Shown: positions 1 through 64,000 of the stretch, in pieces
Numbering within the stretch: the first letter of the stretch is position 1
Layout of the letters: every line of letters begins with the position of its first letter
Assembly: GCA_039636785.1 (NCBI GenBank)
Contig: CP144169.1
Location: forward strand, 1,984,001 to 2,048,000
DNA from: Micrococcaceae bacterium Sec5.7
GTDB lineage: Bacteria > Actinomycetota > Actinomycetes > Actinomycetales > Micrococcaceae
Direction of reading: 5' to 3'
DNA length: 64,000 nt
Made by a program: the position numbers and the translations under genes
Notes under the pieces: model-generated
The model's input: the letters and a program-made list of their open reading frames with translations, nothing else
Databases searched by the model: none
What the model was told of the DNA's origin: nothing

Positions 1-483
1 GACCGTTTCACCGCGCTGGAGACCAACTCCTTTGCGTTGAAGAAATCATTGCACGACAGGGTTCTGGCCCCGGCGCACGAACGGCTGATCGGCACCCGCG
101 TCATCGACAACGAGACCCAGCACGAGCTGGTGATCGGGTCTTTCCACGCGGCACCTCTGACGGCCTCCAACTCGCTGCGCAGGAAGCAGATCCATGCAGC
201 CCACGCGGAGCTGCTGAGCATGGGCAGTGGACTCATGACGCTGATGGTAGGCGACTTCAACTACCCGTTCTTCACCAAGAACCTCGATACCCACATGAAG
301 AATTCCGGTTACGCCCTGTCGCTCAGCGACCGCCGGACCTACACGCGCTACAAGGTCTTCAAGGGGCATTTCGACTTCGCCACGTCCCTGGGCCTGGACA
401 TTGAGAGCGTGGAGACTCTACCCAGGGGCAAGTCCGACCATCTGCCCATTCTGGTGACGGCGGAGTACGGGAAAGACTTCTGA
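1..483 (+). CDS. Endonuclease/exonuclease/phosphatase family protein, C-terminal part
   Basis: The frame is open from base 1, so the start lies outside the window and 160 codons are visible. Two hallmarks of the EEP (DNase I-like) fold are present: GDFNYP near visible residue 84, the metal-binding Asp-Asn motif, and SDHLPI near residue 145, the catalytic Asp-His motif. The family hydrolyses phosphodiester bonds in nucleic acids or phospholipids using Mg2+; the substrate cannot be read from this fragment. The gene converges on the minus-strand operon that ends at 519. Confidence 0.75.
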   Translation, partial: DRFTALETNSFALKKSLHDRVLAPAHERLIGTRVIDNETQHELVIGSFHAAPLTASNSLRRKQIHAAHAELLSMGSGLMTLMVGDFNYPFFTKNLDTHMKNSGYALSLSDRRTYTRYKVFKGHFDFATSLGLDIESVETLPRGKSDHLPILVTAEYGKDF

Positions 484-518
484 CGGCCGGGAGGATGCAG
501 GGCGCCGTCTCCACCGGT

Positions 519-1145
519 TCAGTGTGTCGCGGGCATCTCATCAAGGACCAGGGCGACCGCCTCACGGACAATGATTCCGTCTTCACCTGCGCCAGGGGCC
601 CCCGCCAGCACCATCGCGGCACGGCGGGTGAACCCGGCCCAGCCGTCTGCTCCTGCCCGAAGCGCTCGGAGCGGGGACAGCACGGCCGCGCGTCGCAACC
701 AGATGTCCGCGTCGGCTGCCCATCGATCGAGGACTCCTTCAGCCCTGGTCCTGCCCGGCTCTTCCAGCTCTTCGATCATGGGCCCGATGACGTCGACGGC
801 GAGCGGATCGACCAGGGCGCGCAGCCGCGCATCCCGCACGAAGCTTTCCATGCGCGTCAGATCGGAGTTCGTCAGCAGACGGACGTTTGATTGCAGCAGG
901 ACAATCGCGGCGAGGCGACGCTCGAATACGGGCACGGCCCACAGCTCGGAGCTCAGCGCGGTGATCTGGTCATGCGTCAGGCCTGGGTGGCGGCGGCCGG
1001 CATCCCGCACGGTTCCCCGGACTGCACCGACCGAAGCGCCGAAGAACCGCAGCTCGCTGCCCAGGCGCCCCCGCGCGTCCTGCGCACGGTACCAATCCCC
1101 TTCGCGCTGAAGGGCGGCATCGATGAACTCGCCGGCATCACTCAC
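519..1145 (-). CDS. DNA alkylation repair (AlkD-like HEAT-repeat) family protein
   Basis: A 208-residue helical protein. The stretch DIWLRRAAVL near residue 150 and the helix-pair layout resemble AlkC/AlkD-type glycosylases, which are built from HEAT-like repeats and remove bulky or cationic alkylated bases. The assignment is by family look; catalytic residues were not checked by alignment. The start codon overlaps the stop of the upstream Nudix gene by 4 nt (ATGA), so it should be translationally coupled. It is the last gene of a four-gene minus-strand operon (hydrolase, DHFR-like, Nudix, this gene). Confidence 0.6.
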   Translation of the reverse strand: MSDAGEFIDAALQREGDWYRAQDARGRLGSELRFFGASVGAVRGTVRDAGRRHPGLTHDQITALSSELWAVPVFERRLAAIVLLQSNVRLLTNSDLTRMESFVRDARLRALVDPLAVDVIGPMIEELEEPGRTRAEGVLDRWAADADIWLRRAAVLSPLRALRAGADGWAGFTRRAAMVLAGAPGAGEDGIIVREAVALVLDEMPATH

Positions 1146-1648
1146 CTGACATGTGTCAGGGCGCGTCGCAGCACCGGCCAGGCCGTGGCAAAGCCGGGAT
1201 GCAGCTCCCTACGGTCGACGTCGGCCACCGGTACCCATCGGAGCTCAATGCTCTCGGGGTCAGTGATAGCCGGTTCGAAATGTTCGATGACCTGTACCGC
1301 GACGGTGGTGTAGGACCAATAGCCCACGTCGAACACAGAAGTGAACAATACGCGGACGCACTCGGGCGGAACGGCGGCTTCTTCATACGCTTCGCGCAGC
1401 GCGCCGGTCACGGCATTCTCGCCTTCGTGGAGCGCCCCGCCGGGCAGGCCCCAGGTGCTGCCGTTGTGGCTCCAGACGGCGCGGTGCTGGAGCAGAATGC
1501 CTTGGTCGGAATCGTAGACCAGGACTCCTGCCGCGCCGAACCTGCCCCAAAAGCGCCCCTGTTCCCCTTCAACCCACGCATCGCCGGGATCCCGGGGGCC
1601 GTGGAACCGGGGAGGCTCCCTGGATGTGGCGGCTTCTACGTGCCTCAC
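1142..1648 (-). CDS. Nudix hydrolase
   Basis: A 168-residue protein with a Nudix box at residues 71-92 (G71, E77, R85, E86, E89, E90). The final glycine of the consensus is replaced by alanine (residue 92), while the metal-binding glutamates are intact. Nudix enzymes cleave nucleoside diphosphates linked to another moiety, often as housecleaning; the substrate here is unknown. It overlaps the genes on both sides by 4 nt (starts at 1648 over the DHFR-like stop, ends over the AlkD-like start). Pairing with a DNA-repair gene is compatible with nucleotide sanitation, which is inference. Confidence 0.85.
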   Translation of the reverse strand: MRHVEAATSREPPRFHGPRDPGDAWVEGEQGRFWGRFGAAGVLVYDSDQGILLQHRAVWSHNGSTWGLPGGALHEGENAVTGALREAYEEAAVPPECVRVLFTSVFDVGYWSYTTVAVQVIEHFEPAITDPESIELRWVPVADVDRRELHPGFATAWPVLRRALTHVR

Positions 1649-2289
1649 CGCAGGAACCGCATGTGCGCCACCCCCTCAGAGGCGGCAAACTCCACCAGCT
1701 CCAGACCGTCCGGACCGCCGTCGAGGTTGTCGAAGAGCCTCTCCCCGCCGCCCAGCAGCACGGGCACCACTGCCACGTGCAGCTCGTCGACCAGCCCGGC
1801 CCGCAGGTACTCCTGCACGGTTGCCGCCCCGCCGCCCAACCGGACGTCGGACCCGGCTGCCGCATCAAACGCCTGTTCCAGGGCCGCTTCGATGCCGTCC
1901 GTCACGAAGTGGAACGTCGTTCCTCCCTGCATGGTCACCGGTGGCCGGGCATGGTGGGTCAGGATGAATACGGGGTGGTGGTACGGCGGGTTATCCCCCC
2001 ACCAGCCGGTCCAGTCTTCGTTTGCCCACTGTCCTCGGATGGGCCCGAACATGTTGCGGCCCATGATGGTGGCGCCGATCCCCTCATCGCCTCGCTCAAG
2101 GTAGGTGTCGTCCACACCGGTGCTGCCGCCGTCGTCGTGACCCAACATGCGCCGCCCGGTGGCAGTGGCGAATGCCCACTCGTGCAGGCGCTCGCCGCCC
2201 ACGCCCAGCGGGTGGCTGGCGTCCTGGTGCGGACCGGCGACATAGCCGTCCAGTGAGACTGACAGGTTGTGGACCCGGAGTCTGGGCAT
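1645..2289 (-). CDS. Dihydrofolate reductase / RibD C-terminal domain family protein
   Basis: A 214-residue protein starting at the ATG at 2289, whose A is shared with the stop codon of the upstream hydrolase gene. The N-terminal SVSLDGYVAG, the central TIMGRNMFGP and the C-terminal LHVAVVPVLLGGGERLF are typical of the DHFR-like/RibD_C NADPH-dependent reductases common in actinobacteria. These proteins are seldom true folate reductases and the substrate is unknown. The open frame extends upstream, but that part is arginine-rich shadow of the hydrolase gene, so the internal ATG is preferred. Confidence 0.85.
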   Translation of the reverse strand: MPRLRVHNLSVSLDGYVAGPHQDASHPLGVGGERLHEWAFATATGRRMLGHDDGGSTGVDDTYLERGDEGIGATIMGRNMFGPIRGQWANEDWTGWWGDNPPYHHPVFILTHHARPPVTMQGGTTFHFVTDGIEAALEQAFDAAAGSDVRLGGGAATVQEYLRAGLVDELHVAVVPVLLGGGERLFDNLDGGPDGLELVEFAASEGVAHMRFLR

Positions 2290-3080
2290 CAGACGCCGGC
2301 GTTTCCGTCGCGGAAGAAGTCCCGCAGAACCGGTGCCACGGCTTCGGGGGCCACCGCGTGGTCCTGGCCTTCGACGGCGTCCTGCCGGCCGTTCTGGACG
2401 GCGCCGGCCACCGCAGCGGTGGATGCTTCCGCCCAGGCCGGACTTGCACCGCCGTAGAGTGCCAGGGTTGGTGCGGTAATCCGCGAAAACCGCTCCGCCG
2501 GGACAGCCCCGTCGCCGGTGAGTGCCAGGTCGTAGGGCAGAGTGTGCGCCAGCGCCGTGAGGGCTGGCCACCACGGAGTCTGCTTGATGCCATCGTCAAA
2601 GTCCGACCCCGTGTGCCGGATGAATTCCTCCACCGCCGCATCCGTGTGGCCCTCATCCACGAGCCGCTGCACCTTTTCCGCGAAGACCTCCCATGGTTCT
2701 TCACCCCCCTGCCCGGTAAGGTAAGGCGGTTCGTAGGCCGCGAGCCTGCCGATGGGGACGCCCGCCGCCGCGGACTCCAGAGCAATTATGGCGCCGGAGG
2801 AATGCCCGTACACGAGGGCTGACGTTCCCAGAGCTGAGACCAGCGCGGCAACGTCTTCTACTTCACGCTCGACGGCGTACGGCAGCGTGTCCGTACTCTC
2901 GCCTCGCCCGCGGCGATCGTAGGTGACCACAGTGAAGTTTTTCGAGAGCAATGGCACCAGGGAACCGGCGGAATGGCGCGAGTTCAGCGCCCCGCCAATC
3001 ACAATGAGAGGGGTGCCGCTCCCTGTCTGCCCGTAAGCAATAGTCGTTCCATCAGCGGACTGGACTGTATCAGCCATCAA
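2289..3080 (-). CDS. Alpha/beta-fold hydrolase
   Basis: A 263-residue single-domain alpha/beta hydrolase. The nucleophile elbow is GHSSG at residues 92-96 (Ser94), the strand before it carries VVTYDRRGRGES, the candidate acid lies after the LALYGG strand near residue 215, and the catalytic His is in EGQDHA near residue 246. It lacks a signal peptide and should be cytoplasmic. It is the first gene of the coupled four-gene operon, so the promoter should lie just upstream of 3080. The substrate is not predictable. Confidence 0.85.
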   Translation of the reverse strand: MMADTVQSADGTTIAYGQTGSGTPLIVIGGALNSRHSAGSLVPLLSKNFTVVTYDRRGRGESTDTLPYAVEREVEDVAALVSALGTSALVYGHSSGAIIALESAAAGVPIGRLAAYEPPYLTGQGGEEPWEVFAEKVQRLVDEGHTDAAVEEFIRHTGSDFDDGIKQTPWWPALTALAHTLPYDLALTGDGAVPAERFSRITAPTLALYGGASPAWAEASTAAVAGAVQNGRQDAVEGQDHAVAPEAVAPVLRDFFRDGNAGV

Positions 3081-3381
3081 GTTCTCCTCGTGGACGTAGT
3101 CGCCGATCCCGGCAGTCCACTTCTACGCCTTGGGTGGGTGATGTTCAAGGGAGTAAGGGCCCCCGGTTCGGAAAACTAGCACTCAGGAGGCCGACTATTG
3201 ATGACCTCCAGTGCGCCGGCCGACATGGTCGTTCAGGCCGCCCGCTTGGAGAAGACCGTGTGTTGCGGCCGGCTTCTCAGCGTTCGGGTGTTGACGAAAT
3301 GTCCTGCCGGGCGTACTACGAGACATACCGATTCGTTCGCAGTCCGCAACGTGACGGCCTGCAGGTTGTGAGGAGAAGAAC
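3081..3381. other. Intergenic region with a possible ABC-ATPase 5' remnant
   Basis: The region between the divergent hydrolase operon and the small plus-strand gene at 3382. An ATG at 3201 has a good Shine-Dalgarno (ggagg at 3186-3190) and opens a short frame beginning MTSSAPADMVVQAARLEKTV, which looks like the extreme N-terminus of an ABC-transporter ATPase and then loses all similarity. It is probably the stub of a deleted gene. No clear promoter was identified. Confidence 0.3.
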
Positions 3382-3678
3382 ATGCCAGTCGCAGTCAGTA
3401 TGGAGTTCAACGGCGCCACCTTGGCGCAATACGACGAGGTGGTCAAAAAGATGGGCCTCACCCCGGGCGGACCCGGTCCGGCCGGAGCCCTGTCCCACTG
3501 GGTGACGGCTACAGAGAACGGAATGCTCATCACGGATATCTGGAAATCCCGCGAGCTCTACGATGCTTTCGCGAAGGAGCAGATCGGCCCGTTCAGCATG
3601 GAGGTAGGGTTCCCTGAGGCTCCGAAGGTCACATACTACGACCTCCACAACTACTTCACTGCCGGCCCCGACACCTGA
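3382..3678 (+). CDS. Small conserved protein, possible ABM-like fold
   Basis: A 98-residue protein with a clear ribosome site (gaggag) a few bases upstream of the ATG. The N-terminal strand MPVAVSMEFNGATLAQYDEVVKKMGL, the central HWVTATENGMLITDIW and the segment around SRELYDAFAKEQIGP match the layout of small dimeric alpha-beta barrel proteins, in which a strand-helix-strand unit ends in a mobile loop. No catalytic residue is evident. It stands alone, upstream of the decayed region 3.7-5.8 kb. The function is unknown. Confidence 0.65.
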   Translation: MPVAVSMEFNGATLAQYDEVVKKMGLTPGGPGPAGALSHWVTATENGMLITDIWKSRELYDAFAKEQIGPFSMEVGFPEAPKVTYYDLHNYFTAGPDT

Positions 3679-4019
3679 TCCGTCACGGCTTGGACAGTCC
3701 GGCGGACGTCCCCTCCGCGAGCACCGGGAGGGGACGTCGCCGTCCGCTGCCAGATGGCTCGCTACTGTCAGGTCCCTGCATCACACGTCTTCTGGAGAGT
3801 AGTGGAGCGCGGGCCCCCTCCATTCTTTCCCCTCGAAAGCAGGCAGTCGAACCCCGCGGGCTCCAATTGTGCAACGCGCTGCGCGCTTCCCGCCTCCGCC
3901 CAATCTTGCAACGGGGCGTTGCAAGATTGGCAGTGAACAGGATCGTCCCGCCATCGCCGAAACGCGTACCCGCTCCAGTGCTTCGGCAAGGAAGCCCGCG
4001 TCAGCATCCTGAAGCAACT

Positions 4020-4430
4020 CTCCGGCCCCGTCGGCGCCGCGTCGCTGTAGGGCGATTCGGGCGAACCTGCGCCACTCTCAATCAACAAGCGCTGGAGCTC
4101 AGAAAGGTCCGTCTCCGTCAGTGGCAGGCCACGGCGCCGGCGATGGATCGCCATGTTGCCCAGGAACCCCTGCAAGTACGGCCGAGCCTTCTCACGGTAT
4201 CGGGCGAGATCAACAGACCCGGTCACCGGGCCTTTCAGTCCCCCGAGAATTTCCCACAGTGTGTCCTCGAAGCTGGTGGACACCACCTTGCGGCGTTCCC
4301 GCAGGGCGGACGCGGTGTCCTTTATCCTTTTGCGATAGGGCTCGACGGCGGCCGCCGCGTTAAGTGCGGCGAGGGGGGCCTGGTACATCAGCAGCTCAAA
4401 GCGTTTGGCTGCTTCGGCGTCGGCGGCAGA
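4020..4430 (-). pseudogene. Remnant of a type I restriction endonuclease R subunit (HsdR C-terminal region)
   Basis: Minus-strand translation gives a run that reads like the HsdR C-terminal helical region: AKRFELLMYQAPLAALN, SFEDTLWEILGG, LARYREKARPYLQ, MAIHRRRRGLPLTETDLSEL and LLIESGAG. In family members the block between the first two motifs is several tens of residues longer and includes a conserved stretch before YTDFED, so an in-frame internal deletion is apparent. No helicase or nuclease domain remains nearby, and the frame beyond 4020 loses similarity. It is a dead relic of a restriction system. The assignment is from memory of the family and not an alignment. Confidence 0.6.
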
Positions 4431-4674
4431 GGCCAGAGTTGCCGGCGCCGCGACGCGAGTCTGAAGGTCGGTCAGTTCCGGAACCTGGAGACTCGTCCAA
4501 GCAACGGCTTCGGAGCACTTCTCGACAACTGAAGTAGCTGCCGCACCACGAAGTTGGTCCGGGGCAAAGCTACGGTGCGCCAGGGATCGGCCAAGCGACT
4601 CCTCGGATGGAGAGGGTGGAGACAATGCCCAGAGGTAAAAGTCCGACCATTTGCCAGCACCAGGTCGGAGCGTT

Positions 4675-4872
4675 TCAGGTAGTAGGTGCCTGACTCCGGT
4701 CGACGGCGAAATCTCCACCCGGGTACAGGATTGTCTCGTGGCCGTCGTCGAATCGGACGTGATACGGCGGCGCACCATTTGCACCCTTGACTTCGATGAT
4801 CTCACCGTGCCGGTCTGACGACTCGACCGTCTTTCCCCGGATGATAATGCGGTCTCCCTGGGATGCCTCCAT
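4675..4872 (-). CDS. DUF1918 domain-containing protein
   Basis: A 65-residue protein beginning MEASQGDRIIIRG; the body GEIIEVKGANGAPPYHVRFDDGHE and the LYPGGD tail are the signature of the DUF1918 family, small SH3-like beta-barrel proteins common in actinobacteria. The ATG at 4872 is preferred over the GTG at 4881 because a GGGAGG ribosome site lies 11 nt upstream of the ATG but only 2 nt from the GTG. It looks intact although it sits between two decayed genes. The molecular role of the family is unknown. Confidence 0.85.
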   Translation of the reverse strand: MEASQGDRIIIRGKTVESSDRHGEIIEVKGANGAPPYHVRFDDGHETILYPGGDFAVDRSQAPTT

Positions 4873-5047
4873 GGCAACCACCTCCCAGCCCTAGGGTACG
4901 TCGCTCTTCCCGTAAGCGGAACAGCCCGCCGGGTATCGACAACCCGCATGGATCTGAGGAGGCAGGCAGCCTAAGCGATTCATGCGTTGGCCTTGCCGGT
5001 GACGTGCTCAGCGCGGGCCCCAGCCGCTTCCACTGTCCGGTTCGCAC

Positions 5048-5753
5048 ATGCGGATCCAAACAGGCCGTGCCCATTTCCCCTACGGAAAGATGGAGGTGGA
5101 CATCGTGTCCGTCGGCGACTACGCCGTCGGTCGCTTCAAATTTGAACCGGGCTGGCGCTGTGTTTCCTGCCGTCTGGTCGTCGAGACTTCCGACGGAAGC
5201 CGATTCAACTTAGCCCCTGGCGATTCAAACACCATCCCGCCAGGACATGACGCCTGGGTTGAAGGAGAGGCGCCGTTCACAGGTCTCAAAGAACGAATCC
5301 CAGGGGCGCGTGGTTTCTCACCGCGAAATCTCCGCTACATGAAGCCGTTTGCTGAGGCGTGGCCTGATTTTCGAATGTTGCAGACGGTGTCTGCAACATT
5401 GCCGTGGAGCCATCACGTCCTGCTCATTGAAAAGGTCCCAGACAGCGAAACAAAGCTGTGGTACATGGCCCAAACTGTCGCCAACGGCTGGTCCCACGCC
5501 GTCCTGGGTCACCACATCGAAACGAAGCTACACGAAGTTCCTGCTGGAACTGGGTCTTGGGTTTGCCTTCGTGGGACGGCAAGTGCGGCTGGAGATCAAC
5601 GGTGACGAATTCTTCGCCGACCTACTCTTCTACCACCTCAAGCTCCGCTGCTACGTGGTGATTGAACTCAAGGCGGTGAAGTTCGATCCGGGCTTCCTCG
5701 GTTATGCGCAGCGGGACGTTATGCCGAAGTATTCGTTCGCGCTGGCGTTTTGA
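5048..5753 (+). pseudogene. Chimeric remnant: cupin fused to broken YhcG/DUF1016-type nuclease
   Basis: From 5048 the frame encodes a cupin-like half (VGDYAVGRFKFEPGW, then LAPGD and IPPGHDAWVEGE) that lacks the metal-binding central strands of the family. From about 5294 it continues in the same frame as the N-terminal part of a DUF1016/YhcG protein (GFSPRNLRYMKPFAEAW, LPWSHHVLLIEK, LWYMAQTVANGWSHAVL, ETKLHE). At 5538 it jumps by one base into the frame carrying the PDDEXK part (FLLELGLGFAFVGRQ, DLLFYHLKLRCYVVIELK). The middle of YhcG is missing and the end is truncated at 5753. This is two gene relics joined by deletion, with frameshift decay. Confidence 0.65.
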
Positions 5754-5801
5754 CGGCCAGTCGCTGAAGGGTTCTTGGCATAACGCCCCGCGGTACTCGG
5801 G

Positions 5802-6824
5802 TCAGCGTCCGAGGTTGGTCAGCCAGGTGAGCATGTCCTTGTCCTGGTGCCAGAGCGGCATGGCGTCGGGTGGCGTGACGTTGGTGAAAGCGCTCTGGAG
5901 TGCTCTTCTCTTCATCTCTCCGTCGATGCGGGCGTAGATCTCGGTGGTCTTCAGATCGGCGTGGCCGAGGATGTCTCGGATGTAGACGAGGTTGACTCCG
6001 GCTTGAAGCAAGTGCATGGCCTTGCTGTGCCTGAGGGTGTGTGGCGAGATCGTGTCCGGCAATGCCGCCGGGTCGGCTTCCCTCGCGGCCGTTACGTGCT
6101 TATCGAGGATGTAGGCGATGCCGGTACGGGTCAATTTCTTGCCACCTTGGTTGGGGAAAAGCGACCGGGTCCTGCTGGCGGGGCCGGTGAGGCCGGCACC
6201 GTCGGCGTAACGCTGGACCAGGGCGACTGTCGGGATCATCAGCGGCACGATCCTGGTTTTGTTGCCTTTGCCAGTGAGTTTTACGGTTGCGGGAGGATCG
6301 GCCCGCAGGTCGCCGAAGGTCAGGTCGGCGATCTCTTGGACCCTGGCGCCGGTGTCATACATCAGCGCCAGCAGTGCGAGATCGCGTCTCCCAGAAGGTC
6401 TGCTGGTGTCGGGCTGGTCGAGGATCAGCCGGATCCCGTCGACCGAGAGGTGGCGGGGTGGGGCGGTGGTGGTCTTCTTCTTTGGTATCGCCAGGACACG
6501 CTGGTACTGCCCGATCCGTTCGACATCTCGGGCTTGCAGGTAGCGGCAGAACGACCGGATCGCTGCCAGTCGCTGGTTGCGGGTCGCTGGGACGCAGCCC
6601 CGCTCGGCCTCGAGCCAGGTCAGGAATCGTTCCACAAGGTCTTTGGTCAACAGGTCGCACGTCATGTGCTCGGGGGTAATGTCCTCGTGGGCCTTGCAGT
6701 ACCTGAGGAACAAAGCGAAGGTGTCTCGGTAGGACCTGATTGTGTTCGTTGCTGAGCCGACCTCGCCGGGCAGGAACCGGGCGAGGAACTCGCTGAGGTA
6801 GTGCTGGAAGTCGTGAGTGGTCAT
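5802..6824 (-). CDS. Tyrosine recombinase/integrase, second of a coupled pair
   Basis: A 340-residue protein starting at the ATG at 6824. It has an N-terminal SAM-like core-binding domain (residues about 8-110) and a C-terminal catalytic domain with the tyrosine-recombinase residues in order: Arg in TGARVQEI, Lys in GKGNKTRIVPL, His-x-x-Arg in PHTLRHS, His in ILGHADL and the nucleophile Tyr in TTEIYAR. The gene overlaps its upstream neighbour by 4 nt (ATGA). Tandem overlapping recombinases in one orientation are the hallmark of RIT (recombinase in trio) elements. The catalytic set is complete, so the protein could be active. Confidence 0.88.
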   Translation of the reverse strand: MTTHDFQHYLSEFLARFLPGEVGSATNTIRSYRDTFALFLRYCKAHEDITPEHMTCDLLTKDLVERFLTWLEAERGCVPATRNQRLAAIRSFCRYLQARDVERIGQYQRVLAIPKKKTTTAPPRHLSVDGIRLILDQPDTSRPSGRRDLALLALMYDTGARVQEIADLTFGDLRADPPATVKLTGKGNKTRIVPLMIPTVALVQRYADGAGLTGPASRTRSLFPNQGGKKLTRTGIAYILDKHVTAAREADPAALPDTISPHTLRHSKAMHLLQAGVNLVYIRDILGHADLKTTEIYARIDGEMKRRALQSAFTNVTPPDAMPLWHQDKDMLTWLTNLGR

Positions 6825-7819
6825 TCGGGCTCGCCTCCTGGGATGACGCGCGAGGCGATGGCGCTCATAGCGGCGGTGACTTCGGGGAACATGTCCGGGA
6901 TCAGGCGGACGTATTGGCCGGTTGCCGTCACCGAGGCGTGGCCGAGATAGGTGGCCAGGGTCGGGAGCGCCCAGTAGACATCGGCGCCCTGGTCGACCAT
7001 GGCTTTGAGCGAGTAGACGGCGAAGGAGTGCCGAAGATCGTGTACACGGGGGCCATGACCACGGCCGCCGTGCGAGATGCCCGCCGCCCACAGGGTCTTC
7101 CTGAACCATCTGTAGATGGTGTCGGGGGCGATGGGCCGGCCGTCTCTGTGGGTGAAGAACCGTGTGTCGTGGTCGGCGGTGAATAGCCGCGGTCCGGTGG
7201 CGTCATAGCGGCGCATGATGTCGGCCATCGTCGGCGAGATGGGGACGAGGCGGTCCTGATCGAACTTCGCGTGGCGGACGGTCAGGCAGCAGTTGTCGAG
7301 ATCGACGTCACCGCGGGTCAGGTTCAGCGCCTCGGACACCCGCAGGCCGCACCCATACAGGAGCCTGATCAAGACTGGCAGCAGGACTGGCATGACCGAG
7401 GGCGCTTTGGCCTCGAGCCGGTCGCAGGCGGCGAAGAGTTGGTCGAGCTCGTGTCGGGTGAATATGTATGGAGCGAACGATTCTCGGTCGCCCCGATGCT
7501 TTAGGGTCTGCGGGAACGCCACCGGCAGGCCCTCTGCGGCCAGATAGCTGAGGAACTGGTTCGTGTGCACGACCCGTTTGTGTTGGTTGCTGCGACGCTC
7601 GTTGGGCCGTCTGCTGCACCACTGGTCGACCAGCTCCTGACTTATCGTCAGGTCGGTGTGGCCCGTGGACGCGATGAACCTGGACAGCGCCCGTAACGAC
7701 TGAGGAACGTCGGCGTAGCTCAGGCCTTGTGCGCGCTTGTAGCGAATGAAACCGGCCATGTGGGCGGCGAAGACTGAATCGTAATGCGACGACTGCTCAT
7801 CAATTCTCATTGTCGTCAC
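6821..7819 (-). CDS. Tyrosine recombinase/integrase, first intact member of a coupled pair
   Basis: A 332-residue tyrosine recombinase. The core-binding domain spans roughly residues 15-115, and the catalytic domain shows Arg in GCGLRVSEAL, Lys in RHAKFDQDRLV, His-x-x-Arg in HDLRHSF, His in YLGHASV and Tyr in TGQYVR. The start lies inside the last codons of an upstream frame (stop at 7800), a 20-nt overlap that indicates a third coupled gene once existed upstream. That gene is now reduced to its last 21 codons. Together with the downstream recombinase this forms a probable broken recombinase trio. Confidence 0.88.
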   Translation of the reverse strand: MTTMRIDEQSSHYDSVFAAHMAGFIRYKRAQGLSYADVPQSLRALSRFIASTGHTDLTISQELVDQWCSRRPNERRSNQHKRVVHTNQFLSYLAAEGLPVAFPQTLKHRGDRESFAPYIFTRHELDQLFAACDRLEAKAPSVMPVLLPVLIRLLYGCGLRVSEALNLTRGDVDLDNCCLTVRHAKFDQDRLVPISPTMADIMRRYDATGPRLFTADHDTRFFTHRDGRPIAPDTIYRWFRKTLWAAGISHGGRGHGPRVHDLRHSFAVYSLKAMVDQGADVYWALPTLATYLGHASVTATGQYVRLIPDMFPEVTAAMSAIASRVIPGGEPE

Positions 7820-7866
7820 GGCCCAGGCTGTCGAGATATCCCTGGTAGAGGCCGGGCACGTCCAGT
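7800..7866 (-). pseudogene. 3' stub of a third gene upstream of the recombinase pair
   Basis: A minus-strand frame ends at 7800 with LDVPGLYQGYLDSLGRDDNEN. Just upstream (7867) the sequence changes abruptly to a dispersed repeat and then IS30. The 20-nt overlap of this stub with the next recombinase start matches the compact layout of recombinase trios, so the stub is probably the C-terminus of the first member. The body of the gene is absent from the window. Confidence 0.5.
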
Positions 7867-7934
7867 GTCAGTTTCCGAAGTCGACTGCACGGAATGTCCA
7901 AAGCCGTCTGCACAGCCCCGCCCGTTGGGGGATC
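7867..7934. repeat. Dispersed composite repeat, copy A (resolvase-associated motif plus half palindrome)
   Basis: It consists of two related direct units, tttccgaagtcgactgcac and gtccaaagccgtctgcac, followed by the left half of the GATC-centred palindrome (gcccgttgggggatc). IS30 copy 1 is inserted at the palindrome centre, and the right half (atcccctaacgggc) lies at 9188-9201. Near-identical copies occur at 17083-17160, 26741-26819 and 28932-29016. Confidence 0.8.
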
Positions 7935-9187
7935 GGCGAATTCAGGCGGTCGTTGCAACGGCGGGTTTTTCTGGTTCAAATAGTAGCCGTTCCATGGCTT
8001 GGGCGGGGGTGATGCCGCCCAGGGTCTTGCGGGGTCGGGCGTTGAGTTCGGCTGCGACTTCGAGCAGCCGCTCGGGTGAGTGCACGGACAGGTCGGTGCC
8101 CTTGGGGAAGTACTGGCGCAGGAGTCCGTTGGTGTTCTCGTTGGTGCCGCGCTGCCAGGGTGAGTGCGGGTCGCAGAAGTAGATGTCCATGTTGGTCGCC
8201 ATGGTGATCTGGCGGTGTTGGGCAAGCTCGGTGCCCTGGTCCCAGGTCAGCGACTTGCACAGGTGCTCCGGCAGGGTCTTGATCCTCGCCAGCAGGCCGT
8301 CACGGACAGCGACGGCGCCGTGGTCATCGGGCAGGTGGACCAGCATCGTAAACCGGGTCTGGCGCTCCACCAGGGTGGCGATGGCCGAGCGGCAGTTCGA
8401 CCCCAGGACCAGATCCCCTTCCCAGTGGCCAGGGACGGCGCGGTCGGCGACCTCGGCGGGTCGTTCGCTGATCAGGATCATGTCCGGGATCTTCCCCGCC
8501 CGCTTGCCGGTGGGGCGTCTTGGCCGCCTCACGGCGCGGCCTGTGCGCAGGTGTTGGTGCAGGTCAGCGCGCAGGTGACCGCGGCCCTGCACATACAGCG
8601 CCTGGTAGATCGTCTCGGGACACACTTGCATCTCCGCTCGGTCCGGGAACGTCGTGGCGAGGTGGTCACTGATCTGCTCGGGACTCCACTTCACGCACAA
8701 CTTGGCCTGTACCAGGGATGCCAGTTCCAGGTCATCGAACTTGCTGGCCTTGGGTCGGTGACCGCGCAGCTCGGCCCGTTTCTGCGCCGCATACGGCGCA
8801 TACTTTCCCCGCCCCCGCGCGCCCGTCCCGGGGCCGTTACGGCGCAGTTCACGGCTGACCGTCGATGCAGACCGCTTGAGCTGCGCTGCGATCGCCCGCA
8901 CACTTATTCCGGCCAGGTGCAGGTCCGCGATCTGCAGTCGGTCTTCCAGGCACAGGTACCGGCCCGAAGGTTCGGGTTTCTTGCGCGGGATCCGCCCGCC
9001 GGTTGCTTGACGCCAATGACGGCCAGTTCGTCGATCCACTCCAACAGCCTCGCACGCCGCGATCAGCGTCGAGCCCTGGGCCATCAACACCCAGAACCGG
9101 GCCTCCTTTTCGATCCGTTCCTTCTTCGACAACATGGGCAACACCTCACAATAAAAAGGGGTGTTGCAACGACCGATTGAACTCGCC
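7935..9187 (-). mobile_element. IS30-family insertion sequence, copy 1 (1,253 bp)
   Basis: The element is bounded by imperfect terminal inverted repeats, ggcgaattcaggcggtcgtt at the left and the complement of ggcgagttcaatcggtcgtt at the right, both running into gttgcaac. The target duplication is ATC (7932-7934 and 9188-9190). It inserted at the centre of a palindrome. Copies 2, 3 and 4 have the same length, the same termini and the same encoded protein, so all are recent. Confidence 0.95.
7942..9135 (-). CDS. IS30-family transposase (copy 1)
   Basis: A 397-residue transposase. The start is the ATG at 9135 with GAGGTG just upstream; a longer frame into the terminal repeat is unlikely to be translated. 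An N-terminal helix-turn-helix (about residues 73-101, AGISVRAIAAQLKRSASTVS) binds the ends. The catalytic DDE triad is D241 (GDLVLG), D299 (WDQGTE) and E333 (NENTNG), giving the DD(33)E spacing of the IS30 family. It catalyses cut-and-copy transposition through a circular intermediate in known relatives. It is intact. Confidence 0.95.
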   Translation of the reverse strand: MLSKKERIEKEARFWVLMAQGSTLIAACEAVGVDRRTGRHWRQATGGRIPRKKPEPSGRYLCLEDRLQIADLHLAGISVRAIAAQLKRSASTVSRELRRNGPGTGARGRGKYAPYAAQKRAELRGHRPKASKFDDLELASLVQAKLCVKWSPEQISDHLATTFPDRAEMQVCPETIYQALYVQGRGHLRADLHQHLRTGRAVRRPRRPTGKRAGKIPDMILISERPAEVADRAVPGHWEGDLVLGSNCRSAIATLVERQTRFTMLVHLPDDHGAVAVRDGLLARIKTLPEHLCKSLTWDQGTELAQHRQITMATNMDIYFCDPHSPWQRGTNENTNGLLRQYFPKGTDLSVHSPERLLEVAAELNARPRKTLGGITPAQAMERLLFEPEKPAVATTA

Positions 9188-9259
9188 ATCCCCTAACGGG
9201 CGCCTGTGTAGGCGCATTGAGGGCGCTGCCGTTGCGCCCCGCCATGCGCCGTGCTGTGG

Positions 9260-10132
9260 CTAGCTGGCGATCTGGTCGAGTTCGGTGAGGTCGTCGTTGG
9301 ACAGTGTGAGTGCGGCGCCAGCGATATTCTCCCTGAGGTGCGACACGGACGACGTTCCCGGGATCAACAGGATGTTCGGGGAACGGTGCAGCAGCCAGGC
9401 CAGGGCGACCGACATCTGGGTCGCGCCAAGCCGCGTAGCGACGGATGACAGCGCGTCGGACTGAAGCGGGGTGAAGCCTCCCAGGGGGAAGAAGGGAATG
9501 TACGCGATTCCTTCTACGGCGAGGCGGTCGATGAGGGTGTCGTCCCACCGGTTAGCGAGGTTGTACATGTTCTGCACGGACACGATCGGCGCGATCGACT
9601 GCGCTTCCTTCACCTGCTCCGCGGTGGCGTTGCTGACGCCAAGGTGCCGAATGATGCCCTGCTGCTGCAGGTCTACGAGCGTCTCGAACGCCTCGCTGAT
9701 CTGCTCGGGGACCGGCCCGTTGGCGTCCCCGAGGCGAAGGTGTACCAGGTCGAGGACGTCGACGCCGAGGGTTTCGAGGTTGTCGTCGATTTGTGCGCGG
9801 AGTTCGTCGGGCTTCCGCGCGGACGGCCAGCTGCCCTGGGCGTCGCGGCGTCCGCCGGCCTTCGTCGCGATGAAGAGGTCTTCGGCGTAGGGGTGCAGGG
9901 CTTCGCGGATGAGTTCGTTGACGACGCGGGGTCCGTAGGTTTCTGCGGTGTCGATGTGGGTGATGCCGCTTTCGACGGCGTGACCCAGGACGGCGAGGGC
10001 TGCGTCGTGGTCTTTTGGCGGGCCGACGACCCACGGGCCGGCGAGCTGCATGCCGCCGTACCCGAAGCGGGAAACGGTGGTGTCGCCGAGGTTCCAGGTG
10101 CCGCCGGGCAGGTCGGTGGTGTTGGTGCTCAT
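9260..10132 (-). CDS. Aldo/keto reductase
   Basis: A 290-residue TIM-barrel oxidoreductase. The AKR tetrad is visible: Asp and Tyr in HIDTAETYGP, Lys in FIATKAGG and His in LDLVHLRLG. The NADPH-binding end (IPGTSSVSHLRENI) is also present. It reduces aldehydes or ketones; the physiological substrate is unknown. It is transcribed divergently from an HxlR-type regulator at 10244, a common arrangement in which the regulator senses a reactive electrophile and controls the reductase. IS30 copy 1 lies 72 bp past its 3' end. Confidence 0.9.
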   Translation of the reverse strand: MSTNTTDLPGGTWNLGDTTVSRFGYGGMQLAGPWVVGPPKDHDAALAVLGHAVESGITHIDTAETYGPRVVNELIREALHPYAEDLFIATKAGGRRDAQGSWPSARKPDELRAQIDDNLETLGVDVLDLVHLRLGDANGPVPEQISEAFETLVDLQQQGIIRHLGVSNATAEQVKEAQSIAPIVSVQNMYNLANRWDDTLIDRLAVEGIAYIPFFPLGGFTPLQSDALSSVATRLGATQMSVALAWLLHRSPNILLIPGTSSVSHLRENIAGAALTLSNDDLTELDQIAS

Positions 10133-10243
10133 GTATGTGCCTTTCGGTGCTTGCGGAATAACGTGCTGCCCTCCATCCTGAATGAGCTGCTACCCGCTGG
10201 GAAGTAGTTACCTGGAAGTGCGTTGATACCCAAGGGAGGGCCC

Positions 10244-10666
10244 ATGCCGACGATGACAGCAGCGGAGAAGAAGGCGGAGGCGAAGACGCAGTACAACGCG
10301 TTCCTCGCCGCGTGCCCGAGCCAGCAGTTGCTCGCTCAGGTGTCTGGCAAGTGGGTGACCCTGGTGTTGTCCGCGCTAGGGAGCGGGCCGGACTGTGATG
10401 GTGAGCCGCGACCGATGCGGTATTCCGAGCTGGCTCGAGTCCTGGCAGGGGTGAGCCCGAAGATGCTGTCGCAGACACTAAAGTCCCTCGAACGCGACGG
10501 GCTGATCGCGCGGACCGCGATCGCGACCGTCCCCGTGACTGTGACCTACGAACTCACCAACCTCGGGCTCTCCCTGCACCAAACGGTCCGACAGCTCAAA
10601 CTCTGGTCCGAGACTCACCGCGACGACGTCTCAGCACACCAAACACAGTTTGACGGTGTCCGATAG
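10244..10666 (+). CDS. HxlR-family transcriptional regulator
   Basis: A 140-residue winged-helix regulator. The core has ACPSQQLLAQVSGKWVTLVLSAL, then MRYSELARVLAGVSPKMLSQTLKSLERDGLI, the HxlR recognition region, and the wing VTYELTNLG. A cysteine (in AACPSQ) occupies the position where HxlR proteins often carry a redox- or electrophile-sensing Cys. The ATG at 10244 is chosen because AAGGGAGGG lies directly upstream; an in-frame TTG at 10223 precedes that site. It is divergent from the aldo/keto reductase, which it probably controls. Confidence 0.88.
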   Translation: MPTMTAAEKKAEAKTQYNAFLAACPSQQLLAQVSGKWVTLVLSALGSGPDCDGEPRPMRYSELARVLAGVSPKMLSQTLKSLERDGLIARTAIATVPVTVTYELTNLGLSLHQTVRQLKLWSETHRDDVSAHQTQFDGVR

Positions 10667-10798
10667 CCGGTCCGCATGGGGAACGCGCTGCGGGACAAGG
10701 CAGAATATATTGCGAGGCTCCCACTGCAAACACCGTGTCGAGCGGATTTGCCGTGGGGCGAGTTGCAGCCAGCATGTCAATGAATCACGGGGGTATGC

Positions 10799-11410
10799 AT
10801 GGTCAGTAAATGGACGACCGAAGCGAGCAGTTTTGTGCTCGAGGATCGCTGGATCCAGGTGCGAGCTGACCGCTGCACTGGATCTGACGGTCAGGTGATC
10901 GACCCCTATTACGTCATTTGTGCGAGCGACTGGGTGTCGATCGTTCCGGTAACTGACGACGGGAAGGTATTGGTAATTGAGGAGTATCACCATGGTGGCG
11001 GTCTGGTCGCTCCCGGTCTTCCTGGTGGAGGGATCGAAGACGGCGAGGATCCAGCGACCGCAGCTGAGCGAGAACTTCTCGAGGAAACTGGATATCGCCC
11101 CTCACTGCTGTTGGCGGTCGGAAGTGCCTACGCGAATTGGGGAAACCAGGACAACCTCATCCATTACTTTGTTGCGCTCGGATGCGAACGCGTCGGGGAA
11201 CAGTCACTCGATTTGACCGAAGAGATCGAAGTTCGCCTCGAACGCATGCAAGATATCCTCCAGCCAGGCTTCTTCAAGCAAAGCTTCCATCTTGCCAACA
11301 TCCTTCTCGTACTTCCCCACTTGCAACTACCCAATTGCGGATGGCCGGCTTCCGGAGCAAAGTTGACCGTGGCTGGTGAGATGCCCGAAAAACCTGGCAC
11401 CGTCGCGTAA
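10799..11410 (+). CDS. Nudix hydrolase, ADP-ribose pyrophosphatase-like
   Basis: A 203-residue protein with a perfect Nudix box at residues 77-98 (G77, E83, R91, E92, E95, E96, G98). The overall layout (N-terminal beta domain, VLVIEEYHHG before the box, APGLPGGGIEDGE at its start) resembles ADP-ribose/ADP-sugar pyrophosphatases, but the substrate is not certain. The stop codon lies 6 bp before IS30 copy 2, so the insertion spared the gene. It is monocistronic. Confidence 0.88.
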   Translation: MVSKWTTEASSFVLEDRWIQVRADRCTGSDGQVIDPYYVICASDWVSIVPVTDDGKVLVIEEYHHGGGLVAPGLPGGGIEDGEDPATAAERELLEETGYRPSLLLAVGSAYANWGNQDNLIHYFVALGCERVGEQSLDLTEEIEVRLERMQDILQPGFFKQSFHLANILLVLPHLQLPNCGWPASGAKLTVAGEMPEKPGTVA

Positions 11411-11416
11411 GCGGAA

Positions 11417-12669
11417 GGCGAGTTCAATCGGTCGTTGCAACACCCCTTTTTATTGTGAGGTGTTGCCCATGTTGTCGAAGAAGGAACGGATCGAAAAGGA
11501 GGCCCGGTTCTGGGTGTTGATGGCCCAGGGCTCGACGCTGATCGCGGCGTGCGAGGCTGTTGGAGTGGATCGACGAACTGGCCGTCATTGGCGTCAAGCA
11601 ACCGGCGGGCGGATCCCGCGCAAGAAACCCGAACCTTCGGGCCGGTACCTGTGCCTGGAAGACCGACTGCAGATCGCGGACCTGCACCTGGCCGGAATAA
11701 GTGTGCGGGCGATCGCAGCGCAGCTCAAGCGGTCTGCATCGACGGTCAGCCGTGAACTGCGCCGTAACGGCCCCGGGACGGGCGCGCGGGGGCGGGGAAA
11801 GTATGCGCCGTATGCGGCGCAGAAACGGGCCGAGCTGCGCGGTCACCGACCCAAGGCCAGCAAGTTCGATGACCTGGAACTGGCATCCCTGGTACAGGCC
11901 AAGTTGTGCGTGAAGTGGAGTCCCGAGCAGATCAGTGACCACCTCGCCACGACGTTCCCGGACCGAGCGGAGATGCAAGTGTGTCCCGAGACGATCTACC
12001 AGGCGCTGTATGTGCAGGGCCGCGGTCACCTGCGCGCTGACCTGCACCAACACCTGCGCACAGGCCGCGCCGTGAGGCGGCCAAGACGCCCCACCGGCAA
12101 GCGGGCGGGGAAGATCCCGGACATGATCCTGATCAGCGAACGACCCGCCGAGGTCGCCGACCGCGCCGTCCCTGGCCACTGGGAAGGGGATCTGGTCCTG
12201 GGGTCGAACTGCCGCTCGGCCATCGCCACCCTGGTGGAGCGCCAGACCCGGTTTACGATGCTGGTCCACCTGCCCGATGACCACGGCGCCGTCGCTGTCC
12301 GTGACGGCCTGCTGGCGAGGATCAAGACCCTGCCGGAGCACCTGTGCAAGTCGCTGACCTGGGACCAGGGCACCGAGCTTGCCCAACACCGCCAGATCAC
12401 CATGGCGACCAACATGGACATCTACTTCTGCGACCCGCACTCACCCTGGCAGCGCGGCACCAACGAGAACACCAACGGACTCCTGCGCCAGTACTTCCCC
12501 AAGGGCACCGACCTGTCCGTGCACTCACCCGAGCGGCTGCTCGAAGTCGCAGCCGAACTCAACGCCCGACCCCGCAAGACCCTGGGCGGCATCACCCCCG
12601 CCCAAGCCATGGAACGGCTACTATTTGAACCAGAAAAACCCGCCGTTGCAACGACCGCCTGAATTCGCC
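11417..12669 (+). mobile_element. IS30-family insertion sequence, copy 2 (1,253 bp)
   Basis: The element runs from ggcgagttcaatcggtcg to the complement of ggcgaattcaggcggtcg. The target duplication is GAA (11414-11416 and 12670-12672). Rejoined flanks read gcgtaagcggaaccctctgcggg, a degenerate version of the palindrome targeted by the other three copies. Length and encoded protein match copy 1. Confidence 0.95.
11469..12662 (+). CDS. IS30-family transposase (copy 2)
   Basis: A 397-residue protein identical in translation to the copy 1 transposase, with the N-terminal helix-turn-helix and D241/D299/E333 triad intact. The ATG at 11469 follows a GAGGTG ribosome site. A longer frame reading in from the neighbouring Nudix 3' region exists but crosses the terminal repeat and is not considered the natural start. 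Confidence 0.95.
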   Translation: MLSKKERIEKEARFWVLMAQGSTLIAACEAVGVDRRTGRHWRQATGGRIPRKKPEPSGRYLCLEDRLQIADLHLAGISVRAIAAQLKRSASTVSRELRRNGPGTGARGRGKYAPYAAQKRAELRGHRPKASKFDDLELASLVQAKLCVKWSPEQISDHLATTFPDRAEMQVCPETIYQALYVQGRGHLRADLHQHLRTGRAVRRPRRPTGKRAGKIPDMILISERPAEVADRAVPGHWEGDLVLGSNCRSAIATLVERQTRFTMLVHLPDDHGAVAVRDGLLARIKTLPEHLCKSLTWDQGTELAQHRQITMATNMDIYFCDPHSPWQRGTNENTNGLLRQYFPKGTDLSVHSPERLLEVAAELNARPRKTLGGITPAQAMERLLFEPEKPAVATTA

Positions 12670-12702
12670 GAACCCTCTGCGGGAATCTGCGAGACTTACC
12701 CA

Positions 12703-13005
12703 ATGATTACCGAACACGCGCTGCTTCCCGTCGTTTCCGGACAGGAAGAAGACTTTGAGGCAGCGTTCGATCTGGCTCGTTTGATTATTGCGTCGATGCC
12801 TGGCTTTGTCTCGTTGTCGCTCTCTCGTGCGATCGAAACTCCCAGCCAGTACTTGCTGCTCGTGCAGTGGGAGAGTTTGGAGGACCACACCGTTGGTTTC
12901 AGGGGATCCCCGCAGTATCAGCAGTGGCGGGAGCTACTGCACAGGTTCTACGAGCCGTTTCCCCTGGTCGAACACTACGAGCTCGTGAACTCTGCTCCTC
13001 GGTAG
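12703..13005 (+). CDS. ABM-domain (antibiotic biosynthesis monooxygenase-like) protein
   Basis: A 100-residue protein. MITEHALLPVVSGQEEDFEAAFDLA, then ASMPGFVSLSLSRAIETPSQYLLLVQWESLEDHTVGFRGSPQYQQW, is the classic ABM dimeric alpha-beta barrel layout. Members act as cofactor-less monooxygenases, haem-degrading enzymes or have no known activity; none of these can be chosen here. It starts 33 bp after IS30 copy 2, so its original promoter may have been displaced and it may now read from the IS or have lost expression. Confidence 0.85.
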   Translation: MITEHALLPVVSGQEEDFEAAFDLARLIIASMPGFVSLSLSRAIETPSQYLLLVQWESLEDHTVGFRGSPQYQQWRELLHRFYEPFPLVEHYELVNSAPR

Positions 13006-13046
13006 AGAGCCCGTAGGCTGGCCGGCGGCCGTCGCCCCGGAAGGGC

Positions 13047-13063
13047 GATCCTCTACCGGACAC
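13047..13063. repeat. GATC-centred palindrome, partial copy
   Basis: The half-site gatcctctaccggac lies about 40 bp past the ABM stop and matches the right arm of the intergenic palindrome family (gatcctttaccggac at the copy 3 site). The left arm is degenerate. Confidence 0.6.
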
Positions 13064-13100
13064 TGTTAGATGCGGGTTACCCCAGGACAAGTTCCGGTGT

Positions 13101-14147
13101 TTATCGTGTTGTTTTTCCGGTGATGAGTTGCCATGGGTGTGGTGTGGGTGTCGAAGCGCCGGTGATGGCGGCTAGGGCGCATGCGGCGCCTTGTTGGCGA
13201 AGGTTCTGTTGAACGGTGGTCACCTGTTTCACTGACGCGGCCTCGGAGGCATCCCAGCCCGTGACGGCGAGGCTCCTCGGAACGTGAATGCCGGCTTTCG
13301 ATGCGGCCTCTAAAGTTCCCAGGGCTAATTCATCACTCATCGCGAGAATGGTGTCTGGAGGATTCGGGCGAGCCAGCAATCGGCCGGCGGCTCGTTCTCC
13401 TTCACCAGAACTGTTGATGGAGCAAGAAGCCACTTCAACATTCTCCCATTGGAATCCTGCCGCGGTGAGCGCGTCCTGGTATCCCAGGAGCCGGTTACGC
13501 GTGACGGGGAACGTCGCTGTCGCCGGGTCAGGACCCATGCTGATCATCTCGACTCTTTCCTTGGTGAAGGGAAAGGTGATGATGGCAGGGCGTTGGCTCT
13601 GGTGTAGGCCTAATGCTGCGACCGCTTGTGCAGCGGCGCGATCGTCGATGCCCACCAGACCGAATGCCTTTTTCTTTGGTCCGGCATGGATGATGGCTGG
13701 CCTCCCAGTCAGGGCAAGGGCCTCAAGCACCGGGTCATCGTCCGTTGTGGTCCACACAACGAAGGCATCTACCGCTGCTGCGCGGATGCGCTGATCATCG
13801 TCAGCAGATCCGTTGGTCGGGAGAATGGTCATGGCCAAACCATGTTCCGCACAGACATCTGCGATCCCGGCAAGGAAGCGTGTCGCCTGGGGGTCATCGA
13901 AGGCGTAAGTCAGGGTCTCTCCCAGAACGACCCCGAGAGCGCCGCTGGTTCCCGTGCGCAGCGATCGGGCGCTGGGGTCGGGCCCTGGATATCCGAGCAC
14001 CTCGGCGGCGGTAAGGACTTTCTCCCGGGACGCTGCCGAGACGCGGGAGGGCATGCTGTAGGTGTAGGAAGCGGTCATCACCGAGACTCCAGCCTCGCGG
14101 GCTACCTCGCTGAGGGTGATTTTGGATTCCGGTGCTGCAGGTGACAT
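13101..14147 (-). CDS. LacI-family transcriptional regulator
   Basis: A 348-residue repressor. The N-terminal helix-turn-helix is KITLSEVAREAGVSVMTASYTYSMPSRVSAASREKVLTAAEVLGYPGPDPSA, with the unusual TASYTYSMP in place of the common TVSRVLN recognition helix. The periplasmic-binding-protein-like effector domain follows (GALGVVLGETLTYAFDDPQA; LVGIDDRAAAQAV; ILAMSDELALGTLEAASKAG; VTGWDASE). It is divergent from the MFS gene at 14179, with a symmetric operator between them, so it probably represses both itself and the transporter. The effector is unknown. Confidence 0.92.
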   Translation of the reverse strand: MSPAAPESKITLSEVAREAGVSVMTASYTYSMPSRVSAASREKVLTAAEVLGYPGPDPSARSLRTGTSGALGVVLGETLTYAFDDPQATRFLAGIADVCAEHGLAMTILPTNGSADDDQRIRAAAVDAFVVWTTTDDDPVLEALALTGRPAIIHAGPKKKAFGLVGIDDRAAAQAVAALGLHQSQRPAIITFPFTKERVEMISMGPDPATATFPVTRNRLLGYQDALTAAGFQWENVEVASCSINSSGEGERAAGRLLARPNPPDTILAMSDELALGTLEAASKAGIHVPRSLAVTGWDASEAASVKQVTTVQQNLRQQGAACALAAITGASTPTPHPWQLITGKTTR

Positions 14148-14161
14148 AGGACCAGCCTACT

Positions 14162-14177
14162 TGTGTATCGTTACACA
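14162..14177. promoter_or_regulatory. LacI-type operator
   Basis: The sequence tgtgtatcgttacaca has perfect 6-bp arms (tgtgta/tacaca) around a central tCGt, the CG-centred symmetry of LacI-family sites. It lies 14 bp upstream of the LacI start and ends one base before the MFS ATG, so bound repressor would cover both starts. Confidence 0.75.
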
Positions 14178-14178
14178 T

Positions 14179-15468
14179 ATGATTCGTTCCTCATCGCAGT
14201 CCGCTCATAGGTTGGCGTGGGCGTCCTATGCGTCCTTTGCGGCGTTCGGTGTTTTCTGGGGCACCTGGGGTGCGAGTATTCCAAGAATCAGGTCCCAAGC
14301 CGGCATTTCGGACGGGCAGCTCGGCACGGCACTGTTGTTCATCGGAGCCGGGGCGCTGCCGGCGATGCTTCTGACCGGCAGGATCATTGACCGCTTCGGA
14401 GTGCGGATCACCGCGGCCGTCACACTCATTCTGCTGGGGGCCTCCGGACTGATCGTGGCCCTTGCCGCAACGGGATTCGCCAGCCTGTGCTTCGGGTTGC
14501 TCCTGGTCGGTGCGGCCAGTGGGGCGGCCGACGTGGCGATCAATTCGGCGGCAGGGTCCGCGGAAAAGCTTGCTGCCACACCAGTGATCACCCGCTCCCA
14601 TGGCATGTTCTCCGCATTCGTGGTGGTCTCCAGCCTTGTTGTTGGACTGTTGACTGCGCTGGGCACCGGCACCACCTTCTCCTTCGTCCTGGTCGTTGCC
14701 GCGTCAACGATCGTCAGCGGGTATCTGCTCCATGCTTCTTCTGCTGAAATGCCCAGCGATCGACAGCGCATTAAGGCGGAAACGGGCGACCTGCGTCATC
14801 GCCGCGCCGACCCCGCTTCAGGTGTTCCTGTTCTGGCGATCTTGCTGGTGGGAATTCTTGGGGCGATGGCCTTTGCTAGTGAGAATGCCCATCAGAGTTG
14901 GGCGGCCGTGTTCTTCGAAGACGAACTAGGCACCGGGGCGGCCCTGGGTTCTACCGCTCCTGCTGTATTCGCTGCCGTCGTCGCCATCACACGCTTCAGC
15001 ACCGGAGGACTACAACCGGCCTACGCAACGAGAACACTGGTCCTCGGTGCCGCCGCAGCCAGTGTCGGTGCGACGATACTCGCGGCCGCGCCGAACGTTA
15101 TCGTGGCCGTGATCGGATTGGCAGTAGCCGCCGCCGGCACAGCAGTGCTGTACCCAACGTTGCTGGGTATCGTCTCCCGCTCCACCGAAGAGGCCACCCG
15201 CGGACGGGCAACTTCCCTACTCACCACGATTTCCTACCTTGGATTCCTTTTGGGTCCCGTCTATGTAGGCTTGTGGTCCGAAGCCGCCGGACTGCGCGCA
15301 GCGATGGCCGCCGTAGCGGCCCTGTGTGCGGTCCTACTCGCCCTCACACCGGTCCTCCTGCGAATCCGGCGAAAGCTGATCGATCCCTCTCCCACCCCGC
15401 CCGTCGCGAATTCCGCCCACCACCCGAAACAGGATGATGATGCTCGAGAACATGATCTGGCTGAATGA
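14179..15468 (+). CDS. MFS transporter
   Basis: A 429-residue protein with about 12 hydrophobic segments, an early GRIIDRFGVR loop typical of the MFS motif A region, and a polar C-terminal tail rich in Pro, His and Asp. The ATG at 14179 is one base from the operator, leaving no room for a Shine-Dalgarno; translation may be leaderless or start differently. It probably exports a small molecule or takes up the ligand sensed by the divergent LacI regulator. The 3' end overlaps the DUF1349 gene by 35 nt, so the two are likely co-transcribed. Confidence 0.88.
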   Translation: MIRSSSQSAHRLAWASYASFAAFGVFWGTWGASIPRIRSQAGISDGQLGTALLFIGAGALPAMLLTGRIIDRFGVRITAAVTLILLGASGLIVALAATGFASLCFGLLLVGAASGAADVAINSAAGSAEKLAATPVITRSHGMFSAFVVVSSLVVGLLTALGTGTTFSFVLVVAASTIVSGYLLHASSAEMPSDRQRIKAETGDLRHRRADPASGVPVLAILLVGILGAMAFASENAHQSWAAVFFEDELGTGAALGSTAPAVFAAVVAITRFSTGGLQPAYATRTLVLGAAAASVGATILAAAPNVIVAVIGLAVAAAGTAVLYPTLLGIVSRSTEEATRGRATSLLTTISYLGFLLGPVYVGLWSEAAGLRAAMAAVAALCAVLLALTPVLLRIRRKLIDPSPTPPVANSAHHPKQDDDAREHDLAE

Positions 15469-16030
15469 ACCGGCCCAATGGACGAACACCCCGAACGAAC
15501 TCACCGTGGTCTCTGATCACGACACAGATTTCTGGCGGGAAACTTTCTACGGCTTCACTCACGACACAGGGCACTTCCTCCACCGTGAGGTGGTGGGCGA
15601 CTTCACGGCTACGGTGACGTTATCCGGCGACTTCACGACGCTCTACGACCAAGCCGGACTCATGGTTCGAGCCAACAAGCGAACCTGGATGAAAACCGGT
15701 GTCGAGTACACCGATGAGGCACTCCACCTCAGCACCGTGATCACCCATGGCGCATCGGACTGGTCCGTCATGTCGCTGCCGAGAACCCCGGACGAGATAA
15801 CGATGCAGGTAACCCGCCAAGGCAATGCCCTTCGGACCCAGTACCTTCAGCCCCAAGGGATGATAGGACAGTGGCGCATGCTGCGCCTTGGGCACCTGCC
15901 ACTCGAAGACTCCTGCCAGGTCGGAATGATGATGTGCTCACCAAAACGCGGTGGACTCCGCGCCCGGTTCAGGGATTTCAGCATCACCCCATCCCAGCGC
16001 ATCGACCTACACCCTCACCAGAAACACTAA
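15434..16030 (+). CDS. DUF1349 domain-containing protein
   Basis: A 198-residue protein of the DUF1349 family, a concanavalin-like beta sandwich. Typical stretches are WRETFYGFTHDTGHFLHREVVGDFTATVTL, YDQAGLMVRANKRTWMKTGVEY and a C-terminal SPKRGGLRARFRDFSI. Several in-frame Met codons lie at the start (15434, 15437, 15440, 15452), so the exact start is open. It overlaps the MFS 3' end. DUF1349 proteins often sit in sugar-related operons, which fits control by a LacI regulator; the biochemical role is unknown. Confidence 0.88.
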   Translation: MMMLENMIWLNEPAQWTNTPNELTVVSDHDTDFWRETFYGFTHDTGHFLHREVVGDFTATVTLSGDFTTLYDQAGLMVRANKRTWMKTGVEYTDEALHLSTVITHGASDWSVMSLPRTPDEITMQVTRQGNALRTQYLQPQGMIGQWRMLRLGHLPLEDSCQVGMMMCSPKRGGLRARFRDFSITPSQRIDLHPHQKH

Positions 16031-16377
16031 TCGCCTCGAATCGGCGTCCGAGGGCGTCGTCGTTTACCCACCGAAGATCCTCGGCGATGTCTTTAACGTC
16101 GCGGTAAGGATCGGCAACGGGCACTAAGGGTGACATTTAGCGCTGCGAGAAGTCCGCCACTTATCGCTGCGAATCGCCATTCTCTTCAACGAGCTGGCTG
16201 TTTTGTAGCGGAAACGTTATTGATCACGACTGGACCAGGAGAGGCTGCAAAGGCAACCAACTATCCTGATCTTGTGGATGGGCAGCGGCGATCCGCGGAT
16301 TCCGGTTCAAGTGGGCCTGATGCCACGGACGGGGCGGCGGTCGCCGTGCAATGGACGATCTTCAATGGAGGTGTCGC
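16031..16377. repeat. Intergenic region with palindrome (16101-16122) and transposon-end-like repeats (16131-16178)
   Basis: The palindrome copy gcggtaaggatcggcaacgg(gc) lies at 16101-16122. About 10 bp later come two direct units, atttagcgctgcga and cttatcgctgcga, 16 bp apart, resembling the multiple-repeat ends of insertion sequences. A related unit (cttatcggtgcga) occurs at 22021, again near a palindrome copy. No gene was recognised in the rest. Confidence 0.5.
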
Positions 16378-16569
16378 ATGCGGCAGCAGTTGTCGGTGCT
16401 ATTGATGACGGGCTCCGATCTTGCCTTCTTGGTGGCCGTCGTCTACGTGGTGAGACACCCGCCGTCGAAGGGCGAGCCATATGGCAGAGAACACAAACTC
16501 CTGTGGACTTCGCTCTTTGTGAGTTTGTGTTGCACGATCGCCTCAGGGGTTGCAATCTACCTGCCGTGA
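16378..16569 (+). CDS. Small two-helix membrane protein
   Basis: A 63-residue protein with a good GGAGGT site 5 nt before the ATG at 16378. It has two hydrophobic helices (VLLMTGSDLAFLVAVVYVV at about residues 6-25 and WTSLFVSLCCTIASGVAIYL at about 43-62) joined by a charged loop (RHPPSKGEPYGREHK). The family is not recognised; the ribosome site and clean topology argue that it is real. It stands alone upstream of the VOC gene. Confidence 0.6.
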   Translation: MRQQLSVLLMTGSDLAFLVAVVYVVRHPPSKGEPYGREHKLLWTSLFVSLCCTIASGVAIYLP

Positions 16570-16690
16570 GGGTGGTTCGCGGCCCAGATTCCCGAAGGGC
16601 TCTGAACTGCCCACACGGGCATATCCTGCCCGCCAACTCCGGCCAACGAACCGGATGCGATCCGCCGGAAATGATCCTAGAGTGTTGGCC

Positions 16691-17050
16691 ATGGCTATCG
16701 CACGGTTCCCGGTCGTCGTACTCGACTGTCCTGACCCAAAGACCTTGGCTGAGTTCTACGCCGCTCTGCTCGAATGGAAGGTCGAGAAGCAAGACAACGA
16801 CTGGTGGTCCATCCGCGCCGAGTACGGCGATTCGCTGGCCTTCCAGAAAGTCGACTCTTTCACGCCGCCGCAATGGCCCGGCCAGGATGTACCGCAGCAG
16901 ATGCACCTCGACTTCGTGGTCGACGACCTCGACGACGCCGAAGCAGCAGTGCTCGAGCTCGGCGCAACCAAGCACCAACACCAGCCGGGAACCACATTCC
17001 GGGTGTTCCTTGACCCGGCCGGTCATCCGTTGTGCCTCTGCCTCGGCTGA
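16691..17050 (+). CDS. VOC (glyoxalase/bleomycin resistance) superfamily protein
   Basis: A 119-residue protein with two beta-alpha-beta-beta-beta halves: VVVLDCPDPKTLAEFYAALLEWKVE at the start of the first and MHLDFVVDDLDDAEAAVLELGAT at the start of the second, then TFRVFLDPAGHPLCLC at the end. The possible metal ligands include the His in QMHLDF. Single-domain proteins of this kind are widespread in actinobacteria and mostly uncharacterised. The ATG at 16691 is chosen because the upstream frame lacks family similarity. Confidence 0.88.
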   Translation: MAIARFPVVVLDCPDPKTLAEFYAALLEWKVEKQDNDWWSIRAEYGDSLAFQKVDSFTPPQWPGQDVPQQMHLDFVVDDLDDAEAAVLELGATKHQHQPGTTFRVFLDPAGHPLCLCLG

Positions 17051-17082
17051 CCGGACTGACGCAGACGTCATCAACGGCACGC

Positions 17083-17160
17083 GTCCGGTTAGGGATCCTC
17101 CAACGGGCAAGCTGTGCAGACGGCTTTGGACATTCTGTGCAGTCGACTTCGGAAACTGAC
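17083..17160. repeat. Dispersed composite repeat, copy B (palindrome plus resolvase-associated motif)
   Basis: An intact palindrome (gtccggttagggatcctcca then acgggc, 17083-17108) is followed by the reverse complement of the copy A motif: tgtgcagacggctttggac and tgcagtcgacttcggaaac. It lies 32 bp after the VOC stop. No integrase or transposase gene adjoins it. The rest of 17161-17416 holds no gene, only the degraded 5' border of the duplicated three-gene unit. Confidence 0.8.
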
Positions 17161-17416
17161 AGCGGCGTTGCTGCTTCGGTAAAAGCGGTGTCCCGTAAGA
17201 CCCGTCCGGTGAACTGTCCCGCGGGCGCTAAACGGCGCGCTCCTCAGCTGTGAGAAAACGACTGGATTGCCGTTCCATCGCTTGGTGAACCTTCATGGAG
17301 TGCCGAGGACCGGGCTGACCCTGCAAATTTCGGAGAGCTATTCGTTCAAAAGCTATTCGGTGGTCCACCAGTAGCAGGCGCAGTATGCGCGGCGGGCGGG
17401 CCCGATAGGGCTGACG

Positions 17417-17680
17417 GTGGAAGAACTCGACTTCGAGCACTTCCCCGGCAAGAACGGCTTCCCCGGGATCCCGGTGAAGGCGTGGATCCGATTCCTGAAC
17501 TGCGCGGAGCTGGTGGACGGCGAGGTGTACGCCTGGACGGCCAAGGCCGCGGAAGTGACATGGAAGGACGGTCCGGTCACCTACCGGACCTGGGTGTGGA
17601 GTTCGGCGGTCACCCGCCGCGAAGATTTGAAGAGAAGGACCCTAGGAGAGCGTGCAGACCATGACAGCAACAGCCAATGA
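17417..17680 (+). CDS. First gene of duplicated three-gene unit, copy 1 (unknown, 5'-altered)
   Basis: An 87-residue frame beginning at a GTG; it matches the C-terminal 87 residues of the 110-residue paralogue at 34627-34959 almost exactly (VEELDFEHFP..KNGFPGIPVKAWIRF, ELVDGEVYAWTAKAAEVTWK, TYRTWVWSSAVTRR). The upstream DNA matches the paralogue only back to about 17371, where the original ATG region is replaced, so this copy has lost its native start. Whether the GTG is used is unclear. Beta-rich with many Trp; family not recognised. Its 3' end overlaps the DUF6504 gene. Confidence 0.6.
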   Translation: MEELDFEHFPGKNGFPGIPVKAWIRFLNCAELVDGEVYAWTAKAAEVTWKDGPVTYRTWVWSSAVTRREDLKRRTLGERADHDSNSQ

Positions 17681-17972
17681 AACCGCCCTCGACGCTCCCG
17701 TGGTGGACGTTCGGTTCACCCCGGCCGGCAACCCGCTGGCCGTTCGGCATAACGGCCGGATATGGGCCGTCATGGCCGAGCCGGTGCACTGGTTCGCCCG
17801 GGACGCCTGGTGGGACACCCGGCGCACGGCTGCCGTGGGCAGCGGTGACCTTGTGAGCGTCGAATATTGGCGGGTTCAGGTTGGCCTCGGCTCAAACTCG
17901 GCCCTCCGGACGTTCACGCTGCGCCGCGACCCGCTCTCGACCCAGTGGGTCCTGGATAGCATCAGTGACTAG
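17661..17972 (+). CDS. DUF6504 family protein, copy 1
   Basis: A 103-residue protein. VDVRFTPAGNPLAVRHNGRIWAVMAEPVHWFARDAWWDT, then VSVEYWRVQVG and LRTFTLRRDP..TQWVLDSI, fits the DUF6504 family, which in many actinobacteria is encoded near imuB/dnaE2 (translesion mutasome). The ATG at 17661 is chosen because AGGAGAG lies 10 nt upstream; a GTG at 17652 is too close to that site. It overlaps gene 1 of the unit by 20 nt and precedes gene 3 by 6 nt. The paralogue is at 34940. Confidence 0.75.
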   Translation: MTATANETALDAPVVDVRFTPAGNPLAVRHNGRIWAVMAEPVHWFARDAWWDTRRTAAVGSGDLVSVEYWRVQVGLGSNSALRTFTLRRDPLSTQWVLDSISD

Positions 17973-17978
17973 GCCACA

Positions 17979-18353
17979 GTGACCCCTCAAACCATCAGCG
18001 ATCAAACCTGGGCCGGGATCCGGACCGAGTTCACGCTGCCGACCCTCGCGCAGGTGCACCGCCGGCTCTCGGAACTGATGGAAGACCCCGAGCCCGTGAT
18101 GCAGCAGCTCGTCCGCGTCTTCATCGACGACGGCACCTTCTGCCCAGGATTCCAGTTCCTCCCCGGCGGGCAGCTCCAGCCAACCGTCACAGCGCTCTTC
18201 CGGCGAGCAATGGAGCTGGACATCCCGCACAACTACTTCACCCTCTGGATGGTCACCCCGTCCCGGGACCTTGCCAGGACCCGCCCCGTCGACCACCTGA
18301 AGACGGACCCCGCTCCCCTGATCCGTACGCTCGAATCCTTCCGCTGGCGCTAG
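17979..18353 (+). CDS. Third gene of duplicated unit, copy 1; C-terminus resembles the Xre/MbcA/ParS toxin-binding region
   Basis: A 124-residue protein with a GTG start. It contains a helical N-terminal half (TISDQTWAGIRTEFTLPTLAQVHRRLSELME), a central GTFCPGFQFLPGGQLQPTVTALFRRAMEL and a tail NYFTLWMVTPSRDLARTRPVDHL followed by LIRTLESF. The tail recalls the antitoxin Xre/MbcA/ParS (DUF2384) pattern of a target-binding Leu-Gly-Arg-Pro-Asp-Leu loop and last helix; this is a weak resemblance. It is 6 nt after the DUF6504 gene. The paralogue is at 35261-35641. Confidence 0.65.
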   Translation: MTPQTISDQTWAGIRTEFTLPTLAQVHRRLSELMEDPEPVMQQLVRVFIDDGTFCPGFQFLPGGQLQPTVTALFRRAMELDIPHNYFTLWMVTPSRDLARTRPVDHLKTDPAPLIRTLESFRWR

Positions 18354-18396
18354 CGCCGGCCCTTGACGGAACCGGCGGCGTGCGTAGCGTTGGCCC

Positions 18397-18669
18397 ATGG
18401 GACTCATCTACGACAACCCGGACCTCGCGGCCCTGACACTGACGCGGCTCGCTGCCGAAGAATCCGAAGGCCCCGGCGCCCTGGAAGGGCGCATGCGTGA
18501 CTACCTTTACGATCTCGAACAACGCAACGGCACCGCCTACCTCGAACTGGTGGCCATCACCCTCGCCCGGGTCCATCACAAGACCCTCGACGACCTGGCC
18601 CGGACCACCGGAGCTGACGCTGCAGAACTTCTCGACGCCGCGGAAGTCGAAGCTCTCGAGGGCTTCTAG
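18397..18669 (+). CDS. Hypothetical helical protein following the unit, copy 1 only
   Basis: A 90-residue acidic, helical protein (MGLIYDNPDLAALTLTRLAAEESEGPGALEGRMRDYLYDLEQ.., ending TTGADAAELLDAAEVEALEGF). The second half has a helix-turn-helix-like rhythm (HKTLDDLARTTGADAAELLDAAE) but no family is recognised. It starts 43 nt after gene 3 and could be the fourth member of the unit; it has no counterpart after the second copy at 35641. Confidence 0.55.
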   Translation: MGLIYDNPDLAALTLTRLAAEESEGPGALEGRMRDYLYDLEQRNGTAYLELVAITLARVHHKTLDDLARTTGADAAELLDAAEVEALEGF

Positions 18670-18730
18670 GTTCGGACAGGAATAATAGACGGTCCTTCGG
18701 CGAAGCTGGCGCCGCACCCTACTCCAAGTG

Positions 18731-19204
18731 TCAGGGAGCGTACTGAACCTTATGCTCGTTGGCGTAGTCGGCCAAAGCGTCGCGCACGAATGCACGACCG
18801 TTCTTGTCCAGGCCCCGGTAGTCGACGTAGGTGTGCCCCGGAGTTGGTGGGTCCTGCTTTTGCACTTGGGAGTCATCAACCGCGTGAACCTGTTCCTGGC
18901 GGACTTCCCCAATCAGGACACCCCATGTACCCGCGGACGCTAGGCCGAGTACCTGAGTGTGAAAGTCGTGGGCACCTTCCGGGGTTTGACCGTTACCACG
19001 ACTACAGGAAAGCCGCCTTTTGTCGGAGGAATTTGGCTGGAATGCTTGCTCGGTCACCCGGCCATTACCGTCGACATAGATCGGGTGTACCTGCCGCCAA
19101 AGGAACTCCGCATCATTGGTGCCGTCCGAAACCAATATTTCTCCCGGCTCCAAAATCGGGGGGATCGCAGCCATCGGCGTGAGAGAGCTGGGGCTGATGG
19201 TCAA
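18731..19204 (-). CDS. Conserved hypothetical protein (WRQVHP type)
   Basis: A 157-residue protein. The order LWRQVHPIYV...GRVTEQAFQPNSSDKRRLSCSRG...HDFHTQVLGLASAGTWGVLIGEV...DPPTPGHTYVDY recalls a family of actinobacterial proteins of unknown function with a conserved WRQVHP and SAGTWAVTV core. It overlaps the preceding gene (19201-19452) by 4 nt, so the two are coupled. No catalytic motif can be named. It forms the last gene of a small minus-strand cluster with the DUF4304 relic, an arrangement seen around exported toxin or immunity genes, which is only suggestive. Confidence 0.65.
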   Translation of the reverse strand: MTISPSSLTPMAAIPPILEPGEILVSDGTNDAEFLWRQVHPIYVDGNGRVTEQAFQPNSSDKRRLSCSRGNGQTPEGAHDFHTQVLGLASAGTWGVLIGEVRQEQVHAVDDSQVQKQDPPTPGHTYVDYRGLDKNGRAFVRDALADYANEHKVQYAP

Positions 19205-19452
19205 GATACATACTCCTCAAAAAGCCGAATCAGCTGTTCCATGCCAACTGCCGTACTACTGCCTCGGTCCCGCCTGTTTTCCCTACTCGACCAACGGAAT
19301 TCCAGTTCAGCGTTAGGGCCGATCGAAGTGACAAAGCGCTTGCCGCTCGAAACCCACTCCAACTGAACGCCGCCCTGGGGGGTCGGGAAGATGCTGGGGA
19401 CCCCCTCTGTCCAAAGCGCGTCCTTCTGAAGGAGATCCCGCGCGAACTCCAA
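19201..19452 (-). CDS. Hypothetical protein, partner of the WRQVHP gene
   Basis: At least 83 residues from the TTG at 19452; the frame is open further upstream (DNWIEDGEAISTPSLEFARD), and that extension looks coding, so the true start may be earlier, but no ATG or GTG with a ribosome site stands out. The core PQGGVQLEWVSSGKRFVTSIGPNAELEF is a small beta domain commonly found beside WRQVHP-type genes. The stop overlaps the downstream start by 4 nt. Function is unknown. Confidence 0.55.
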   Translation of the reverse strand: MEFARDLLQKDALWTEGVPSIFPTPQGGVQLEWVSSGKRFVTSIGPNAELEFRWSSRENRRDRGSSTAVGMEQLIRLFEEYVS

Positions 19453-19481
19453 GCTGGGGGTCGAGATGGCTTCGCCGTCTT

Positions 19482-19927
19482 CTATCCAGTTGTCCTGCTC
19501 TCCCGTCTCAGCAACCGGTCGAGAACTGGCCAGCCCGCGACATCCAGCTGGGCAACCATGTCCGCGACTGCGGACGTAGCGGAAGCAGCATCAGTGATCT
19601 CCCACCAAGCATCCATGCCCGGGCCGCCCCGTGCGGATGTAGCCGCTCGCGATAGAGGCCAAGGGATTCGGTGACCGACTTGGGCATTCCAGGGCCCAAC
19701 TTCACTCGACTCCAGCGAAGCCAAGGCTCGGGGGCGACTGCCAGGTTGATTACGCACTTTAGATGTTCCGCGGAACTAAAAGATGACGACTGCACGTTCA
19801 CGACGGCCCAATCGCCTGAAGCCGTCGACTTTCGCCAGGTCGGATCTGTGCCTTTAAAGCCATAGCTCCGGGCGCAGGGACCGAGCACGTCTCGCAGCGC
19901 AATCTTGAGCGCTTCCTGAACTGTCAT
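19482..19927 (-). pseudogene. DUF4304 protein with an apparent frameshift
   Basis: From the ATG at 19927 the product (YGFKGTDPTWRKST..DWAVVNVQSS, then LYRERLHPHG) fits DUF4304. At about 19625-19640 the family sequence moves to the neighbouring frame (AWWEITDAASATSAVADMVAQLDVAGWPVLDRLLRRES, stop 19482). One missing base in the GC-rich stretch near ggggcggcccgggc would explain it. This could be a true mutation or a sequencing error; a read-level check decides. It is the first gene of the minus cluster. Confidence 0.65.
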
Positions 19928-20195
19928 ATAGGAACAATCGCATGCTCGTTCGGAAACACCCAGATCGCAGGAAGAGCAATGTCCGTGTGCCCTCTGGAGC
20001 CCTTACGGAACAGACTTGTATGAGCAGCTTTGTCGGCTCGCGCAATTTCACAGACATGTCCCGCTGAGGGATCGGCCATCCTCTTGCGGGCGGCGCCATG
20101 CGCCAAACAGCGCTGTGAAAACGCCCGCCATTTATCGTCGAAAGTCATAGCCCGGCACGTCGGCGATTCTTTTCGACACCCAAAGACACGGCGTG

Positions 20196-20229
20196 CGTGT
20201 CTTGAAAACCTGTAGTTTTTCGAGACACG
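20196..20229. repeat. Imperfect inverted repeat with AT-rich centre
   Basis: The arms cgtgtcttgaaaac and gtttttcgagacacg flank a 5-6 bp centre. The symmetry and the AAAAC/GTTTT core resemble small serine-recombinase crossover or protein-binding sites. It lies between the DUF4304 relic and the terminator of the anti-sigma-like gene. The rest of 19928-20290 has no convincing gene. Confidence 0.45.
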
Positions 20230-20243
20230 GCAGCGCAGCCGTT

Positions 20244-20281
20244 GATGACCGCCGCCGTGAATGTCCACGGTGGCGGTCATC
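20244..20281 (-). terminator. Hairpin terminator-like stem
   Basis: The stem gatgaccgccgccgtg pairs with cacggtggcggtcatc (one G-T mismatch) around a 6-nt loop, 10 bp past the stop of the minus-strand gene at 20291. There is no long T run; it may act as a Rho-assisted or stem-only terminator. Confidence 0.65.
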
Positions 20282-20290
20282 TTCAGCGGC

Positions 20291-21328
20291 TTATGGAGCA
20301 GTGTCTGCGACTGTGGTTTCTACCGTTGTCCAGGAAGTCGCGGTTCCAACTGGCATGGTGCCTCGGGGTTCGGTGAGTACTTGCCGTTCCCCGATGGGAA
20401 GCCCGTTGTGGGGGTCGATGATGATGTCTTGACGGAAGTGCGAGAAGTTTTCGACCCGGCCGATGGCTATACCCTTGCGCCCATCGAGAGTGGCTTGTTC
20501 ATCGGTCACTGTGACTCCCGGTATCAGTGCCGCGGCCTTATACAGAGGGGCACGGAGGTCACCGGGAACGACCCCGGTACGCAGGAGATCGGCGATGAAG
20601 ACCAATGCCTCACCGTCAACCGACTGCCCCTTTCCGGAGGTCTTTTGATAGATGTCATCCAGAAGCACTCGGGGGTCCCGGGACAGGGAGTCCAGATAAC
20701 TGGAGGAAGGGAAAGTTGATTCGCTCCCCGGTCCGTAGAAGGCCCCGTTTGCCCCCCGCAGTACGTATGCTTCCGGACCACCGGCTTGGATGCGGTCTAC
20801 ATATTGCTTGGATGCTTCATCAAAGAATGTCGTTGGGATTCGGCCTGATCGTTCCCAGACCCATTCGTCGTCCCGGTTGGCCGGGACATACATTGTCTGC
20901 TTTTCCGTATCCAGCCACTGATACTCTTTACCGTTTTCGTCCACCGCAGCCGAGCCCCATAGGTTCGTGCTTTGAATCTTTAGGTACTGTCCCGCATTCA
21001 CTACCGGGTCAGCTGTCTGGATGGTTGCTGCCGCTGCGTTGTTCAGGACCTCGGCAGCTTCGGCGGTCGCTCCTGGACCCATGGGCCTGACAACGTCTGC
21101 CACGACGATTCCACCCACGAGCAGTGCTGCAGCTGCCGACGCGAGCAGGATCCGGCGCCGGAACCGGATCGGACTGACAGCGCCGTTGCCTTGCGTATCG
21201 GTCGATGCCCCGGAGGTGGAAGCCGAATTGATTCTGGTCATGAGTTTGGTGCGGCCGCGGGCCAACGTTGCCTGCGGCGCGGAGCCGATGTCGCTACGCA
21301 TTTCTCGGAGCAGCTGCAAGTCGTCCAT
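20291..21328 (-). CDS. CU044_5270 family protein (membrane-anchored, probable anti-sigma partner)
   Basis: A 345-residue protein starting at the ATG at 21328 (MDDLQLLREMRSD). A cytoplasmic N-terminus (residues 1-50, containing LARGRTKLMTRI) precedes one membrane helix (ILLASAAAALLVGGIVVADVV, about 58-80) and a large extracytoplasmic domain that closes with GIAIGRVENFSHFRQDIIIDPHNGLPIGERQVL, the family's diagnostic end. It overlaps the ECF sigma gene by 35 nt, consistent with co-expression. The family usually accompanies an ECF-type sigma factor and is thought to modulate it. The anti-sigma role is inferred from context. Confidence 0.85.
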   Translation of the reverse strand: MDDLQLLREMRSDIGSAPQATLARGRTKLMTRINSASTSGASTDTQGNGAVSPIRFRRRILLASAAAALLVGGIVVADVVRPMGPGATAEAAEVLNNAAAATIQTADPVVNAGQYLKIQSTNLWGSAAVDENGKEYQWLDTEKQTMYVPANRDDEWVWERSGRIPTTFFDEASKQYVDRIQAGGPEAYVLRGANGAFYGPGSESTFPSSSYLDSLSRDPRVLLDDIYQKTSGKGQSVDGEALVFIADLLRTGVVPGDLRAPLYKAAALIPGVTVTDEQATLDGRKGIAIGRVENFSHFRQDIIIDPHNGLPIGERQVLTEPRGTMPVGTATSWTTVETTVADTAP

Positions 21329-21890
21329 GGTCGTTCTCCGTTTCATCAAGTATTTCGAGTTTGAGCTCGGTCCGCAGTGTCCGGCGGGCGCGGTTCAAGC
21401 GGGACCGTACGGTGCCCACAGGAACGTCCATAGCCTGGGCGATGCCTTCATAGGTCAGGTCTGCCCAGGCATAGAGCAGCAATGTTTCGCGGTCGATGGC
21501 GGCCATTAGTTTCAGAGTCCGGGCAATGCGGCCGGTCGCCACAGCGGCGTCCACCTGGGCGGCAATCCTGTCCGAGGCATCGGCGACGGCTTCCCGCGAA
21601 GCCGCTTTAGCGGCGGATTTCAGGATCTTGGCTTCAGCCCGGTGGTGCCGCCGGAGCAGATTGGTGGCGATACCGAAAAGCCAGGGCCGGGCGTCGTCCC
21701 GGTCGAGGTCATAGGTTTCTAGCTGCTCCCAAGCGACCAGAAAGGTTTCGGAGGTGACATCGTCGGCGGCGAAGTCACCGGCCCGTCTGGCCGCGTATCT
21801 ATAGATGACTGAAGCGTGTCTGTCGTACAACTCCCCGAAAACTTCGGGGCTGTCCCGGGACCGCCTGATGATGTCGTTGTCTATGCTCAC
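21294..21890 (-). CDS. RNA polymerase sigma factor, ECF-like (sigma-70 family)
   Basis: A 198-residue sigma factor. Region 2 is FGELYDRHASVIYRYAARRAG...DVTSETFLVAWEQL, followed by RPWLFGIATNLLRRHHRAE, and region 4 is LLLYAWADLTYEGIAQAMDVPVGTVRSRLNRARRTL. The GTG at 21890 (VSIDNDII) is preferred to an ATG at 21932 because the extra residues do not look like family sequence. The 3' end overlaps the CU044_5270 gene. It should direct transcription of a small stress or envelope regulon, including itself. Confidence 0.88.
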   Translation of the reverse strand: MSIDNDIIRRSRDSPEVFGELYDRHASVIYRYAARRAGDFAADDVTSETFLVAWEQLETYDLDRDDARPWLFGIATNLLRRHHRAEAKILKSAAKAASREAVADASDRIAAQVDAAVATGRIARTLKLMAAIDRETLLLYAWADLTYEGIAQAMDVPVGTVRSRLNRARRTLRTELKLEILDETENDHGRLAAAPRNA

Positions 21891-22020
21891 ACTATGTATT
21901 GCCCGTTGGCCGCAAAAGGGTTCACGGAGCATTCCCTTCTTCGCCTCAACGGATCCCTACCGAAGCGTACTTCTACGAGAGGGATAGATGCGCCATTCAG
22001 TTGGATCCGCGAAAATGCCG

Positions 22021-22110
22021 CTTATCGGTGCGACTGACAACTTAGGGCCGGGCCCAGGGCCAAGGAGCTTGGGTAGCCGGCGGGGTGCCCACTAAGGATC
22101 GGCTAACGCG
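22021..22110. repeat. Transposon-end-like unit and palindrome copy
   Basis: The unit cttatcggtgcgactgacaa at 22021 resembles those at 16131-16178. A degenerate palindrome copy (gcccactaaggatcggctaa then cgcg, 22087-22110) follows 41 bp later, just before the phosphatase gene. Confidence 0.4.
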
Positions 22111-22154
22111 ACGTTTTGTTTGGAAGGAGGGTGCCCCCATGCTTTACTCCTGGA

Positions 22155-22898
22155 ATGGGGTTGAACCGGGAGCTGGATTGGGATGGTTTGTTCAACGTTC
22201 GTGACCTTGGCGGACTGCCGCTCACCGATGGGGCGCAGACGAAGTTCGGGTGTGTTGTGCGTTCCGATCACCCTTCTAAAGCCACACCTGAGACGTGGGA
22301 AGGAATCTGGCATTACGGAATCCGTACGGTAATCTCCTTCCAGACCGCTGGTTTGAAGCCCGATCGTCATGCCCAGGAAAACCCGGATCTTGGCATGCCG
22401 GATCATCTGAGGATAAAGGCGCTCCGGTTGCCTGTTCAAGATGCGGCTGACGTTGACTACATGCGAGCATGGGCCGATACCGGGCTATGGGGGACACCAC
22501 TCTTTTTCCGAGACGCCTTGGTTAAGTGGCCCTCTTACTACGTGGACATTTTGAATAGGATCGCTTCTGCGAATGGCGGCGTTCTACTTCATTGCGTTCG
22601 GGGACATGACCGAACTGGCATTGTCGTTGCACTGCTTCTGAGCCTCGTGGGTGTGAGACCAGAGGCAGTTATTGAGGACTACATGCACGACAGTGTCAGG
22701 TTCGCATCGAAAGCTCCCGATGCCCACAAGAACGTGAACGACGCGCTCGAGTCAGCAGGGACGAACCTCGAAGCTGCGTTTTCCATTCTGAACAGGCCTG
22801 CAACTCTGGCGCTGTTGGCCCGGGCGGGGCTGACTGATGACACTTTGAGCACGCTTAGAAAGAAGCTGATAGACGGCGGCTTAAGTCACTCGCGTTGA
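22155..22898 (+). CDS. Tyrosine-protein phosphatase (DSP/PTP-like)
   Basis: A 247-residue protein. WDGLFNVRDLGGLPLTDG at the start and HCVRGHDRTGIVVALLLSLVGV (the Cys-x5-Arg P-loop, HCVRGHDR) are the signature of bacterial tyrosine phosphatases of the protein/phosphoinositide type. Regulation of or by such proteins is unknown here. The ATG at 22155 is used; an AAGGAGG site lies about 25 nt upstream, and an in-frame GTG at 22131 is almost on top of it, so the start is not settled. IS30 copy 3 lies 65 bp past the stop. Confidence 0.85.
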   Translation: MGLNRELDWDGLFNVRDLGGLPLTDGAQTKFGCVVRSDHPSKATPETWEGIWHYGIRTVISFQTAGLKPDRHAQENPDLGMPDHLRIKALRLPVQDAADVDYMRAWADTGLWGTPLFFRDALVKWPSYYVDILNRIASANGGVLLHCVRGHDRTGIVVALLLSLVGVRPEAVIEDYMHDSVRFASKAPDAHKNVNDALESAGTNLEAAFSILNRPATLALLARAGLTDDTLSTLRKKLIDGGLSHSR

Positions 22899-22963
22899 AG
22901 AATTGTCTTGAAAACACCGCGCCGCAGAATATTGCAGGCGTGAGAATGTGTCCGGTAAAGGAT

Positions 22964-24216
22964 GGCGAGTTCAATCGGTCGTTGCAACACCCCTTTTTAT
23001 TGTGAGGTGTTGCCCATGTTGTCGAAGAAGGAACGGATCGAAAAGGAGGCCCGGTTCTGGGTGTTGATGGCCCAGGGCTCGACGCTGATCGCGGCGTGCG
23101 AGGCTGTTGGAGTGGATCGACGAACTGGCCGTCATTGGCGTCAAGCAACCGGCGGGCGGATCCCGCGCAAGAAACCCGAACCTTCGGGCCGGTACCTGTG
23201 CCTGGAAGACCGACTGCAGATCGCGGACCTGCACCTGGCCGGAATAAGTGTGCGGGCGATCGCAGCGCAGCTCAAGCGGTCTGCATCGACGGTCAGCCGT
23301 GAACTGCGCCGTAACGGCCCCGGGACGGGCGCGCGGGGGCGGGGAAAGTATGCGCCGTATGCGGCGCAGAAACGGGCCGAGCTGCGCGGTCACCGACCCA
23401 AGGCCAGCAAGTTCGATGACCTGGAACTGGCATCCCTGGTACAGGCCAAGTTGTGCGTGAAGTGGAGTCCCGAGCAGATCAGTGACCACCTCGCCACGAC
23501 GTTCCCGGACCGAGCGGAGATGCAAGTGTGTCCCGAGACGATCTACCAGGCGCTGTATGTGCAGGGCCGCGGTCACCTGCGCGCTGACCTGCACCAACAC
23601 CTGCGCACAGGCCGCGCCGTGAGGCGGCCAAGACGCCCCACCGGCAAGCGGGCGGGGAAGATCCCGGACATGATCCTGATCAGCGAACGACCCGCCGAGG
23701 TCGCCGACCGCGCCGTCCCTGGCCACTGGGAAGGGGATCTGGTCCTGGGGTCGAACTGCCGCTCGGCCATCGCCACCCTGGTGGAGCGCCAGACCCGGTT
23801 TACGATGCTGGTCCACCTGCCCGATGACCACGGCGCCGTCGCTGTCCGTGACGGCCTGCTGGCGAGGATCAAGACCCTGCCGGAGCACCTGTGCAAGTCG
23901 CTGACCTGGGACCAGGGCACCGAGCTTGCCCAACACCGCCAGATCACCATGGCGACCAACATGGACATCTACTTCTGCGACCCGCACTCACCCTGGCAGC
24001 GCGGCACCAACGAGAACACCAACGGACTCCTGCGCCAGTACTTCCCCAAGGGCACCGACCTGTCCGTGCACTCACCCGAGCGGCTGCTCGAAGTCGCAGC
24101 CGAACTCAACGCCCGACCCCGCAAGACCCTGGGCGGCATCACCCCCGCCCAAGCCATGGAACGGCTACTATTTGAACCAGAAAAACCCGCCGTTGCAACG
24201 ACCGCCTGAATTCGCC
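22964..24216 (+). mobile_element. IS30-family insertion sequence, copy 3 (1,253 bp)
   Basis: The target duplication is GAT (22961-22963 and 24217-24219). The flanks rejoin to gtccggtaaaggatcctttaccggac, a perfect 26-bp palindrome, with the insertion at its centre. This is the clearest view of the target. Length, termini and protein match the other copies. Confidence 0.96.
23016..24209 (+). CDS. IS30-family transposase (copy 3)
   Basis: A 397-residue intact transposase, same protein as copies 1, 2 and 4 (helix-turn-helix at 73-101, triad D241/D299/E333). The ATG at 23016 follows GAGGTG. The unbroken frame and unchanged protein sequence indicate recent movement and probable continued competence. 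Confidence 0.95.
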   Translation: MLSKKERIEKEARFWVLMAQGSTLIAACEAVGVDRRTGRHWRQATGGRIPRKKPEPSGRYLCLEDRLQIADLHLAGISVRAIAAQLKRSASTVSRELRRNGPGTGARGRGKYAPYAAQKRAELRGHRPKASKFDDLELASLVQAKLCVKWSPEQISDHLATTFPDRAEMQVCPETIYQALYVQGRGHLRADLHQHLRTGRAVRRPRRPTGKRAGKIPDMILISERPAEVADRAVPGHWEGDLVLGSNCRSAIATLVERQTRFTMLVHLPDDHGAVAVRDGLLARIKTLPEHLCKSLTWDQGTELAQHRQITMATNMDIYFCDPHSPWQRGTNENTNGLLRQYFPKGTDLSVHSPERLLEVAAELNARPRKTLGGITPAQAMERLLFEPEKPAVATTA

Positions 24217-24424
24217 GATCCTTTACCGGACACTTTCACTCGTCGCAGCCCAGGAACGAACCAATCTTATTTCTGGCAGCCCGCGTCGGGCAGCAAGAGC
24301 TTCCGCGCGCCATTCGGAGCGAATCCTGACTTGAGGTGAAAAGCCCTGGCACGTGGGTTGTCCTCGAGTACCGGATTCGTGCGGGAGGCGTTGGATGCCG
24401 CACGCGCTCATATAGTCTGAGACC

Positions 24425-25123
24425 ATGCCTTCCCGTCCGCTGAGAATCGTTGTCCTTCTTTTCCCACGGGTCACCCAGTTAGATTTCACGGGGCCCGCTC
24501 AGGTTTTCTCCAAGTTTCCGGACACCGAACTTCACTTGGCCTGGCATAGCCTGGATCCGATCCCTACCGATGCCGGCTGGTGCATCGTGCCCACTACGAC
24601 CCTTGACGAGTGCCCCCAGGCAGACATCATCTTTGTGCCCGGAGGTGCAGGGGCGTTTGACATGTTCGACGATCCCAAGGCCCTGGCATTTCTCCGAGAC
24701 CAAGCCCAAGAAGCCCGCTGGATCACTTCCGTTTGCACAGGATCATTCACCCTGGCAGCAGCGGGACTCCTCACTGGCTACCGTGCCACCAGTCACTGGG
24801 CGTCCCTGCAGATGCTCGAAGAATTCGGCGTCCACCCGATTTCGGAAAGAGTAGTCCGTGACAGAAACCGGATTACCGGTGCCGGCGTGACCTCGGGGAT
24901 CGATTTTGCATTCACGTTGGCGGCGGAACTTTTTGGTGAGGACGAAGCTCGAAGCATTCAGCTGGCCATCGAATATGATCCGAAACCCCCCTTCGATCAC
25001 GGCTCGCCGGGCAAGGCGGACCCTGAAGAAGTAAAGAGCATCATCACCGCTACCGAGAATCTCCGCAAAGCCGCGGTCCGAAGGTCTGCCAGCGCCTTAG
25101 CGAGCACCCAAGCCTCCGCCTAG
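24425..25123 (+). CDS. DJ-1/PfpI family protein, isonitrile hydratase-like
   Basis: A 232-residue single-domain protein. The nucleophile elbow is ITSVCTGSFTLAAAGLLTGYRATSHW, with the active Cys in SVCTGS, preceded by IIFVPGGAGAFDMF and followed by RITGAGVTSGIDFAFTLAAELFG. This pattern (VCTGS, TxHW, GAGVTSGID) matches isonitrile hydratase (InhA) and AraC-lacking ThiJ relatives, which hydrate isonitriles to N-formamides. The Pro-rich, Ser/Ala-rich tail is unusual. It is monocistronic after IS30 copy 3. Confidence 0.85.
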   Translation: MPSRPLRIVVLLFPRVTQLDFTGPAQVFSKFPDTELHLAWHSLDPIPTDAGWCIVPTTTLDECPQADIIFVPGGAGAFDMFDDPKALAFLRDQAQEARWITSVCTGSFTLAAAGLLTGYRATSHWASLQMLEEFGVHPISERVVRDRNRITGAGVTSGIDFAFTLAAELFGEDEARSIQLAIEYDPKPPFDHGSPGKADPEEVKSIITATENLRKAAVRRSASALASTQASA

Positions 25124-25271
25124 CAGTTACCGCTTCCTACGAACTCAGCGACTCCCCGTCGCAGTTTCAGGGAACTGCGACACCCAACCAGGCTCCCACA
25201 AAGACTTGATCGCTCTTTGGCGTTGCCGTGAGCTATCGATGATGCATGGGTTCGCTGCAGAGGTGCTGCGG

Positions 25272-26243
25272 TTAGCTGGCGGTGGCCTTCTGTTCCCGGG
25301 GTGCATCACTTCGGGCCTGGGCGGCCTCGGCCTGTGGGGTGCCTTTTGCCGTGCGGCGCGCGACCAGGTTTACGGCCAGAAGCGCAGCGAGCGTGAGGAC
25401 TACTCCGGCGATTTCGCCGCCCGTGGGCTGCTGCCCGCGGATGGCTTCGATGGTGAAGGCCGTGATGGGGACAAGGTTGATGAACAACACCCCATTGGAT
25501 GCCCCCAAAATGGCGACGGCCTGATTCCAGGTAAGCACTGCCAGTACCGTGGCGGGAAGCGCCATGTAGAGGATCTGCCAGATGACGGAACCGACGTCCC
25601 CGACAGATATGGGCGGCTCGTTCCACGTCAGTACGGTGGTGAGGACGATGATGGAAACCGTTCCCAGCAGACATGTGTGCGTAGTGAACCGAAGCAGGCT
25701 CAACTCTGCGAAAGCGCTGCGGCTGGTCGTGTAGAGGACCCACGCGATCACGCCGGCGAACGTCAACGGGACGCCCAGCCCGAGACCACCCTGAAGGACC
25801 GCGGCCGGGTTCCCGTTCCCCAGAACCATGGCGACACCTACGAGCGCGATGGCAGAGAAGAGGAACACCAGGCCGGCAGGCCGCTTCCTTGTGCGGGCCC
25901 ACATGACGAACAGTGTGACCATCGGCAGGGTTGCCATGACCAAGGAGATGGTCTGTGGCGCCGAGTAGGCCAGGCCGGCGTACATGAGCATGTTGAATCC
26001 TGCGAAGCCGATGGTTCCCACCAGCCACAGAGCGCCGACCCTCCTACCGGGGACGAGGGCCCGGGGCCCCTCCTTAAGGGCGAGGACGACCATGAAGACG
26101 ACCGTAGCCACGATAAACCTGGCGGCCGTCAGCTGGAACGGCCCCAGATGGGAAAATGCGGTTTTGGCGATGGTGAACATTCCTCCCCAGGCCAGGGCTG
26201 TTGCCAGGCCGCCGACGGCGGCGAGTGAAGTGGTTCGGTGCAT
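25272..26243 (-). CDS. EamA/DMT-superfamily transporter
   Basis: A 323-residue protein with about ten hydrophobic helices arranged as two EamA repeats. The first starts AAVGGLATALAWGGMFTIAKTAF and carries the family's ARFIVATVVFMVVL; the second starts VPLTFAGVIAWVLYTTSRSAF and ends GGEIAGVVLTLAALLAVNLVARR. The family exports metabolites such as amino acids or drugs. It is divergent from an ArsR-type regulator at 26318 with a symmetric site between them, indicating local repression. Confidence 0.9.
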   Translation of the reverse strand: MHRTTSLAAVGGLATALAWGGMFTIAKTAFSHLGPFQLTAARFIVATVVFMVVLALKEGPRALVPGRRVGALWLVGTIGFAGFNMLMYAGLAYSAPQTISLVMATLPMVTLFVMWARTRKRPAGLVFLFSAIALVGVAMVLGNGNPAAVLQGGLGLGVPLTFAGVIAWVLYTTSRSAFAELSLLRFTTHTCLLGTVSIIVLTTVLTWNEPPISVGDVGSVIWQILYMALPATVLAVLTWNQAVAILGASNGVLFINLVPITAFTIEAIRGQQPTGGEIAGVVLTLAALLAVNLVARRTAKGTPQAEAAQARSDAPREQKATAS

Positions 26244-26254
26244 GGAGACTCCAG

Positions 26255-26284
26255 GTGTTCGTTAGTTGACGAATACACGAACAC
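26255..26284. promoter_or_regulatory. Candidate operator between EamA and ArsR genes
   Basis: Nested inverted repeats: outer gtgttcgt/acgaacac at 26255-26262 and 26277-26284, and inner ttcgt/acgaa around tagttg. It is 11 bp upstream of the EamA start and 33 bp upstream of the ArsR GTG, the expected place for the ArsR-type repressor. Confidence 0.7.
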
Positions 26285-26317
26285 TGTACATGATGGTGTG
26301 ACAAAGGAAAGGCCCGC

Positions 26318-26629
26318 GTGAAACCCCTATTTCACCCCCGGATCGATGACCTCGACTTGTCCACTATCCTGCACGCCTGCGCCGATCCCACCCGGCTTCG
26401 GCTCCTTGCCGACATCAACACCGACCCTGGCAAGACCTGCGGAACCTTCGAAACCGAACTTTCCAAATCAACGCTCTCCGCGCACTTCAAAGTCCTCCGG
26501 GAATCGGGCCTCATCCGTCAGGAACTCGGCCCAGGCAACAGCCGCCTTAATTGGCCCAGGACCGCGGAAGTCCAGTCGCGATTTCCTGGGGTCATCAGCG
26601 CCATACTGAAGTCCGCCACTCGAAGTTAG
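26318..26629 (+). CDS. ArsR-family winged-helix regulator
   Basis: A 103-residue protein. ILHACADPTRLRLLADINTDPGKTCGTFETELSKSTLSAHFKVLRESGLIRQELGPGNSRLNWPRTAEVQSRFPGVI is the ArsR/SmtB-type winged helix (SKSTLSAHFKVLRESGLI is the recognition region). It lacks a clear metal-binding Cys cluster, so the signal may be non-metal. The GTG start is preceded by AGGAAAGG. It is divergent from the EamA transporter, which it probably controls. Confidence 0.88.
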   Translation: MKPLFHPRIDDLDLSTILHACADPTRLRLLADINTDPGKTCGTFETELSKSTLSAHFKVLRESGLIRQELGPGNSRLNWPRTAEVQSRFPGVISAILKSATRS

Positions 26630-26740
26630 GGCAGAGTTTCGATGGCCGCTGACCAGGAGGGCACTTTCGTCTGGCGCCACCGGCAACCTTTCGCTTCGGC
26701 ACAAACGGCCTACGTTCAATCCGGCGTTGACGGCATTAGT

Positions 26741-26819
26741 GTCAGTTTCCGAAGTCGATTGCACGGAATGTCCAAAGCCGTCTGCACAGCCACGCCCGTT
26801 GGGGGATCCGCTTGCGGTC
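26741..26819. repeat. Dispersed composite repeat, copy C (resolvase-associated motif plus palindrome)
   Basis: The two direct units (tttccgaagtcgattgcac and gtccaaagccgtctgcac) at 26741-26790 are followed by an intact palindrome (gcccgttgggggatccgctt...) at 26794-26819, in the same order as copy A. It differs from copy A by only a few bases. The remainder of 26630-26980 shows no other gene. Confidence 0.8.
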
Positions 26820-26980
26820 AGGGCGACTCTGCCTGCCCCAAAATTGTCCTCAGCGGGTCGGCGCCGCGGACGGGTTGCCGCCGGCCTTTAGGACTCTGAA
26901 ACTTATCGATGAGTGCGCGGGCGTCAATGGCCAGTAGGTTCTGCCCGCGGGGAACAATGGGGTTTGCTATCGTCGCAGAA

Positions 26981-27583
26981 GTGAAGACTTCTTCCCCGCC
27001 CCTCACCCTTGATCCCCGCGCCGCACTGGTGATCGTCGACGTCCAACAGGCCTTCGATGACGCCGCCTACTGGGGTCCGCGCGATAACCCCTCCTGCGAG
27101 GTGAACATCGGCGCCCTGCTGACGCGCTGGCGGGAAACCGGCCGCCCCATCGTTTTCGTTCGCCACGACTCCACCGCACCCTCCTCGCCCCTGCATCCGA
27201 ACAACCCCGGCAACGCGTTCAAGGACATCATCACCGGCGCCCCGGATCTCCTGGTGCGCAAGAACGTCAACTCCAGCTTTCACGGCACCCCTGACCTGCA
27301 TGCCTGGCTGCAGGAGAACGGCATCAAGGAATTGGTCGTCTGCGGAATCACCACCAATCACTGCTGCGAGACTACTGCCCGAGTCGGGGGCAACCTCGGC
27401 TACCGGGTGTACTTCCCCCTGGATGCCACCCACACCTTTGACCGCACCGCTCCGGACGGTGAGAACGTTGTCGCAGCTGTGCTGTCCCGGATGACCGGGG
27501 TGAATTTACACGAAGAGTTCGCCACGGTCGTGACCACCGCCGGCTTGCTCGAACAGGTACAGCAACCCGCCACCGCCCGGTAG
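26981..27583 (+). CDS. Isochorismatase-family cysteine hydrolase
   Basis: A 200-residue protein with the catalytic triad of the family: Asp in ALVIVDVQQAF, Lys in LVRKNVNSSF, and Cys in VVCGITTNHCCETTAR. The nucleophile is CC-type (His-Cys-Cys) with the cis-peptide ITT. Members hydrolyse isochorismate, nicotinamide or other amides; none is certain. A GTG start at 26981 is used because the family begins there and the upstream frame carries unrelated residues. It converges on the tautomerase at 27765-27968. Confidence 0.88.
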   Translation: MKTSSPPLTLDPRAALVIVDVQQAFDDAAYWGPRDNPSCEVNIGALLTRWRETGRPIVFVRHDSTAPSSPLHPNNPGNAFKDIITGAPDLLVRKNVNSSFHGTPDLHAWLQENGIKELVVCGITTNHCCETTARVGGNLGYRVYFPLDATHTFDRTAPDGENVVAAVLSRMTGVNLHEEFATVVTTAGLLEQVQQPATAR

Positions 27584-27764
27584 CCGGAGCGGGCAGGACT
27601 GTCTGTCGCACGTTTCCCTACGGGACGGCCACGCTGCGAAGTCTCAACGCCAGCACGCCTTGTTTCGGCGGCGCGGTCCACGACCGGCTGAGGGTCGAGC
27701 TGAAAGGTTGGCGTCTCGAACGGAGCGAGAACGTGCTCGGTCCTCCATATTGGGCCGTTCCCGC

Positions 27765-27968
27765 TCAGACAGATTCGTTCTGTCCTGAATCCGCCAGGGT
27801 GACGCCGGCGACGGACCAGTTCTCACGAGGGAGTTCGTGCAAAACCACCCGGATGGTGTCGGGGCGGATTTCCATGACTTCCGCGTATGCGGCCGTCAGC
27901 GCAGCGAGCAGTCGACGCTTTTTTTCAGTGGAGGAAGGGGATGCATTGAGAACCTGGATAAGCGGCAT
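27765..27968 (-). CDS. 4-oxalocrotonate tautomerase family protein
   Basis: A 67-residue protein. MPLIQVLNASPSSTEKKRRLLAALTAAYAEVMEIRPDTIRVVLHELPRENWSVAG exposes Pro after Met removal, the catalytic base of the 4-OT family, and Arg residues (IRPDTIR) at the expected place. Small tautomerases isomerise 2-hydroxymuconate or related enols. The longer frame upstream of the ATG at 27968 is not family-like. Confidence 0.85.
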   Translation of the reverse strand: MPLIQVLNASPSSTEKKRRLLAALTAAYAEVMEIRPDTIRVVLHELPRENWSVAGVTLADSGQNESV

Positions 27969-28075
27969 GTTCAGATTCTGGCACTGTTGCGAAGGATCAG
28001 GGTGGGTCAGGCCCGTGGGCCCCGCAAAGGAGGCGCAACAAGAGGGGGAGAGCCGCCGAACCAATACCGACCGGT

Positions 28076-28102
28076 GCCCCGGTAAAGGATCCCTCAACGG
28101 GC
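28076..28102. repeat. GATC-centred palindrome copy
   Basis: The copy gccccggtaaaggatccct followed by caacgggc lies in the intergenic space upstream of the tautomerase. It is an unoccupied member of the palindrome family into which the IS30 elements insert. Confidence 0.7.
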
Positions 28103-28142
28103 GCAAGGAACATGTAGTCACGGGAGCATCCTCATCGTGGGA

Positions 28143-28769
28143 TCACGCGATTTGGATTACGCGACATTGCTGACATAGCGGATACTCCTGCAGGAACGGA
28201 GTCAACCTCTCCTGCATAGCTGTGAAGTCCCATCCATACATATACAGCGCTGTTTCATGCGGTCCTTGCCAGTGACTGCTCACGATCCCCAGCCCCTCCA
28301 GCAACCGGCCGCATTCTGCGTAGACGTGATTGGAGTCGTAGTCCCGGTACACATCGTCCGGAAGGTCGGCGCCGTTGAGGTAGAGGGCTAATCCTTCGTG
28401 TGCGCCGAAATCGATCCGACGATCTTGGTCTGACACGTACAGAGTGGAGCCCTTGGGGGCGAGCATTGTGGCCAGGGTTTCGGATACGGCATTGACCGTC
28501 ACCTCGAACGGTCCGTCAATCTCAATTTCGATGTCGCACTCAGTGATCTCACCGTTGGCCGCCATTTGGGTTCCCCCGCCAACTATGCGGATTTCGTGTC
28601 CGCATTGTTTCATTGCGGCCTCGAAGGCATCTTCAAGTGCGGCCCGGTCCAGGGGTTGCAGGCGGGCATTCAGCGTGACAACGACAACGCTGGGTCTTCT
28701 TTTCTTAAATAGACCGAACAATTCCGCTCCTTCCATAGCGTCAAGGATTTTCTTGAAGCTACCAGCCAT
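28143..28769 (-). CDS. Conserved hypothetical protein
   Basis: A 208-residue protein, start ATG 28769 (MAGSFKKILDAMEGAELFGLFKKRRPSVVVVTLNARLQPLDRA). The central blocks GGGTQMAANGEITECDIEIE, APKGSTLYV, EGLALYLNGADLPDDVYRDYDSNHVY and SSHWQGPHETALYMYG plus the end YPLCQQCRVIQIA are typical of a conserved actinobacterial family of unknown function. It has no signal peptide or recognised catalytic motif. The longer frame to 28844 lacks family sequence. Confidence 0.75.
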   Translation of the reverse strand: MAGSFKKILDAMEGAELFGLFKKRRPSVVVVTLNARLQPLDRAALEDAFEAAMKQCGHEIRIVGGGTQMAANGEITECDIEIEIDGPFEVTVNAVSETLATMLAPKGSTLYVSDQDRRIDFGAHEGLALYLNGADLPDDVYRDYDSNHVYAECGRLLEGLGIVSSHWQGPHETALYMYGWDFTAMQERLTPFLQEYPLCQQCRVIQIA

Positions 28770-28931
28770 GTGGCCCGCTTGGCGGGACTGCCTGTCCTGG
28801 ACCGTGGCGGAAACACGGCAAGCTTCCGAAAGAACCCGCCACATGGCATCACCTGATGTCGGGGTCGCCGGTCCCCTGAAATTTTGGTGTGGTGGTGCCC
28901 GTAAGCCGGTGGCTCATCGGCCCCTCACAGT

Positions 28932-29016
28932 GCCCGTTAGCCGATCCCCATGCGGACATGTTGTCGGCCGCGCAGACGACTTTGGACATTTCGTGCAGAC
29001 GACTTCGGAAAATGAC
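28932..29016. repeat. Dispersed composite repeat, copy D, upstream of a serine resolvase
   Basis: A palindrome copy (gcccgttagccgatccccat then gcggac, 28932-28957) is followed by reverse-oriented units gcagacgactttggac and tgcagacgacttcggaaa. It ends 97 bp before the resolvase ATG, the position expected for a res/crossover region. Confidence 0.75.
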
Positions 29017-29112
29017 AAAAATGGCGACACGCCATCCGATTTCGTTCCACAACTATGTTCTCTTCGGCGTCCCGCGCCGAGCGTGCAGGATAAGTATCGG
29101 TACAGTTGTCTC

Positions 29113-29724
29113 ATGGATATTGGGTATGCCCGCGTTTCGACCGCTAAACAGGACCTCGACCGGCAGATTGACGCATTGCGCGGCGAGGGCATCCCTGCTC
29201 GCCACATCTACGTGGACAAGAAATCCGGGTCCACCACAAACCGGCCAGGACTTCATGAAGCACTCGATCAAGCCCGCGAGGGGGACGTGATCGTGGTACA
29301 CACCCTGGACAGGTTGGGCCGGACAGTCCGGGACACCCTGAACCTCATCTACGACTTGGCCGGCCGCGGCGTCGGAGTCCGGAACCTGGCCGACCCGATC
29401 CGGGTTGATTCCGCCAATCCGGAGGATCCCATGTCGCAGTTGGCAGTGGTGATGCTCGCGCTCTTCGGTCAAATGGAACGGACCTTCGCGATCGAACGCG
29501 CAGCCCATGCCCGTGCCGTTGCTGCTGCCAAGGGCAAAAGGATCGGTCGGCCCAGCGTGGTCCATCCAGCGAAGCTTGCCTATGCCGCGCACCTTCGCGA
29601 CCACGAGGATCAGTCCATCTCCGAAATCGTGACGGCCACGGGCATCACCCGCTCCAGCCTCTACCGTCACCTGCCGCCCCGGCCCCCGGAGACGCTGACA
29701 GCCGAGAGCCAGCAGAACGCCTAA
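29113..29724 (+). CDS. Serine recombinase (resolvase/invertase family)
   Basis: A 203-residue protein. The catalytic N-terminal domain starts MDIGYARVSTAKQDLDRQ (nucleophile Ser in ARVSTA), carries DVIVVHTLDRLGRTVRDTLNLI with the active-site Arg residues, and LAVVMLALFGQMERTFAIERA at the dimer helix. The C-terminal Hin-like helix-turn-helix is HEDQSISEIVTATGITRSSLYRHLP. The length fits small resolvases. It is flanked by motif repeats upstream (copy D) and downstream (29743-29905), consistent with its recombination sites. It appears intact. Confidence 0.92.
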   Translation: MDIGYARVSTAKQDLDRQIDALRGEGIPARHIYVDKKSGSTTNRPGLHEALDQAREGDVIVVHTLDRLGRTVRDTLNLIYDLAGRGVGVRNLADPIRVDSANPEDPMSQLAVVMLALFGQMERTFAIERAAHARAVAAAKGKRIGRPSVVHPAKLAYAAHLRDHEDQSISEIVTATGITRSSLYRHLPPRPPETLTAESQQNA

Positions 29725-29742
29725 GAGCCCAGCGTCAGCGGC

Positions 29743-29905
29743 GGTTGGTGCACGCAACTTCAAGCAAAAATGACGGTTAGTGCACGCGACTTCGAACAAA
29801 ACGACGGTTGGTGCAGACGACTTCGCACACTGCCGTGTCAGAAGTCGCATGCACCGGTCCCGTACTTCCGCGGGATCCAGTGCAGACGACTTCTGAAACT
29901 GACAA
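29743..29905. repeat. Array of resolvase-associated motifs downstream of the resolvase
   Basis: Repeated units of about 30-37 bp: ggttggtgcacgcaacttc, ggttagtgcacgcgacttc, ggttggtgcagacgacttc, then an inverted gaagtcgcatgcacc and a last gtgcagacgacttctgaaac. All share GTGCANNCGACTTC, also present in composite repeats A-D and near the resolvase at 37885. Other sequence in 29906-30057 holds no recognised gene. Confidence 0.7.
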
Positions 29906-30057
29906 ACAAGTCAGCAGGCTCCCGCAGCACGGTGATCGACCGGCTTACGGGCAGCATCGCCAAGCTTGGGGAATGCGATCCTCAGTGATCACGGAGGGTC
30001 CACGGAGCGCTAGAAGTTCTTTCCCATCAAACGTTCCGACCGCTCAGTTCGCCTGGT

Positions 30058-30159
30058 CTGTGGAAGACGGTCGAGGACCTCGAGCTCGCGACCCTCGGAT
30101 GGTTCAATGGCACATCACCTAGCGCCTCCACTGCTAAATCGGCGATTCCCGTCCGCTGA
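30058..30159 (+). pseudogene. IS3-family transposase (OrfB) C-terminal remnant
   Basis: The translation LWKTVEDLELATLGWFNGTS matches the end of IS3-type OrfB (W.T..DLELATLGWV.W.N), then breaks with the typical LHS region deleted; it stops at 30159. Only about 33 codons remain and no other part of the element is visible. The family match is from memory. Confidence 0.5.
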
Positions 30160-30265
30160 GTTCAAATAGGCGTTCTATGCTGGGCCAAGCCGACCGCAAT
30201 CAGCTGGTGGTAATCAAACAGCGCGAGTCTCCATCAGACCCAGGGCGCTTGAGTGAGACGGAGAC

Positions 30266-31765
30266 TTGGATTTGATCCTCTTCGATACGAATGCCGTGAA
30301 TCTTCTGCCGCCCAACGGCCCCCGTGCCGACATCATCCGGAAGCTGCGGGAGTCCGGGCACCATAGGATTGCCGTGCCGTGGATGGTTTTGGAAGAGATG
30401 GCTGCGCATAAGGCGGCGTTCTACCCAGACAGGCATAAGTCAGCAGTAACCGTCCTGCAGAAGCTAAGGGAAATGCTTCCGTGGGAGCTGGAGAGTTCCC
30501 TGGAACCACTTGATTTGGAACGCCTCCTGAACCACTGGCGAGATGCTTACCGCGAGATCTTCGAAGTGATCGACATGAGTGGTGACACCGCACGCAGGGC
30601 CTTGGCTCGCGAAGCAATGTCGCTTCCGCCTGCGAAGCGTAATAAGGACCATTCTGAGGGTGCACGGGATGTGGCCATCTGGTTCTCCATCCTGGAATTT
30701 CTCAAGGAAAACCCCGAAGAGCACGTCTGCTTCGTTACAAGCAATACCAACGACTTCGGAGATGGGACCGCCTATCCCTATCCGATGGATGAGGACGTCC
30801 GCGGCCTTGAGGACAGGCTCACGCATCTTGCGGATTTCGACCAGGTGGTCTCCCAGTTCACCAAGGAAGTCTCTGGTAAGGAGGCGGAAACTGCTGCAGG
30901 AGACCTGCTCCGATCAGTTCCGATACAGTCTCGGCTGGCTCAGACAGCTGTCGAGATTCTCACCTCGCCCACGGGTTTCGTAGGCATGGGCGTCACTGAT
31001 GGTGTGGTGCAGTGGCGTTCATGGATGACCCCGCCCGAAGCAGAACTCCTTAGCGTCACGGACGTCGTCGGCCATGAGATCGAGGGGGACATCTGGTATA
31101 CGGCCAAGGCGCGGTGGCTGCTGTACGGGGTTGTGACCGACGGCAACGACACACAGAGCATCGCCTGTGTATGGGAGGTGAAAGTCCTCTTCTCGGCAAG
31201 CGAAGAGGACCAGACGCCAACTCTCCTCACGCCTGGAGAGCCCTCGCTGCCTGACATGGCTGACGAGCGGTGCGCGGAGGCTCTAAAGAGACTCAAAGGA
31301 AAGGCGGCCGACGTGGCTCGGCAAAGCCTCGCCAATTTGTCTGCGCAGTCTTCTGCAGCTGGAAGTTACCTGGCTCAGCAGATGGCCGCCGCTATGGCCA
31401 AGCTCGACATCGCTGGCCTCATGGGCACCGCGAACCTGGCTCAGCAGATGGCCGCCGCCATGCCCAAGTACGACATCGCTGGCCTCATGGGCACCGCGAA
31501 CCTGGCTCAGCAGATGGCCGCCGCCATGCCCAAGTACGACATCGCTGGCCTCATGGGCACCGCGAACCTGGCTCAGCAGATGGCCGCCGCCATGCCCAAG
31601 CTCGACATTGCAGGGCTCTTGCCCAGCGTGAACTTGGCTCAGCAGCTCGCTGCGTCTATGCCCAAGTACGACGTCAGTGGGTTGCCGTACGTGGCGAGAG
31701 CAACCGAGCCGTCCTCGGACGAAGAGACGGAGTCGAACGAAGACGAAGAGACCGAAGAAGACTAA
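30266..31765 (+). CDS. PIN-domain (DUF4935-like) protein with 22-residue tandem repeats
   Basis: A 499-residue protein, TTG start preceded by GACGGAG. The N-terminal PIN domain has candidate metal residues D7 (LILFDTNAV), E43/E44 (MVLEEMAAH), D135 (GARDVAIWF) and N162-D163 (TSNTNDFGD), the layout of DUF4935 endoribonuclease-like proteins. A beta-rich middle follows (about 230-320). Residues about 369-478 hold five repeats of 22 residues, LAQQMAAAMPKYDIAGLMG plus TAN, and an acidic tail (SSDEETESNEDEETEED). No membrane helix or signal peptide. IS30 copy 4 lies downstream. Function is unknown; a toxin-like or RNA-targeting role is inference. Confidence 0.75.
   Translation: MDLILFDTNAVNLLPPNGPRADIIRKLRESGHHRIAVPWMVLEEMAAHKAAFYPDRHKSAVTVLQKLREMLPWELESSLEPLDLERLLNHWRDAYREIFEVIDMSGDTARRALAREAMSLPPAKRNKDHSEGARDVAIWFSILEFLKENPEEHVCFVTSNTNDFGDGTAYPYPMDEDVRGLEDRLTHLADFDQVVSQFTKEVSGKEAETAAGDLLRSVPIQSRLAQTAVEILTSPTGFVGMGVTDGVVQWRSWMTPPEAELLSVTDVVGHEIEGDIWYTAKARWLLYGVVTDGNDTQSIACVWEVKVLFSASEEDQTPTLLTPGEPSLPDMADERCAEALKRLKGKAADVARQSLANLSAQSSAAGSYLAQQMAAAMAKLDIAGLMGTANLAQQMAAAMPKYDIAGLMGTANLAQQMAAAMPKYDIAGLMGTANLAQQMAAAMPKLDIAGLLPSVNLAQQLAASMPKYDVSGLPYVARATEPSSDEETESNEDEETEED
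31370..31699 (+). repeat. 66-bp in-frame tandem repeat, five copies
   Basis: Units at 31370, 31436, 31502, 31568 and 31634, each 66 bp and in frame with the PIN-domain gene. Units 2 and 3 look identical over their whole length; units 1 and 4 differ in a few bases; unit 5 has diverged most. This points to recent expansion and possible copy-number variation. Confidence 0.9.
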
Positions 31766-31913
31766 GGAGATTCGCCGCAGCCATCGAGTCGAGCGCCCAT
31801 GCGTAAGGCGTGGTAACCGGGACGAATGGATCCTAGGAGGCATGCAGATTCTCACGGCCGGTGCCCTGCTCTCGCCTGAAGTCTTGGCGAAAGCAAACGC
31901 CCGGTGAAGGATC

Positions 31914-33166
31914 GGCGAATTCAGGCGGTCGTTGCAACGGCGGGTTTTTCTGGTTCAAATAGTAGCCGTTCCATGGCTTGGGCGGGGGTGATGCCGCCCA
32001 GGGTCTTGCGGGGTCGGGCGTTGAGTTCGGCTGCGACTTCGAGCAGCCGCTCGGGTGAGTGCACGGACAGGTCGGTGCCCTTGGGGAAGTACTGGCGCAG
32101 GAGTCCGTTGGTGTTCTCGTTGGTGCCGCGCTGCCAGGGTGAGTGCGGGTCGCAGAAGTAGATGTCCATGTTGGTCGCCATGGTGATCTGGCGGTGTTGG
32201 GCAAGCTCGGTGCCCTGGTCCCAGGTCAGCGACTTGCACAGGTGCTCCGGCAGGGTCTTGATCCTCGCCAGCAGGCCGTCACGGACAGCGACGGCGCCGT
32301 GGTCATCGGGCAGGTGGACCAGCATCGTAAACCGGGTCTGGCGCTCCACCAGGGTGGCGATGGCCGAGCGGCAGTTCGACCCCAGGACCAGATCCCCTTC
32401 CCAGTGGCCAGGGACGGCGCGGTCGGCGACCTCGGCGGGTCGTTCGCTGATCAGGATCATGTCCGGGATCTTCCCCGCCCGCTTGCCGGTGGGGCGTCTT
32501 GGCCGCCTCACGGCGCGGCCTGTGCGCAGGTGTTGGTGCAGGTCAGCGCGCAGGTGACCGCGGCCCTGCACATACAGCGCCTGGTAGATCGTCTCGGGAC
32601 ACACTTGCATCTCCGCTCGGTCCGGGAACGTCGTGGCGAGGTGGTCACTGATCTGCTCGGGACTCCACTTCACGCACAACTTGGCCTGTACCAGGGATGC
32701 CAGTTCCAGGTCATCGAACTTGCTGGCCTTGGGTCGGTGACCGCGCAGCTCGGCCCGTTTCTGCGCCGCATACGGCGCATACTTTCCCCGCCCCCGCGCG
32801 CCCGTCCCGGGGCCGTTACGGCGCAGTTCACGGCTGACCGTCGATGCAGACCGCTTGAGCTGCGCTGCGATCGCCCGCACACTTATTCCGGCCAGGTGCA
32901 GGTCCGCGATCTGCAGTCGGTCTTCCAGGCACAGGTACCGGCCCGAAGGTTCGGGTTTCTTGCGCGGGATCCGCCCGCCGGTTGCTTGACGCCAATGACG
33001 GCCAGTTCGTCGATCCACTCCAACAGCCTCGCACGCCGCGATCAGCGTCGAGCCCTGGGCCATCAACACCCAGAACCGGGCCTCCTTTTCGATCCGTTCC
33101 TTCTTCGACAACATGGGCAACACCTCACAATAAAAAGGGGTGTTGCAACGACCGATTGAACTCGCC
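31914..33166 (-). mobile_element. IS30-family insertion sequence, copy 4 (1,253 bp)
   Basis: The target duplication is ATC (31911-31913 and 33167-33169). The rejoined flank cgcccggtgaaggatccctatggggc is an imperfect copy of the palindrome. The element is in minus orientation and matches the other copies in length, termini and encoded protein. Confidence 0.95.
31921..33114 (-). CDS. IS30-family transposase (copy 4)
   Basis: A 397-residue intact transposase with the same sequence as copies 1-3, DDE triad D241/D299/E333 and the N-terminal helix-turn-helix. The ATG at 33114 follows the GAGGTG site; the longer frame past 33166 includes host sequence and is not the natural start. Confidence 0.95.
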   Translation of the reverse strand: MLSKKERIEKEARFWVLMAQGSTLIAACEAVGVDRRTGRHWRQATGGRIPRKKPEPSGRYLCLEDRLQIADLHLAGISVRAIAAQLKRSASTVSRELRRNGPGTGARGRGKYAPYAAQKRAELRGHRPKASKFDDLELASLVQAKLCVKWSPEQISDHLATTFPDRAEMQVCPETIYQALYVQGRGHLRADLHQHLRTGRAVRRPRRPTGKRAGKIPDMILISERPAEVADRAVPGHWEGDLVLGSNCRSAIATLVERQTRFTMLVHLPDDHGAVAVRDGLLARIKTLPEHLCKSLTWDQGTELAQHRQITMATNMDIYFCDPHSPWQRGTNENTNGLLRQYFPKGTDLSVHSPERLLEVAAELNARPRKTLGGITPAQAMERLLFEPEKPAVATTA

Positions 33167-33219
33167 ATCCCTATGGGGCGGACATACGTGAACGTTTTGC
33201 GCATCGGTAGGCTAGGTCC

Positions 33220-33714
33220 ATGGCGTTGGGGGAAGCGGCGCAGCCGCAGGCAGTTCGATCACACAGGGTGATCCTGGACGCGTACGCGTTCATCAAGGGC
33301 TGGTTGATCGCCACTTCGCTCTGGGTAGGCCTACTGCTGTTCTTGGTTGCGGCAAGCTACGGCGTGCCCGCCGCGCGAGACGGCACCGACGCCGGCCACG
33401 TATGGGGCCTTTTGGGCATGGTGGTTTTTTATGGCTTCGGAGTTTCCCTGGTGTTCGCGGCGCCACTGGCCTGGGTGTTGGCCTACCTTCTGCGCCCAGT
33501 CCGGAATCAAAGGATCCACATCGGGGCCTTTTTCGCGGTGCCCACCCTAGCGTTCTGGCTGCTGGGAAGCGTCCTCGGTCTCGGCTGGCAGCCCTTGCTG
33601 CTGATCGCATGGGCCACCGTTGGCGCAGCGGCGGCGATCGGCCGTTGGTCGGTCCGCAAGGACGTCCTTTCCTCGACTTCCGCGACTGCCCCCGCCGGAC
33701 CGCCCGCTGAATGA
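33220..33714 (+). CDS. Hypothetical integral membrane protein
   Basis: A 164-residue protein with four predicted membrane helices: LIATSLWVGLLLFLVAASYGV (about 28-48), VWGLLGMVVFYGFGVSLVFA (about 61-80), a third just after residue 102 (HIGAFFAVPTLAFWLLGSVLGLGW) and LLLIAWATVGAAAAIGRWS. The ends are polar. The ATG is 53 bp past IS30 copy 4, so the promoter may have been replaced. The stop codon overlaps a palindrome half (33713-33727). No family recognised. Confidence 0.7.
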   Translation: MALGEAAQPQAVRSHRVILDAYAFIKGWLIATSLWVGLLLFLVAASYGVPAARDGTDAGHVWGLLGMVVFYGFGVSLVFAAPLAWVLAYLLRPVRNQRIHIGAFFAVPTLAFWLLGSVLGLGWQPLLLIAWATVGAAAAIGRWSVRKDVLSSTSATAPAGPPAE

Positions 33715-33727
33715 TCCCTTACCGGAC
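33713..33727. repeat. GATC-centred palindrome, right half, overlapping a stop codon
   Basis: gatcccttaccggac matches the right arm of the palindrome family; the left arm is weak because it is inside the coding end of the membrane protein gene. Confidence 0.55.
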
Positions 33728-33749
33728 TCGGGTGGTCATCTCCCAACAG

Positions 33750-34229
33750 CTAGCTGCGGGAAGCAGTGAGCAGCCTGATGGCGGCAAGCTCCAACTTCGC
33801 CAAGTCTGACTTGATCGCATTTATCTCTTGGTAGGCGGAAACCCGATCGTCCTCACTGCCCCTGCTATTGGAATGAAGGACAGCGAATGCCTTGCCGCCT
33901 TGAATCCTCCGCTGTGCCTCCATCGCGGGCAGGATAAGCGCATCTTCGCCGGTGTGGAGCCGAAGCTTCCGGATATTGCGATCTACCGACTGAGCATTTT
34001 GAGTCATCTCTCGGCCGCTATCGGTGTCCACCCATTCGATCCAATCGCGTTGCTTCCATTCGTTGCCAGCGCTCGATATGACCAGAATCTGCATCGTGTC
34101 TGCCCAGCGGTTCCCCGCTTGCACGAGGTCTGTGACAATGTCTCGCAGTTCGCGCTTCCTTGTGGCCTCACGCAACGCGGCGCCCTCTGCCTCGGAGCCG
34201 CTGAGCAATCGATCCTGCAACATCTCCAC
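33750..34229 (-). CDS. Hypothetical cytoplasmic protein
   Basis: A 159-residue, largely helical, charged protein (REATRKRELRDIVTDLVQAGNRWADTMQI, then a polar middle and a final helix EINAIKSDLAKLELAAIRLL). The start may be the GTG at 34229 or the ATG at 34223. No family recognised. Upstream on the same strand is a possible partner at 34270-34554, separated by 40 nt. Base use looks normal for a coding frame. Confidence 0.55.
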   Translation of the reverse strand: MEMLQDRLLSGSEAEGAALREATRKRELRDIVTDLVQAGNRWADTMQILVISSAGNEWKQRDWIEWVDTDSGREMTQNAQSVDRNIRKLRLHTGEDALILPAMEAQRRIQGGKAFAVLHSNSRGSEDDRVSAYQEINAIKSDLAKLELAAIRLLTASRS

Positions 34230-34269
34230 TTTTCCGGCTCTGCAGACGACCCTCTTGTGACGGGTGGTC

Positions 34270-34554
34270 CTAGTCCAAAGCGTCGCGCAAGTCCTGAATC
34301 AAAACAGCCATGTTCAATTTGACGCCTATAGGAGCATCGTCGTAGACAGAACAGGGCCAGGGTGTCCGGAGCTCTGCGACGGTGCGCACTGGACCCAACA
34401 GCCGGCCGCGCCAGCGGACGCCCAACACTGGTTGAAGCGCAGCGGAAACCAGGTCTTGAACGGGTTGTGCCCACTGCGGGCAGGTGGAGCCCTCCGCACA
34501 GCTCAGGCTGTCCCCACTGGCGTACAACCCGTTCCTGTCAGACCCCTCCCCCAT
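34270..34554 (-). CDS. Possible small protein upstream of 33750-34229
   Basis: A 94-residue frame (WAQPVQDLVSAALQPVLGVRWRGRLLGPVRTVAELRTPWPCSVYDDAPIGVKLNMAVLIQDLRDALD). The C-terminal 65 residues look more protein-like than the Ser/Gly-rich start, so translation may begin inside. The opposite strand is also open over this region, which makes the assignment weak. Family unknown. Confidence 0.35.
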   Translation of the reverse strand: MGEGSDRNGLYASGDSLSCAEGSTCPQWAQPVQDLVSAALQPVLGVRWRGRLLGPVRTVAELRTPWPCSVYDDAPIGVKLNMAVLIQDLRDALD

Positions 34555-34564
34555 ACTGAAACCA

Positions 34565-34587
34565 GCGGCTGAGAGGCCGCCTTTTTT
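34565..34587 (+). terminator. Rho-independent terminator-like hairpin
   Basis: gcggc/gccgc stem around tgagag followed by ctttttt. Orientation is plus-strand; it lies directly upstream of the second copy of the three-gene unit, insulating it from upstream transcription. Confidence 0.6.
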
Positions 34588-34600
34588 ACGGCGTGGTTAT

Positions 34601-34616
34601 TCGAACATATATCCTA
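34601..34616. promoter_or_regulatory. Possible half of an SOS (LexA) box upstream of the second unit
   Basis: The sequence tcgaacatatatccta has the TCGAAC half of the actinobacterial LexA box (TCGAAC-N4-GTTCGA) and a poor second half. It is 10 bp before the ATG of the first unit gene at 34627. Weak; the DUF6504 link to mutasome genes is what makes it worth noting. Confidence 0.3.
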
Positions 34617-34626
34617 AGATCGTGGT

Positions 34627-34959
34627 ATGGGACCAGAACAAGCGAGCCGGCTGCAGGCGCAGTATGCGCGGCGCGCCGGCCCGATAGGGCTGACGGTGGA
34701 AGAACTCGACTTCGAGCACTTCCCCGCCAAGAACGGGTTCCCTGGGATCCCGGTGAAGGCGTGGATCCGGTTCCCGAACTGCGCGGAGCTGGTGGACGGC
34801 GAGGTGTACGCCTGGACGGCCAAAGCCGCGGAAGTGACCTGGAAGGACGGGCCGGTGACCTACCGGACGTGGGTGTGGAGTTCGGCGGTCACCCGCCGCA
34901 AAGATTTGAAAAGAAGGACCCTAGGAGAGCGTGCAGACCATGACAGCAACAGCCAATAG
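34627..34959 (+). CDS. First gene of duplicated three-gene unit, copy 2 (full length, unknown)
   Basis: A 110-residue protein. The 23 N-terminal residues (MGPEQASRLQAQYARRAGPIGLT) are absent or altered in the paralogue at 17417. The body (FEHFPAKNGFPGIPVKAWIRFP, ELVDGEVYAWTAKAAEVTWK, TYRTWVWSSAVTRRKDL) is beta-rich with many Trp/Tyr, a small domain of unknown family. Its 3' end overlaps the DUF6504 gene by 20 nt as in the first copy. The conserved overlap means the three genes travel together. Confidence 0.7.
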   Translation: MGPEQASRLQAQYARRAGPIGLTVEELDFEHFPAKNGFPGIPVKAWIRFPNCAELVDGEVYAWTAKAAEVTWKDGPVTYRTWVWSSAVTRRKDLKRRTLGERADHDSNSQ

Positions 34960-35254
34960 AACAGCCCTCGACGCTGCTGTGGACGTCCGGTTTACCCCGG
35001 CCGGCAACCCGTTGGCCGTCCGGCATAACGGACGCATATGGGCCGTCATGGCCGATCCGGTGCACTGGTTTGCACGGGACGCCTGGTGGGACACCAGAAG
35101 CACGGCCGCCGTGGGCAGCGGCGACCTGGTGAGCATCGAATACTGGCGCGTCCAGGTTGGCCTGGCGTCGAACTCTGCCTTGCGTACGTTCACGTTGCGC
35201 CGTGATCCCCTAGCCAGCCAGTGGCTCCTGGAGAACATCGCTGATGGCTACTAG
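34940..35254 (+). CDS. DUF6504 family protein, copy 2
   Basis: A 104-residue protein, close paralogue of the one at 17661 (VDVRFTPAGNPLAVRHNGRIWAVMADPVHWFARDAWWDT, VSIEYWRVQVG, SALRTFTLRRDPLASQWLL). The ATG at 34940 follows CTAGGAGAG by about 10 nt; the same DNA surrounds the first copy's start, so translation control is conserved. It has a 6-nt gap to gene 3. The DUF6504 family is known near translesion polymerase genes; here no such gene is nearby. Confidence 0.75.
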   Translation: MTATANRTALDAAVDVRFTPAGNPLAVRHNGRIWAVMADPVHWFARDAWWDTRSTAAVGSGDLVSIEYWRVQVGLASNSALRTFTLRRDPLASQWLLENIADGY

Positions 35255-35260
35255 GCAACG

Positions 35261-35641
35261 GTGAAACTGGACCGCGAACCGATCAGTGATCAGACATGGG
35301 AAGGGGTCAGGGCGGAATTCACGCTGCCTGCTCTGGGGCAGGTTCGCCGTCGCCTCTCTGAGCTCATGGAAGATCCGGAACCGGTGATGCAGCAGCTCGT
35401 CCGCGTCTTCATTGACGAGGGCACCTTCTGCCCGGGATTCCAGTTCCTCCCCGGCGGCCAGCTCCACCCGACCGTCGTCAGGCTTTTTCAGCGAGCGATG
35501 GAACTAAAAATTCCCCACAACTACTTCACGGTCTGGATGGTAACTCCGTCCCGGGAACTCGCGGGATCCCGCCCCGTTGACCTCTTGGACAGCGGGTCCT
35601 CACCCTTGCTTCGTGCCCTGGAAGCCCTCGGCCGGCGGTAG
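35261..35641 (+). CDS. Third gene of duplicated unit, copy 2
   Basis: A 126-residue protein with a GTG start. Close paralogue of 17979-18353: ISDQTWEGVRAEFTLPALGQVRRRLSELMEDPEPVMQQLVRVFIDEGTFCPGFQFLPGGQLHPTVVRLF, then FTVWMVTPSRELAGSRPVDLLDSGSSPLLRALEALGRR. The tail (GSRPVDLLDSG, LLRALEALGR) resembles the Xre/MbcA/ParS toxin-binding domain (DUF2384) more clearly than copy 1. Nothing downstream matches the 90-residue gene that follows copy 1. Confidence 0.65.
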   Translation: MKLDREPISDQTWEGVRAEFTLPALGQVRRRLSELMEDPEPVMQQLVRVFIDEGTFCPGFQFLPGGQLHPTVVRLFQRAMELKIPHNYFTVWMVTPSRELAGSRPVDLLDSGSSPLLRALEALGRR

Positions 35642-35997
35642 GCGCCAACCGGACTACCTGGTAGCGCTGTTGGCCATGAATGGCGGGTCTTTCACAGTCC
35701 GGTCTGGAGGTTTTCGGGCATACCTGCAGGCCGCGACGGCTGCATCCGCGGGGCTTTTGGCTTCAGCTGGTCGGGCGAAGCGACCCCCCCATCGCCAAAG
35801 CACTCGGGGTCTCCCACGCATCCATCTACGGCCGCCTTCCAACCAGCAACCTCTGAACCGTGCAACCCGCACGGAATCCTTAGCGCCAGCCACTGTTCCT
35901 CGGCAGGTCAGACCCCTATGAGAACTCGCCGCCGCGACACGGCACCTTCCCGCGCGAAACGCTGGGTCTGCCATTGGGGGTCATATTGACTGTGCAC
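35642..35997. other. Intergenic region containing a serine-resolvase HTH remnant at 35785-35855
   Basis: From 35791 the plus strand encodes IAKALGVSHASIYGRLP, the last helix-turn-helix of a resolvase (IAKALGVSRATVYR...L), ending at a stop at 35855; upstream a C run (accccccc) disrupts the frame. The rest shows no gene. It is one more trace of serine-recombinase elements in this region. Confidence 0.5.
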
Positions 35998-37668
35998 ATG
36001 GACTTCAAGCAGCGCGCGACCTCGTTGGCGGGAACTTCATGGCATGCGATAGGTCGAGGCTTCCACGCCGCTACTGCTTGGATCGTCGAGGCCATACGGA
36101 AACTGCGTTCCGTTCGCGTCAACCTCGTCATTGCCGTGCTTCTGACCGCGCTCGGGCTGCTCGCCTTCGGAGCCTGTGCATGGTGGCTGATCGGCTTTGC
36201 GCTCACAGGTAACCCAACGTACTCACTCCCGAAGGGGGCGGAAACCCGTGGAGATGCCACCCGGATTGCGCTGACGATTGTGGCCGGTCTGGGCGGTGCA
36301 GTTGCCTTGGTCGTCACCTTCCGCAAGCAACGCCGGGCTGAGGATGGCTCTTTTCTGGAAAGGCTCTCCATCGCGGCAGACCTTCTGGGAGGCGCCAACC
36401 CAACCATGCAGGTTTCCGGCATCTACGCACTTGCCGCACTGGCCGACGAGACACACGGCACGCAACGGCAACAATGCATCGACGTTCTCTGCAGCTACAT
36501 GCGACTTCCATATTCTCCAACAGTTGCCAACAATCTCCATCCCGCGACGACAACGACCCGACGGACCTACACATTCTCTGACAGAACCACCGAAGTTCAG
36601 ACGACCATCAACCACCGCCCGTCGGATGGCGAGGTCAGGCTCACGATCATCGACGTTATCCGTCAGCATCTGCAGCCCGAAGCCATGCAGTCCTGGTCAA
36701 AGAACGACTTCAACTTCCGGGAGTCAGTCTTTGATGGAGGCAGCCTCGCCGGCGCACTGTTCCAGGGTGCCGTGGACTTCACCGGGGCGACGTTCATCAG
36801 GCGAACCATGAGCTTCAGCTTCGCGACCTTCTCCGGCAAGGTAAATTTCGGGTTGGCCACGTTCTCCGGCCGCGTTGACTTCAGCGATGCATGGTTCTCG
36901 GGCGGCACCGTGAACTTCCTAGACGCATTGTTCACCGGCGGCACCGTTGACTTTAGACGTGCGCGGTTCAGCGGCGGCACCGTTCAGTTCAGCTTCGCGA
37001 GATTCGCCGGCGGCAGTGTGAGCTTCGCCCGTGCGATGTTCACGGGCAGCAACATTGATTTCCTCCATACTAAGTTCTCCGGAGGAGAGGTGGATTTTAA
37101 CGAGGCAATGTTCAGTGGCGGCGAGGCGGACTTCAGCTTTGCGTCCTTCTCCCACGGCACGGTGAACTTCGCCCGGACTGAGTTCACCGGCGGCACGATG
37201 ATCTTCATCAAGACGGAGTTCACCGGCGGCAACGTCAACTTCGCCCAAGCCGAGTTCTCTGGTGGAGATCTGCGGTTTGGCCAGGCGAAGTTCGCCGGCG
37301 GCAAGATGCGGTTTGGCCAGGCGAAGTTCTCCGGCGGCAAGATGCACTTCTTCCAGGCGGAGTTCACCGGCGGTGAGCTGGACTTCGGCTCGGCCGAGTT
37401 CACCGGCGGTGAGCTGGACTTCGGCTTGGCCGAGTTCACCGGCAGCACCCTGGATTTCCGGCTGGCGAAGTTCACCAGCGGCAAGGTGAATTTCTTCCAG
37501 GCGGAGTTCACCGGCGGTGAGCTAGACTTCGGCTCGGCCGAGTTCACCGGCAGCAACGTGGATTTCCGTCTTCCGTCAGCTTGGAAGTGTCCGCCTCTGG
37601 TGCCGTGGGACATCCATCCTCCAGAGGGTGTTGTGCCGCAGGAGCTGCCGTTCGTCTGGCGGAGGTAG
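35998..37668 (+). CDS. Membrane-anchored pentapeptide-type repeat protein
   Basis: A 556-residue protein from the ATG at 35998 (a GTG at 35992 is also possible). The N-terminal region has two hydrophobic helices (LVIAVLLTALGLLAFGACAWWLIGFAL and IALTIVAGLGGAVALVVTF), then a helical part (FLERLSIAADLLGGANPTMQVSGIYALAALADETH) and, from about residue 245 to 525, some 24 units of 12 residues with the pattern F.GG..DF..A.F (for example AEFTGGELDFGL), as in beta-helical pentapeptide proteins. It probably faces the cytoplasm from a membrane anchor. The function is unknown; other pentapeptide proteins mimic DNA or act as scaffolds. Confidence 0.8.
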   Translation: MDFKQRATSLAGTSWHAIGRGFHAATAWIVEAIRKLRSVRVNLVIAVLLTALGLLAFGACAWWLIGFALTGNPTYSLPKGAETRGDATRIALTIVAGLGGAVALVVTFRKQRRAEDGSFLERLSIAADLLGGANPTMQVSGIYALAALADETHGTQRQQCIDVLCSYMRLPYSPTVANNLHPATTTTRRTYTFSDRTTEVQTTINHRPSDGEVRLTIIDVIRQHLQPEAMQSWSKNDFNFRESVFDGGSLAGALFQGAVDFTGATFIRRTMSFSFATFSGKVNFGLATFSGRVDFSDAWFSGGTVNFLDALFTGGTVDFRRARFSGGTVQFSFARFAGGSVSFARAMFTGSNIDFLHTKFSGGEVDFNEAMFSGGEADFSFASFSHGTVNFARTEFTGGTMIFIKTEFTGGNVNFAQAEFSGGDLRFGQAKFAGGKMRFGQAKFSGGKMHFFQAEFTGGELDFGSAEFTGGELDFGLAEFTGSTLDFRLAKFTSGKVNFFQAEFTGGELDFGSAEFTGSNVDFRLPSAWKCPPLVPWDIHPPEGVVPQELPFVWRR

Positions 37669-37745
37669 AGAACCACTACCCGGTGTGTCCCAGTACCTAG
37701 GAACTGGCACGGTCCGGCCGCCGCCGCTCCCCCATCTGGTGAACC

Positions 37746-37870
37746 GTCAGTTTCCGAAGTCGCCTGCAGCCGCTGATGCGCGATGGATACTCCGGTGCAG
37801 ACGACTGTTGACATTGTTTTGTCCTAAGTCCTCTGCTCCAGGCGTATTTTGGTCCGAAGCCGCCTGCACC
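37746..37870. repeat. Resolvase-associated motifs beside a second serine recombinase
   Basis: The units gtcagtttccgaagtcgcct, tccggtgcagacgactgttg, gtcctaagtcctctgctcca and ggtccgaagccgcctgcacc are degenerate forms of the motif in the composite repeats, within 140 bp of the recombinase stop at 37885. Confidence 0.6.
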
Positions 37871-37884
37871 AATCGCGCCCGCCT

Positions 37885-38445
37885 TCAGCTCTCTGTCTTG
37901 AGGTACTGGTAGAGGGTTTCGCGGCTAATCCCGAATTCGCGGGCCAAGCCCGTCTTCTGTTCACCGGCGCCAGCTCGCTTCCGCAGCTCGCTTGCCTTCT
38001 CGGGCGAGAGTGCTTTCCTGCGTCCGCGGTATGCTCCGCGTGCCTGCGCCAGGGTGATGCCTTCGCGCTGGCGTTCACCGATCAGTGCCCGTTCAAATTC
38101 GGCGAAGGCTCCCATGACGGAGAGCATCAGGTTGGCCAAGGGTGAGTCCTCGCCGGTGAAGGTCAGGTTTTCCTTGAGGAACTCGATCCGAACACCTTTC
38201 TTGGTGAGCTCCTGTACCAGGGACCGGAGATCGTCCAGGTTCCGGGCGAGCCGGTCCATGCTGTGCACGACGAGGGTGTCGCCGTCACGGATGAAGCGCA
38301 GGAGCTCATCGAGCTGGGGGCGTTTGGTGTCCTTGCCCGAGGCCTTGTCCGTGAAGATCCTCTCCAGCTGAGCACCCTCGAGCTGGCGCTGAGTGTTCTG
38401 GTCCAGGCTGCTGACCCTGATGTATCCGATGCGCTGTCCGGCCAT
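37885..38445 (-). CDS. Serine recombinase (resolvase family)
   Basis: A 186-residue protein. MAGQRIGYIRVSSLDQNTQRQLEG has the active Ser (RVSSLD); RFIRDGDTLVVHSMDRLARNLDDLRSLVQELTKKGVRIEFLKENLTFTGEDSPLANLMLSVMGAFAEFERALIGERQREG carries the active-site Arg and the long dimer helix; KRAGAGEQKTGLAREFGISRETLYQYLKTES is the DNA-binding helix-turn-helix. It lies 217 bp from the pentapeptide gene and next to motif repeats. It appears intact. It is not the same protein as the resolvase at 29113. Confidence 0.92.
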   Translation of the reverse strand: MAGQRIGYIRVSSLDQNTQRQLEGAQLERIFTDKASGKDTKRPQLDELLRFIRDGDTLVVHSMDRLARNLDDLRSLVQELTKKGVRIEFLKENLTFTGEDSPLANLMLSVMGAFAEFERALIGERQREGITLAQARGAYRGRRKALSPEKASELRKRAGAGEQKTGLAREFGISRETLYQYLKTES

Positions 38446-38633
38446 GATGCATTCCTAACGAAGAGTGTCAGGTTGAACCCTAAGACTTTGGAATCCATGT
38501 GTCAAGAAATTATGTTACCCACCCTAGCCTGACATGGGAGCCGTCCATATCCTGACGTCAGTCTGGGGTATACCCCAAACAGACGAGACCCTTACCCGCA
38601 GGACTTCGGGCTACGCGAACTTATCGGAAAGGA

Positions 38634-39377
38634 TCATATGAGACGCGTGCGGTCGCGGGCGGCACGAGAGAGAACGTCCGCGGTTTCCGCGGGGTGTGAC
38701 CACATCGGCCAATGCCCGGTCGGCAGGTCGAGGTAGGTCACATCGCGCAGTTCTGCTATCGCGGCGAACATGGGGTCGCCGGAGGCGACGAGTTCTTTCA
38801 CCGTGGTGCTGGGAAACGAGCAGCAGATAATCGTCGCTGGCACGGCATGACGCGCCGGATTCACCAGCTGGATGGGCTCGCGAACTGCTCCGGCAGGATG
38901 TGGAACAGCGTTGTCCCGGAACCGCTGGAGGGTTGCACCGTCCAGCCCATCGAGGCTGGCCCCGCTGGCTTCCAGCTCGGCGAACGGCGGTAGTGGCAAC
39001 TCGACCACATCCGGTCCGACATCGGGCCGCGGAACAGCACCCTGCGACGCCGGACCGCTGTCCAGATAGATCACGCGCGAAACGAGGTGAGGAACCGCAT
39101 CGAGCACAGCGGTCACGACCGCCCCGGCTCCGCTGTGCGCGACGAGAACGACAGCATCCCCGACCGCACGCACGCACGCACTCACCGCGCTCACGTGGTC
39201 GGCGAACCGCATCCCGGCCCGCTCTGTCGCGGGGGACTCCAATCCCGGAAGTGTTATCGGATACGTTTGGTGCCCCTTGTGGCGGAGGTGTTCGGAGACG
39301 GTTTCCCACGCCCAGGAGCCCAACCAGTAGCCGGGGACGAGGACGACGGGCGATTCAGTATTTGCAGTAGTGATCAT
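38634..39377 (-). CDS. Alpha/beta hydrolase
   Basis: A 247-residue protein, ATG at 39377 (MITTANTESPVVLVPGYW). The oxyanion region is VVLVPGYWLGSWAWE; the nucleophile elbow is AHSGAG (Ser82) and the catalytic His is in TGHWPMWSHP. This combination (GYWLGSWAW, AHSGAG, HWPMW) is common in small actinobacterial hydrolases of unknown substrate. It is transcribed divergently from a WYL-domain regulator 49 bp away, which probably controls it. Confidence 0.85.
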   Translation of the reverse strand: MITTANTESPVVLVPGYWLGSWAWETVSEHLRHKGHQTYPITLPGLESPATERAGMRFADHVSAVSACVRAVGDAVVLVAHSGAGAVVTAVLDAVPHLVSRVIYLDSGPASQGAVPRPDVGPDVVELPLPPFAELEASGASLDGLDGATLQRFRDNAVPHPAGAVREPIQLVNPARHAVPATIICCSFPSTTVKELVASGDPMFAAIAELRDVTYLDLPTGHWPMWSHPAETADVLSRAARDRTRLI

Positions 39378-39426
39378 GGTCCCAGTGTCCAGCAGCAAGA
39401 TGACACCCTTATGGCACTATTAAAGA

Positions 39427-40164
39427 ATGAATCGAACCGATCGTCTTTACGCGATTCGGGAGGAATTGCGCAGGTCCGGGGGAATGGGAAGAACCGCAGA
39501 GCAGTTGGCCGAAGCGTTCGAGATCAGCGTCCGGACGGTCAAGCGCGACATCTCCGCGCTCCAGCACAGTGGCTTCCCGGTCTGGGCACGACTCGGACGC
39601 ATCGGCGGCTATGTGGTCGACGCCGCCGCAACACTGCCGCCGGTGAACATCACCGCTGCGGAGGCCACCGCGCTGACGGCAGCGCTGGCCTCACACCGCG
39701 GGCAGCCCTTCTACGCCGAAGGACAGGCAGCGCTCGTCAAGATCCTCGCCGTCATGGATGACAGCGCCCGTGTCCGATCGGCCCGTCTCGCCGCACGAAT
39801 CTGGATCAACGACGACGACACCCGGACACAGACCGGCCGCGTTCTTCCCACAATCGAACGTGCCATACAGGACCGACGCATTATCACACTCTCCTACCGC
39901 GACAAAAACGGCACGGTCACATCTCGACGCATCGACCCGCAATTGCTCGCCCGCACCGACGACCACTGGCACCTCGTCGCCCACTGCCAGCTCCGCCACG
40001 CCGTCCGCTGGTTCCGCATCGACCGAATCGTCAACGCCACCCTCACAACCGAAACAGCACAGGATCTCCCACTCACCGACCTCGGCCACCCACCCGCTAC
40101 CGCGCAACCGCTGAGCATCCAGCGAATCCCCGCTAACGACAACGGCACGAGCCCCGACCGCTGA
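39427..40164 (+). CDS. WYL-domain transcriptional regulator
   Basis: A 245-residue protein. N-terminal DeoR-like helix-turn-helix (GMGRTAEQLAEAFEISVRTVKRDISALQHSGFPVWARLGRIGGYVV, residues about 18-65) followed by a WYL domain (residues about 140-220) with HWHLVAHCQLRHAVRWFRIDRI. WYL domains bind small ligands or nucleic acids and often link regulators to DNA-damage or defence functions. It is divergent from the alpha/beta hydrolase at 38634; the 49 bp between them must hold both promoters. Confidence 0.9.
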   Translation: MNRTDRLYAIREELRRSGGMGRTAEQLAEAFEISVRTVKRDISALQHSGFPVWARLGRIGGYVVDAAATLPPVNITAAEATALTAALASHRGQPFYAEGQAALVKILAVMDDSARVRSARLAARIWINDDDTRTQTGRVLPTIERAIQDRRIITLSYRDKNGTVTSRRIDPQLLARTDDHWHLVAHCQLRHAVRWFRIDRIVNATLTTETAQDLPLTDLGHPPATAQPLSIQRIPANDNGTSPDR

Positions 40165-40345
40165 CCCAATTGCTTCGCTGCCGGGTTACAGCAGGGAAAC
40201 CGCCACTACGTTCCGGGCTCGTGCACGCTTTCCCAGCCTGCCGCTTAGCGTAGGATTTCGGGCTAATTCTGTCGCGACCCGAAGTGCAGCCAGCGCACCT
40301 TCCCCGCCCCACAGAATTCGTCTCAGCGGACGCGCAGCCCCGGCC

Positions 40346-41062
40346 CTACCCCGCCTGGCGCTGCGCTCTGCTTGCCTTGAGCACGATGGGCAGCTTGGAC
40401 CGAAGCGTGCATTCGAGCAACTCTTCGGCTGTCTCGTCCTGGTCGTAGATCTCCGGCAGTCGGATGCCGATCAGGGTGTTCATGAGCATGCCCTGCGCGA
40501 GGAAATCGCGGGCGGTTTCCGGAAGCAGGCCGGCTTCATCGCGGATGAGGCGGTAGATGTCCAGGAATCCTTCCCTGGCCCGGGCCCCGATGGCGGGCTC
40601 GTGACCTGCCACGAAGGCCTGCATCAGCATCATCAGGATCCCGCGGTCTTCCACCAGGTCCGCGTAGGCGATGGCCATGAGCTGTTTGAGCTGTTCCGGC
40701 CGGCCGCTGCCTTGGGCCGGATCAAGATGCTGTAGTTGTTCGGCGGAATCCCCGGCGTCGTAGGCTGCGATGACTCCGCGGAACGCGCGCAGTAACTTGC
40801 CTTGCGCACGGTCCAAGGCCTCCAGGAACAGGGTTTCCTTGGTTCCGAACATGCGTACCACGTATGGCTGGCTGATGCCGGCGGCCTTGGCCACCTGGTC
40901 CGTGGTGGAGCCGGCGTAGCCGCGCTCGGCGAAGACGCCAGTGGCAGCTTCCAGGATCAGTTCGCGCCGCTGCGCCGCGGGAATCCGTTCGGCAGTTACC
41001 TGTCTGGTTGAGGTCGTCTCCGGGGCGCCGGTGCCCGCTGTTTTCTTCGCCACACTTGACAT
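40346..41062 (-). CDS. TetR-family transcriptional repressor
   Basis: A 238-residue protein. N-terminal helix-turn-helix RRELILEAATGVFAERGYAGSTTDQVAKAAGISQPYVVRMFGTKETLFLEAL (residues about 32-85), then an all-helical ligand domain. An N-terminal extension of about 25 residues is Thr/Ser-rich. It is divergent from the DHA2-type MFS gene at 41155 and two symmetric operators lie in the gap, one directly before its own ATG, so it probably represses both genes. Confidence 0.92.
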   Translation of the reverse strand: MSSVAKKTAGTGAPETTSTRQVTAERIPAAQRRELILEAATGVFAERGYAGSTTDQVAKAAGISQPYVVRMFGTKETLFLEALDRAQGKLLRAFRGVIAAYDAGDSAEQLQHLDPAQGSGRPEQLKQLMAIAYADLVEDRGILMMLMQAFVAGHEPAIGARAREGFLDIYRLIRDEAGLLPETARDFLAQGMLMNTLIGIRLPEIYDQDETAEELLECTLRSKLPIVLKASRAQRQAG

Positions 41063-41078
41063 GTTATCAGCCGATAAC
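41063..41078. promoter_or_regulatory. TetR operator 1
   Basis: gttatcagccgataac, a 16-bp near-perfect inverted repeat (GTTATC/GATAAC) directly upstream of the TetR ATG. It shares its form with the site at 41095-41110. Confidence 0.75.
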
Positions 41079-41094
41079 TAACTTTGCTTTTTAG

Positions 41095-41110
41095 GTAATC
41101 ATTCGATTAC
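41095..41110. promoter_or_regulatory. TetR operator 2
   Basis: gtaatcattcgattac, the same GT[TA]ATC-N4-GAT[AT]AC form, 32 bp from site 1 (start to start) and 44 bp before the MFS ATG. Two sites of one form argue for cooperative binding of the divergent TetR protein. Confidence 0.75.
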
Positions 41111-41154
41111 AACAACCCCGCAAAGCGGCACCTTCAGCGACCCGTGGAGTCATC

Positions 41155-42624
41155 ATGAAACGCACCATTCCTCTCTGGTTGGCCATTGTGGCGGCCTCCC
41201 TGCCTGTCTTTATGGCCACCTTGGACAACCTTGTGGTCACCAACGCACTGCCCGTGATGCACAAGGCCCTCGGCGCGAGCGTCGAGGAACTTCAGTGGAT
41301 CATTAACGCCTACTCCCTGAGCTTTGCGGCGTTCATGCTGCTGGCTGTCGGCCTGGGGGACCGCTTCGGCCGCCGTCACGTCTTCATCGCCGGCCTGACC
41401 ATCTTCACCCTGGCTTCCGGAGCGGCCGCGCTCAGCACTGAACCGTGGCAGCTCATCGCCGCCCGCGCCGTGCAGGGCATCGGCTCAGCGGCACTCATGC
41501 CACTCTCGCTCACCCTGCTGGTGGGTTCGGTCAGTGACAAGCTACGTCCGCTCGCCATCGGCATCTGGGGCGGTGTCTCCGGCCTGGGTGTGGCCCTTGG
41601 ACCCCTGATCGGCGGCGCCGTAGTGGAGGGCTGGAGCTGGGAAGCGATCTTCTGGCTCAATGTGCCCATCGGAATCCTGTCCATTCCGCTGGCGCTCTTC
41701 GCGCTGCCGAACAGCTTCGGCGCCCGCGTCCGCGCCGACGTCGTAGGACTGCTTCTCTCCGGACTGGGACTCCTGGCGCTCGTGTTCGGCATCGTCCGCG
41801 GGAACGACGCCGGCTGGTCCAGTGCCGAGGTCCTCGGCGCCTTGATCGGTGGTGGCGTCCTGCTGCTCGCCTTCGTTCTGTGGGAATCCCGAGTTGCCGC
41901 GCCGCTGCTTCCTCTCCGGCTTTTCCGCGACCGGAGCTTCACCGTGGCCAACCTGATCGGCCTGAGCTTCAGCTTCGGGATCTTCGGATCCGTCTTCATC
42001 CTCATCCAGTTCCTGCAGGTGGTGCAGGGCCACGGACCTCTCGCGGCTGGTGCCATGACCATGCCGTGGACGCTGGCTCCCATGTTTGTGGCACCGCTGG
42101 CAGGCCTGCTGGCACCGCGGCTCGGCACCAGGACCCTCATGATCACAGGCCTCGCCTTGCTCACAGCGGGCATGTTCTGGCTCGCCGGAGTCCTTTCCGC
42201 GACCGTCCCGTACGAAACCTTGGTGCCCGGCTTCGTAGCGGCGGGAATCGGTATGGGCCTGGTTTTCGCCCCGATGTCTACCTCGGTGCTCGCCAACATG
42301 CGCGCCGAGGACCACGCGAAGGCCAGCGGCGCCAACTCCACGCTCCGGGAGATCGGTGTAACCCTCGGTGTGGCCGTTCTGACAGCGGTCTTCACCGGAG
42401 CCGGGGGCAAACTTACTCCCACGGGCTATGTGGACGCGGCCATTCCTGCCATCTACGTTGGTGCGTCCGTGCTGGTCCTTGCCACCTTGGTGGCCTGGCT
42501 CCTTCCATCCCGCGACCGCGCACGCAGCCTGGCCGCGCAACTGGCCGCAAGCCAGCCGGAAACCGAAACAGGCGTGGGCACTCAGGCGGGCGCCGCCCTC
42601 GAGCCTTCCCTGCAAACAGCCTAG
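41155..42624 (+). CDS. DHA2-type MFS drug transporter (EmrB/QacA-like)
   Basis: A 489-residue protein with about 14 membrane helices. The first helix carries LDNLVVTNALPVMHKALGASVEELQWIINAYSLSFAAFML, the DHA2 signature, followed by LGDRFGRRHVF (MFS motif A) and RAVQGIGSAALMPLSLTLL (motif B). It exports toxic compounds with H+ antiport. A Glu/Thr/Ala-rich tail (ETETGVGTQ) is present. Its promoter region has two TetR operators, so expression should rise in response to the TetR ligand. Confidence 0.93.
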   Translation: MKRTIPLWLAIVAASLPVFMATLDNLVVTNALPVMHKALGASVEELQWIINAYSLSFAAFMLLAVGLGDRFGRRHVFIAGLTIFTLASGAAALSTEPWQLIAARAVQGIGSAALMPLSLTLLVGSVSDKLRPLAIGIWGGVSGLGVALGPLIGGAVVEGWSWEAIFWLNVPIGILSIPLALFALPNSFGARVRADVVGLLLSGLGLLALVFGIVRGNDAGWSSAEVLGALIGGGVLLLAFVLWESRVAAPLLPLRLFRDRSFTVANLIGLSFSFGIFGSVFILIQFLQVVQGHGPLAAGAMTMPWTLAPMFVAPLAGLLAPRLGTRTLMITGLALLTAGMFWLAGVLSATVPYETLVPGFVAAGIGMGLVFAPMSTSVLANMRAEDHAKASGANSTLREIGVTLGVAVLTAVFTGAGGKLTPTGYVDAAIPAIYVGASVLVLATLVAWLLPSRDRARSLAAQLAASQPETETGVGTQAGAALEPSLQTA

Positions 42625-42848
42625 TAGGAGCCTAAGCGGCTTCGAGCAGAGCCCTGAGGTCCATCGGTACTGGTGAGCCTGCCTCAAGATCCGATTGCCG
42701 CCGCTCAAGAGAGCACGCAATCCCGGACTGCTCTTCATCAACCCGCCTGCCCCTGCCTGTCATCCCTCAGGGGGAACTTCCTCATCATCGGGTTGGAACT
42801 CACTCGAAATGGGTCTCTGTGTTGTGAGAGCCCGCTTAGGGTGAAGGC

Positions 42849-44108
42849 ATGTTCAAAACGATCCAGTCTCTGAGGCTCCTCGCGGCACCGGCCATGGCCG
42901 TGCTGCTCATGGGGACACTCCTTGTCCTGGAGGAGCGCCATTTCGACCAGAACAGCGCACTGCTGTTGGCGCTCCTCACGGGTATCGCTGTGGCCGAGCT
43001 ATTGCCGGCCGCTGCCCTGGGGTTGGTCTTCGTCGCCCTGGTCCTGCAGAGCTGTAAGGTCTTCCCGCTGGTCCTTCTGTCGGGCGTGCTGAGCTACGCT
43101 GCGGTTCCTGCGGTCATCTTCTTCGCCGTCATCGGTTGGAAAACCCGCAACCGGTGGGTTGCACCCGTTGCTGCTGTCGTCTTTGCCGGCATCACGGCCG
43201 TCAACTGGTTCACAGACCAGACCTGGATCAACTTCATCTTCGGCAACCAGCTGTATGGTCGGGGACTATTGCGAACCCTCACCTACGCTTTTCTGATCTT
43301 CGGGGCGTTCGCCGCCCTGAACCTCGCCGCCTGGGCCGTCGGTGTGGCGGTAAACAACGTCTCAAGGAGCCGAAGGGCGCAGCTGGCGGCGGAAACCCGG
43401 CTCCGGGAAACCGCGACCGAACTTGCCGTCGAACAGGAACGCAACAGAATCGCCAGGGAACTGCACGATGTCTTGGCTCATTCACTGACAGTCATCGTGG
43501 CCCAGGCCGACGGAATACGCTTCATTCACCGCACAGAACCGGAATCCGTCGAGGAGGCTTCCAAGGTCATCGCCGAATCAGCAAGGACAGCCTTGGTCGA
43601 AACGCGCCGGCTGATCGAAGGCTTCTCGACGGAGATCAGCAACCACCCGACCCACAAGATTGAAGATCTCGTGGTTCTTGCCGAACGGCTGAGCTCCAGC
43701 GGCATGCCGGTCACGATCGAGACGACGGGCGAGGTGTGGGACATGACCGCAGTCCAGCAGCTAACGGTCTACCGGCTCGCGCAGGAAAGCCTGACAAACG
43801 CCTTCAAACACGGTGACCGGAGCCGAGGCGCGCATCTGCACCTGGTCTGGACCGGGACATCCTTGGAGCTCCGCGTCCGCTCATCGGTCGTCACTAACCC
43901 GGCCGCGACACCGGGCACAACCCCGTCGGGTCGCGGAATAGCAGGGATGAAGGCCCGCGCCGCAGCGGCCGGCGGCTGGGTCGAAACGATCCAGGCTGAA
44001 GAATCCTTCGAGCTGCTGGCTTTCCTCCCATGGACAGCTCCCGACCAGCACACAGCGGCGACTCCTTCCAAGCAGCGCTTCCCCGCGTTGGAAGGAGCAA
44101 AGCCATGA
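42849..44108 (+). CDS. Sensor histidine kinase (NarL-type, HisKA_3)
   Basis: A 419-residue protein with about six N-terminal membrane helices (to about residue 170), then RNRIARELHDVLAHSLTVIV (phospho-acceptor H206), the N-box QESLTNAFKHG, and a Gly-rich GRGIAGMKARAAAAGG (G2-type) in the HATPase domain. Such kinases pair with LuxR-type regulators; the partner overlaps its stop by 4 nt (ATGA at 44105). The signal is unknown. Confidence 0.92.
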   Translation: MFKTIQSLRLLAAPAMAVLLMGTLLVLEERHFDQNSALLLALLTGIAVAELLPAAALGLVFVALVLQSCKVFPLVLLSGVLSYAAVPAVIFFAVIGWKTRNRWVAPVAAVVFAGITAVNWFTDQTWINFIFGNQLYGRGLLRTLTYAFLIFGAFAALNLAAWAVGVAVNNVSRSRRAQLAAETRLRETATELAVEQERNRIARELHDVLAHSLTVIVAQADGIRFIHRTEPESVEEASKVIAESARTALVETRRLIEGFSTEISNHPTHKIEDLVVLAERLSSSGMPVTIETTGEVWDMTAVQQLTVYRLAQESLTNAFKHGDRSRGAHLHLVWTGTSLELRVRSSVVTNPAATPGTTPSGRGIAGMKARAAAAGGWVETIQAEESFELLAFLPWTAPDQHTAATPSKQRFPALEGAKP

Positions 44109-44761
44109 CCGCAGCGCCCATCCGCATTGCTCTGGCCGACGACCAGCCGTTGTTCAGTGCAGGACTCAAAATGATCCTGCGCAGCCAGACGGATATGGAT
44201 CTGGTCGGCGAAGCCGCCAACGGAGAGGCCGCCGTCGAACTCGTCCAGGAGACACGCCCCGATGTACTCCTGATGGACATCCGGATGCCTGTCATGGATG
44301 GAATCACGGCCACAAGAACGATCCTGGAAGGGCACTCCGGGGCAGCGACGAAGATTATCGTTCTGACCACCATCCAGCATGACGAAGCCGTTGTCCGGGC
44401 CATCCAGGCCGGCGCGGCAGGTTTCCTGACCAAAGACACCACGCCCGACTTCCTGCTGGCCGCCATCCGAACGGTGCACTCGGGCCATTCGGTCATCGCC
44501 CCGGCCATCACCAACGAACTCCTGCGCGACTACACCACGCCCTCTTCCGGGAACGATGCCGCACTGGCAGACCTGTCCGGGAGGGAACGCGACGTGTTTC
44601 TCCTGACTGCCAAAGGACTGGGAAACGCCGAAATCGCCGCGTCACTGGTGCTCAGCGAAGCCACCGTGAAATCCCACGTCGGCAGCATCCTGGCGAAACT
44701 CAAACTGAAGAACCGCATACAGCTCGTCGCCTTCGCCTACGAAAACAACGTCCTCAACTAG
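44105..44761 (+). CDS. LuxR-type response regulator
   Basis: A 218-residue NarL-family regulator. The receiver domain has D58 as phospho-acceptor (RPDVLLMDIRMPVMDG) with acidic residues in ALADDQPLF and Lys in TKDTTP. The C-terminal LuxR-type helix-turn-helix is LSGRERDVFLLTAKGLGNAEIAASLVLSEATVKSHVGSILAKLKLKNRIQLVAFAYEN. It overlaps the kinase stop by 4 nt, so the two are co-translated. Likely targets include the secreted protein gene 89 bp downstream; this is a guess. Confidence 0.93.
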   Translation: MTAAPIRIALADDQPLFSAGLKMILRSQTDMDLVGEAANGEAAVELVQETRPDVLLMDIRMPVMDGITATRTILEGHSGAATKIIVLTTIQHDEAVVRAIQAGAAGFLTKDTTPDFLLAAIRTVHSGHSVIAPAITNELLRDYTTPSSGNDAALADLSGRERDVFLLTAKGLGNAEIAASLVLSEATVKSHVGSILAKLKLKNRIQLVAFAYENNVLN

Positions 44762-44849
44762 CCCCCAACAAATCCGTCCCACACGCAGAGGCCTTCACGA
44801 ACAGCGAAGGCCAGCCACCGCATTGTCCAAAACAAGCTAAGGAGCCACC

Positions 44850-45734
44850 ATGAAGAAGAAGATTTTCGGCGCCGCCGTCCTGATCGTCGGCACCGGCGCC
44901 GCGCTGGCCGCGGCCGCGATCCCGGCCGCGTCAGTTACCGCGTCCCCCGAGCCCGTCCCAGGGATCATGCGCCAGGCAGAGGCCTACGCATCAGCCGATC
45001 CGATCGCCGAAAAGGGCATGCAGGAGGCCGTCCGGCTCTGCATGGCCAAGGCCGGCTTCGACTACACGCCGCCCAGCTCCGTCATGACACTGGACCTCAG
45101 CGGAGCCATTGGATTCAAACGGCTCTCGGTCGAGGCCGCCAAAGCCAGCGGCTACGCCAGCACCGGGCCGCAAGGACCCCGCGAGCCGGCTCCCGAGTCC
45201 GCGGACGGCAAACTCTTCGCCGATCCGGCCTTCACCACGGCACTCACCGGGCCTGGCGACACCTCGTCAACGACCACGGTGGGCGGTATGGGAACCTCCT
45301 CCGGCGGGTGCCGCGGCGAGGCTATGACTCAGATTTACGGCAGCGCTGAAAATTACATGCTCGCCACCGGAATCGCCTACAACTCGTTCTTCCCCGCGAG
45401 CCTGTCCGCTTCCGGTGACGCGGGAATTGCCAAAGCCATCAGTGACTGGGCGGCCTGCATGAAAGAAACCCCCTACTCCTCCCTCGCGAACCCGCAGCAG
45501 GCCGCCGATGCGGGAAAGGCGGCGGGGGGTCAGGAAGAGTTCAGAATCGCCGTGACCGACGCAGTCTGCCGGGACAAGACCGGGTTCCACCCCACGCTGG
45601 ACAAAGTCCTGGACAAATACCTGACAACCCGCATGCAGGAACTGGCCCCGCAAATCGCGAAGGTCAAAGAGATCCGCCGCACCGCTGACGCCAACGCAGC
45701 AACCTTGGAGGCCGAGGCCACTGCATCGAAATAG
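44850..45734 (+). CDS. Secreted protein of unknown function
   Basis: A 294-residue protein. Signal peptide: KKK, then FGAAVLIVGTGAALAAAAIPAASVTA with cleavage near residue 31. The mature part has a Cys in VRLCMAKAGFDY, another in SGGCRGEAM, WAACMKETPY and AVCRDKTGF, four cysteines that could form two disulphides. The family is not recognised, though the Cys-spaced helical pattern (AVRLCMAKAGF, ..WAACMKE.., AVCRDKTG) is seen in other exported actinobacterial proteins. It follows a two-component system. Confidence 0.75.
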   Translation: MKKKIFGAAVLIVGTGAALAAAAIPAASVTASPEPVPGIMRQAEAYASADPIAEKGMQEAVRLCMAKAGFDYTPPSSVMTLDLSGAIGFKRLSVEAAKASGYASTGPQGPREPAPESADGKLFADPAFTTALTGPGDTSSTTTVGGMGTSSGGCRGEAMTQIYGSAENYMLATGIAYNSFFPASLSASGDAGIAKAISDWAACMKETPYSSLANPQQAADAGKAAGGQEEFRIAVTDAVCRDKTGFHPTLDKVLDKYLTTRMQELAPQIAKVKEIRRTADANAATLEAEATASK

Positions 45735-46344
45735 TGGGGTATGGCGGAAAGCCGGCGGCGTCCTGTCAGCATCGGGGGTGACAGGACGCCGTTAGACACG
45801 TTCCGATTGATTGCCGGTGGTACTGCGCTGCTGCAGAAAGATTTCCCTGGTTCCCCCGCCGGAACGGTCGTGTCGTGGACGTCAGTGCGGACGTCCGTGG
45901 TGAACTCCGCGCCCTAAGCTTTGACGTCCAAGATGGCCGCCCAGGCGTATCCGACATTCCAGACCTCGGGACACGGCCGCACCCCGAAAATCAGGTCACC
46001 GTCCGCAGCTTACAGGCCGAGACGGCCGGTCACTATTGGGGGTGAGCGGCCTCTCTACCAAGTCCTGCTCCTTTCCCGTGAAGGACGCCGGCGCCAAACG
46101 GCGGTGCGATCCTGCCGCTGGAGCAGGGTCGCGGGTGGGCTTGGTTCAAGCCGTCTCAGTGGTTCTGAACCAAGTTGACATTGTCACCACGCTGTATGTC
46201 ACGGTGCCAACTAACTTGTCAGTTGTGCCAACTAGGTCGTCAACTCACACCGAGCCGCCAACTAGGCCAGTCTTCGCCAACTTTTCCGTCCCGTTTCGCC
46301 AACTAACGGTCAAACCGCCAACTAGCTTCCGATCTCACAAAAGT
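45735..46344. repeat. Intergenic region with a 7-unit CCAACTA repeat array at 46205-46324
   Basis: Six gccaact units start at 46205, 46227, 46257, 46276, 46298 and 46317 (five continue as gccaacta; a degraded tcaact lies at 46239), spaced about 19-30 bp. Two short inverted repeats precede the array: ggcttggttcaagcc and ggttctgaacc. Multi-unit ends of this kind occur in IS21-type elements and in iteron arrays; no transposase gene is near. The rest of the region holds no convincing gene. Confidence 0.6.
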
Positions 46345-48107
<1,763 letters not shown>

Positions 48108-48132
48108 TTCCTAAAATCAACCGATTTCGGTT

Positions 48133-50337
48133 TCATAGCATACAAGAAACACAATTGTCCACCTCAGTCCCTTCCAGCGCGAGCTGGCGGAGACGGATGT
48201 AGTAGATGGTCTTGATACCCTTGCGCCAGGCGTAGATCTGGGCCTTGTTGATATCGCGGGTGGTGGCGGTGTCCTTGAAGAACAGCGTCAGGGACAGGCC
48301 CTGGTCCACGTGCTGGGTGGCAGCGGCGTACGTGTCGATGACCTTCTCGTAGCCCAGCTCGTACGCGTCCTGGTAATACTCCAGGTTGTCGTTGGTCAGG
48401 TACGGCGCCGGGTAATAGACGCGGCCCAGCTTGCCTTCCTTGCGGATCTCGATCTTGGACGCCACCGGGTGGATCGAGGAGGTGGAGTTGTTGATGTAGC
48501 TGATGGAACCCGTGGGCGGAACGGCCTGCAGGTTCTGGTTGTAGATGCCGTGCTCCATGACGGAAGCCTTCAGCTCCTGCCAGTCAGCCTGCGTGGGGAT
48601 GTGGATGTTCTTGAACAGCTCCGCAACCTTCTCGGTCTGGGGAACCCATTCCTCCGCGATGTACTTCTCGAAGAACTCACCGGTTGCATACTTGGACTTC
48701 TCGAAGCCGCCGAAGGTCTGGCCTGTCTTGATGGCCAGCTGGTTGGAGGCGCGGACTGCGTGGTAAACCACCGAGTAGAAGTAGATGTTGGTGAAGTCCA
48801 GGCCCTCTTCGGAGCCGTAGTGGACCCGCTCGCGGGCCAGGTAGCCGTGCAGGTTCATCTGGCCCAGGCCGATGGCGTGCGACTGGTCATTGCCGCGCGC
48901 AATGGAGGGCACCGAGGTGATGTTGGACATGTCCGAGACCGCCGAGAGCGCCCGGATGGCCGTCTCGATGGTCAGCCCGAAGTCCGGCGAATCCATGGTC
49001 TTGGCGATGTTCAGCGAGCCCAGGTTGCAGGAGATGTCCTTGCCGGTCTGGTCGTAGGACAGGTCATCGTGGTACGTCGTGGGCTGGCTGACCTGGAGGA
49101 TCTCGGAGCACAGGTTGGACATGATGATCTTGCCGTCGATCGGGTTTTCCCGGTTCACGGTGTCCTCGAACATGATGTACGGGTAGCCGGATTCGAACTG
49201 GATCTCGGCGAGGGTCTGGAAGAACTCGCGCGCCTTGATCTTGGTCTTCTTGATCCGGGAATCGTCCACCATCTCGTAGTACTTCTCGGTGACCGAGACG
49301 TCGGAGAACGGCATCCCGTAGACGCGTTCGACGTCGTACGGCGAGAACAGGTACATGTCCTCATCCCGCTTGGCCAGCTCAAAGGTGATGTCCGGAATCA
49401 CGACGCCGAGCGAAAGGGTCTTGATGCGTACCTTCTCGTCCGCGTTCTCCCGCTTGGTATCGAGGAAGCGGTAGATGTCCGGGTGGTGCGCGTGCAGGTA
49501 GACCGCACCGGCACCCTGGCGGGCACCGAGCTGGTTGGCGTAGGAGAAGCTGTCCTCGAGCAGTTTCATCACGGGGATGACGCCGGAGGACTGGTTTTCG
49601 ATCTGCTTGATCGGCGCACCGACCTCGCGGATGTTGGTCAGCGCAAAGGCCACGCCGCCGCCGCGCTTGGACAGCTGCAGGGCGGAGTTGATGGAACGGC
49701 CGATCGACTCCATGTTGTCTTCGATGCGGAGCAGGAAGCAAGAGACCAGCTCGCCGCGCTGGCGCTTGCCGGCGTTCAGGAACGTGGGGGTGGCCGGCTG
49801 GAAACGGCCCTCGATGATCTCGTCCACCATCTGCAGCGCAAGCTGCTCGTCGCCGCGCGCCAGGTGCAGGGCCACCATGCAGACGCGGTCCTCGTAGCGC
49901 TCCAGGAAGCGCTTGCCGTCGAACGTCTTCAGCGTGTACGAGGTGTAGAACTTGAAGGCGCCCAGGAAGGTCTCGAAGCGGAACTTCTTTTTGTACGCGC
50001 GGTTGTAAAGCTCGCGGATGAAGTTCATCGTGTACTGGTCGAGGGTTTCGCGCTCGTAGTACTCGTTCTTGACGAGGTAATCGAGCTTCTCTTCCAGATC
50101 GTGGAAGAACACCGTGTTGTTGTTCACGTGCTGCAGGAAGTACTGGTGGGCCGCCTCGCGGTCGGCGTCGAACTGGATTTCGCCGTTGGGACCGTAGAGG
50201 TTCAGCATCGCGTTGAGCTCGTGATACCCCAGCCCCTTGTAGGCAGCCGGCATCTCGGGCTTCTCGACGGCGGTGCCCACGCTGGAGCCCTTGCCCTCGG
50301 CCCTGGTTACTTCTGTGTCTGCGACAGTCGTGTCCAA
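48133..50337 (-). CDS. nrdE: Ribonucleotide reductase class Ib, alpha subunit NrdE
   Basis: A 734-residue catalytic subunit. Recognisable regions: an N-terminal [17 protein letters not shown], then [40 protein letters not shown] with the active-site Cys, [28 protein letters not shown] and the redox-active C-terminal CVSCML. The TTG at 50337 is preferred because it has a ribosome site; an ATG at 50421 would lie inside nrdI and the next ATG at 50253 is also possible. It overlaps the end of nrdI by 31 nt. With NrdF it forms the Mn-dependent reductase that makes dNDPs. Confidence 0.96.
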
Positions 50338-50789
50338 AACTTGTCCAATCCTTGATTTACCAGGAGAACGTCTTCTGGCGTCCCCATGAGTTCGAAACGA
50401 TATAGATGCGGGACCTGGCATTTGAAGGCGATGATATCGCCCGCCATGCAGTAGTTGTCCCCGAAATTCGTGTTGCCTGCGCCAATCACGCCGCGGATCA
50501 GTTTCCTGTTCTGCGGGTTGTTGAGAAATTTGATGACCTGCTTCGGAACCGATCCTTCTCCACCGGTGCCTCCGTAGGTGGGTACCACCAACACGTACGG
50601 CCTGGTGGCCAGAAGCGGTGCGTCCTTAGGATGGAGAGGTATCCGGGCCAAGTCCCGGCCGAGCTTCTCAACGAAGCGGCCGGTGTTCTCGGATGCCGAG
50701 GAAAAATAGATGAGCTGGCTTTCCGTCGTATGGACGGGCTGCGCCTCAAAGGGAGCATCGGCCAATGCCAGTGCTGCCACGGGAGTCAC
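50307..50789 (-). CDS. nrdI: NrdI, class Ib ribonucleotide reductase flavodoxin
   Basis: A 160-residue protein. [18 protein letters not shown] binds the FMN phosphate, [27 protein letters not shown] contacts the isoalloxazine, and [39 protein letters not shown] is the NrdI-specific core. It supplies the oxidant used to assemble the Mn2/Tyr cofactor of NrdF. A GTG start is used; the N-terminal 20 residues ([16 protein letters not shown]) are unusual. It is located between nrdH and nrdE. Confidence 0.95.
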
Positions 50790-50835
50790 CTCACCTGCAT
50801 TGATTGCTTGCCTGACGACGAAAAAAGGGAGGGCC

Positions 50836-51081
50836 TTAGGCCACGGAGGAAACGGCGGAAAGAGCCAGTTCCTCGATCTTGTCCGGGCGGAAGCCTGACC
50901 AGTGGTCCTGGTCCGTAACCACTACGGGAGCCTGCATGTAGCCAAGGGCCTTCAGGCGCTCGAGTGCATCCGCATCCTGCGAGATGTCCACGCTCTGGTA
51001 GGTAATGCCCTTCTTATCCAGCGCGCGGTATGTCGCGTTGCACTGAACACAGGCCGGCTTCGTGTAAACCGTAACGGTCAT
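50836..51081 (-). CDS. nrdH: NrdH glutaredoxin-like electron donor
   Basis: An 81-residue protein, [76 protein letters not shown] is the redox motif at residues 11-14, and the WSGFRPDK end is diagnostic of NrdH. It reduces the active site of NrdE using thioredoxin reductase. The ATG at 51081 is the first gene of the operon; the frame upstream is unrelated. Confidence 0.97.
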
Positions 51082-51237
51082 GGTCCCTGTCCCCTTTGTT
51101 GAAGTCTTCGATCTTCTTAGGTGGGCTGTTCCGGACCGGATTCCATGTCCGATACGGGCCCTGCCTGCGGGCTGCTTCCGCAGCCGATATACAGTTTGAT
51201 GTTCTGCGCTGGTGTCTCGCTCAATCTGTAAGTTGAT

Positions 51238-51292
51238 ACTACATGTAGTGCAAGCGCCTCGGCGGGACCCCAAGATGATGTATTACAAGTAT
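51238..51292 (-). promoter_or_regulatory. Candidate NrdR boxes upstream of nrdH
   Basis: Box 1, actacatgtagt at 51238-51249, is a perfect 12-bp palindrome of the NrdR type (CTAnATnTAG core). Box 2, ttacaagtat at 51283-51292, keeps 7 of 10 core positions. The offset of 44 bp fits two boxes on about the same face of the helix. NrdR represses RNR genes when dATP is high. The nrdH ATG is about 157 bp away. Confidence 0.6.
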
Positions 51293-51454
51293 GTCATTTA
51301 ACACACTTTTAATCCACAGGCAGAGTGCTTCAAAATGTCCGTATTTCCGCCGTTTTCAAGGACGAAATCCACAGCCTGTGGACTACTTAGCCACAATTAA
51401 TCCTCCGCGTGTCGCCTTGTAGACGGCGTGTCGCAGAGGTGTTCCCCGGCACAT

Positions 51455-51490
51455 AAAGAGGGTCCCGAAGCCATCCTCGGGGCCCTCTTT
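51455..51490. terminator. Bidirectional hairpin with flanking AAA/TTT
   Basis: aaagagggtcccga pairs with tcggggccctcttt (one mismatch), loop about 8 nt, AAA on the left and TTT on the right. It lies in a divergent region with no visible gene ending there, so it may act as an insulator, an attenuator in the LysR leader, or mark a lost gene. Confidence 0.7.
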
Positions 51491-51619
51491 GTGATGAACG
51501 CAACCTGGAAAAGTTTCCTGGCCGCGGCAGCCGGAGTACTGTGGGCTGATTCGCGGGTTGCCCGTGGATTCCCCCTGATGTGCCTTGCGGTTCCGGCACC
51601 TTGAGGCAAAGGAAAGCTA

Positions 51620-52540
51620 TTGGTCAACCCTGTTCACCTGCGGACACTTCTTGAGGTCACACGTCTGGGCTCCTTCGCTGCCGCAGCCAACAGACTGGGG
51701 TATACGGCGTCCGCAGTCTCGCAGCAGATGTCTGCCCTGGAACGCGATACCGGAGTGGACCTCTTCCAGCGCTCGGCCCGGAGCGTCCTCCCCACCGCGG
51801 CCGCAATGGTCATGACCCGGCACGCCGCCAAGGTGCTGACAGACATCGAAGCGCTGATGGCGGCCGCGTCCAAAACCCACGACACCACCAGCCAGGAACT
51901 CCGGCTGGGTATTTTTCCGAGCCTTGCCACATACGTACTTCCACGGATGCTGCAGAACGCTGCCTGGAAGAACCTCGGCATTGACCTGAGGGTATCCGTG
52001 GCGGAGCCGGCGCAGACCATTCAGGGTTTGCGGACCGGCGGGGAACTGGATGTTGCGCTGGTTTACCAGGTTGGCCAGTCCGGCCTGGCATGGCCCCACA
52101 CAATTAACCGGCAGTGGATCGGTGACGACGATTTCCGGGTAGTGCTCCCCGCGTCATGGGGCATCCGCACCGATGCCAAGGTTGCGGCGGATCATCTCTC
52201 CGACATGCCGTGGATCATGCACCACCCCGGGACCAGCGATGCCACGGTGATTGAGCGGCTCTTCGCCAGCTGCAACCTTCACCCGCGCGTAGTGGCCCAC
52301 AGCGACGATTTCCACGCCAGCCTGGGAATGGCAGCCGCTGGCCTTGGTGCAGCGCTGGTTCCCGAACTTGCCCTGCTGAACCGGCCCGCCGGAGTGGTGG
52401 TCCTGGATGTTCCGGAAATCCGGCTTGCCCGCAACGTGTTTGCGCTGCTGATCAATGAAAAAAAGACGGCCCGGGTGCAGTTGTTTGTGGAGCTGCTGGC
52501 CGACACCCTGGGTGGCCTCGGCTCGTCCGGCAAGGACTGA
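51620..52540 (+). CDS. LysR-family transcriptional regulator
   Basis: A 306-residue protein, TTG start with AAGGAAAG upstream. The helix-turn-helix is HLRTLLEVTRLGSFAAAANRLGYTASAVSQQMSALERDTGVDLFQRSARSV (residues about 6-58), followed by the two-lobed effector domain (LRLGIFPSLATYVLPRMLQ; ELDVALVYQ; GLGAALVPELAL). It converges with the aldehyde dehydrogenase at 52558 by 17 bp. The effector and targets are unknown. Confidence 0.92.
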   Translation: MVNPVHLRTLLEVTRLGSFAAAANRLGYTASAVSQQMSALERDTGVDLFQRSARSVLPTAAAMVMTRHAAKVLTDIEALMAAASKTHDTTSQELRLGIFPSLATYVLPRMLQNAAWKNLGIDLRVSVAEPAQTIQGLRTGGELDVALVYQVGQSGLAWPHTINRQWIGDDDFRVVLPASWGIRTDAKVAADHLSDMPWIMHHPGTSDATVIERLFASCNLHPRVVAHSDDFHASLGMAAAGLGAALVPELALLNRPAGVVVLDVPEIRLARNVFALLINEKKTARVQLFVELLADTLGGLGSSGKD

Positions 52541-52557
52541 CCGCCGGCCCGTTCAGG

Positions 52558-53955
52558 TCATCGCTCGAGCGGCTGCTTCCCGGCGGGTGCCACGACCGTC
52601 CGGATCAACAGGTCTTTGGCTTTGTTGTAGGGCGGGTAGATCAGTTCCAGGGTGTCCGGCCGCAGCGGTTTATCCAGCGTGGCGCGCTCGTGGGAGAACG
52701 TCCGGAGTGAATGCTCGCCGTGGTAGGCGCCCATGCCGCTGCCGCCCACACCGCCGAAGGGAAGTCCCGGCACCAGAAGATGCGCGGCCGGCACCCCGTA
52801 GTTGAGTGCCCCGGATGAGGTCCTGGCTGCGAACGCCCGCCGGGTTTCATCGTCCGGGCTGAACACGTAGAGGGCCAGCGGGTTGGGCCCGGCATTGATG
52901 AACCGGATGGCGTCGTCGCGCCCGCTGATTTCCACGAGCGGGAGCAACGGGCCGAAGATCTCCTCCTGCATCACGGCGTCACCGCGGCCGGCGCGCACGA
53001 TGGTGGGCGCGAAATACCGGGTGGCCGCGTCACGCTGGCCGCCATGGACAATTTCGCTGCTGTCAGCGAGCCCGGCCAGCCGATCGAAATGGGCCCGGTT
53101 GACAATGCGGCCGTACGATTCGCTGGCTGCCGGGTCATCGCCGAACAGTTCCCCGACGGCGCGGACCAGTTCAGGCTCCAGTGCCGCAAGCACCTCGGGG
53201 GTCGCCAGGACGTGGTCCGGCGCCACACATGTCTGGCCGGCATTCATAAAGCGGCCCCACGCAATTCGCTTGGCGGTCTTGGCGAGGTCCGCTGCGCCGT
53301 CCACGTAAACCGGGCATTTACCGCCGAGCTCCAGCGTCACCGGCGTCAGTGTTTCCGCTGCGGCCCGCATGATCGCCTTGGCCGCCGCGTGCCCTCCTGT
53401 GAAGAAGATATGATCGAAGTGCTCAGCCAGCAGTGCCGTGGATTCCGGGATGCCGCCTTGCACCACCGCGGCCGCGCCGCCCAGATATTCGGGCACCCAG
53501 CGCGCCAGCGCGGCGGACGTGGCCGGAGCATGTTCGCTGGGTTTGAGCACCACGGTGTTGCCCGCCGCGAGTGCACCGGCCAGAGGTGCCAATAAAAGCT
53601 GAACCGGATAGTTCCAGGGCCCCACCACCAGGACAACGCCCAGCGGAGTCAGCTCAGTCCAGGCCCTGGCAGGCTGGACGGCCAGAGGCACGGCGGCCGG
53701 ACGTGGGCGCAGCCAGGACTCCAGATGCCGCTCCAGATGCGCGGCCTCCGAGGTGACAAACCCAATTTCCATCAGTTGCGATTCACTCCGGTGCTTGCCG
53801 AGATCACTGTGCAGGGCCCCGGCGAACTCGGCGCGCCGTTCAATCAGCATCCGGCGCAGACTCCCAAGCCGCTCCAGCCGCCACGCCAGCGGACGGGTGC
53901 TGCCGCTGTTAAAGACTTCGCGGGCCCGGGCTACGGAGGCACTGACTGTAAGCAT
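52558..53955 (-). CDS. Aldehyde dehydrogenase
   Basis: A 465-residue ALDH from the ATG at 53955 (MLTVSASVARAREVF). NAD-binding: VVLVVGPWNYPVQLLLAPLAGALAAGNTVVLKPSE; catalytic Glu in TLELGGKCPVYV; catalytic Cys in NAGQTCVAPDHVL; C-terminal LPFGGVGGSGMGAYHGEHSLRTFSHERA. It oxidises aldehydes to acids with NAD(P)+; the sequence (PWNYP, FGGVGGSGMGAYHG) is like class 3 fatty/aromatic aldehyde dehydrogenases. The much longer frame to 54504 is antisense to the DUF2004 gene and not used. Confidence 0.95.
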   Translation of the reverse strand: MLTVSASVARAREVFNSGSTRPLAWRLERLGSLRRMLIERRAEFAGALHSDLGKHRSESQLMEIGFVTSEAAHLERHLESWLRPRPAAVPLAVQPARAWTELTPLGVVLVVGPWNYPVQLLLAPLAGALAAGNTVVLKPSEHAPATSAALARWVPEYLGGAAAVVQGGIPESTALLAEHFDHIFFTGGHAAAKAIMRAAAETLTPVTLELGGKCPVYVDGAADLAKTAKRIAWGRFMNAGQTCVAPDHVLATPEVLAALEPELVRAVGELFGDDPAASESYGRIVNRAHFDRLAGLADSSEIVHGGQRDAATRYFAPTIVRAGRGDAVMQEEIFGPLLPLVEISGRDDAIRFINAGPNPLALYVFSPDDETRRAFAARTSSGALNYGVPAAHLLVPGLPFGGVGGSGMGAYHGEHSLRTFSHERATLDKPLRPDTLELIYPPYNKAKDLLIRTVVAPAGKQPLER

Positions 53956-54072
53956 TCCCCCAATGTACCGGCGCACTGCCGCGGGCCGGGCGCCGTACCA
54001 GGTAAACAAATCCGGCCCGCCAATTAATCCGTGATGCTGGAATGGACCGCATTTGAGGACTATGTTGAAGAT

Positions 54073-54579
54073 ATGAACAAGGTAGCGAGTCAGCACTTTG
54101 GAGAGATCCAGCTCAACCACGGCCGGGACCACAACTTCGCCACTTCGCACGAGCTGGCGGGCCACAGCCTTGAGCTTGACCTGAATATCAACGCGCATGA
54201 TCATTTCGATGAAGCGGCCATGCACAAGGTTGATTACCGGTTGCGCTACCTGCCCGAGCTGGTTGACCAGGTCCGCGACATGATCGCCGAAGAACTGGAG
54301 CAGGAGGGCACGAGCCCCCAGGAATACCTCCGCTTCCACTGCAACGCGCTCAAAGAGGAGCATCTGCAAAAGGTGTTCGGTGTCTCGGATAAGAGCCAGC
54401 TCACCAACGCGGTCTTCCTCAAGGCACTCAAACTCGGCCATGTGGGTATCTATCCCGGCCAGCCGGAGCGCTATTTCGTCCTGGACTTCACACTCGGCGC
54501 GCATTTCACCGACGAAGTTCTCGTGGCCTCCGCCGATGAAGACGGCGTGGTGGACGACGAAATCGTCTGGGAGTCCTGA
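54073..54579 (+). CDS. DUF2004 domain-containing protein
   Basis: A 168-residue protein, ATG at 54073 (MNKVASQHFGEIQLNHGRDHNFATSH). The order LELDLNINAHDHFDEAAMHKVDYRLRYLPELVDQVRDMIAEEL, then FHCNALKEEHLQKVFG, and LGHVGIYPGQPERYFVLDFTLGAHFTDEVLV matches DUF2004, a family of unknown function. It is divergent from the aldehyde dehydrogenase. A two-sided hairpin follows the stop. Confidence 0.85.
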   Translation: MNKVASQHFGEIQLNHGRDHNFATSHELAGHSLELDLNINAHDHFDEAAMHKVDYRLRYLPELVDQVRDMIAEELEQEGTSPQEYLRFHCNALKEEHLQKVFGVSDKSQLTNAVFLKALKLGHVGIYPGQPERYFVLDFTLGAHFTDEVLVASADEDGVVDDEIVWES

Positions 54580-54597
54580 ACTCCCTGCTTAACGTCC

Positions 54598-54636
54598 GAC
54601 GGCGGGGGGTCACCTCTGGGGTGACCGCCCGCCGTC
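54598..54636. terminator. Strong bidirectional hairpin between DUF2004 and metE
   Basis: gacggcggggggtcacc pairs with gggtgaccgcccgccgtc around tct(g). The stem spans 54598-54636 between the DUF2004 stop (54579) and the metE stop (54653), so it can end both convergent transcripts. Confidence 0.85.
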
Positions 54637-54652
54637 GTAATTGCTTAGTTAG

Positions 54653-56989
54653 TTACTTGGCAGCTTCCAGCAGCTCCGCGCGTACTGTCTTGGTGGCCGC
54701 AACCAGGTTGCGCAGCGACTCTTCGGTCTCGGCGTAGCCCCGGGTCTTCAGGCCGCAGTCCGGGTTGACCCAGAGCTGGCGGGACGGCACATGCTTCACG
54801 GCGGTGCTGAGCAGCTCGGTGACTTCCTGCTCGCCCGGTACGCGGGGAGAGTGGATGTCGTAGACGCCCGGGCCCACGCCGCGGCCGAAGCCGTGCGACT
54901 CGAGGTCATGGACAACCTCCATGCGTGAACGTGCGGCTTCGATCGAGGTGACGTCGGCATCGAGTCCGTCGATCGCGTCGATGATGGCGCCAAACTCGGA
55001 GTAGCACAGGTGGGTGTGGATCTGGGTTGCGTCAGCCGCGCCGGCGGTGGAGAGGCGGAACGAGTTCACGGACCAGTCCAGGTACGCGGCCTGGTCTGCC
55101 TTGCGCAGCGGAAGGAGCTCGCGGAGTGCGGGCTCGTCCACCTGGATGACCTTGATCCCGGCGGCTTCGAGGTCAGCGATCTCGTCGCGCAGGGCCAGGG
55201 CAACCTGGTTGGCGGTCTCGCCCAGCGGCTGGTCATCGCGGACGAAGGACCAGGCCAGGATGGTGACCGGACCGGTCAGCATGCCCTTCATCGGCTTGGC
55301 GGTCAGGGACTGCGCGTACTCTGCCCAGGCCACGGTGATGGGGGCGCTGCGGGTGACATCGCCCCACAGGATCGAGGGCCGGGTGCAGCGCGAGCCGTAG
55401 GACTGGACCCAGCCGTGGACCGTGACGTCGAAGCCTTCGAGGTTCTCGGCGAAGTACTGGACCATGTCGTTGCGCTCGGGCTCGCCGTGCACCAGGACGT
55501 CGAAGCCGAGCTCTTCCTGCAGCTCAACAACGCGCTTGATCTCGTCCTTCATGAGCTGCTCGTACTGCTCGATGGTGAGATCGCCCTTGTTGGCGCGGGC
55601 ACGGGCGGTGCGGATTTCACCGGTCTGCGGGAAGGAACCGATGGTGGTGGTGGGAAGCGGCGGGAGTACCAGCGCCTTTTCCTGGGCTGCGGCGCGCACC
55701 GTGTATTCGGAGCGGTTGAAGTCGGCGGGAGCCAGGGCTGCTATGCGGGCACGGACTTCGGCCCGCTGCACACCTTCGGCCGCTGCACGGGAAGCGATGA
55801 TGCGGGTGGCCTCGTCGATGGCCGGCTGGACGGAGGCTGCATCGGTCAGCAGGCCCGCAAGGGTGACGACTTCAACGGTCTTCTGGTCAGCAAATGCCAG
55901 CCAGCTGCGCAGCTGCTCGGAAAGCTGGACTTCCTCGTCGACGTCGTGCGGGACGTGCTGCGTGGAGGTGGAGGTGCTGATGGCCAGCTTGGCCACGCTC
56001 TTCTTCAGCTCGGCGATCTTGTGCGCGGAGGCCTGGAGATCGTTGAGCCAGATGTTGTGGCCGTCAACGACGCCGGCAACGAGAGTCTTGTTGCCGAGTG
56101 CAGCAAGGGCGGCGGCCGACGGAACCGCGCCCTTGAAGACGTCGAGGTGAAGCGCGTCGATGCCGGTGGCGGCAAGGGTGCCGAGCTGGCCGTCCAGTGC
56201 GCCGTAAGGGGTGGAAACGAACAGCTGCGGGCGGGCGGCCGTGGAAGACAGAACCTCGTAGGAGCGGGCAACGGCTGCCTGGATCTCCTCAGCAGAGGTG
56301 TCCTGGTCAACCACCAGGGCAGGCTCGTCCAGCTGGACCCAGCTGGCACCGGCGGCGGCCAGCTTCTCCAGCAGAGCGGTGTACACCGGGAGCACGTCTT
56401 CGAGGCGGGACAGCGGGCTGAAGCCGGCCGGTGCGTCGTCGGAAGCCTTGCTCAGCAGCAGGAACGTCACCGGGCCAACCATGTACGGGCGGGTTTCCAC
56501 TCCGTTGGCCAGCGCGAACTCGAACTCTTCAACAATGCGGTTGGAGGTGAGCGAGAAGCTGGTCTCCGGGCCGATTTCCGGCACCAGGTAGTGGTAGTTG
56601 GTGTCGAACCACTTGGTCATTTCCAGCGGCTGCTGTTCCGTGTTGCCGCGGGCAAGGGTGAAGTAGCCGTCGATGTCCAGCTGGCCCTCGGCATTGAGAA
56701 GCGGGCCGAAACGGGCTGGAACAGCGCCGAGGTGGGCGGCGGCGTCGAGCACCTGGTCGTAGAAGGAAAACGTGCCCGGAACGGCAGCAGCTTCGGTGAG
56801 GCCCAGGGTCTGCAGCCGCTTGGCCGTGCCCAGCTGGATTTCCTTGGCGGCGGCGTCCAGGGCGGCGGCGTCGATCTTGCCGGCCCAGTAGGCCTCGATG
56901 GCCTTCTTCAGTTCGCGGCGGCGGCCGATGCGGGGGTAGCCCAGGATCGAGGCGGACGGGAACGGCGTTGTGATGTTCTGTTCAGTCAT
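54653..56989 (-). CDS. metE: Cobalamin-independent methionine synthase MetE
   Basis: A 778-residue enzyme that transfers a methyl group from 5-methyl-tetrahydropteroyltri-glutamate to homocysteine. The N-terminal half starts SASILGYPRIGRRRELKKAIEAYWAGKI; the C-terminal half carries TTTIGSFPQTGEIR, WSFVRDDQPLGETANQVALALRDE, the zinc ligands in HTHLCYSEF and NPDCGLKTRGYAE and the acidic DVTSIEAARS. Length fits family norm. It is 71 nt downstream of metF, so both are probably in one operon with metF giving the methyl-THF substrate. Confidence 0.97.
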   Translation of the reverse strand: MTEQNITTPFPSASILGYPRIGRRRELKKAIEAYWAGKIDAAALDAAAKEIQLGTAKRLQTLGLTEAAAVPGTFSFYDQVLDAAAHLGAVPARFGPLLNAEGQLDIDGYFTLARGNTEQQPLEMTKWFDTNYHYLVPEIGPETSFSLTSNRIVEEFEFALANGVETRPYMVGPVTFLLLSKASDDAPAGFSPLSRLEDVLPVYTALLEKLAAAGASWVQLDEPALVVDQDTSAEEIQAAVARSYEVLSSTAARPQLFVSTPYGALDGQLGTLAATGIDALHLDVFKGAVPSAAALAALGNKTLVAGVVDGHNIWLNDLQASAHKIAELKKSVAKLAISTSTSTQHVPHDVDEEVQLSEQLRSWLAFADQKTVEVVTLAGLLTDAASVQPAIDEATRIIASRAAAEGVQRAEVRARIAALAPADFNRSEYTVRAAAQEKALVLPPLPTTTIGSFPQTGEIRTARARANKGDLTIEQYEQLMKDEIKRVVELQEELGFDVLVHGEPERNDMVQYFAENLEGFDVTVHGWVQSYGSRCTRPSILWGDVTRSAPITVAWAEYAQSLTAKPMKGMLTGPVTILAWSFVRDDQPLGETANQVALALRDEIADLEAAGIKVIQVDEPALRELLPLRKADQAAYLDWSVNSFRLSTAGAADATQIHTHLCYSEFGAIIDAIDGLDADVTSIEAARSRMEVVHDLESHGFGRGVGPGVYDIHSPRVPGEQEVTELLSTAVKHVPSRQLWVNPDCGLKTRGYAETEESLRNLVAATKTVRAELLEAAK

Positions 56990-57060
56990 TGGAGTTCCTT
57001 GAAATGGTTGGTGAAAAGCTGGGGCGGATGTCTTGGGGTGCGGTCAGCTTGCGAGGATTC

Positions 57061-58029
57061 TCAGCTGGCAAGGACCTGGCGGCGCGCGATGGCGTTGAGC
57101 CGGCTGACGGAGCGCGCCGGCCGAGGCAGCGCCAGTTTGTCCAGTACTTCCAGCGCGTGGGCGTGTTCGTTGAAGGTGTACAGGTGAATGCCAGGGGCTC
57201 CGGCGTCAAGGGCGGCGTTGGCCAGATCCACCGTGGCGCGGACGCCGATCCGCAGCCGCTCGGCCTCAGTATCGGCAGCTGCCAGCTGCTCCAGGAGCTC
57301 CGGCACAGGTTCGACGCCGGTCAGCTCGCCAAGACGCTTGAGGCGCCGGACGCTGGTCAGCGGCATCACGCCCGGAACGATGGGAATGGTGACGCCGGCC
57401 CGGCGCGCCCTGGTGATGAGGTCCGCGTACTGCCCCGTGCGGAAGAAGACCTGCGTGATGGCGAAGTCGGCACCGGAGCGCTGTTTTGCCAGCAGCACCT
57501 CGATGTCGTGGGCTTCGCTGGGCGATTCGGGATGCTTGGTGGGGTAGGCAGCCACACCCACGGCAACCTTGCCGGCGCCAAGCAGTGCCGAACGCCGCAG
57601 TTCAACCCGCCTGATCAGCTCGATCAGGTCCTGGGCGTAGCGCAGCGATCCGCTGACGGGTTCGCCGCCGTCCTTGGGCTGGTCTCCCCGGAGGGCCAGG
57701 ATCCCGCGGACCCCGTGGTCCAGGAGTTCACCGATGATCTCGGCGAGCTCCTGGGGGGTGTTGCCGACGCACGTCAGGTGCGCCAGCGGCCGGAGGGTGG
57801 TCTCCAGCAGAAGCCGGTTGATAAGTTCGACGGCGGTGTCCCGGTTGGAGCCGCTGGCTCCGTATGTGACGGAGACATAGTCCGGGTCCGTGGATTCGAG
57901 CTCGCCGATGGTGGTCCAGAGTGACTCGGCAGCCTTCGGCGAACGGGGCGGAAACAGCTCGTAGGACAGAGCAACGGGAGCTGTGCCGGAAAGATTCGGA
58001 TGTGTCTCGATAAGACTTGGCGGTGACAT
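57061..58029 (-). CDS. metF: 5,10-methylenetetrahydrofolate reductase MetF
   Basis: A 322-residue TIM-barrel flavoprotein: VALSYELFPPRSPKAAESLWTTI, SVTYGASGSNRDTAVELI, HLTCVGNTPQEL, GILALRGDQPKDGGE, DFAITQVFFRTGQY and PIVPGVMPLTSVRRLKRL. It reduces methylene-THF to methyl-THF with NAD(P)H. Located upstream of metE on the same strand, it probably forms a methionine-synthesis operon. The promoter region has a GTTACC/GGTAAC palindrome (58265-58278). Confidence 0.96.
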   Translation of the reverse strand: MSPPSLIETHPNLSGTAPVALSYELFPPRSPKAAESLWTTIGELESTDPDYVSVTYGASGSNRDTAVELINRLLLETTLRPLAHLTCVGNTPQELAEIIGELLDHGVRGILALRGDQPKDGGEPVSGSLRYAQDLIELIRRVELRRSALLGAGKVAVGVAAYPTKHPESPSEAHDIEVLLAKQRSGADFAITQVFFRTGQYADLITRARRAGVTIPIVPGVMPLTSVRRLKRLGELTGVEPVPELLEQLAAADTEAERLRIGVRATVDLANAALDAGAPGIHLYTFNEHAHALEVLDKLALPRPARSVSRLNAIARRQVLAS

Positions 58030-58515
58030 TTGCGTCCTTGGCTTTGAGCCATTGGCGGCGCCTGCACCTGCCCGGAAGGACCAGTGACAGTTGTGCCGTC
58101 AATGAATTGAGTTTGGGGATCACGGATAGAACTCCAGCAGGACGCAGCCGCGACTGGTACGCCTGAAATGAAGTTGTCCGTGAGCAAATGTCAGACCCAC
58201 ATGGGGGCACCCACACCCTCCTGGCTGCCATTACGGCAGATCCACAGCGGAGGATCGCTGACACGTTACCTCGGTAACTTGTATAGAACTCTAGAAGCCG
58301 CCGCGGGAGCGTTCAAGTCGGCCGCCGAATTAAGACGCAGCTTTACGCAGTATTTCGCATGCGCACAGAATATTGTTCGCCGGTGGAGTCACCAGTCCCA
58401 CCACCTTGGCGTCGAAGCTGCGGGTGATGTTGGCCATGACGTGTTGTGCCCGCGCCGGGGAACTCCGCAATGGCGAGCCCTCCCCATCCGGTCCGCACGG
58501 GTCTATCCTGATGGC
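58030..58515. other. metF upstream region, 486 bp, with a small palindrome
   Basis: No gene recognised between the metF start and the small plus-strand gene at 58516. At 58265-58278 gttacctcggtaac is a perfect inverted repeat next to a TATA-like hexamer (tgtata at 58279-58284, minus sense TATACA). The leader of about 235 nt before metF is long enough for a riboswitch; I could not fit a known SAM or B12 class to it. Confidence 0.5.
58265..58278 (-). promoter_or_regulatory. Candidate operator/promoter of metF
   Basis: gttacctcggtaac, an inverted repeat with 6-bp arms and a 2-bp centre, just downstream of a possible -10 box TATACA on the minus strand. Repressor not identified. Confidence 0.45.
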
Positions 58516-58713
58516 ATGAGTCAGCTTCCAGCCAGTTACCAGGAGTACCTCGCCGGCAAGAGCGAGAGTTTCATCAACACTGTCCGGCCGATCCTGCTGC
58601 AGTCGGCGGCGGACCAGACCCACGGTGTCCGGGTCCTGCTCCTCCCGCACGGGCATCAGGCACATCTCGATGACGGTATTCCTTTCGGCACCGTGGTGGA
58701 AGACATCGACTGA
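58516..58713 (+). CDS. Small conserved hypothetical protein
   Basis: A 65-residue protein. MSQLPASYQEYLAGKSESFINTVRPILLQSAADQTHGVRVLLLPHGHQAHLDDGIPFGTVVEDID ends in two acidic residues. No family recognised. The start ATG at 58516 is the first in the frame with non-shadow residues. It converges on the ROK gene at 58724 with only 10 bp between stops. Confidence 0.6.
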   Translation: MSQLPASYQEYLAGKSESFINTVRPILLQSAADQTHGVRVLLLPHGHQAHLDDGIPFGTVVEDID

Positions 58714-58723
58714 GGCCTGACCG

Positions 58724-60022
58724 TCAGCCCTCCAGCAGGAGCCTTTGGGCGCGCGGCGCAAGCGTGTGCTCAAGAACCAGACACGCAGCCCCGATGGCGC
58801 CCACATCTTCTCCGACGCCGGTACCCACAACCTCAATGGAGTGGATCTTCCGTGCGGCGCTGTTCTCCGCGAGTAGCCCGGGGATCCGGTTCAGGTAGCG
58901 CTCTGCGAGGCCCGTCCAGAATGGTCCGCCGAACACCACACGTTCCACATCCAGCGTGTTGGTGACCACGGAAACCGCACGCGCCACCAGCACTGCAGAC
59001 TTGTCGATGATCTCGGCCGCCTTCTTGTCGCCGGCGTCAGCCGCCGCGCAGAGAAGTGCGAAACCCTGCTGGACGGCCGGGCCCCCGGTAAGTTTTCCGT
59101 TCCCGTCCAAGACTCCGGCTTCCTGGGCTTCGGCCACCAGAACCTGGGGAATGCACGAAGACTTCACGCAGCCGCGCAGGCCGCAGTCGCACGGCGGCCC
59201 ATCAGGGTCAACCACGATGTGTCCGATCTCCCCGGCATTCCCTGATGTTCCGCGCACCACTTCGTCGTTGAGGACTATCCCGCAGCCGATACCGGTGCCC
59301 ATGTACATAAACACAAAACTGCCGGACCCGCTGGGGCCGCCGGCCCAGGTTTCGGCCACGGCCGCACTGGTGACGTCCTTGTCCACGAGCGTGGACATCC
59401 CGGTTGCTTCGGCCAGCGCATCGCGGAGCGGCACACGGTCCCAGCCGAGGAGCAGCGGCGGGTCCAATACCGTGCCCTGATCAAGGTCGATCGGACCGGG
59501 TGCCGCGACACCCAGGCCCGCAATCTTCTCCTTGTCGACGCCGGAATCGTCCACCAGCTGTTTGATTTCCTCTGCGATGGTGGAGATGACGGCCTGGGGA
59601 TCGTTCCCACCCGGAGTATTGATCCGGGAATGACGGACCACCGCGCCCACAAGGTCCAGCACCACAAACGTGGTGACGGCCGGGTCCAGATGGACGCCGA
59701 CGGCGTACATTCCGGCGGGGTTCAGCCTGAGGATAGTCCGTGGCTTTCCGGGACCGCTCCCCTCTTTCCCTGCTTCGACAATGAGATGCTGGTCCAGCAG
59801 CCGGCGGGAGATGTTGGAAATCGTCTGTGGCGACAACCCCACAATCTGAGCCAGCTCCACCCTGCTGAGGCCTCCGGATGACCGCCTGATGGCATCAAGA
59901 ATTACCGTGAGATTAAAGTCGCCCATGCGTGGCAGATTTGTTCCGCGCCTCGGTGAGGGCTGGCGGATCGCGGTCACGGATTCCCCTAAACGTCTTTGGC
60001 TAAGCACTAATGATGTCTGCAT
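58724..60022 (-). CDS. ROK-family transcriptional regulator
   Basis: A 432-residue protein. An N-terminal helix-turn-helix (GGLSRVELAQIVGLSPQTISNISRRLLDQHLI, residues about 49-80) precedes the ROK kinase-like domain: MYAVGVHLDPAVTTFVVLDLVG, GLGVAAPGPIDLDQG, VDKDVTSAAVAETWAG, MGTGIGCGIVL and the zinc-finger-like CDCGLRGCVKSSC. Sugar-responsive repressors of this type control sugar catabolism or transport. The 30-residue N-terminal extension is plausible but a later start is possible. Confidence 0.92.
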   Translation of the reverse strand: MQTSLVLSQRRLGESVTAIRQPSPRRGTNLPRMGDFNLTVILDAIRRSSGGLSRVELAQIVGLSPQTISNISRRLLDQHLIVEAGKEGSGPGKPRTILRLNPAGMYAVGVHLDPAVTTFVVLDLVGAVVRHSRINTPGGNDPQAVISTIAEEIKQLVDDSGVDKEKIAGLGVAAPGPIDLDQGTVLDPPLLLGWDRVPLRDALAEATGMSTLVDKDVTSAAVAETWAGGPSGSGSFVFMYMGTGIGCGIVLNDEVVRGTSGNAGEIGHIVVDPDGPPCDCGLRGCVKSSCIPQVLVAEAQEAGVLDGNGKLTGGPAVQQGFALLCAAADAGDKKAAEIIDKSAVLVARAVSVVTNTLDVERVVFGGPFWTGLAERYLNRIPGLLAENSAARKIHSIEVVGTGVGEDVGAIGAACLVLEHTLAPRAQRLLLEG

Positions 60023-60105
60023 CGTACGTTACCCCTTGGCTGCGGGGTACACCCACACACGCAGTTGACCGCGAGTCGATGTACATAGCGACTCCGGCAC
60101 TCACC

Positions 60106-60123
60106 CGTCAGGCGCGCCTGACG
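60106..60123. terminator. Perfect 18-bp palindrome at the end of the methyltransferase gene
   Basis: cgtcaggcgcgcctgacg, a perfect inverted repeat overlapping the stop codon of the minus-strand gene at 60108. It may serve as a short stem terminator or a protein site; there is no T run. Confidence 0.5.
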
Positions 60124-61241
60124 CTGACGGCAACGGTGAATTTGGGGTTTTTACCCTTGATCCGGGTGGGTCCAACCAGCCGTTCCAGCGCCGCACCGTA
60201 GTGCAGGTGGCTGTTGAACACCGTCCACAGTTCACCCCCCGGTGCCAGCACCCTGGCGGCGGCCTCGAACATCTTGATCCCGGCGCCGGCGTGCACACTG
60301 GCACCGAGGTGGAACGGCGGGTTCAGCAGGATGAGGTCCGCGCTTCCCTCCGGGAAGGAGCCCATGGCGTCGTCCTGGACCACGGTGACCCGGTCCGCGA
60401 GGCCGTTCGCTGTTGCCGTGCCACGGGCGGATTCGACGGCGGCAGCTGACTGGTCTGTGGCCGTCACCATGGCCTCCGGGTTACGTCGCGCATACATTGC
60501 GGCAAGAATGCCCGTGCCGCAGCCCAGATCCACGGCGTGCCTGGCACGGGGCATGTCCGGCAGGAACGCCAGCAGAAATCTGGTCCCGATATCCAGTTTG
60601 GTGCCGGCAAAGACGGCGCCGTGTGCGGCCACGTGGAGGTCAAGCCCGGCATTGAACTCAGTCACCGGAAAAGGCGGTGTGTTGCCCGGGGACTTGGGTT
60701 GGCCGGCCAGGATGAGCCGGGATTTCTGCCGGGCCAGCTGCGGTTGGACGCTGCCAAAATACCGTTCCAGCACGGCGTTCATACCAAGGGACATGTGCTT
60801 GACCCGGCCACCGGCCAGCAACCGTGCTTCCGGCGCAGCATAGCGCGCAACGGCGTCGACGGTTTCCTCCAGTTCAGCCAGAGTTTTGGGCAGCTGAAGC
60901 AGCACGGCGTCAGCTCCCGCCAGCAGTTCCGGGCCGAGGGGCAGCTGCTGATATCCGCCGGTGATGCCCAGCTTGTCGGCATTGTTCCGGAGAGCCCGTT
61001 CCCCCGTGATGAGATCCTGATGGACCCGGACTCTACTGAGTCGCGGGCCGGCCAGCAGGCCCAGCGACAGCGCACCGTAACGGTCGCCGATCACGGCCAC
61101 GTCGTTTTCCTCAGTGAGGATGCCGGCGGCAGTGTCGATCAGGAGTTTATCCGTGGCATCCCAGGCCTGGAGATTCGGTGCCTCGACATCCGGGTACCTC
61201 CCCAGCCGGCCGAAGAGTTCCTCAAGACTGTTTTCTGCCAT
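60108..61241 (-). CDS. Class I SAM-dependent methyltransferase (RlmG/RsmC-like)
   Basis: A 377-residue protein in two parts: an N-terminal pseudo-methyltransferase half and a C-terminal catalytic domain with HAVDLGCGTGILAAMYARRNPEAMVTATDQSAAAV (SAM motif I), VVQDDAMGSF and DLILLNPPFHLGASVHAG (NPPFH, motif IV of N2-guanine methyltransferases). Two-domain proteins of this form methylate rRNA G residues (RlmG, RsmC). It follows an FAD enzyme on the same strand. Substrate not certain. Confidence 0.88.
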   Translation of the reverse strand: MAENSLEELFGRLGRYPDVEAPNLQAWDATDKLLIDTAAGILTEENDVAVIGDRYGALSLGLLAGPRLSRVRVHQDLITGERALRNNADKLGITGGYQQLPLGPELLAGADAVLLQLPKTLAELEETVDAVARYAAPEARLLAGGRVKHMSLGMNAVLERYFGSVQPQLARQKSRLILAGQPKSPGNTPPFPVTEFNAGLDLHVAAHGAVFAGTKLDIGTRFLLAFLPDMPRARHAVDLGCGTGILAAMYARRNPEAMVTATDQSAAAVESARGTATANGLADRVTVVQDDAMGSFPEGSADLILLNPPFHLGASVHAGAGIKMFEAAARVLAPGGELWTVFNSHLHYGAALERLVGPTRIKGKNPKFTVAVSVRRA

Positions 61242-61302
61242 GTGTTTCCTGCCGCCCGTTCCGTACCGACCTACTGTGCAAACTTACCGTGTGCCGGGGC
61301 GT

Positions 61303-62433
61303 CTACCTGCCGAAGAACTTGAGGATGCCTGTCACTGCTGCCCGGCCCGCCCGGTTTGCGCCGATGGTTGACGACGACGGCCCGTAGCCAACCAGGTGCA
61401 CCCGCGGCTCGGACACCACCATGGTGCCGTCCATCGCGATCCCACCGCCCGGGCCTCGCAGGTGAAGCGGGGAAAGATGTTCCAGCTCAGCCCGGAAACC
61501 GGTGGCCCAGAGAATCACATCGGCCGGCACCAGGCTGCCATCCGGCATCCGCACGCCGTCCGGTTCAATGCTGGTGAACATCGGATGCCGGTCCAGCACG
61601 CCACGGGAAGCAGCGGCGCGCAGTGCCGGCGTCCAGATGAGCCCGGTCACCGCCACCACGCTCTGTGGCGGAAGCCCCTGCCGCACACGCTCCTCAACGA
61701 GCGCCACGGCGTCGTGGGCCGCCCGCCGGTCAAACTCGATGTCCCTCCACACGGGCTCGCGGCGGGTGAACCAGGTGGTGGAGGTGACCCTGGAAATCTC
61801 ATCCAGCAGTCCCACCGCGGAGATTCCGCCGCCCACCACAATCACGTGCTGGCCCCTGAACTCATCGGCGGAGACGTAGTCCGCCACATGCAGCTGCCGG
61901 CCAAGAAAAGTGAACTGACCCGGATAGATGGGCCAGAACGGCCTGGTCCAGGTTCCGGTTGCATTGATAACGGCCCGGGCTGACCAGTCGCCGTTTGATG
62001 TGCTGATCCTCAGCCGGCCGGCGGGGTTGCTGCCCTCCCGCGTGATTGCGTTGACTTTGACGGGCCGCTCGATTGCCAGCGCGAATTCCTGCTCATAGCC
62101 GTCAAAATAGCGGGTCAGGAACGCGGAGCTGGGCTCGTCCGGGTCCCCCTCAGGCTTGGCGATGCCGGGCAACTCACTGATGCCGTTGACGGTGGCCATC
62201 CGCAGGCTCTTCCAGCGGTGGCGCCATGCGCCGCCTGGACCGTCTTCGGCGTCGAGCACCATGTAGGTTCCCGGCGATTCCGGCCTGGCGGCATCCGGCG
62301 CGCCGGCGCCCGGCGCAGCGGCGCCCGGCGCAAATGGCACAAAGCCACGGCGGCCCAAATGGTAGGCCGCAGACAGCCCTGCCTGGCCGGCGCCGATCAC
62401 CACGACGTCGGCGTTTCTCACCTTGTGCGTCAT
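61303..62433 (-). CDS. FAD-dependent NAD(P)-binding oxidoreductase (monooxygenase-like)
   Basis: A 376-residue flavoprotein. The FAD dinucleotide motif is DVVVIGAGQAGLSAAYHLGRRGF; the NAD(P) motif is HVIVVGGGISAVGLLDEI; the C-terminal VILWATGFRAELEHLSPL and VHLVGYGPSSSTIGANRAG are typical of the flavin-containing monooxygenase group. Residues about 33-55 hold a low-complexity insert of Pro/Ala/Gly (PGAAAPGAGAPDAARPESPG) encoded by short GC repeats. The substrate is unknown. Confidence 0.9.
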   Translation of the reverse strand: MTHKVRNADVVVIGAGQAGLSAAYHLGRRGFVPFAPGAAAPGAGAPDAARPESPGTYMVLDAEDGPGGAWRHRWKSLRMATVNGISELPGIAKPEGDPDEPSSAFLTRYFDGYEQEFALAIERPVKVNAITREGSNPAGRLRISTSNGDWSARAVINATGTWTRPFWPIYPGQFTFLGRQLHVADYVSADEFRGQHVIVVGGGISAVGLLDEISRVTSTTWFTRREPVWRDIEFDRRAAHDAVALVEERVRQGLPPQSVVAVTGLIWTPALRAAASRGVLDRHPMFTSIEPDGVRMPDGSLVPADVILWATGFRAELEHLSPLHLRGPGGGIAMDGTMVVSEPRVHLVGYGPSSSTIGANRAGRAAVTGILKFFGR

Positions 62434-62450
62434 GGCGGCGTGGACTCCGG

Positions 62451-62804
62451 CTATACCTTCTTCACCAAATTGGACTTGAGCTGCATGGGTCCCACGCCAT
62501 CAACTTTGCAGTCGATGTCGTGATCGCCCACTCCGTCCGTCAGGCGGATGCCGCGCACCTTGGTGCCCACCTTGATCACGGCGGAACTTCCCTTGATCTT
62601 GAGGTCCTTGATCACAGTCACGGTGTCTCCGTCGGCGAGGACGTTGCCCACGGCATCCTTGATGACATTTTCGCCGGCCTCTTCCGGCTCGTCTGCTGAC
62701 TCGGCGGACCATTCGTGGGCGCATTCGGGGCAGACCAGCAGCGCCCCCATCTCATAGGTGTATTCGCTGGAGCATTCCGGGCACGGGGGCAATGTCTCAT
62801 TCAC
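62451..62804 (-). CDS. PhnA/YjdM-type zinc-ribbon domain protein
   Basis: A 117-residue protein with a GTG start. The N-terminal zinc ribbon is [25 protein letters not shown]; an acidic linker ([10 protein letters not shown]) and the C-terminal SH3-like part [68 protein letters not shown] define the family. The members were named after alkylphosphonate uptake genes but their role is not settled. The long frame upstream is not family-like. Confidence 0.9.
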
Positions 62805-63055
62805 GTCCCCATGATAGTCCCGGCGGCCTGACAGGGTGCCGGAGTAACGCCGCCGTCCCTGACGGATGCCCGGCAGTGGCCGTCCCAGGTTCATTGTCCA
62901 CGGCTTGCCTTTTGCCTTGGGCCCTCCGTTGGCCGAACACAAGGCATGGGACTTGACCCCGCTGCAGCTCGGCGGACTCGGCTCATTTGCCTTGGTGGGC
63001 ATGCTGATGGGAGCCGGTGCGCGGCCCACATTGCGGGCTGCGACGATGTCTGGGC

Positions 63056-64000
63056 TCAGCGGGCAACGAGCCGCCACAGCGACGTGACCTCGGCCGCGCG
63101 GGCCTCGAACAGAGGATCGTTGCGGTCGGATGCCTTCGGATGCGTCGGCTTGGTGTCGAGCCGCTCCATCACCTTCAGACCGGCCGACCGGATGGCGCCC
63201 AGCAGATCGTCACGGGACCGCAGCCCGAGGTGCTCGGCCAGATCCGAGAGGACGAGCCAGCCCTCTCCGCCCGGCTCCAGATGGTCGGAGAGCTCGTTCA
63301 GGAAGCGGAACAGCATCCGGCTGCCGGGGTCGTAGACGGCGCTGTCCAGGGAAGAATGCGGTGTGGCCGGAATCCAGGGCGGGTTGCACACGATGAGCGG
63401 TGCGCGTCCGGACGGGAACATGTCGGTCAGGACTGGCTCGGCACGGTCTTGGACGCCGAGGTTCCGGAAATTCTCTGCGGCGCAGGCGATGGCACGCGGT
63501 TCATTATCCGTCGCGACGACGCGGTGGACGCCACGGCGGGCCAGGACGGCAGCCAGCACCCCGGTGCCGGTGCCGATGTCGAACGCCAATGTGTCAGATG
63601 GTAGCGGAGCGGAAGCCACGAGATCCACATACTCGCTGCGGGTCGGGAAGAAAGTGCCATAGTGCGGGTGAACGCGGTCGTGTAGGGCATCGACGTAGAC
63701 TCCGTTCTTTCGCCACTGGTGTGCGCCGATTGCCCCCACAAGCTCATGTAGCGACACAACCGAAGATTCCTCGATTGCCCCGTAGGCCTCCGCGGCGGCC
63801 TCCTTGATATCCGGTGCGCGCCGCAGCGGCACCGCAGGACCCGGGTCAAGAGGAATCAGCAGAAGTCCGAGAATGCGTGCACGATGCGAGCGGGCCTGGC
63901 GGTGCCGGTAGAACTCATCGGCGTACGTTCTGGCGATTTTCTTCTTTCCAGCACTCACCCGACGATCCATGGCGTTGAGGATCTGCCGCGCATTGTGGAA
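63056..64000 (-). CDS. Methyltransferase-domain protein, 5' end beyond the window
   Basis: The frame is open to the right edge (315 codons visible), so the true start lies outside; an internal ATG at 63970 is possible. SAM motif: [66 protein letters not shown] is an NPPW motif of N-methyltransferases that act on Gln or nucleic acid bases. The preceding region [10 protein letters not shown] aids substrate binding in such enzymes. It is near the methyltransferase at 60108 but not its duplicate. Confidence 0.85.

Follow-up and report, generated by a model that had tools for sequence, protein, structure and literature searches.

The array of GCCAACT repeats next to nrdF in the genome of Micrococcaceae bacterium Sec5.7 very probably consists of two abutting right ends of Tn7-like transposons, one (type A) adjoining nrdF and the other (type C) lying behind it, with the 3′ end of nrdF as the attachment site. 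If so, a protein-coding attachment gene, nrdF, can be named for members of an actinobacterial branch of Tn7-like elements that is widespread and experimentally untouched.

A repeat array adjoining nrdF

Within the 64,000-nucleotide stretch of DNA analysed here (the window, to which all positions given without a locus name refer), six exact GCCAACT units start at 46206, 46227, 46257, 46276, 46298 and 46317, in steps of 21, 30, 19, 22 and 19 bp. The array spans 118 bp (46206-46323); five of the six units extend as GCCAACTA and one as GCCAACTT. The whole window contains 13 GCCAACT on both strands, whereas 200 dinucleotide-shuffled versions average 8.2, and the densest cluster per 120 bp has six units in the window and at most two in the shuffles. 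The array described in a first-pass annotation is thus real, with six exact units at steps of 19-30 bp, beyond all 200 shuffles. That annotation saw no gene nearby, but the nrdF stop codon is only 21 bp from the last unit, and this adjacency is the key to understanding the array. A blastn search detected no second copy in the genome.

The attachment gene nrdF (46345..47319, reverse strand) encodes the beta subunit of a class Ib ribonucleotide reductase; the ORF shares up to 98% identity with relatives, and a plasmid-borne relative is annotated as nrdF. Read on the nrdF strand, the order is the stop codon TAG, ACTTT, TGTGAGATCGGAAGC, four AGTTGGC, TGTGAGTTGACGACC, two AGTTGGC and, at the end, CCGTGACA. 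ACTTT, the 5 nt between the stop and the element end (46340..46344, reverse strand), is the expected target-site duplication, judging from the sequence and from 5-bp duplications at this place in relatives. Unlike end types were labelled A to G by repeat sequence. The type-A right end (46256..46339, reverse strand) comprises TGTGAGATCGGAAGC and the four AGTTGGC, which resemble transposase-binding sites. The type-C right end (46196..46249, reverse strand) comprises TGTGAGTTGACGACC and two AGTTGGCAC sites before its terminal CCGTGACA, and differs from type C by one mismatch in 25 positions. Both modules begin with TGTGAG. An alignment of the type-A ends of the window and 10 relatives, in which some rows are partial, is conserved across the four sites and divergent beyond them. 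A TGTGAG terminus with four putative transposase sites, conserved in 10 relatives, is consistent with a Tn7-like element end.

There are no tns genes among the window ORFs, and the window therefore holds orphan ends rather than an element. A relative of the selector gene described below was not detected in this genome, nor was a left end with the expected ACTTT duplication in the 86 kb searched downstream of nrdF. As neither a left end nor tns genes of this family were found, the ends are orphaned and probably immobile in this genome. Colinearity with three other genomes, at their far flank, restarts ~0.3 kb left of the window, so that an accessory stretch of ~46 kb separates nrdF from this flank. 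The suggestion that the array marks a lost transposon with a multi-unit end, where accessory DNA meets core DNA, was borne out.

Ends behind nrdF in related genomes

The host genus is Arthrobacter-like and belongs to the Micrococcaceae, judging from named relatives. When 198 of its genomes were searched at the DNA level, parts of this array turned up immediately after nrdF in further genomes. After de-duplication, 25 genomes have ends, and in 21 of these TGTGAG or TGTAGA begins 5-8 nt past the nrdF stop, as at a fixed attachment site; in the remaining four the end begins 11, 17, 46 and 53 nt past it. Many relatives have no end, and their empty site consists of the nrdF stop codon followed by a plain hairpin. 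Among the 78 readable loci out of 80, a strict count of core sites, which misses degenerate or other end types, was passed by 4 of 44 in L063-L107 and by none of 34 in L108-L142, compared with 1 of 13,517 background windows. The type-C module occurs in relatives either directly after nrdF or within stacks of ends, and an end related to type C bounds a complete element in genome G107.

Two other arrangements were noted at nrdF. In Paenarthrobacter sp. DKR-5 (L097, 10980-15342), a 4.3-kb element has 25-bp inverted ends starting with TGTAGA; no tns gene was seen in it, and we read it as a non-autonomous member, with mismatched flanking 5 nt. In three Microbacterium loci (L114, L120 and L134), TGTGCGGCGTC and then GTTGGCAC-like repeats follow right after nrdF and may represent another type of end in Microbacteriaceae.

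TnsABC operons with a long selector gene

ORF clustering of 98 nrdF-downstream regions recovered restriction-modification genes and no shared transposase. The PF06527 (TniQ) profile matched in 2 of 20 genomes, in neither case close to nrdF; it missed the nrdF operons because their selector is too divergent. These operons came to light only via a TnsB query from L044, a TnsA-TnsB-TnsC-TniQ element 267 kb away in the same genome, whose ends start with TGTCC and have the repeat core TTAGTTGA. Within the host genus, 28 of 198 genomes encode a relative of this query, and within the family a second TnsB query has relatives in 32 of 395 genomes. A further heteromeric transposon of this genome, at L043 (C1:1106000-1125999), has Tn402-like tniA-tniB-tniQ and resolvase-like ORFs.

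In ten genomes from three genera (G107, G384, G137, G064, G026, G087, G202, G006, G490 and G035, with G384 and G490 from other genera), a tnsB gene accompanied by tnsC and a long selector gene lies downstream of nrdF, at a distance of 2.3-50 kb. As in Tn7-like elements generally, the relatives encode TnsA, TnsB, TnsC and a TniQ-family selector within one operon. The operon proteins match TniB and Mu-transpos_C, and the TnsA of G107 matches NCBIfam NF033179 with an E-value of 1.9e-50.

In a tree of 33 TnsB sequences, which excludes G137 (tnsB split in two ORFs) and pieces shorter than 450 residues, 12 sequences form a clade with support of 100/99. Nine of these lie at nrdF, those of G009 and G130 are on unlinked draft contigs, and one is elsewhere, a label that in draft genomes often merely means another contig. 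The last is G109, with an operon of this clade away from nrdF. G290 has a TnsB outside the clade whose gene shares a contig with nrdF and lies ~52 kb downstream of it. The type of the first end after nrdF tracks the TnsB subclade: type A is first in G087, G009 and G130, which have a G087-like TnsB; type B in G006, G035 and G490, with a G006-like TnsB; and type G in G202 and G384, with a G384-like TnsB. By this link, the sequence of the nrdF-proximal type-A end places it in the G087 family.

The gene after tnsC in the nrdF clade encodes ~620-800 residues (371 in the G026 ORF). Its N-terminal part resembles TniQ (97.1%, E 5e-11), and its second part has three to five stretches of the DUF4379 treble-clef zinc finger in all eight proteins scanned. 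The 13 aligned selectors have many cysteines in common. Where a TniQ-like gene was seen in elements outside the clade, it was a short version without the zinc-finger array. The sole relative of known structure that the selector profile detected is a 143-residue DUF4379 protein. Plasmid matches to DUF4379 were partial: in none of 56 records did a single place cover >80% of the selector, and annotation indicated no link to Tns proteins in the two records examined. DUF4379 zinc-finger arrays were also seen joined to an endonuclease-like domain (MTES_1575 or DUF559) in L101 (14285-16036), L238 and L240; these proteins are perhaps related to the second part of the selector.

Complete elements and 5-bp duplications

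Left ends were searched as an inverted terminus followed by the same 5 nt that precede the right end; strict motifs had missed them. Both ends and a 5-bp duplication were recovered in 5 of the 23 genomes tested, a low number often explained by partial coverage of the downstream DNA. The duplications are GTCCG in G490 (45.8 kb), CCTGC in G107 (42.7 kb), CAGGT in G026, CCCTT in G009 (two ends on separate contigs) and CTTGG in G163 (10.6 kb). The far ends are inverted (CTCACA) and the duplicated 5 nt differ between hosts. By a rough estimate, ~0.7 left-end matches are expected by chance, so any single duplication could be a chance match. The five elements are upheld beyond this expectation by the terminal repeats, which match by type within each left/right pair, and by native-looking flanks in four of them. 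G490 has a hairpin just after its left duplication. By eye, the two flanks of G107, when joined, resemble the hairpin of Arthrobacter sp. Hiyo8 (L076), the outer flank of G009 resembles the empty site of G031 (L050), and that of G163 resembles the empty site of Arthrobacter sp. NtRootA1 (L078).

Stacks of unlike ends

Several end types often follow one nrdF; for example, G006 has the order B, G, D, F, E, and G490 has B, G, C, F. Three of the five duplication-verified elements carry foreign types of right end immediately inward of their own: B then G, C, F in G490, A then D in G009, and F then D in G026. The outer flank is native-looking in two of these three. Foreign ends inside an element are at odds with mere older insertions, as these should lie outside it. 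The stack in the window, A then C, is perhaps the same pattern of a foreign end inside an element's own end.

Stacks of unlike ends raise the question of transposon competition at one site. Tn7-type target immunity acts through TnsB bound at ends that are already present, so an nrdF site with a stack would resist several rivals. Tn7 is known to show target immunity (PMC11406308). Elements might thus collect rival right ends next to nrdF, and the stack might confer immunity to several rivals and be a heritable record of invaders that protects the occupant; we regard this idea as speculative and rather unlikely. The same picture would arise if the newest and the oldest element were of equal type and the middle had been lost.

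Alternative explanations for the array

The first-pass annotation proposed an IS21-type end or plasmid iterons. IS21 ends carry several repeats, and an IS21-like end remnant does adjoin the array. At 46134..46180 (forward strand) are two ~24-bp direct repeats. They align with pZXY23 at the istA side of an IS21-type element, whose end has three copies of the repeat (GGTCCTGA-TCAA-C-GTCA), and with a remnant carried by an Arthrobacter sp. U41 plasmid. The identity to the two Arthrobacter plasmids is 78-81% over 53-60 bp, with weak E-values of 1e-3 to 4e-3. The genes istA and istB accompany the similar end on pZXY23 and are absent here. From this modest similarity we consider 46134-46180 a second, separate IS21-like remnant. 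It coincides with the inverted repeats of the annotation: palindromic words are present at 46138-46171, but they are better read as part of the direct repeats. The call of an IS21-type end therefore holds for this adjoining remnant, but the GCCAACT array itself is Tn7-like. That the array is a multi-repeat IS21 end is very unlikely, given that no IS21 genes adjoin it in the window, that no istA/istB were found between matching multi-repeat ends, and that the IS21 examined in this genome (at L044) lacks such repeats at its ends. Moreover, in relatives the ends occupy a single fixed position downstream of nrdF and are followed by TnsABCD elements.

Short, evenly spaced direct repeats beside accessory DNA would also suit the iterons of an integrated plasmid, as a replication or maintenance site. 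However, only 6 of 72,556 plasmid records match the sequence, and the only one that reaches the array has the same kind of end directly after a plasmid-borne nrdF; in Pseudarthrobacter sp. BIM B-2242, a type-A end begins 4 nt past the stop of such a gene. No phage record matched, and no replication initiator gene was seen beside the repeats in relatives or among the genes near the array. Together with the defined TGTGAG termini and the 5-bp duplications in relatives, this leaves the iteron proposal with almost no probability. Several same-orientation modules that all start with TGTGAG could in principle be a stack of tyrosine-recombinase attachment sites with this common core, and the window does encode such recombinases at 5.8-7.8 kb. 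The inverted far ends and the host-specific duplications contradict this, as does the recurrence near nrdF of TnsABCD and not of an integrase, making it highly improbable. A native regulatory or transcription-termination element of nrdF would accord with the position right after the stop codon and with the perfect palindromes of some modules, but many relatives have the plain hairpin in place of the array, complete elements stand between nrdF and such a hairpin, and no terminator-like site was found in 45700-46400. We consider this reading extremely unlikely. All four proposals were rejected for the array in favour of two Tn7-like right ends.

Other genes around nrdF

The accessory stretch downstream of nrdF includes four near-identical ORFs (7942-9189, 11376-12662, 22962-24209 and 31921-33204), one of which was identified as an IS30-family transposase, and one IS30-like copy is adjoined by two overlapping tyrosine-recombinase ORFs (5802-7819). 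On the other side, between nrdF and nrdE and thus inside the nrd operon, an ORF with a NUMOD3 motif (47316-48107, E 2e-16) resembles a free-standing homing endonuclease. A gene that is common downstream of empty sites (taken from L087) has no match in this genome.

By gene content, nrdF looks like a hot spot for defence genes. In five nrdF-downstream islands (L036, L037, L073, L101 and L174), a CBASS-like two-gene set, recognised by eye as nucleotidyltransferase-like and HNH-like genes, lies right behind the ends, and hsdM-, hsdR- and hsdS-like genes occur in 8-10 of 98 nrdF-downstream regions. None of the 10 window proteins scanned matched a defence model. Attachment at nrdF offers a reason why restriction-modification and CBASS-like genes are frequent past nrdF in Arthrobacter and relatives.

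Proposed transposition pathway and comparison with known systems

From these sequence comparisons, we propose nrdF as an attachment gene at which TnsABC transpose under the direction of a selector. The TnsB of intact relatives would recognise the AGTTGG repeats, and TnsA and TnsB would excise the element. We infer that the conserved nrdF end is bound by the TnsD-type selector, with its TniQ-like N-terminus and DUF4379 treble-clef zinc fingers, which via TnsC would direct the element to a point 5-8 nt beyond the nrdF stop, creating a 5-bp duplication. Neither an nrdF attachment site nor a TniQ-DUF4379 selector was found for Tn7-like elements in the literature searched, whose supplementary tables may hold an entry; “nrd” is absent from the main texts of PMC10293859 and PMC8649781. 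The modular zinc-finger second part of the selector invites retargeting studies.

Among known systems, the IS21 family shares multi-repeat ends and has left a remnant end adjoining the array; its repeat sequence is different, and istA/istB were not seen with these ends. The L044 element of the same genome has the same gene set, and its repeats also contain the core TTAGTTGA, but it has TGTCC ends, a short TniQ without a zinc-finger array and a TnsB of another clade. Tn7706 of Rhodococcus erythropolis likewise combines tnsA, tnsB, tniB and tniQ in an actinobacterium, but as described in PMC12915292 it occupies many plasmid places and not one attachment gene. The actinobacterial Tn7-like clade of Benler et al. 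(2021; PMC8649781), as presented in the main text, shares the host group, the TnsA family (NF033179, TnsA_like_Actin) and defence cargo, represented here by restriction-modification and CBASS-like genes named by eye; in that text the clade is experimentally uncharacterised and its attachment gene is not named. In Tn7 itself (TnsABCDE), TnsD binds the end of glmS and insertion occurs past the gene stop with a 5-bp duplication (PMC2918618). The nrdF elements resemble Tn7 in having TnsA, TnsB, TnsC and a TniQ-family selector, several transposase sites per end, a 5-bp duplication and insertion just past the stop of an essential gene. They differ from it in that the attachment gene is nrdF, in that insertion is 5-8 nt past the stop in most genomes (~20 bp in Tn7), and in that the second part of the selector is a DUF4379 zinc-finger array.
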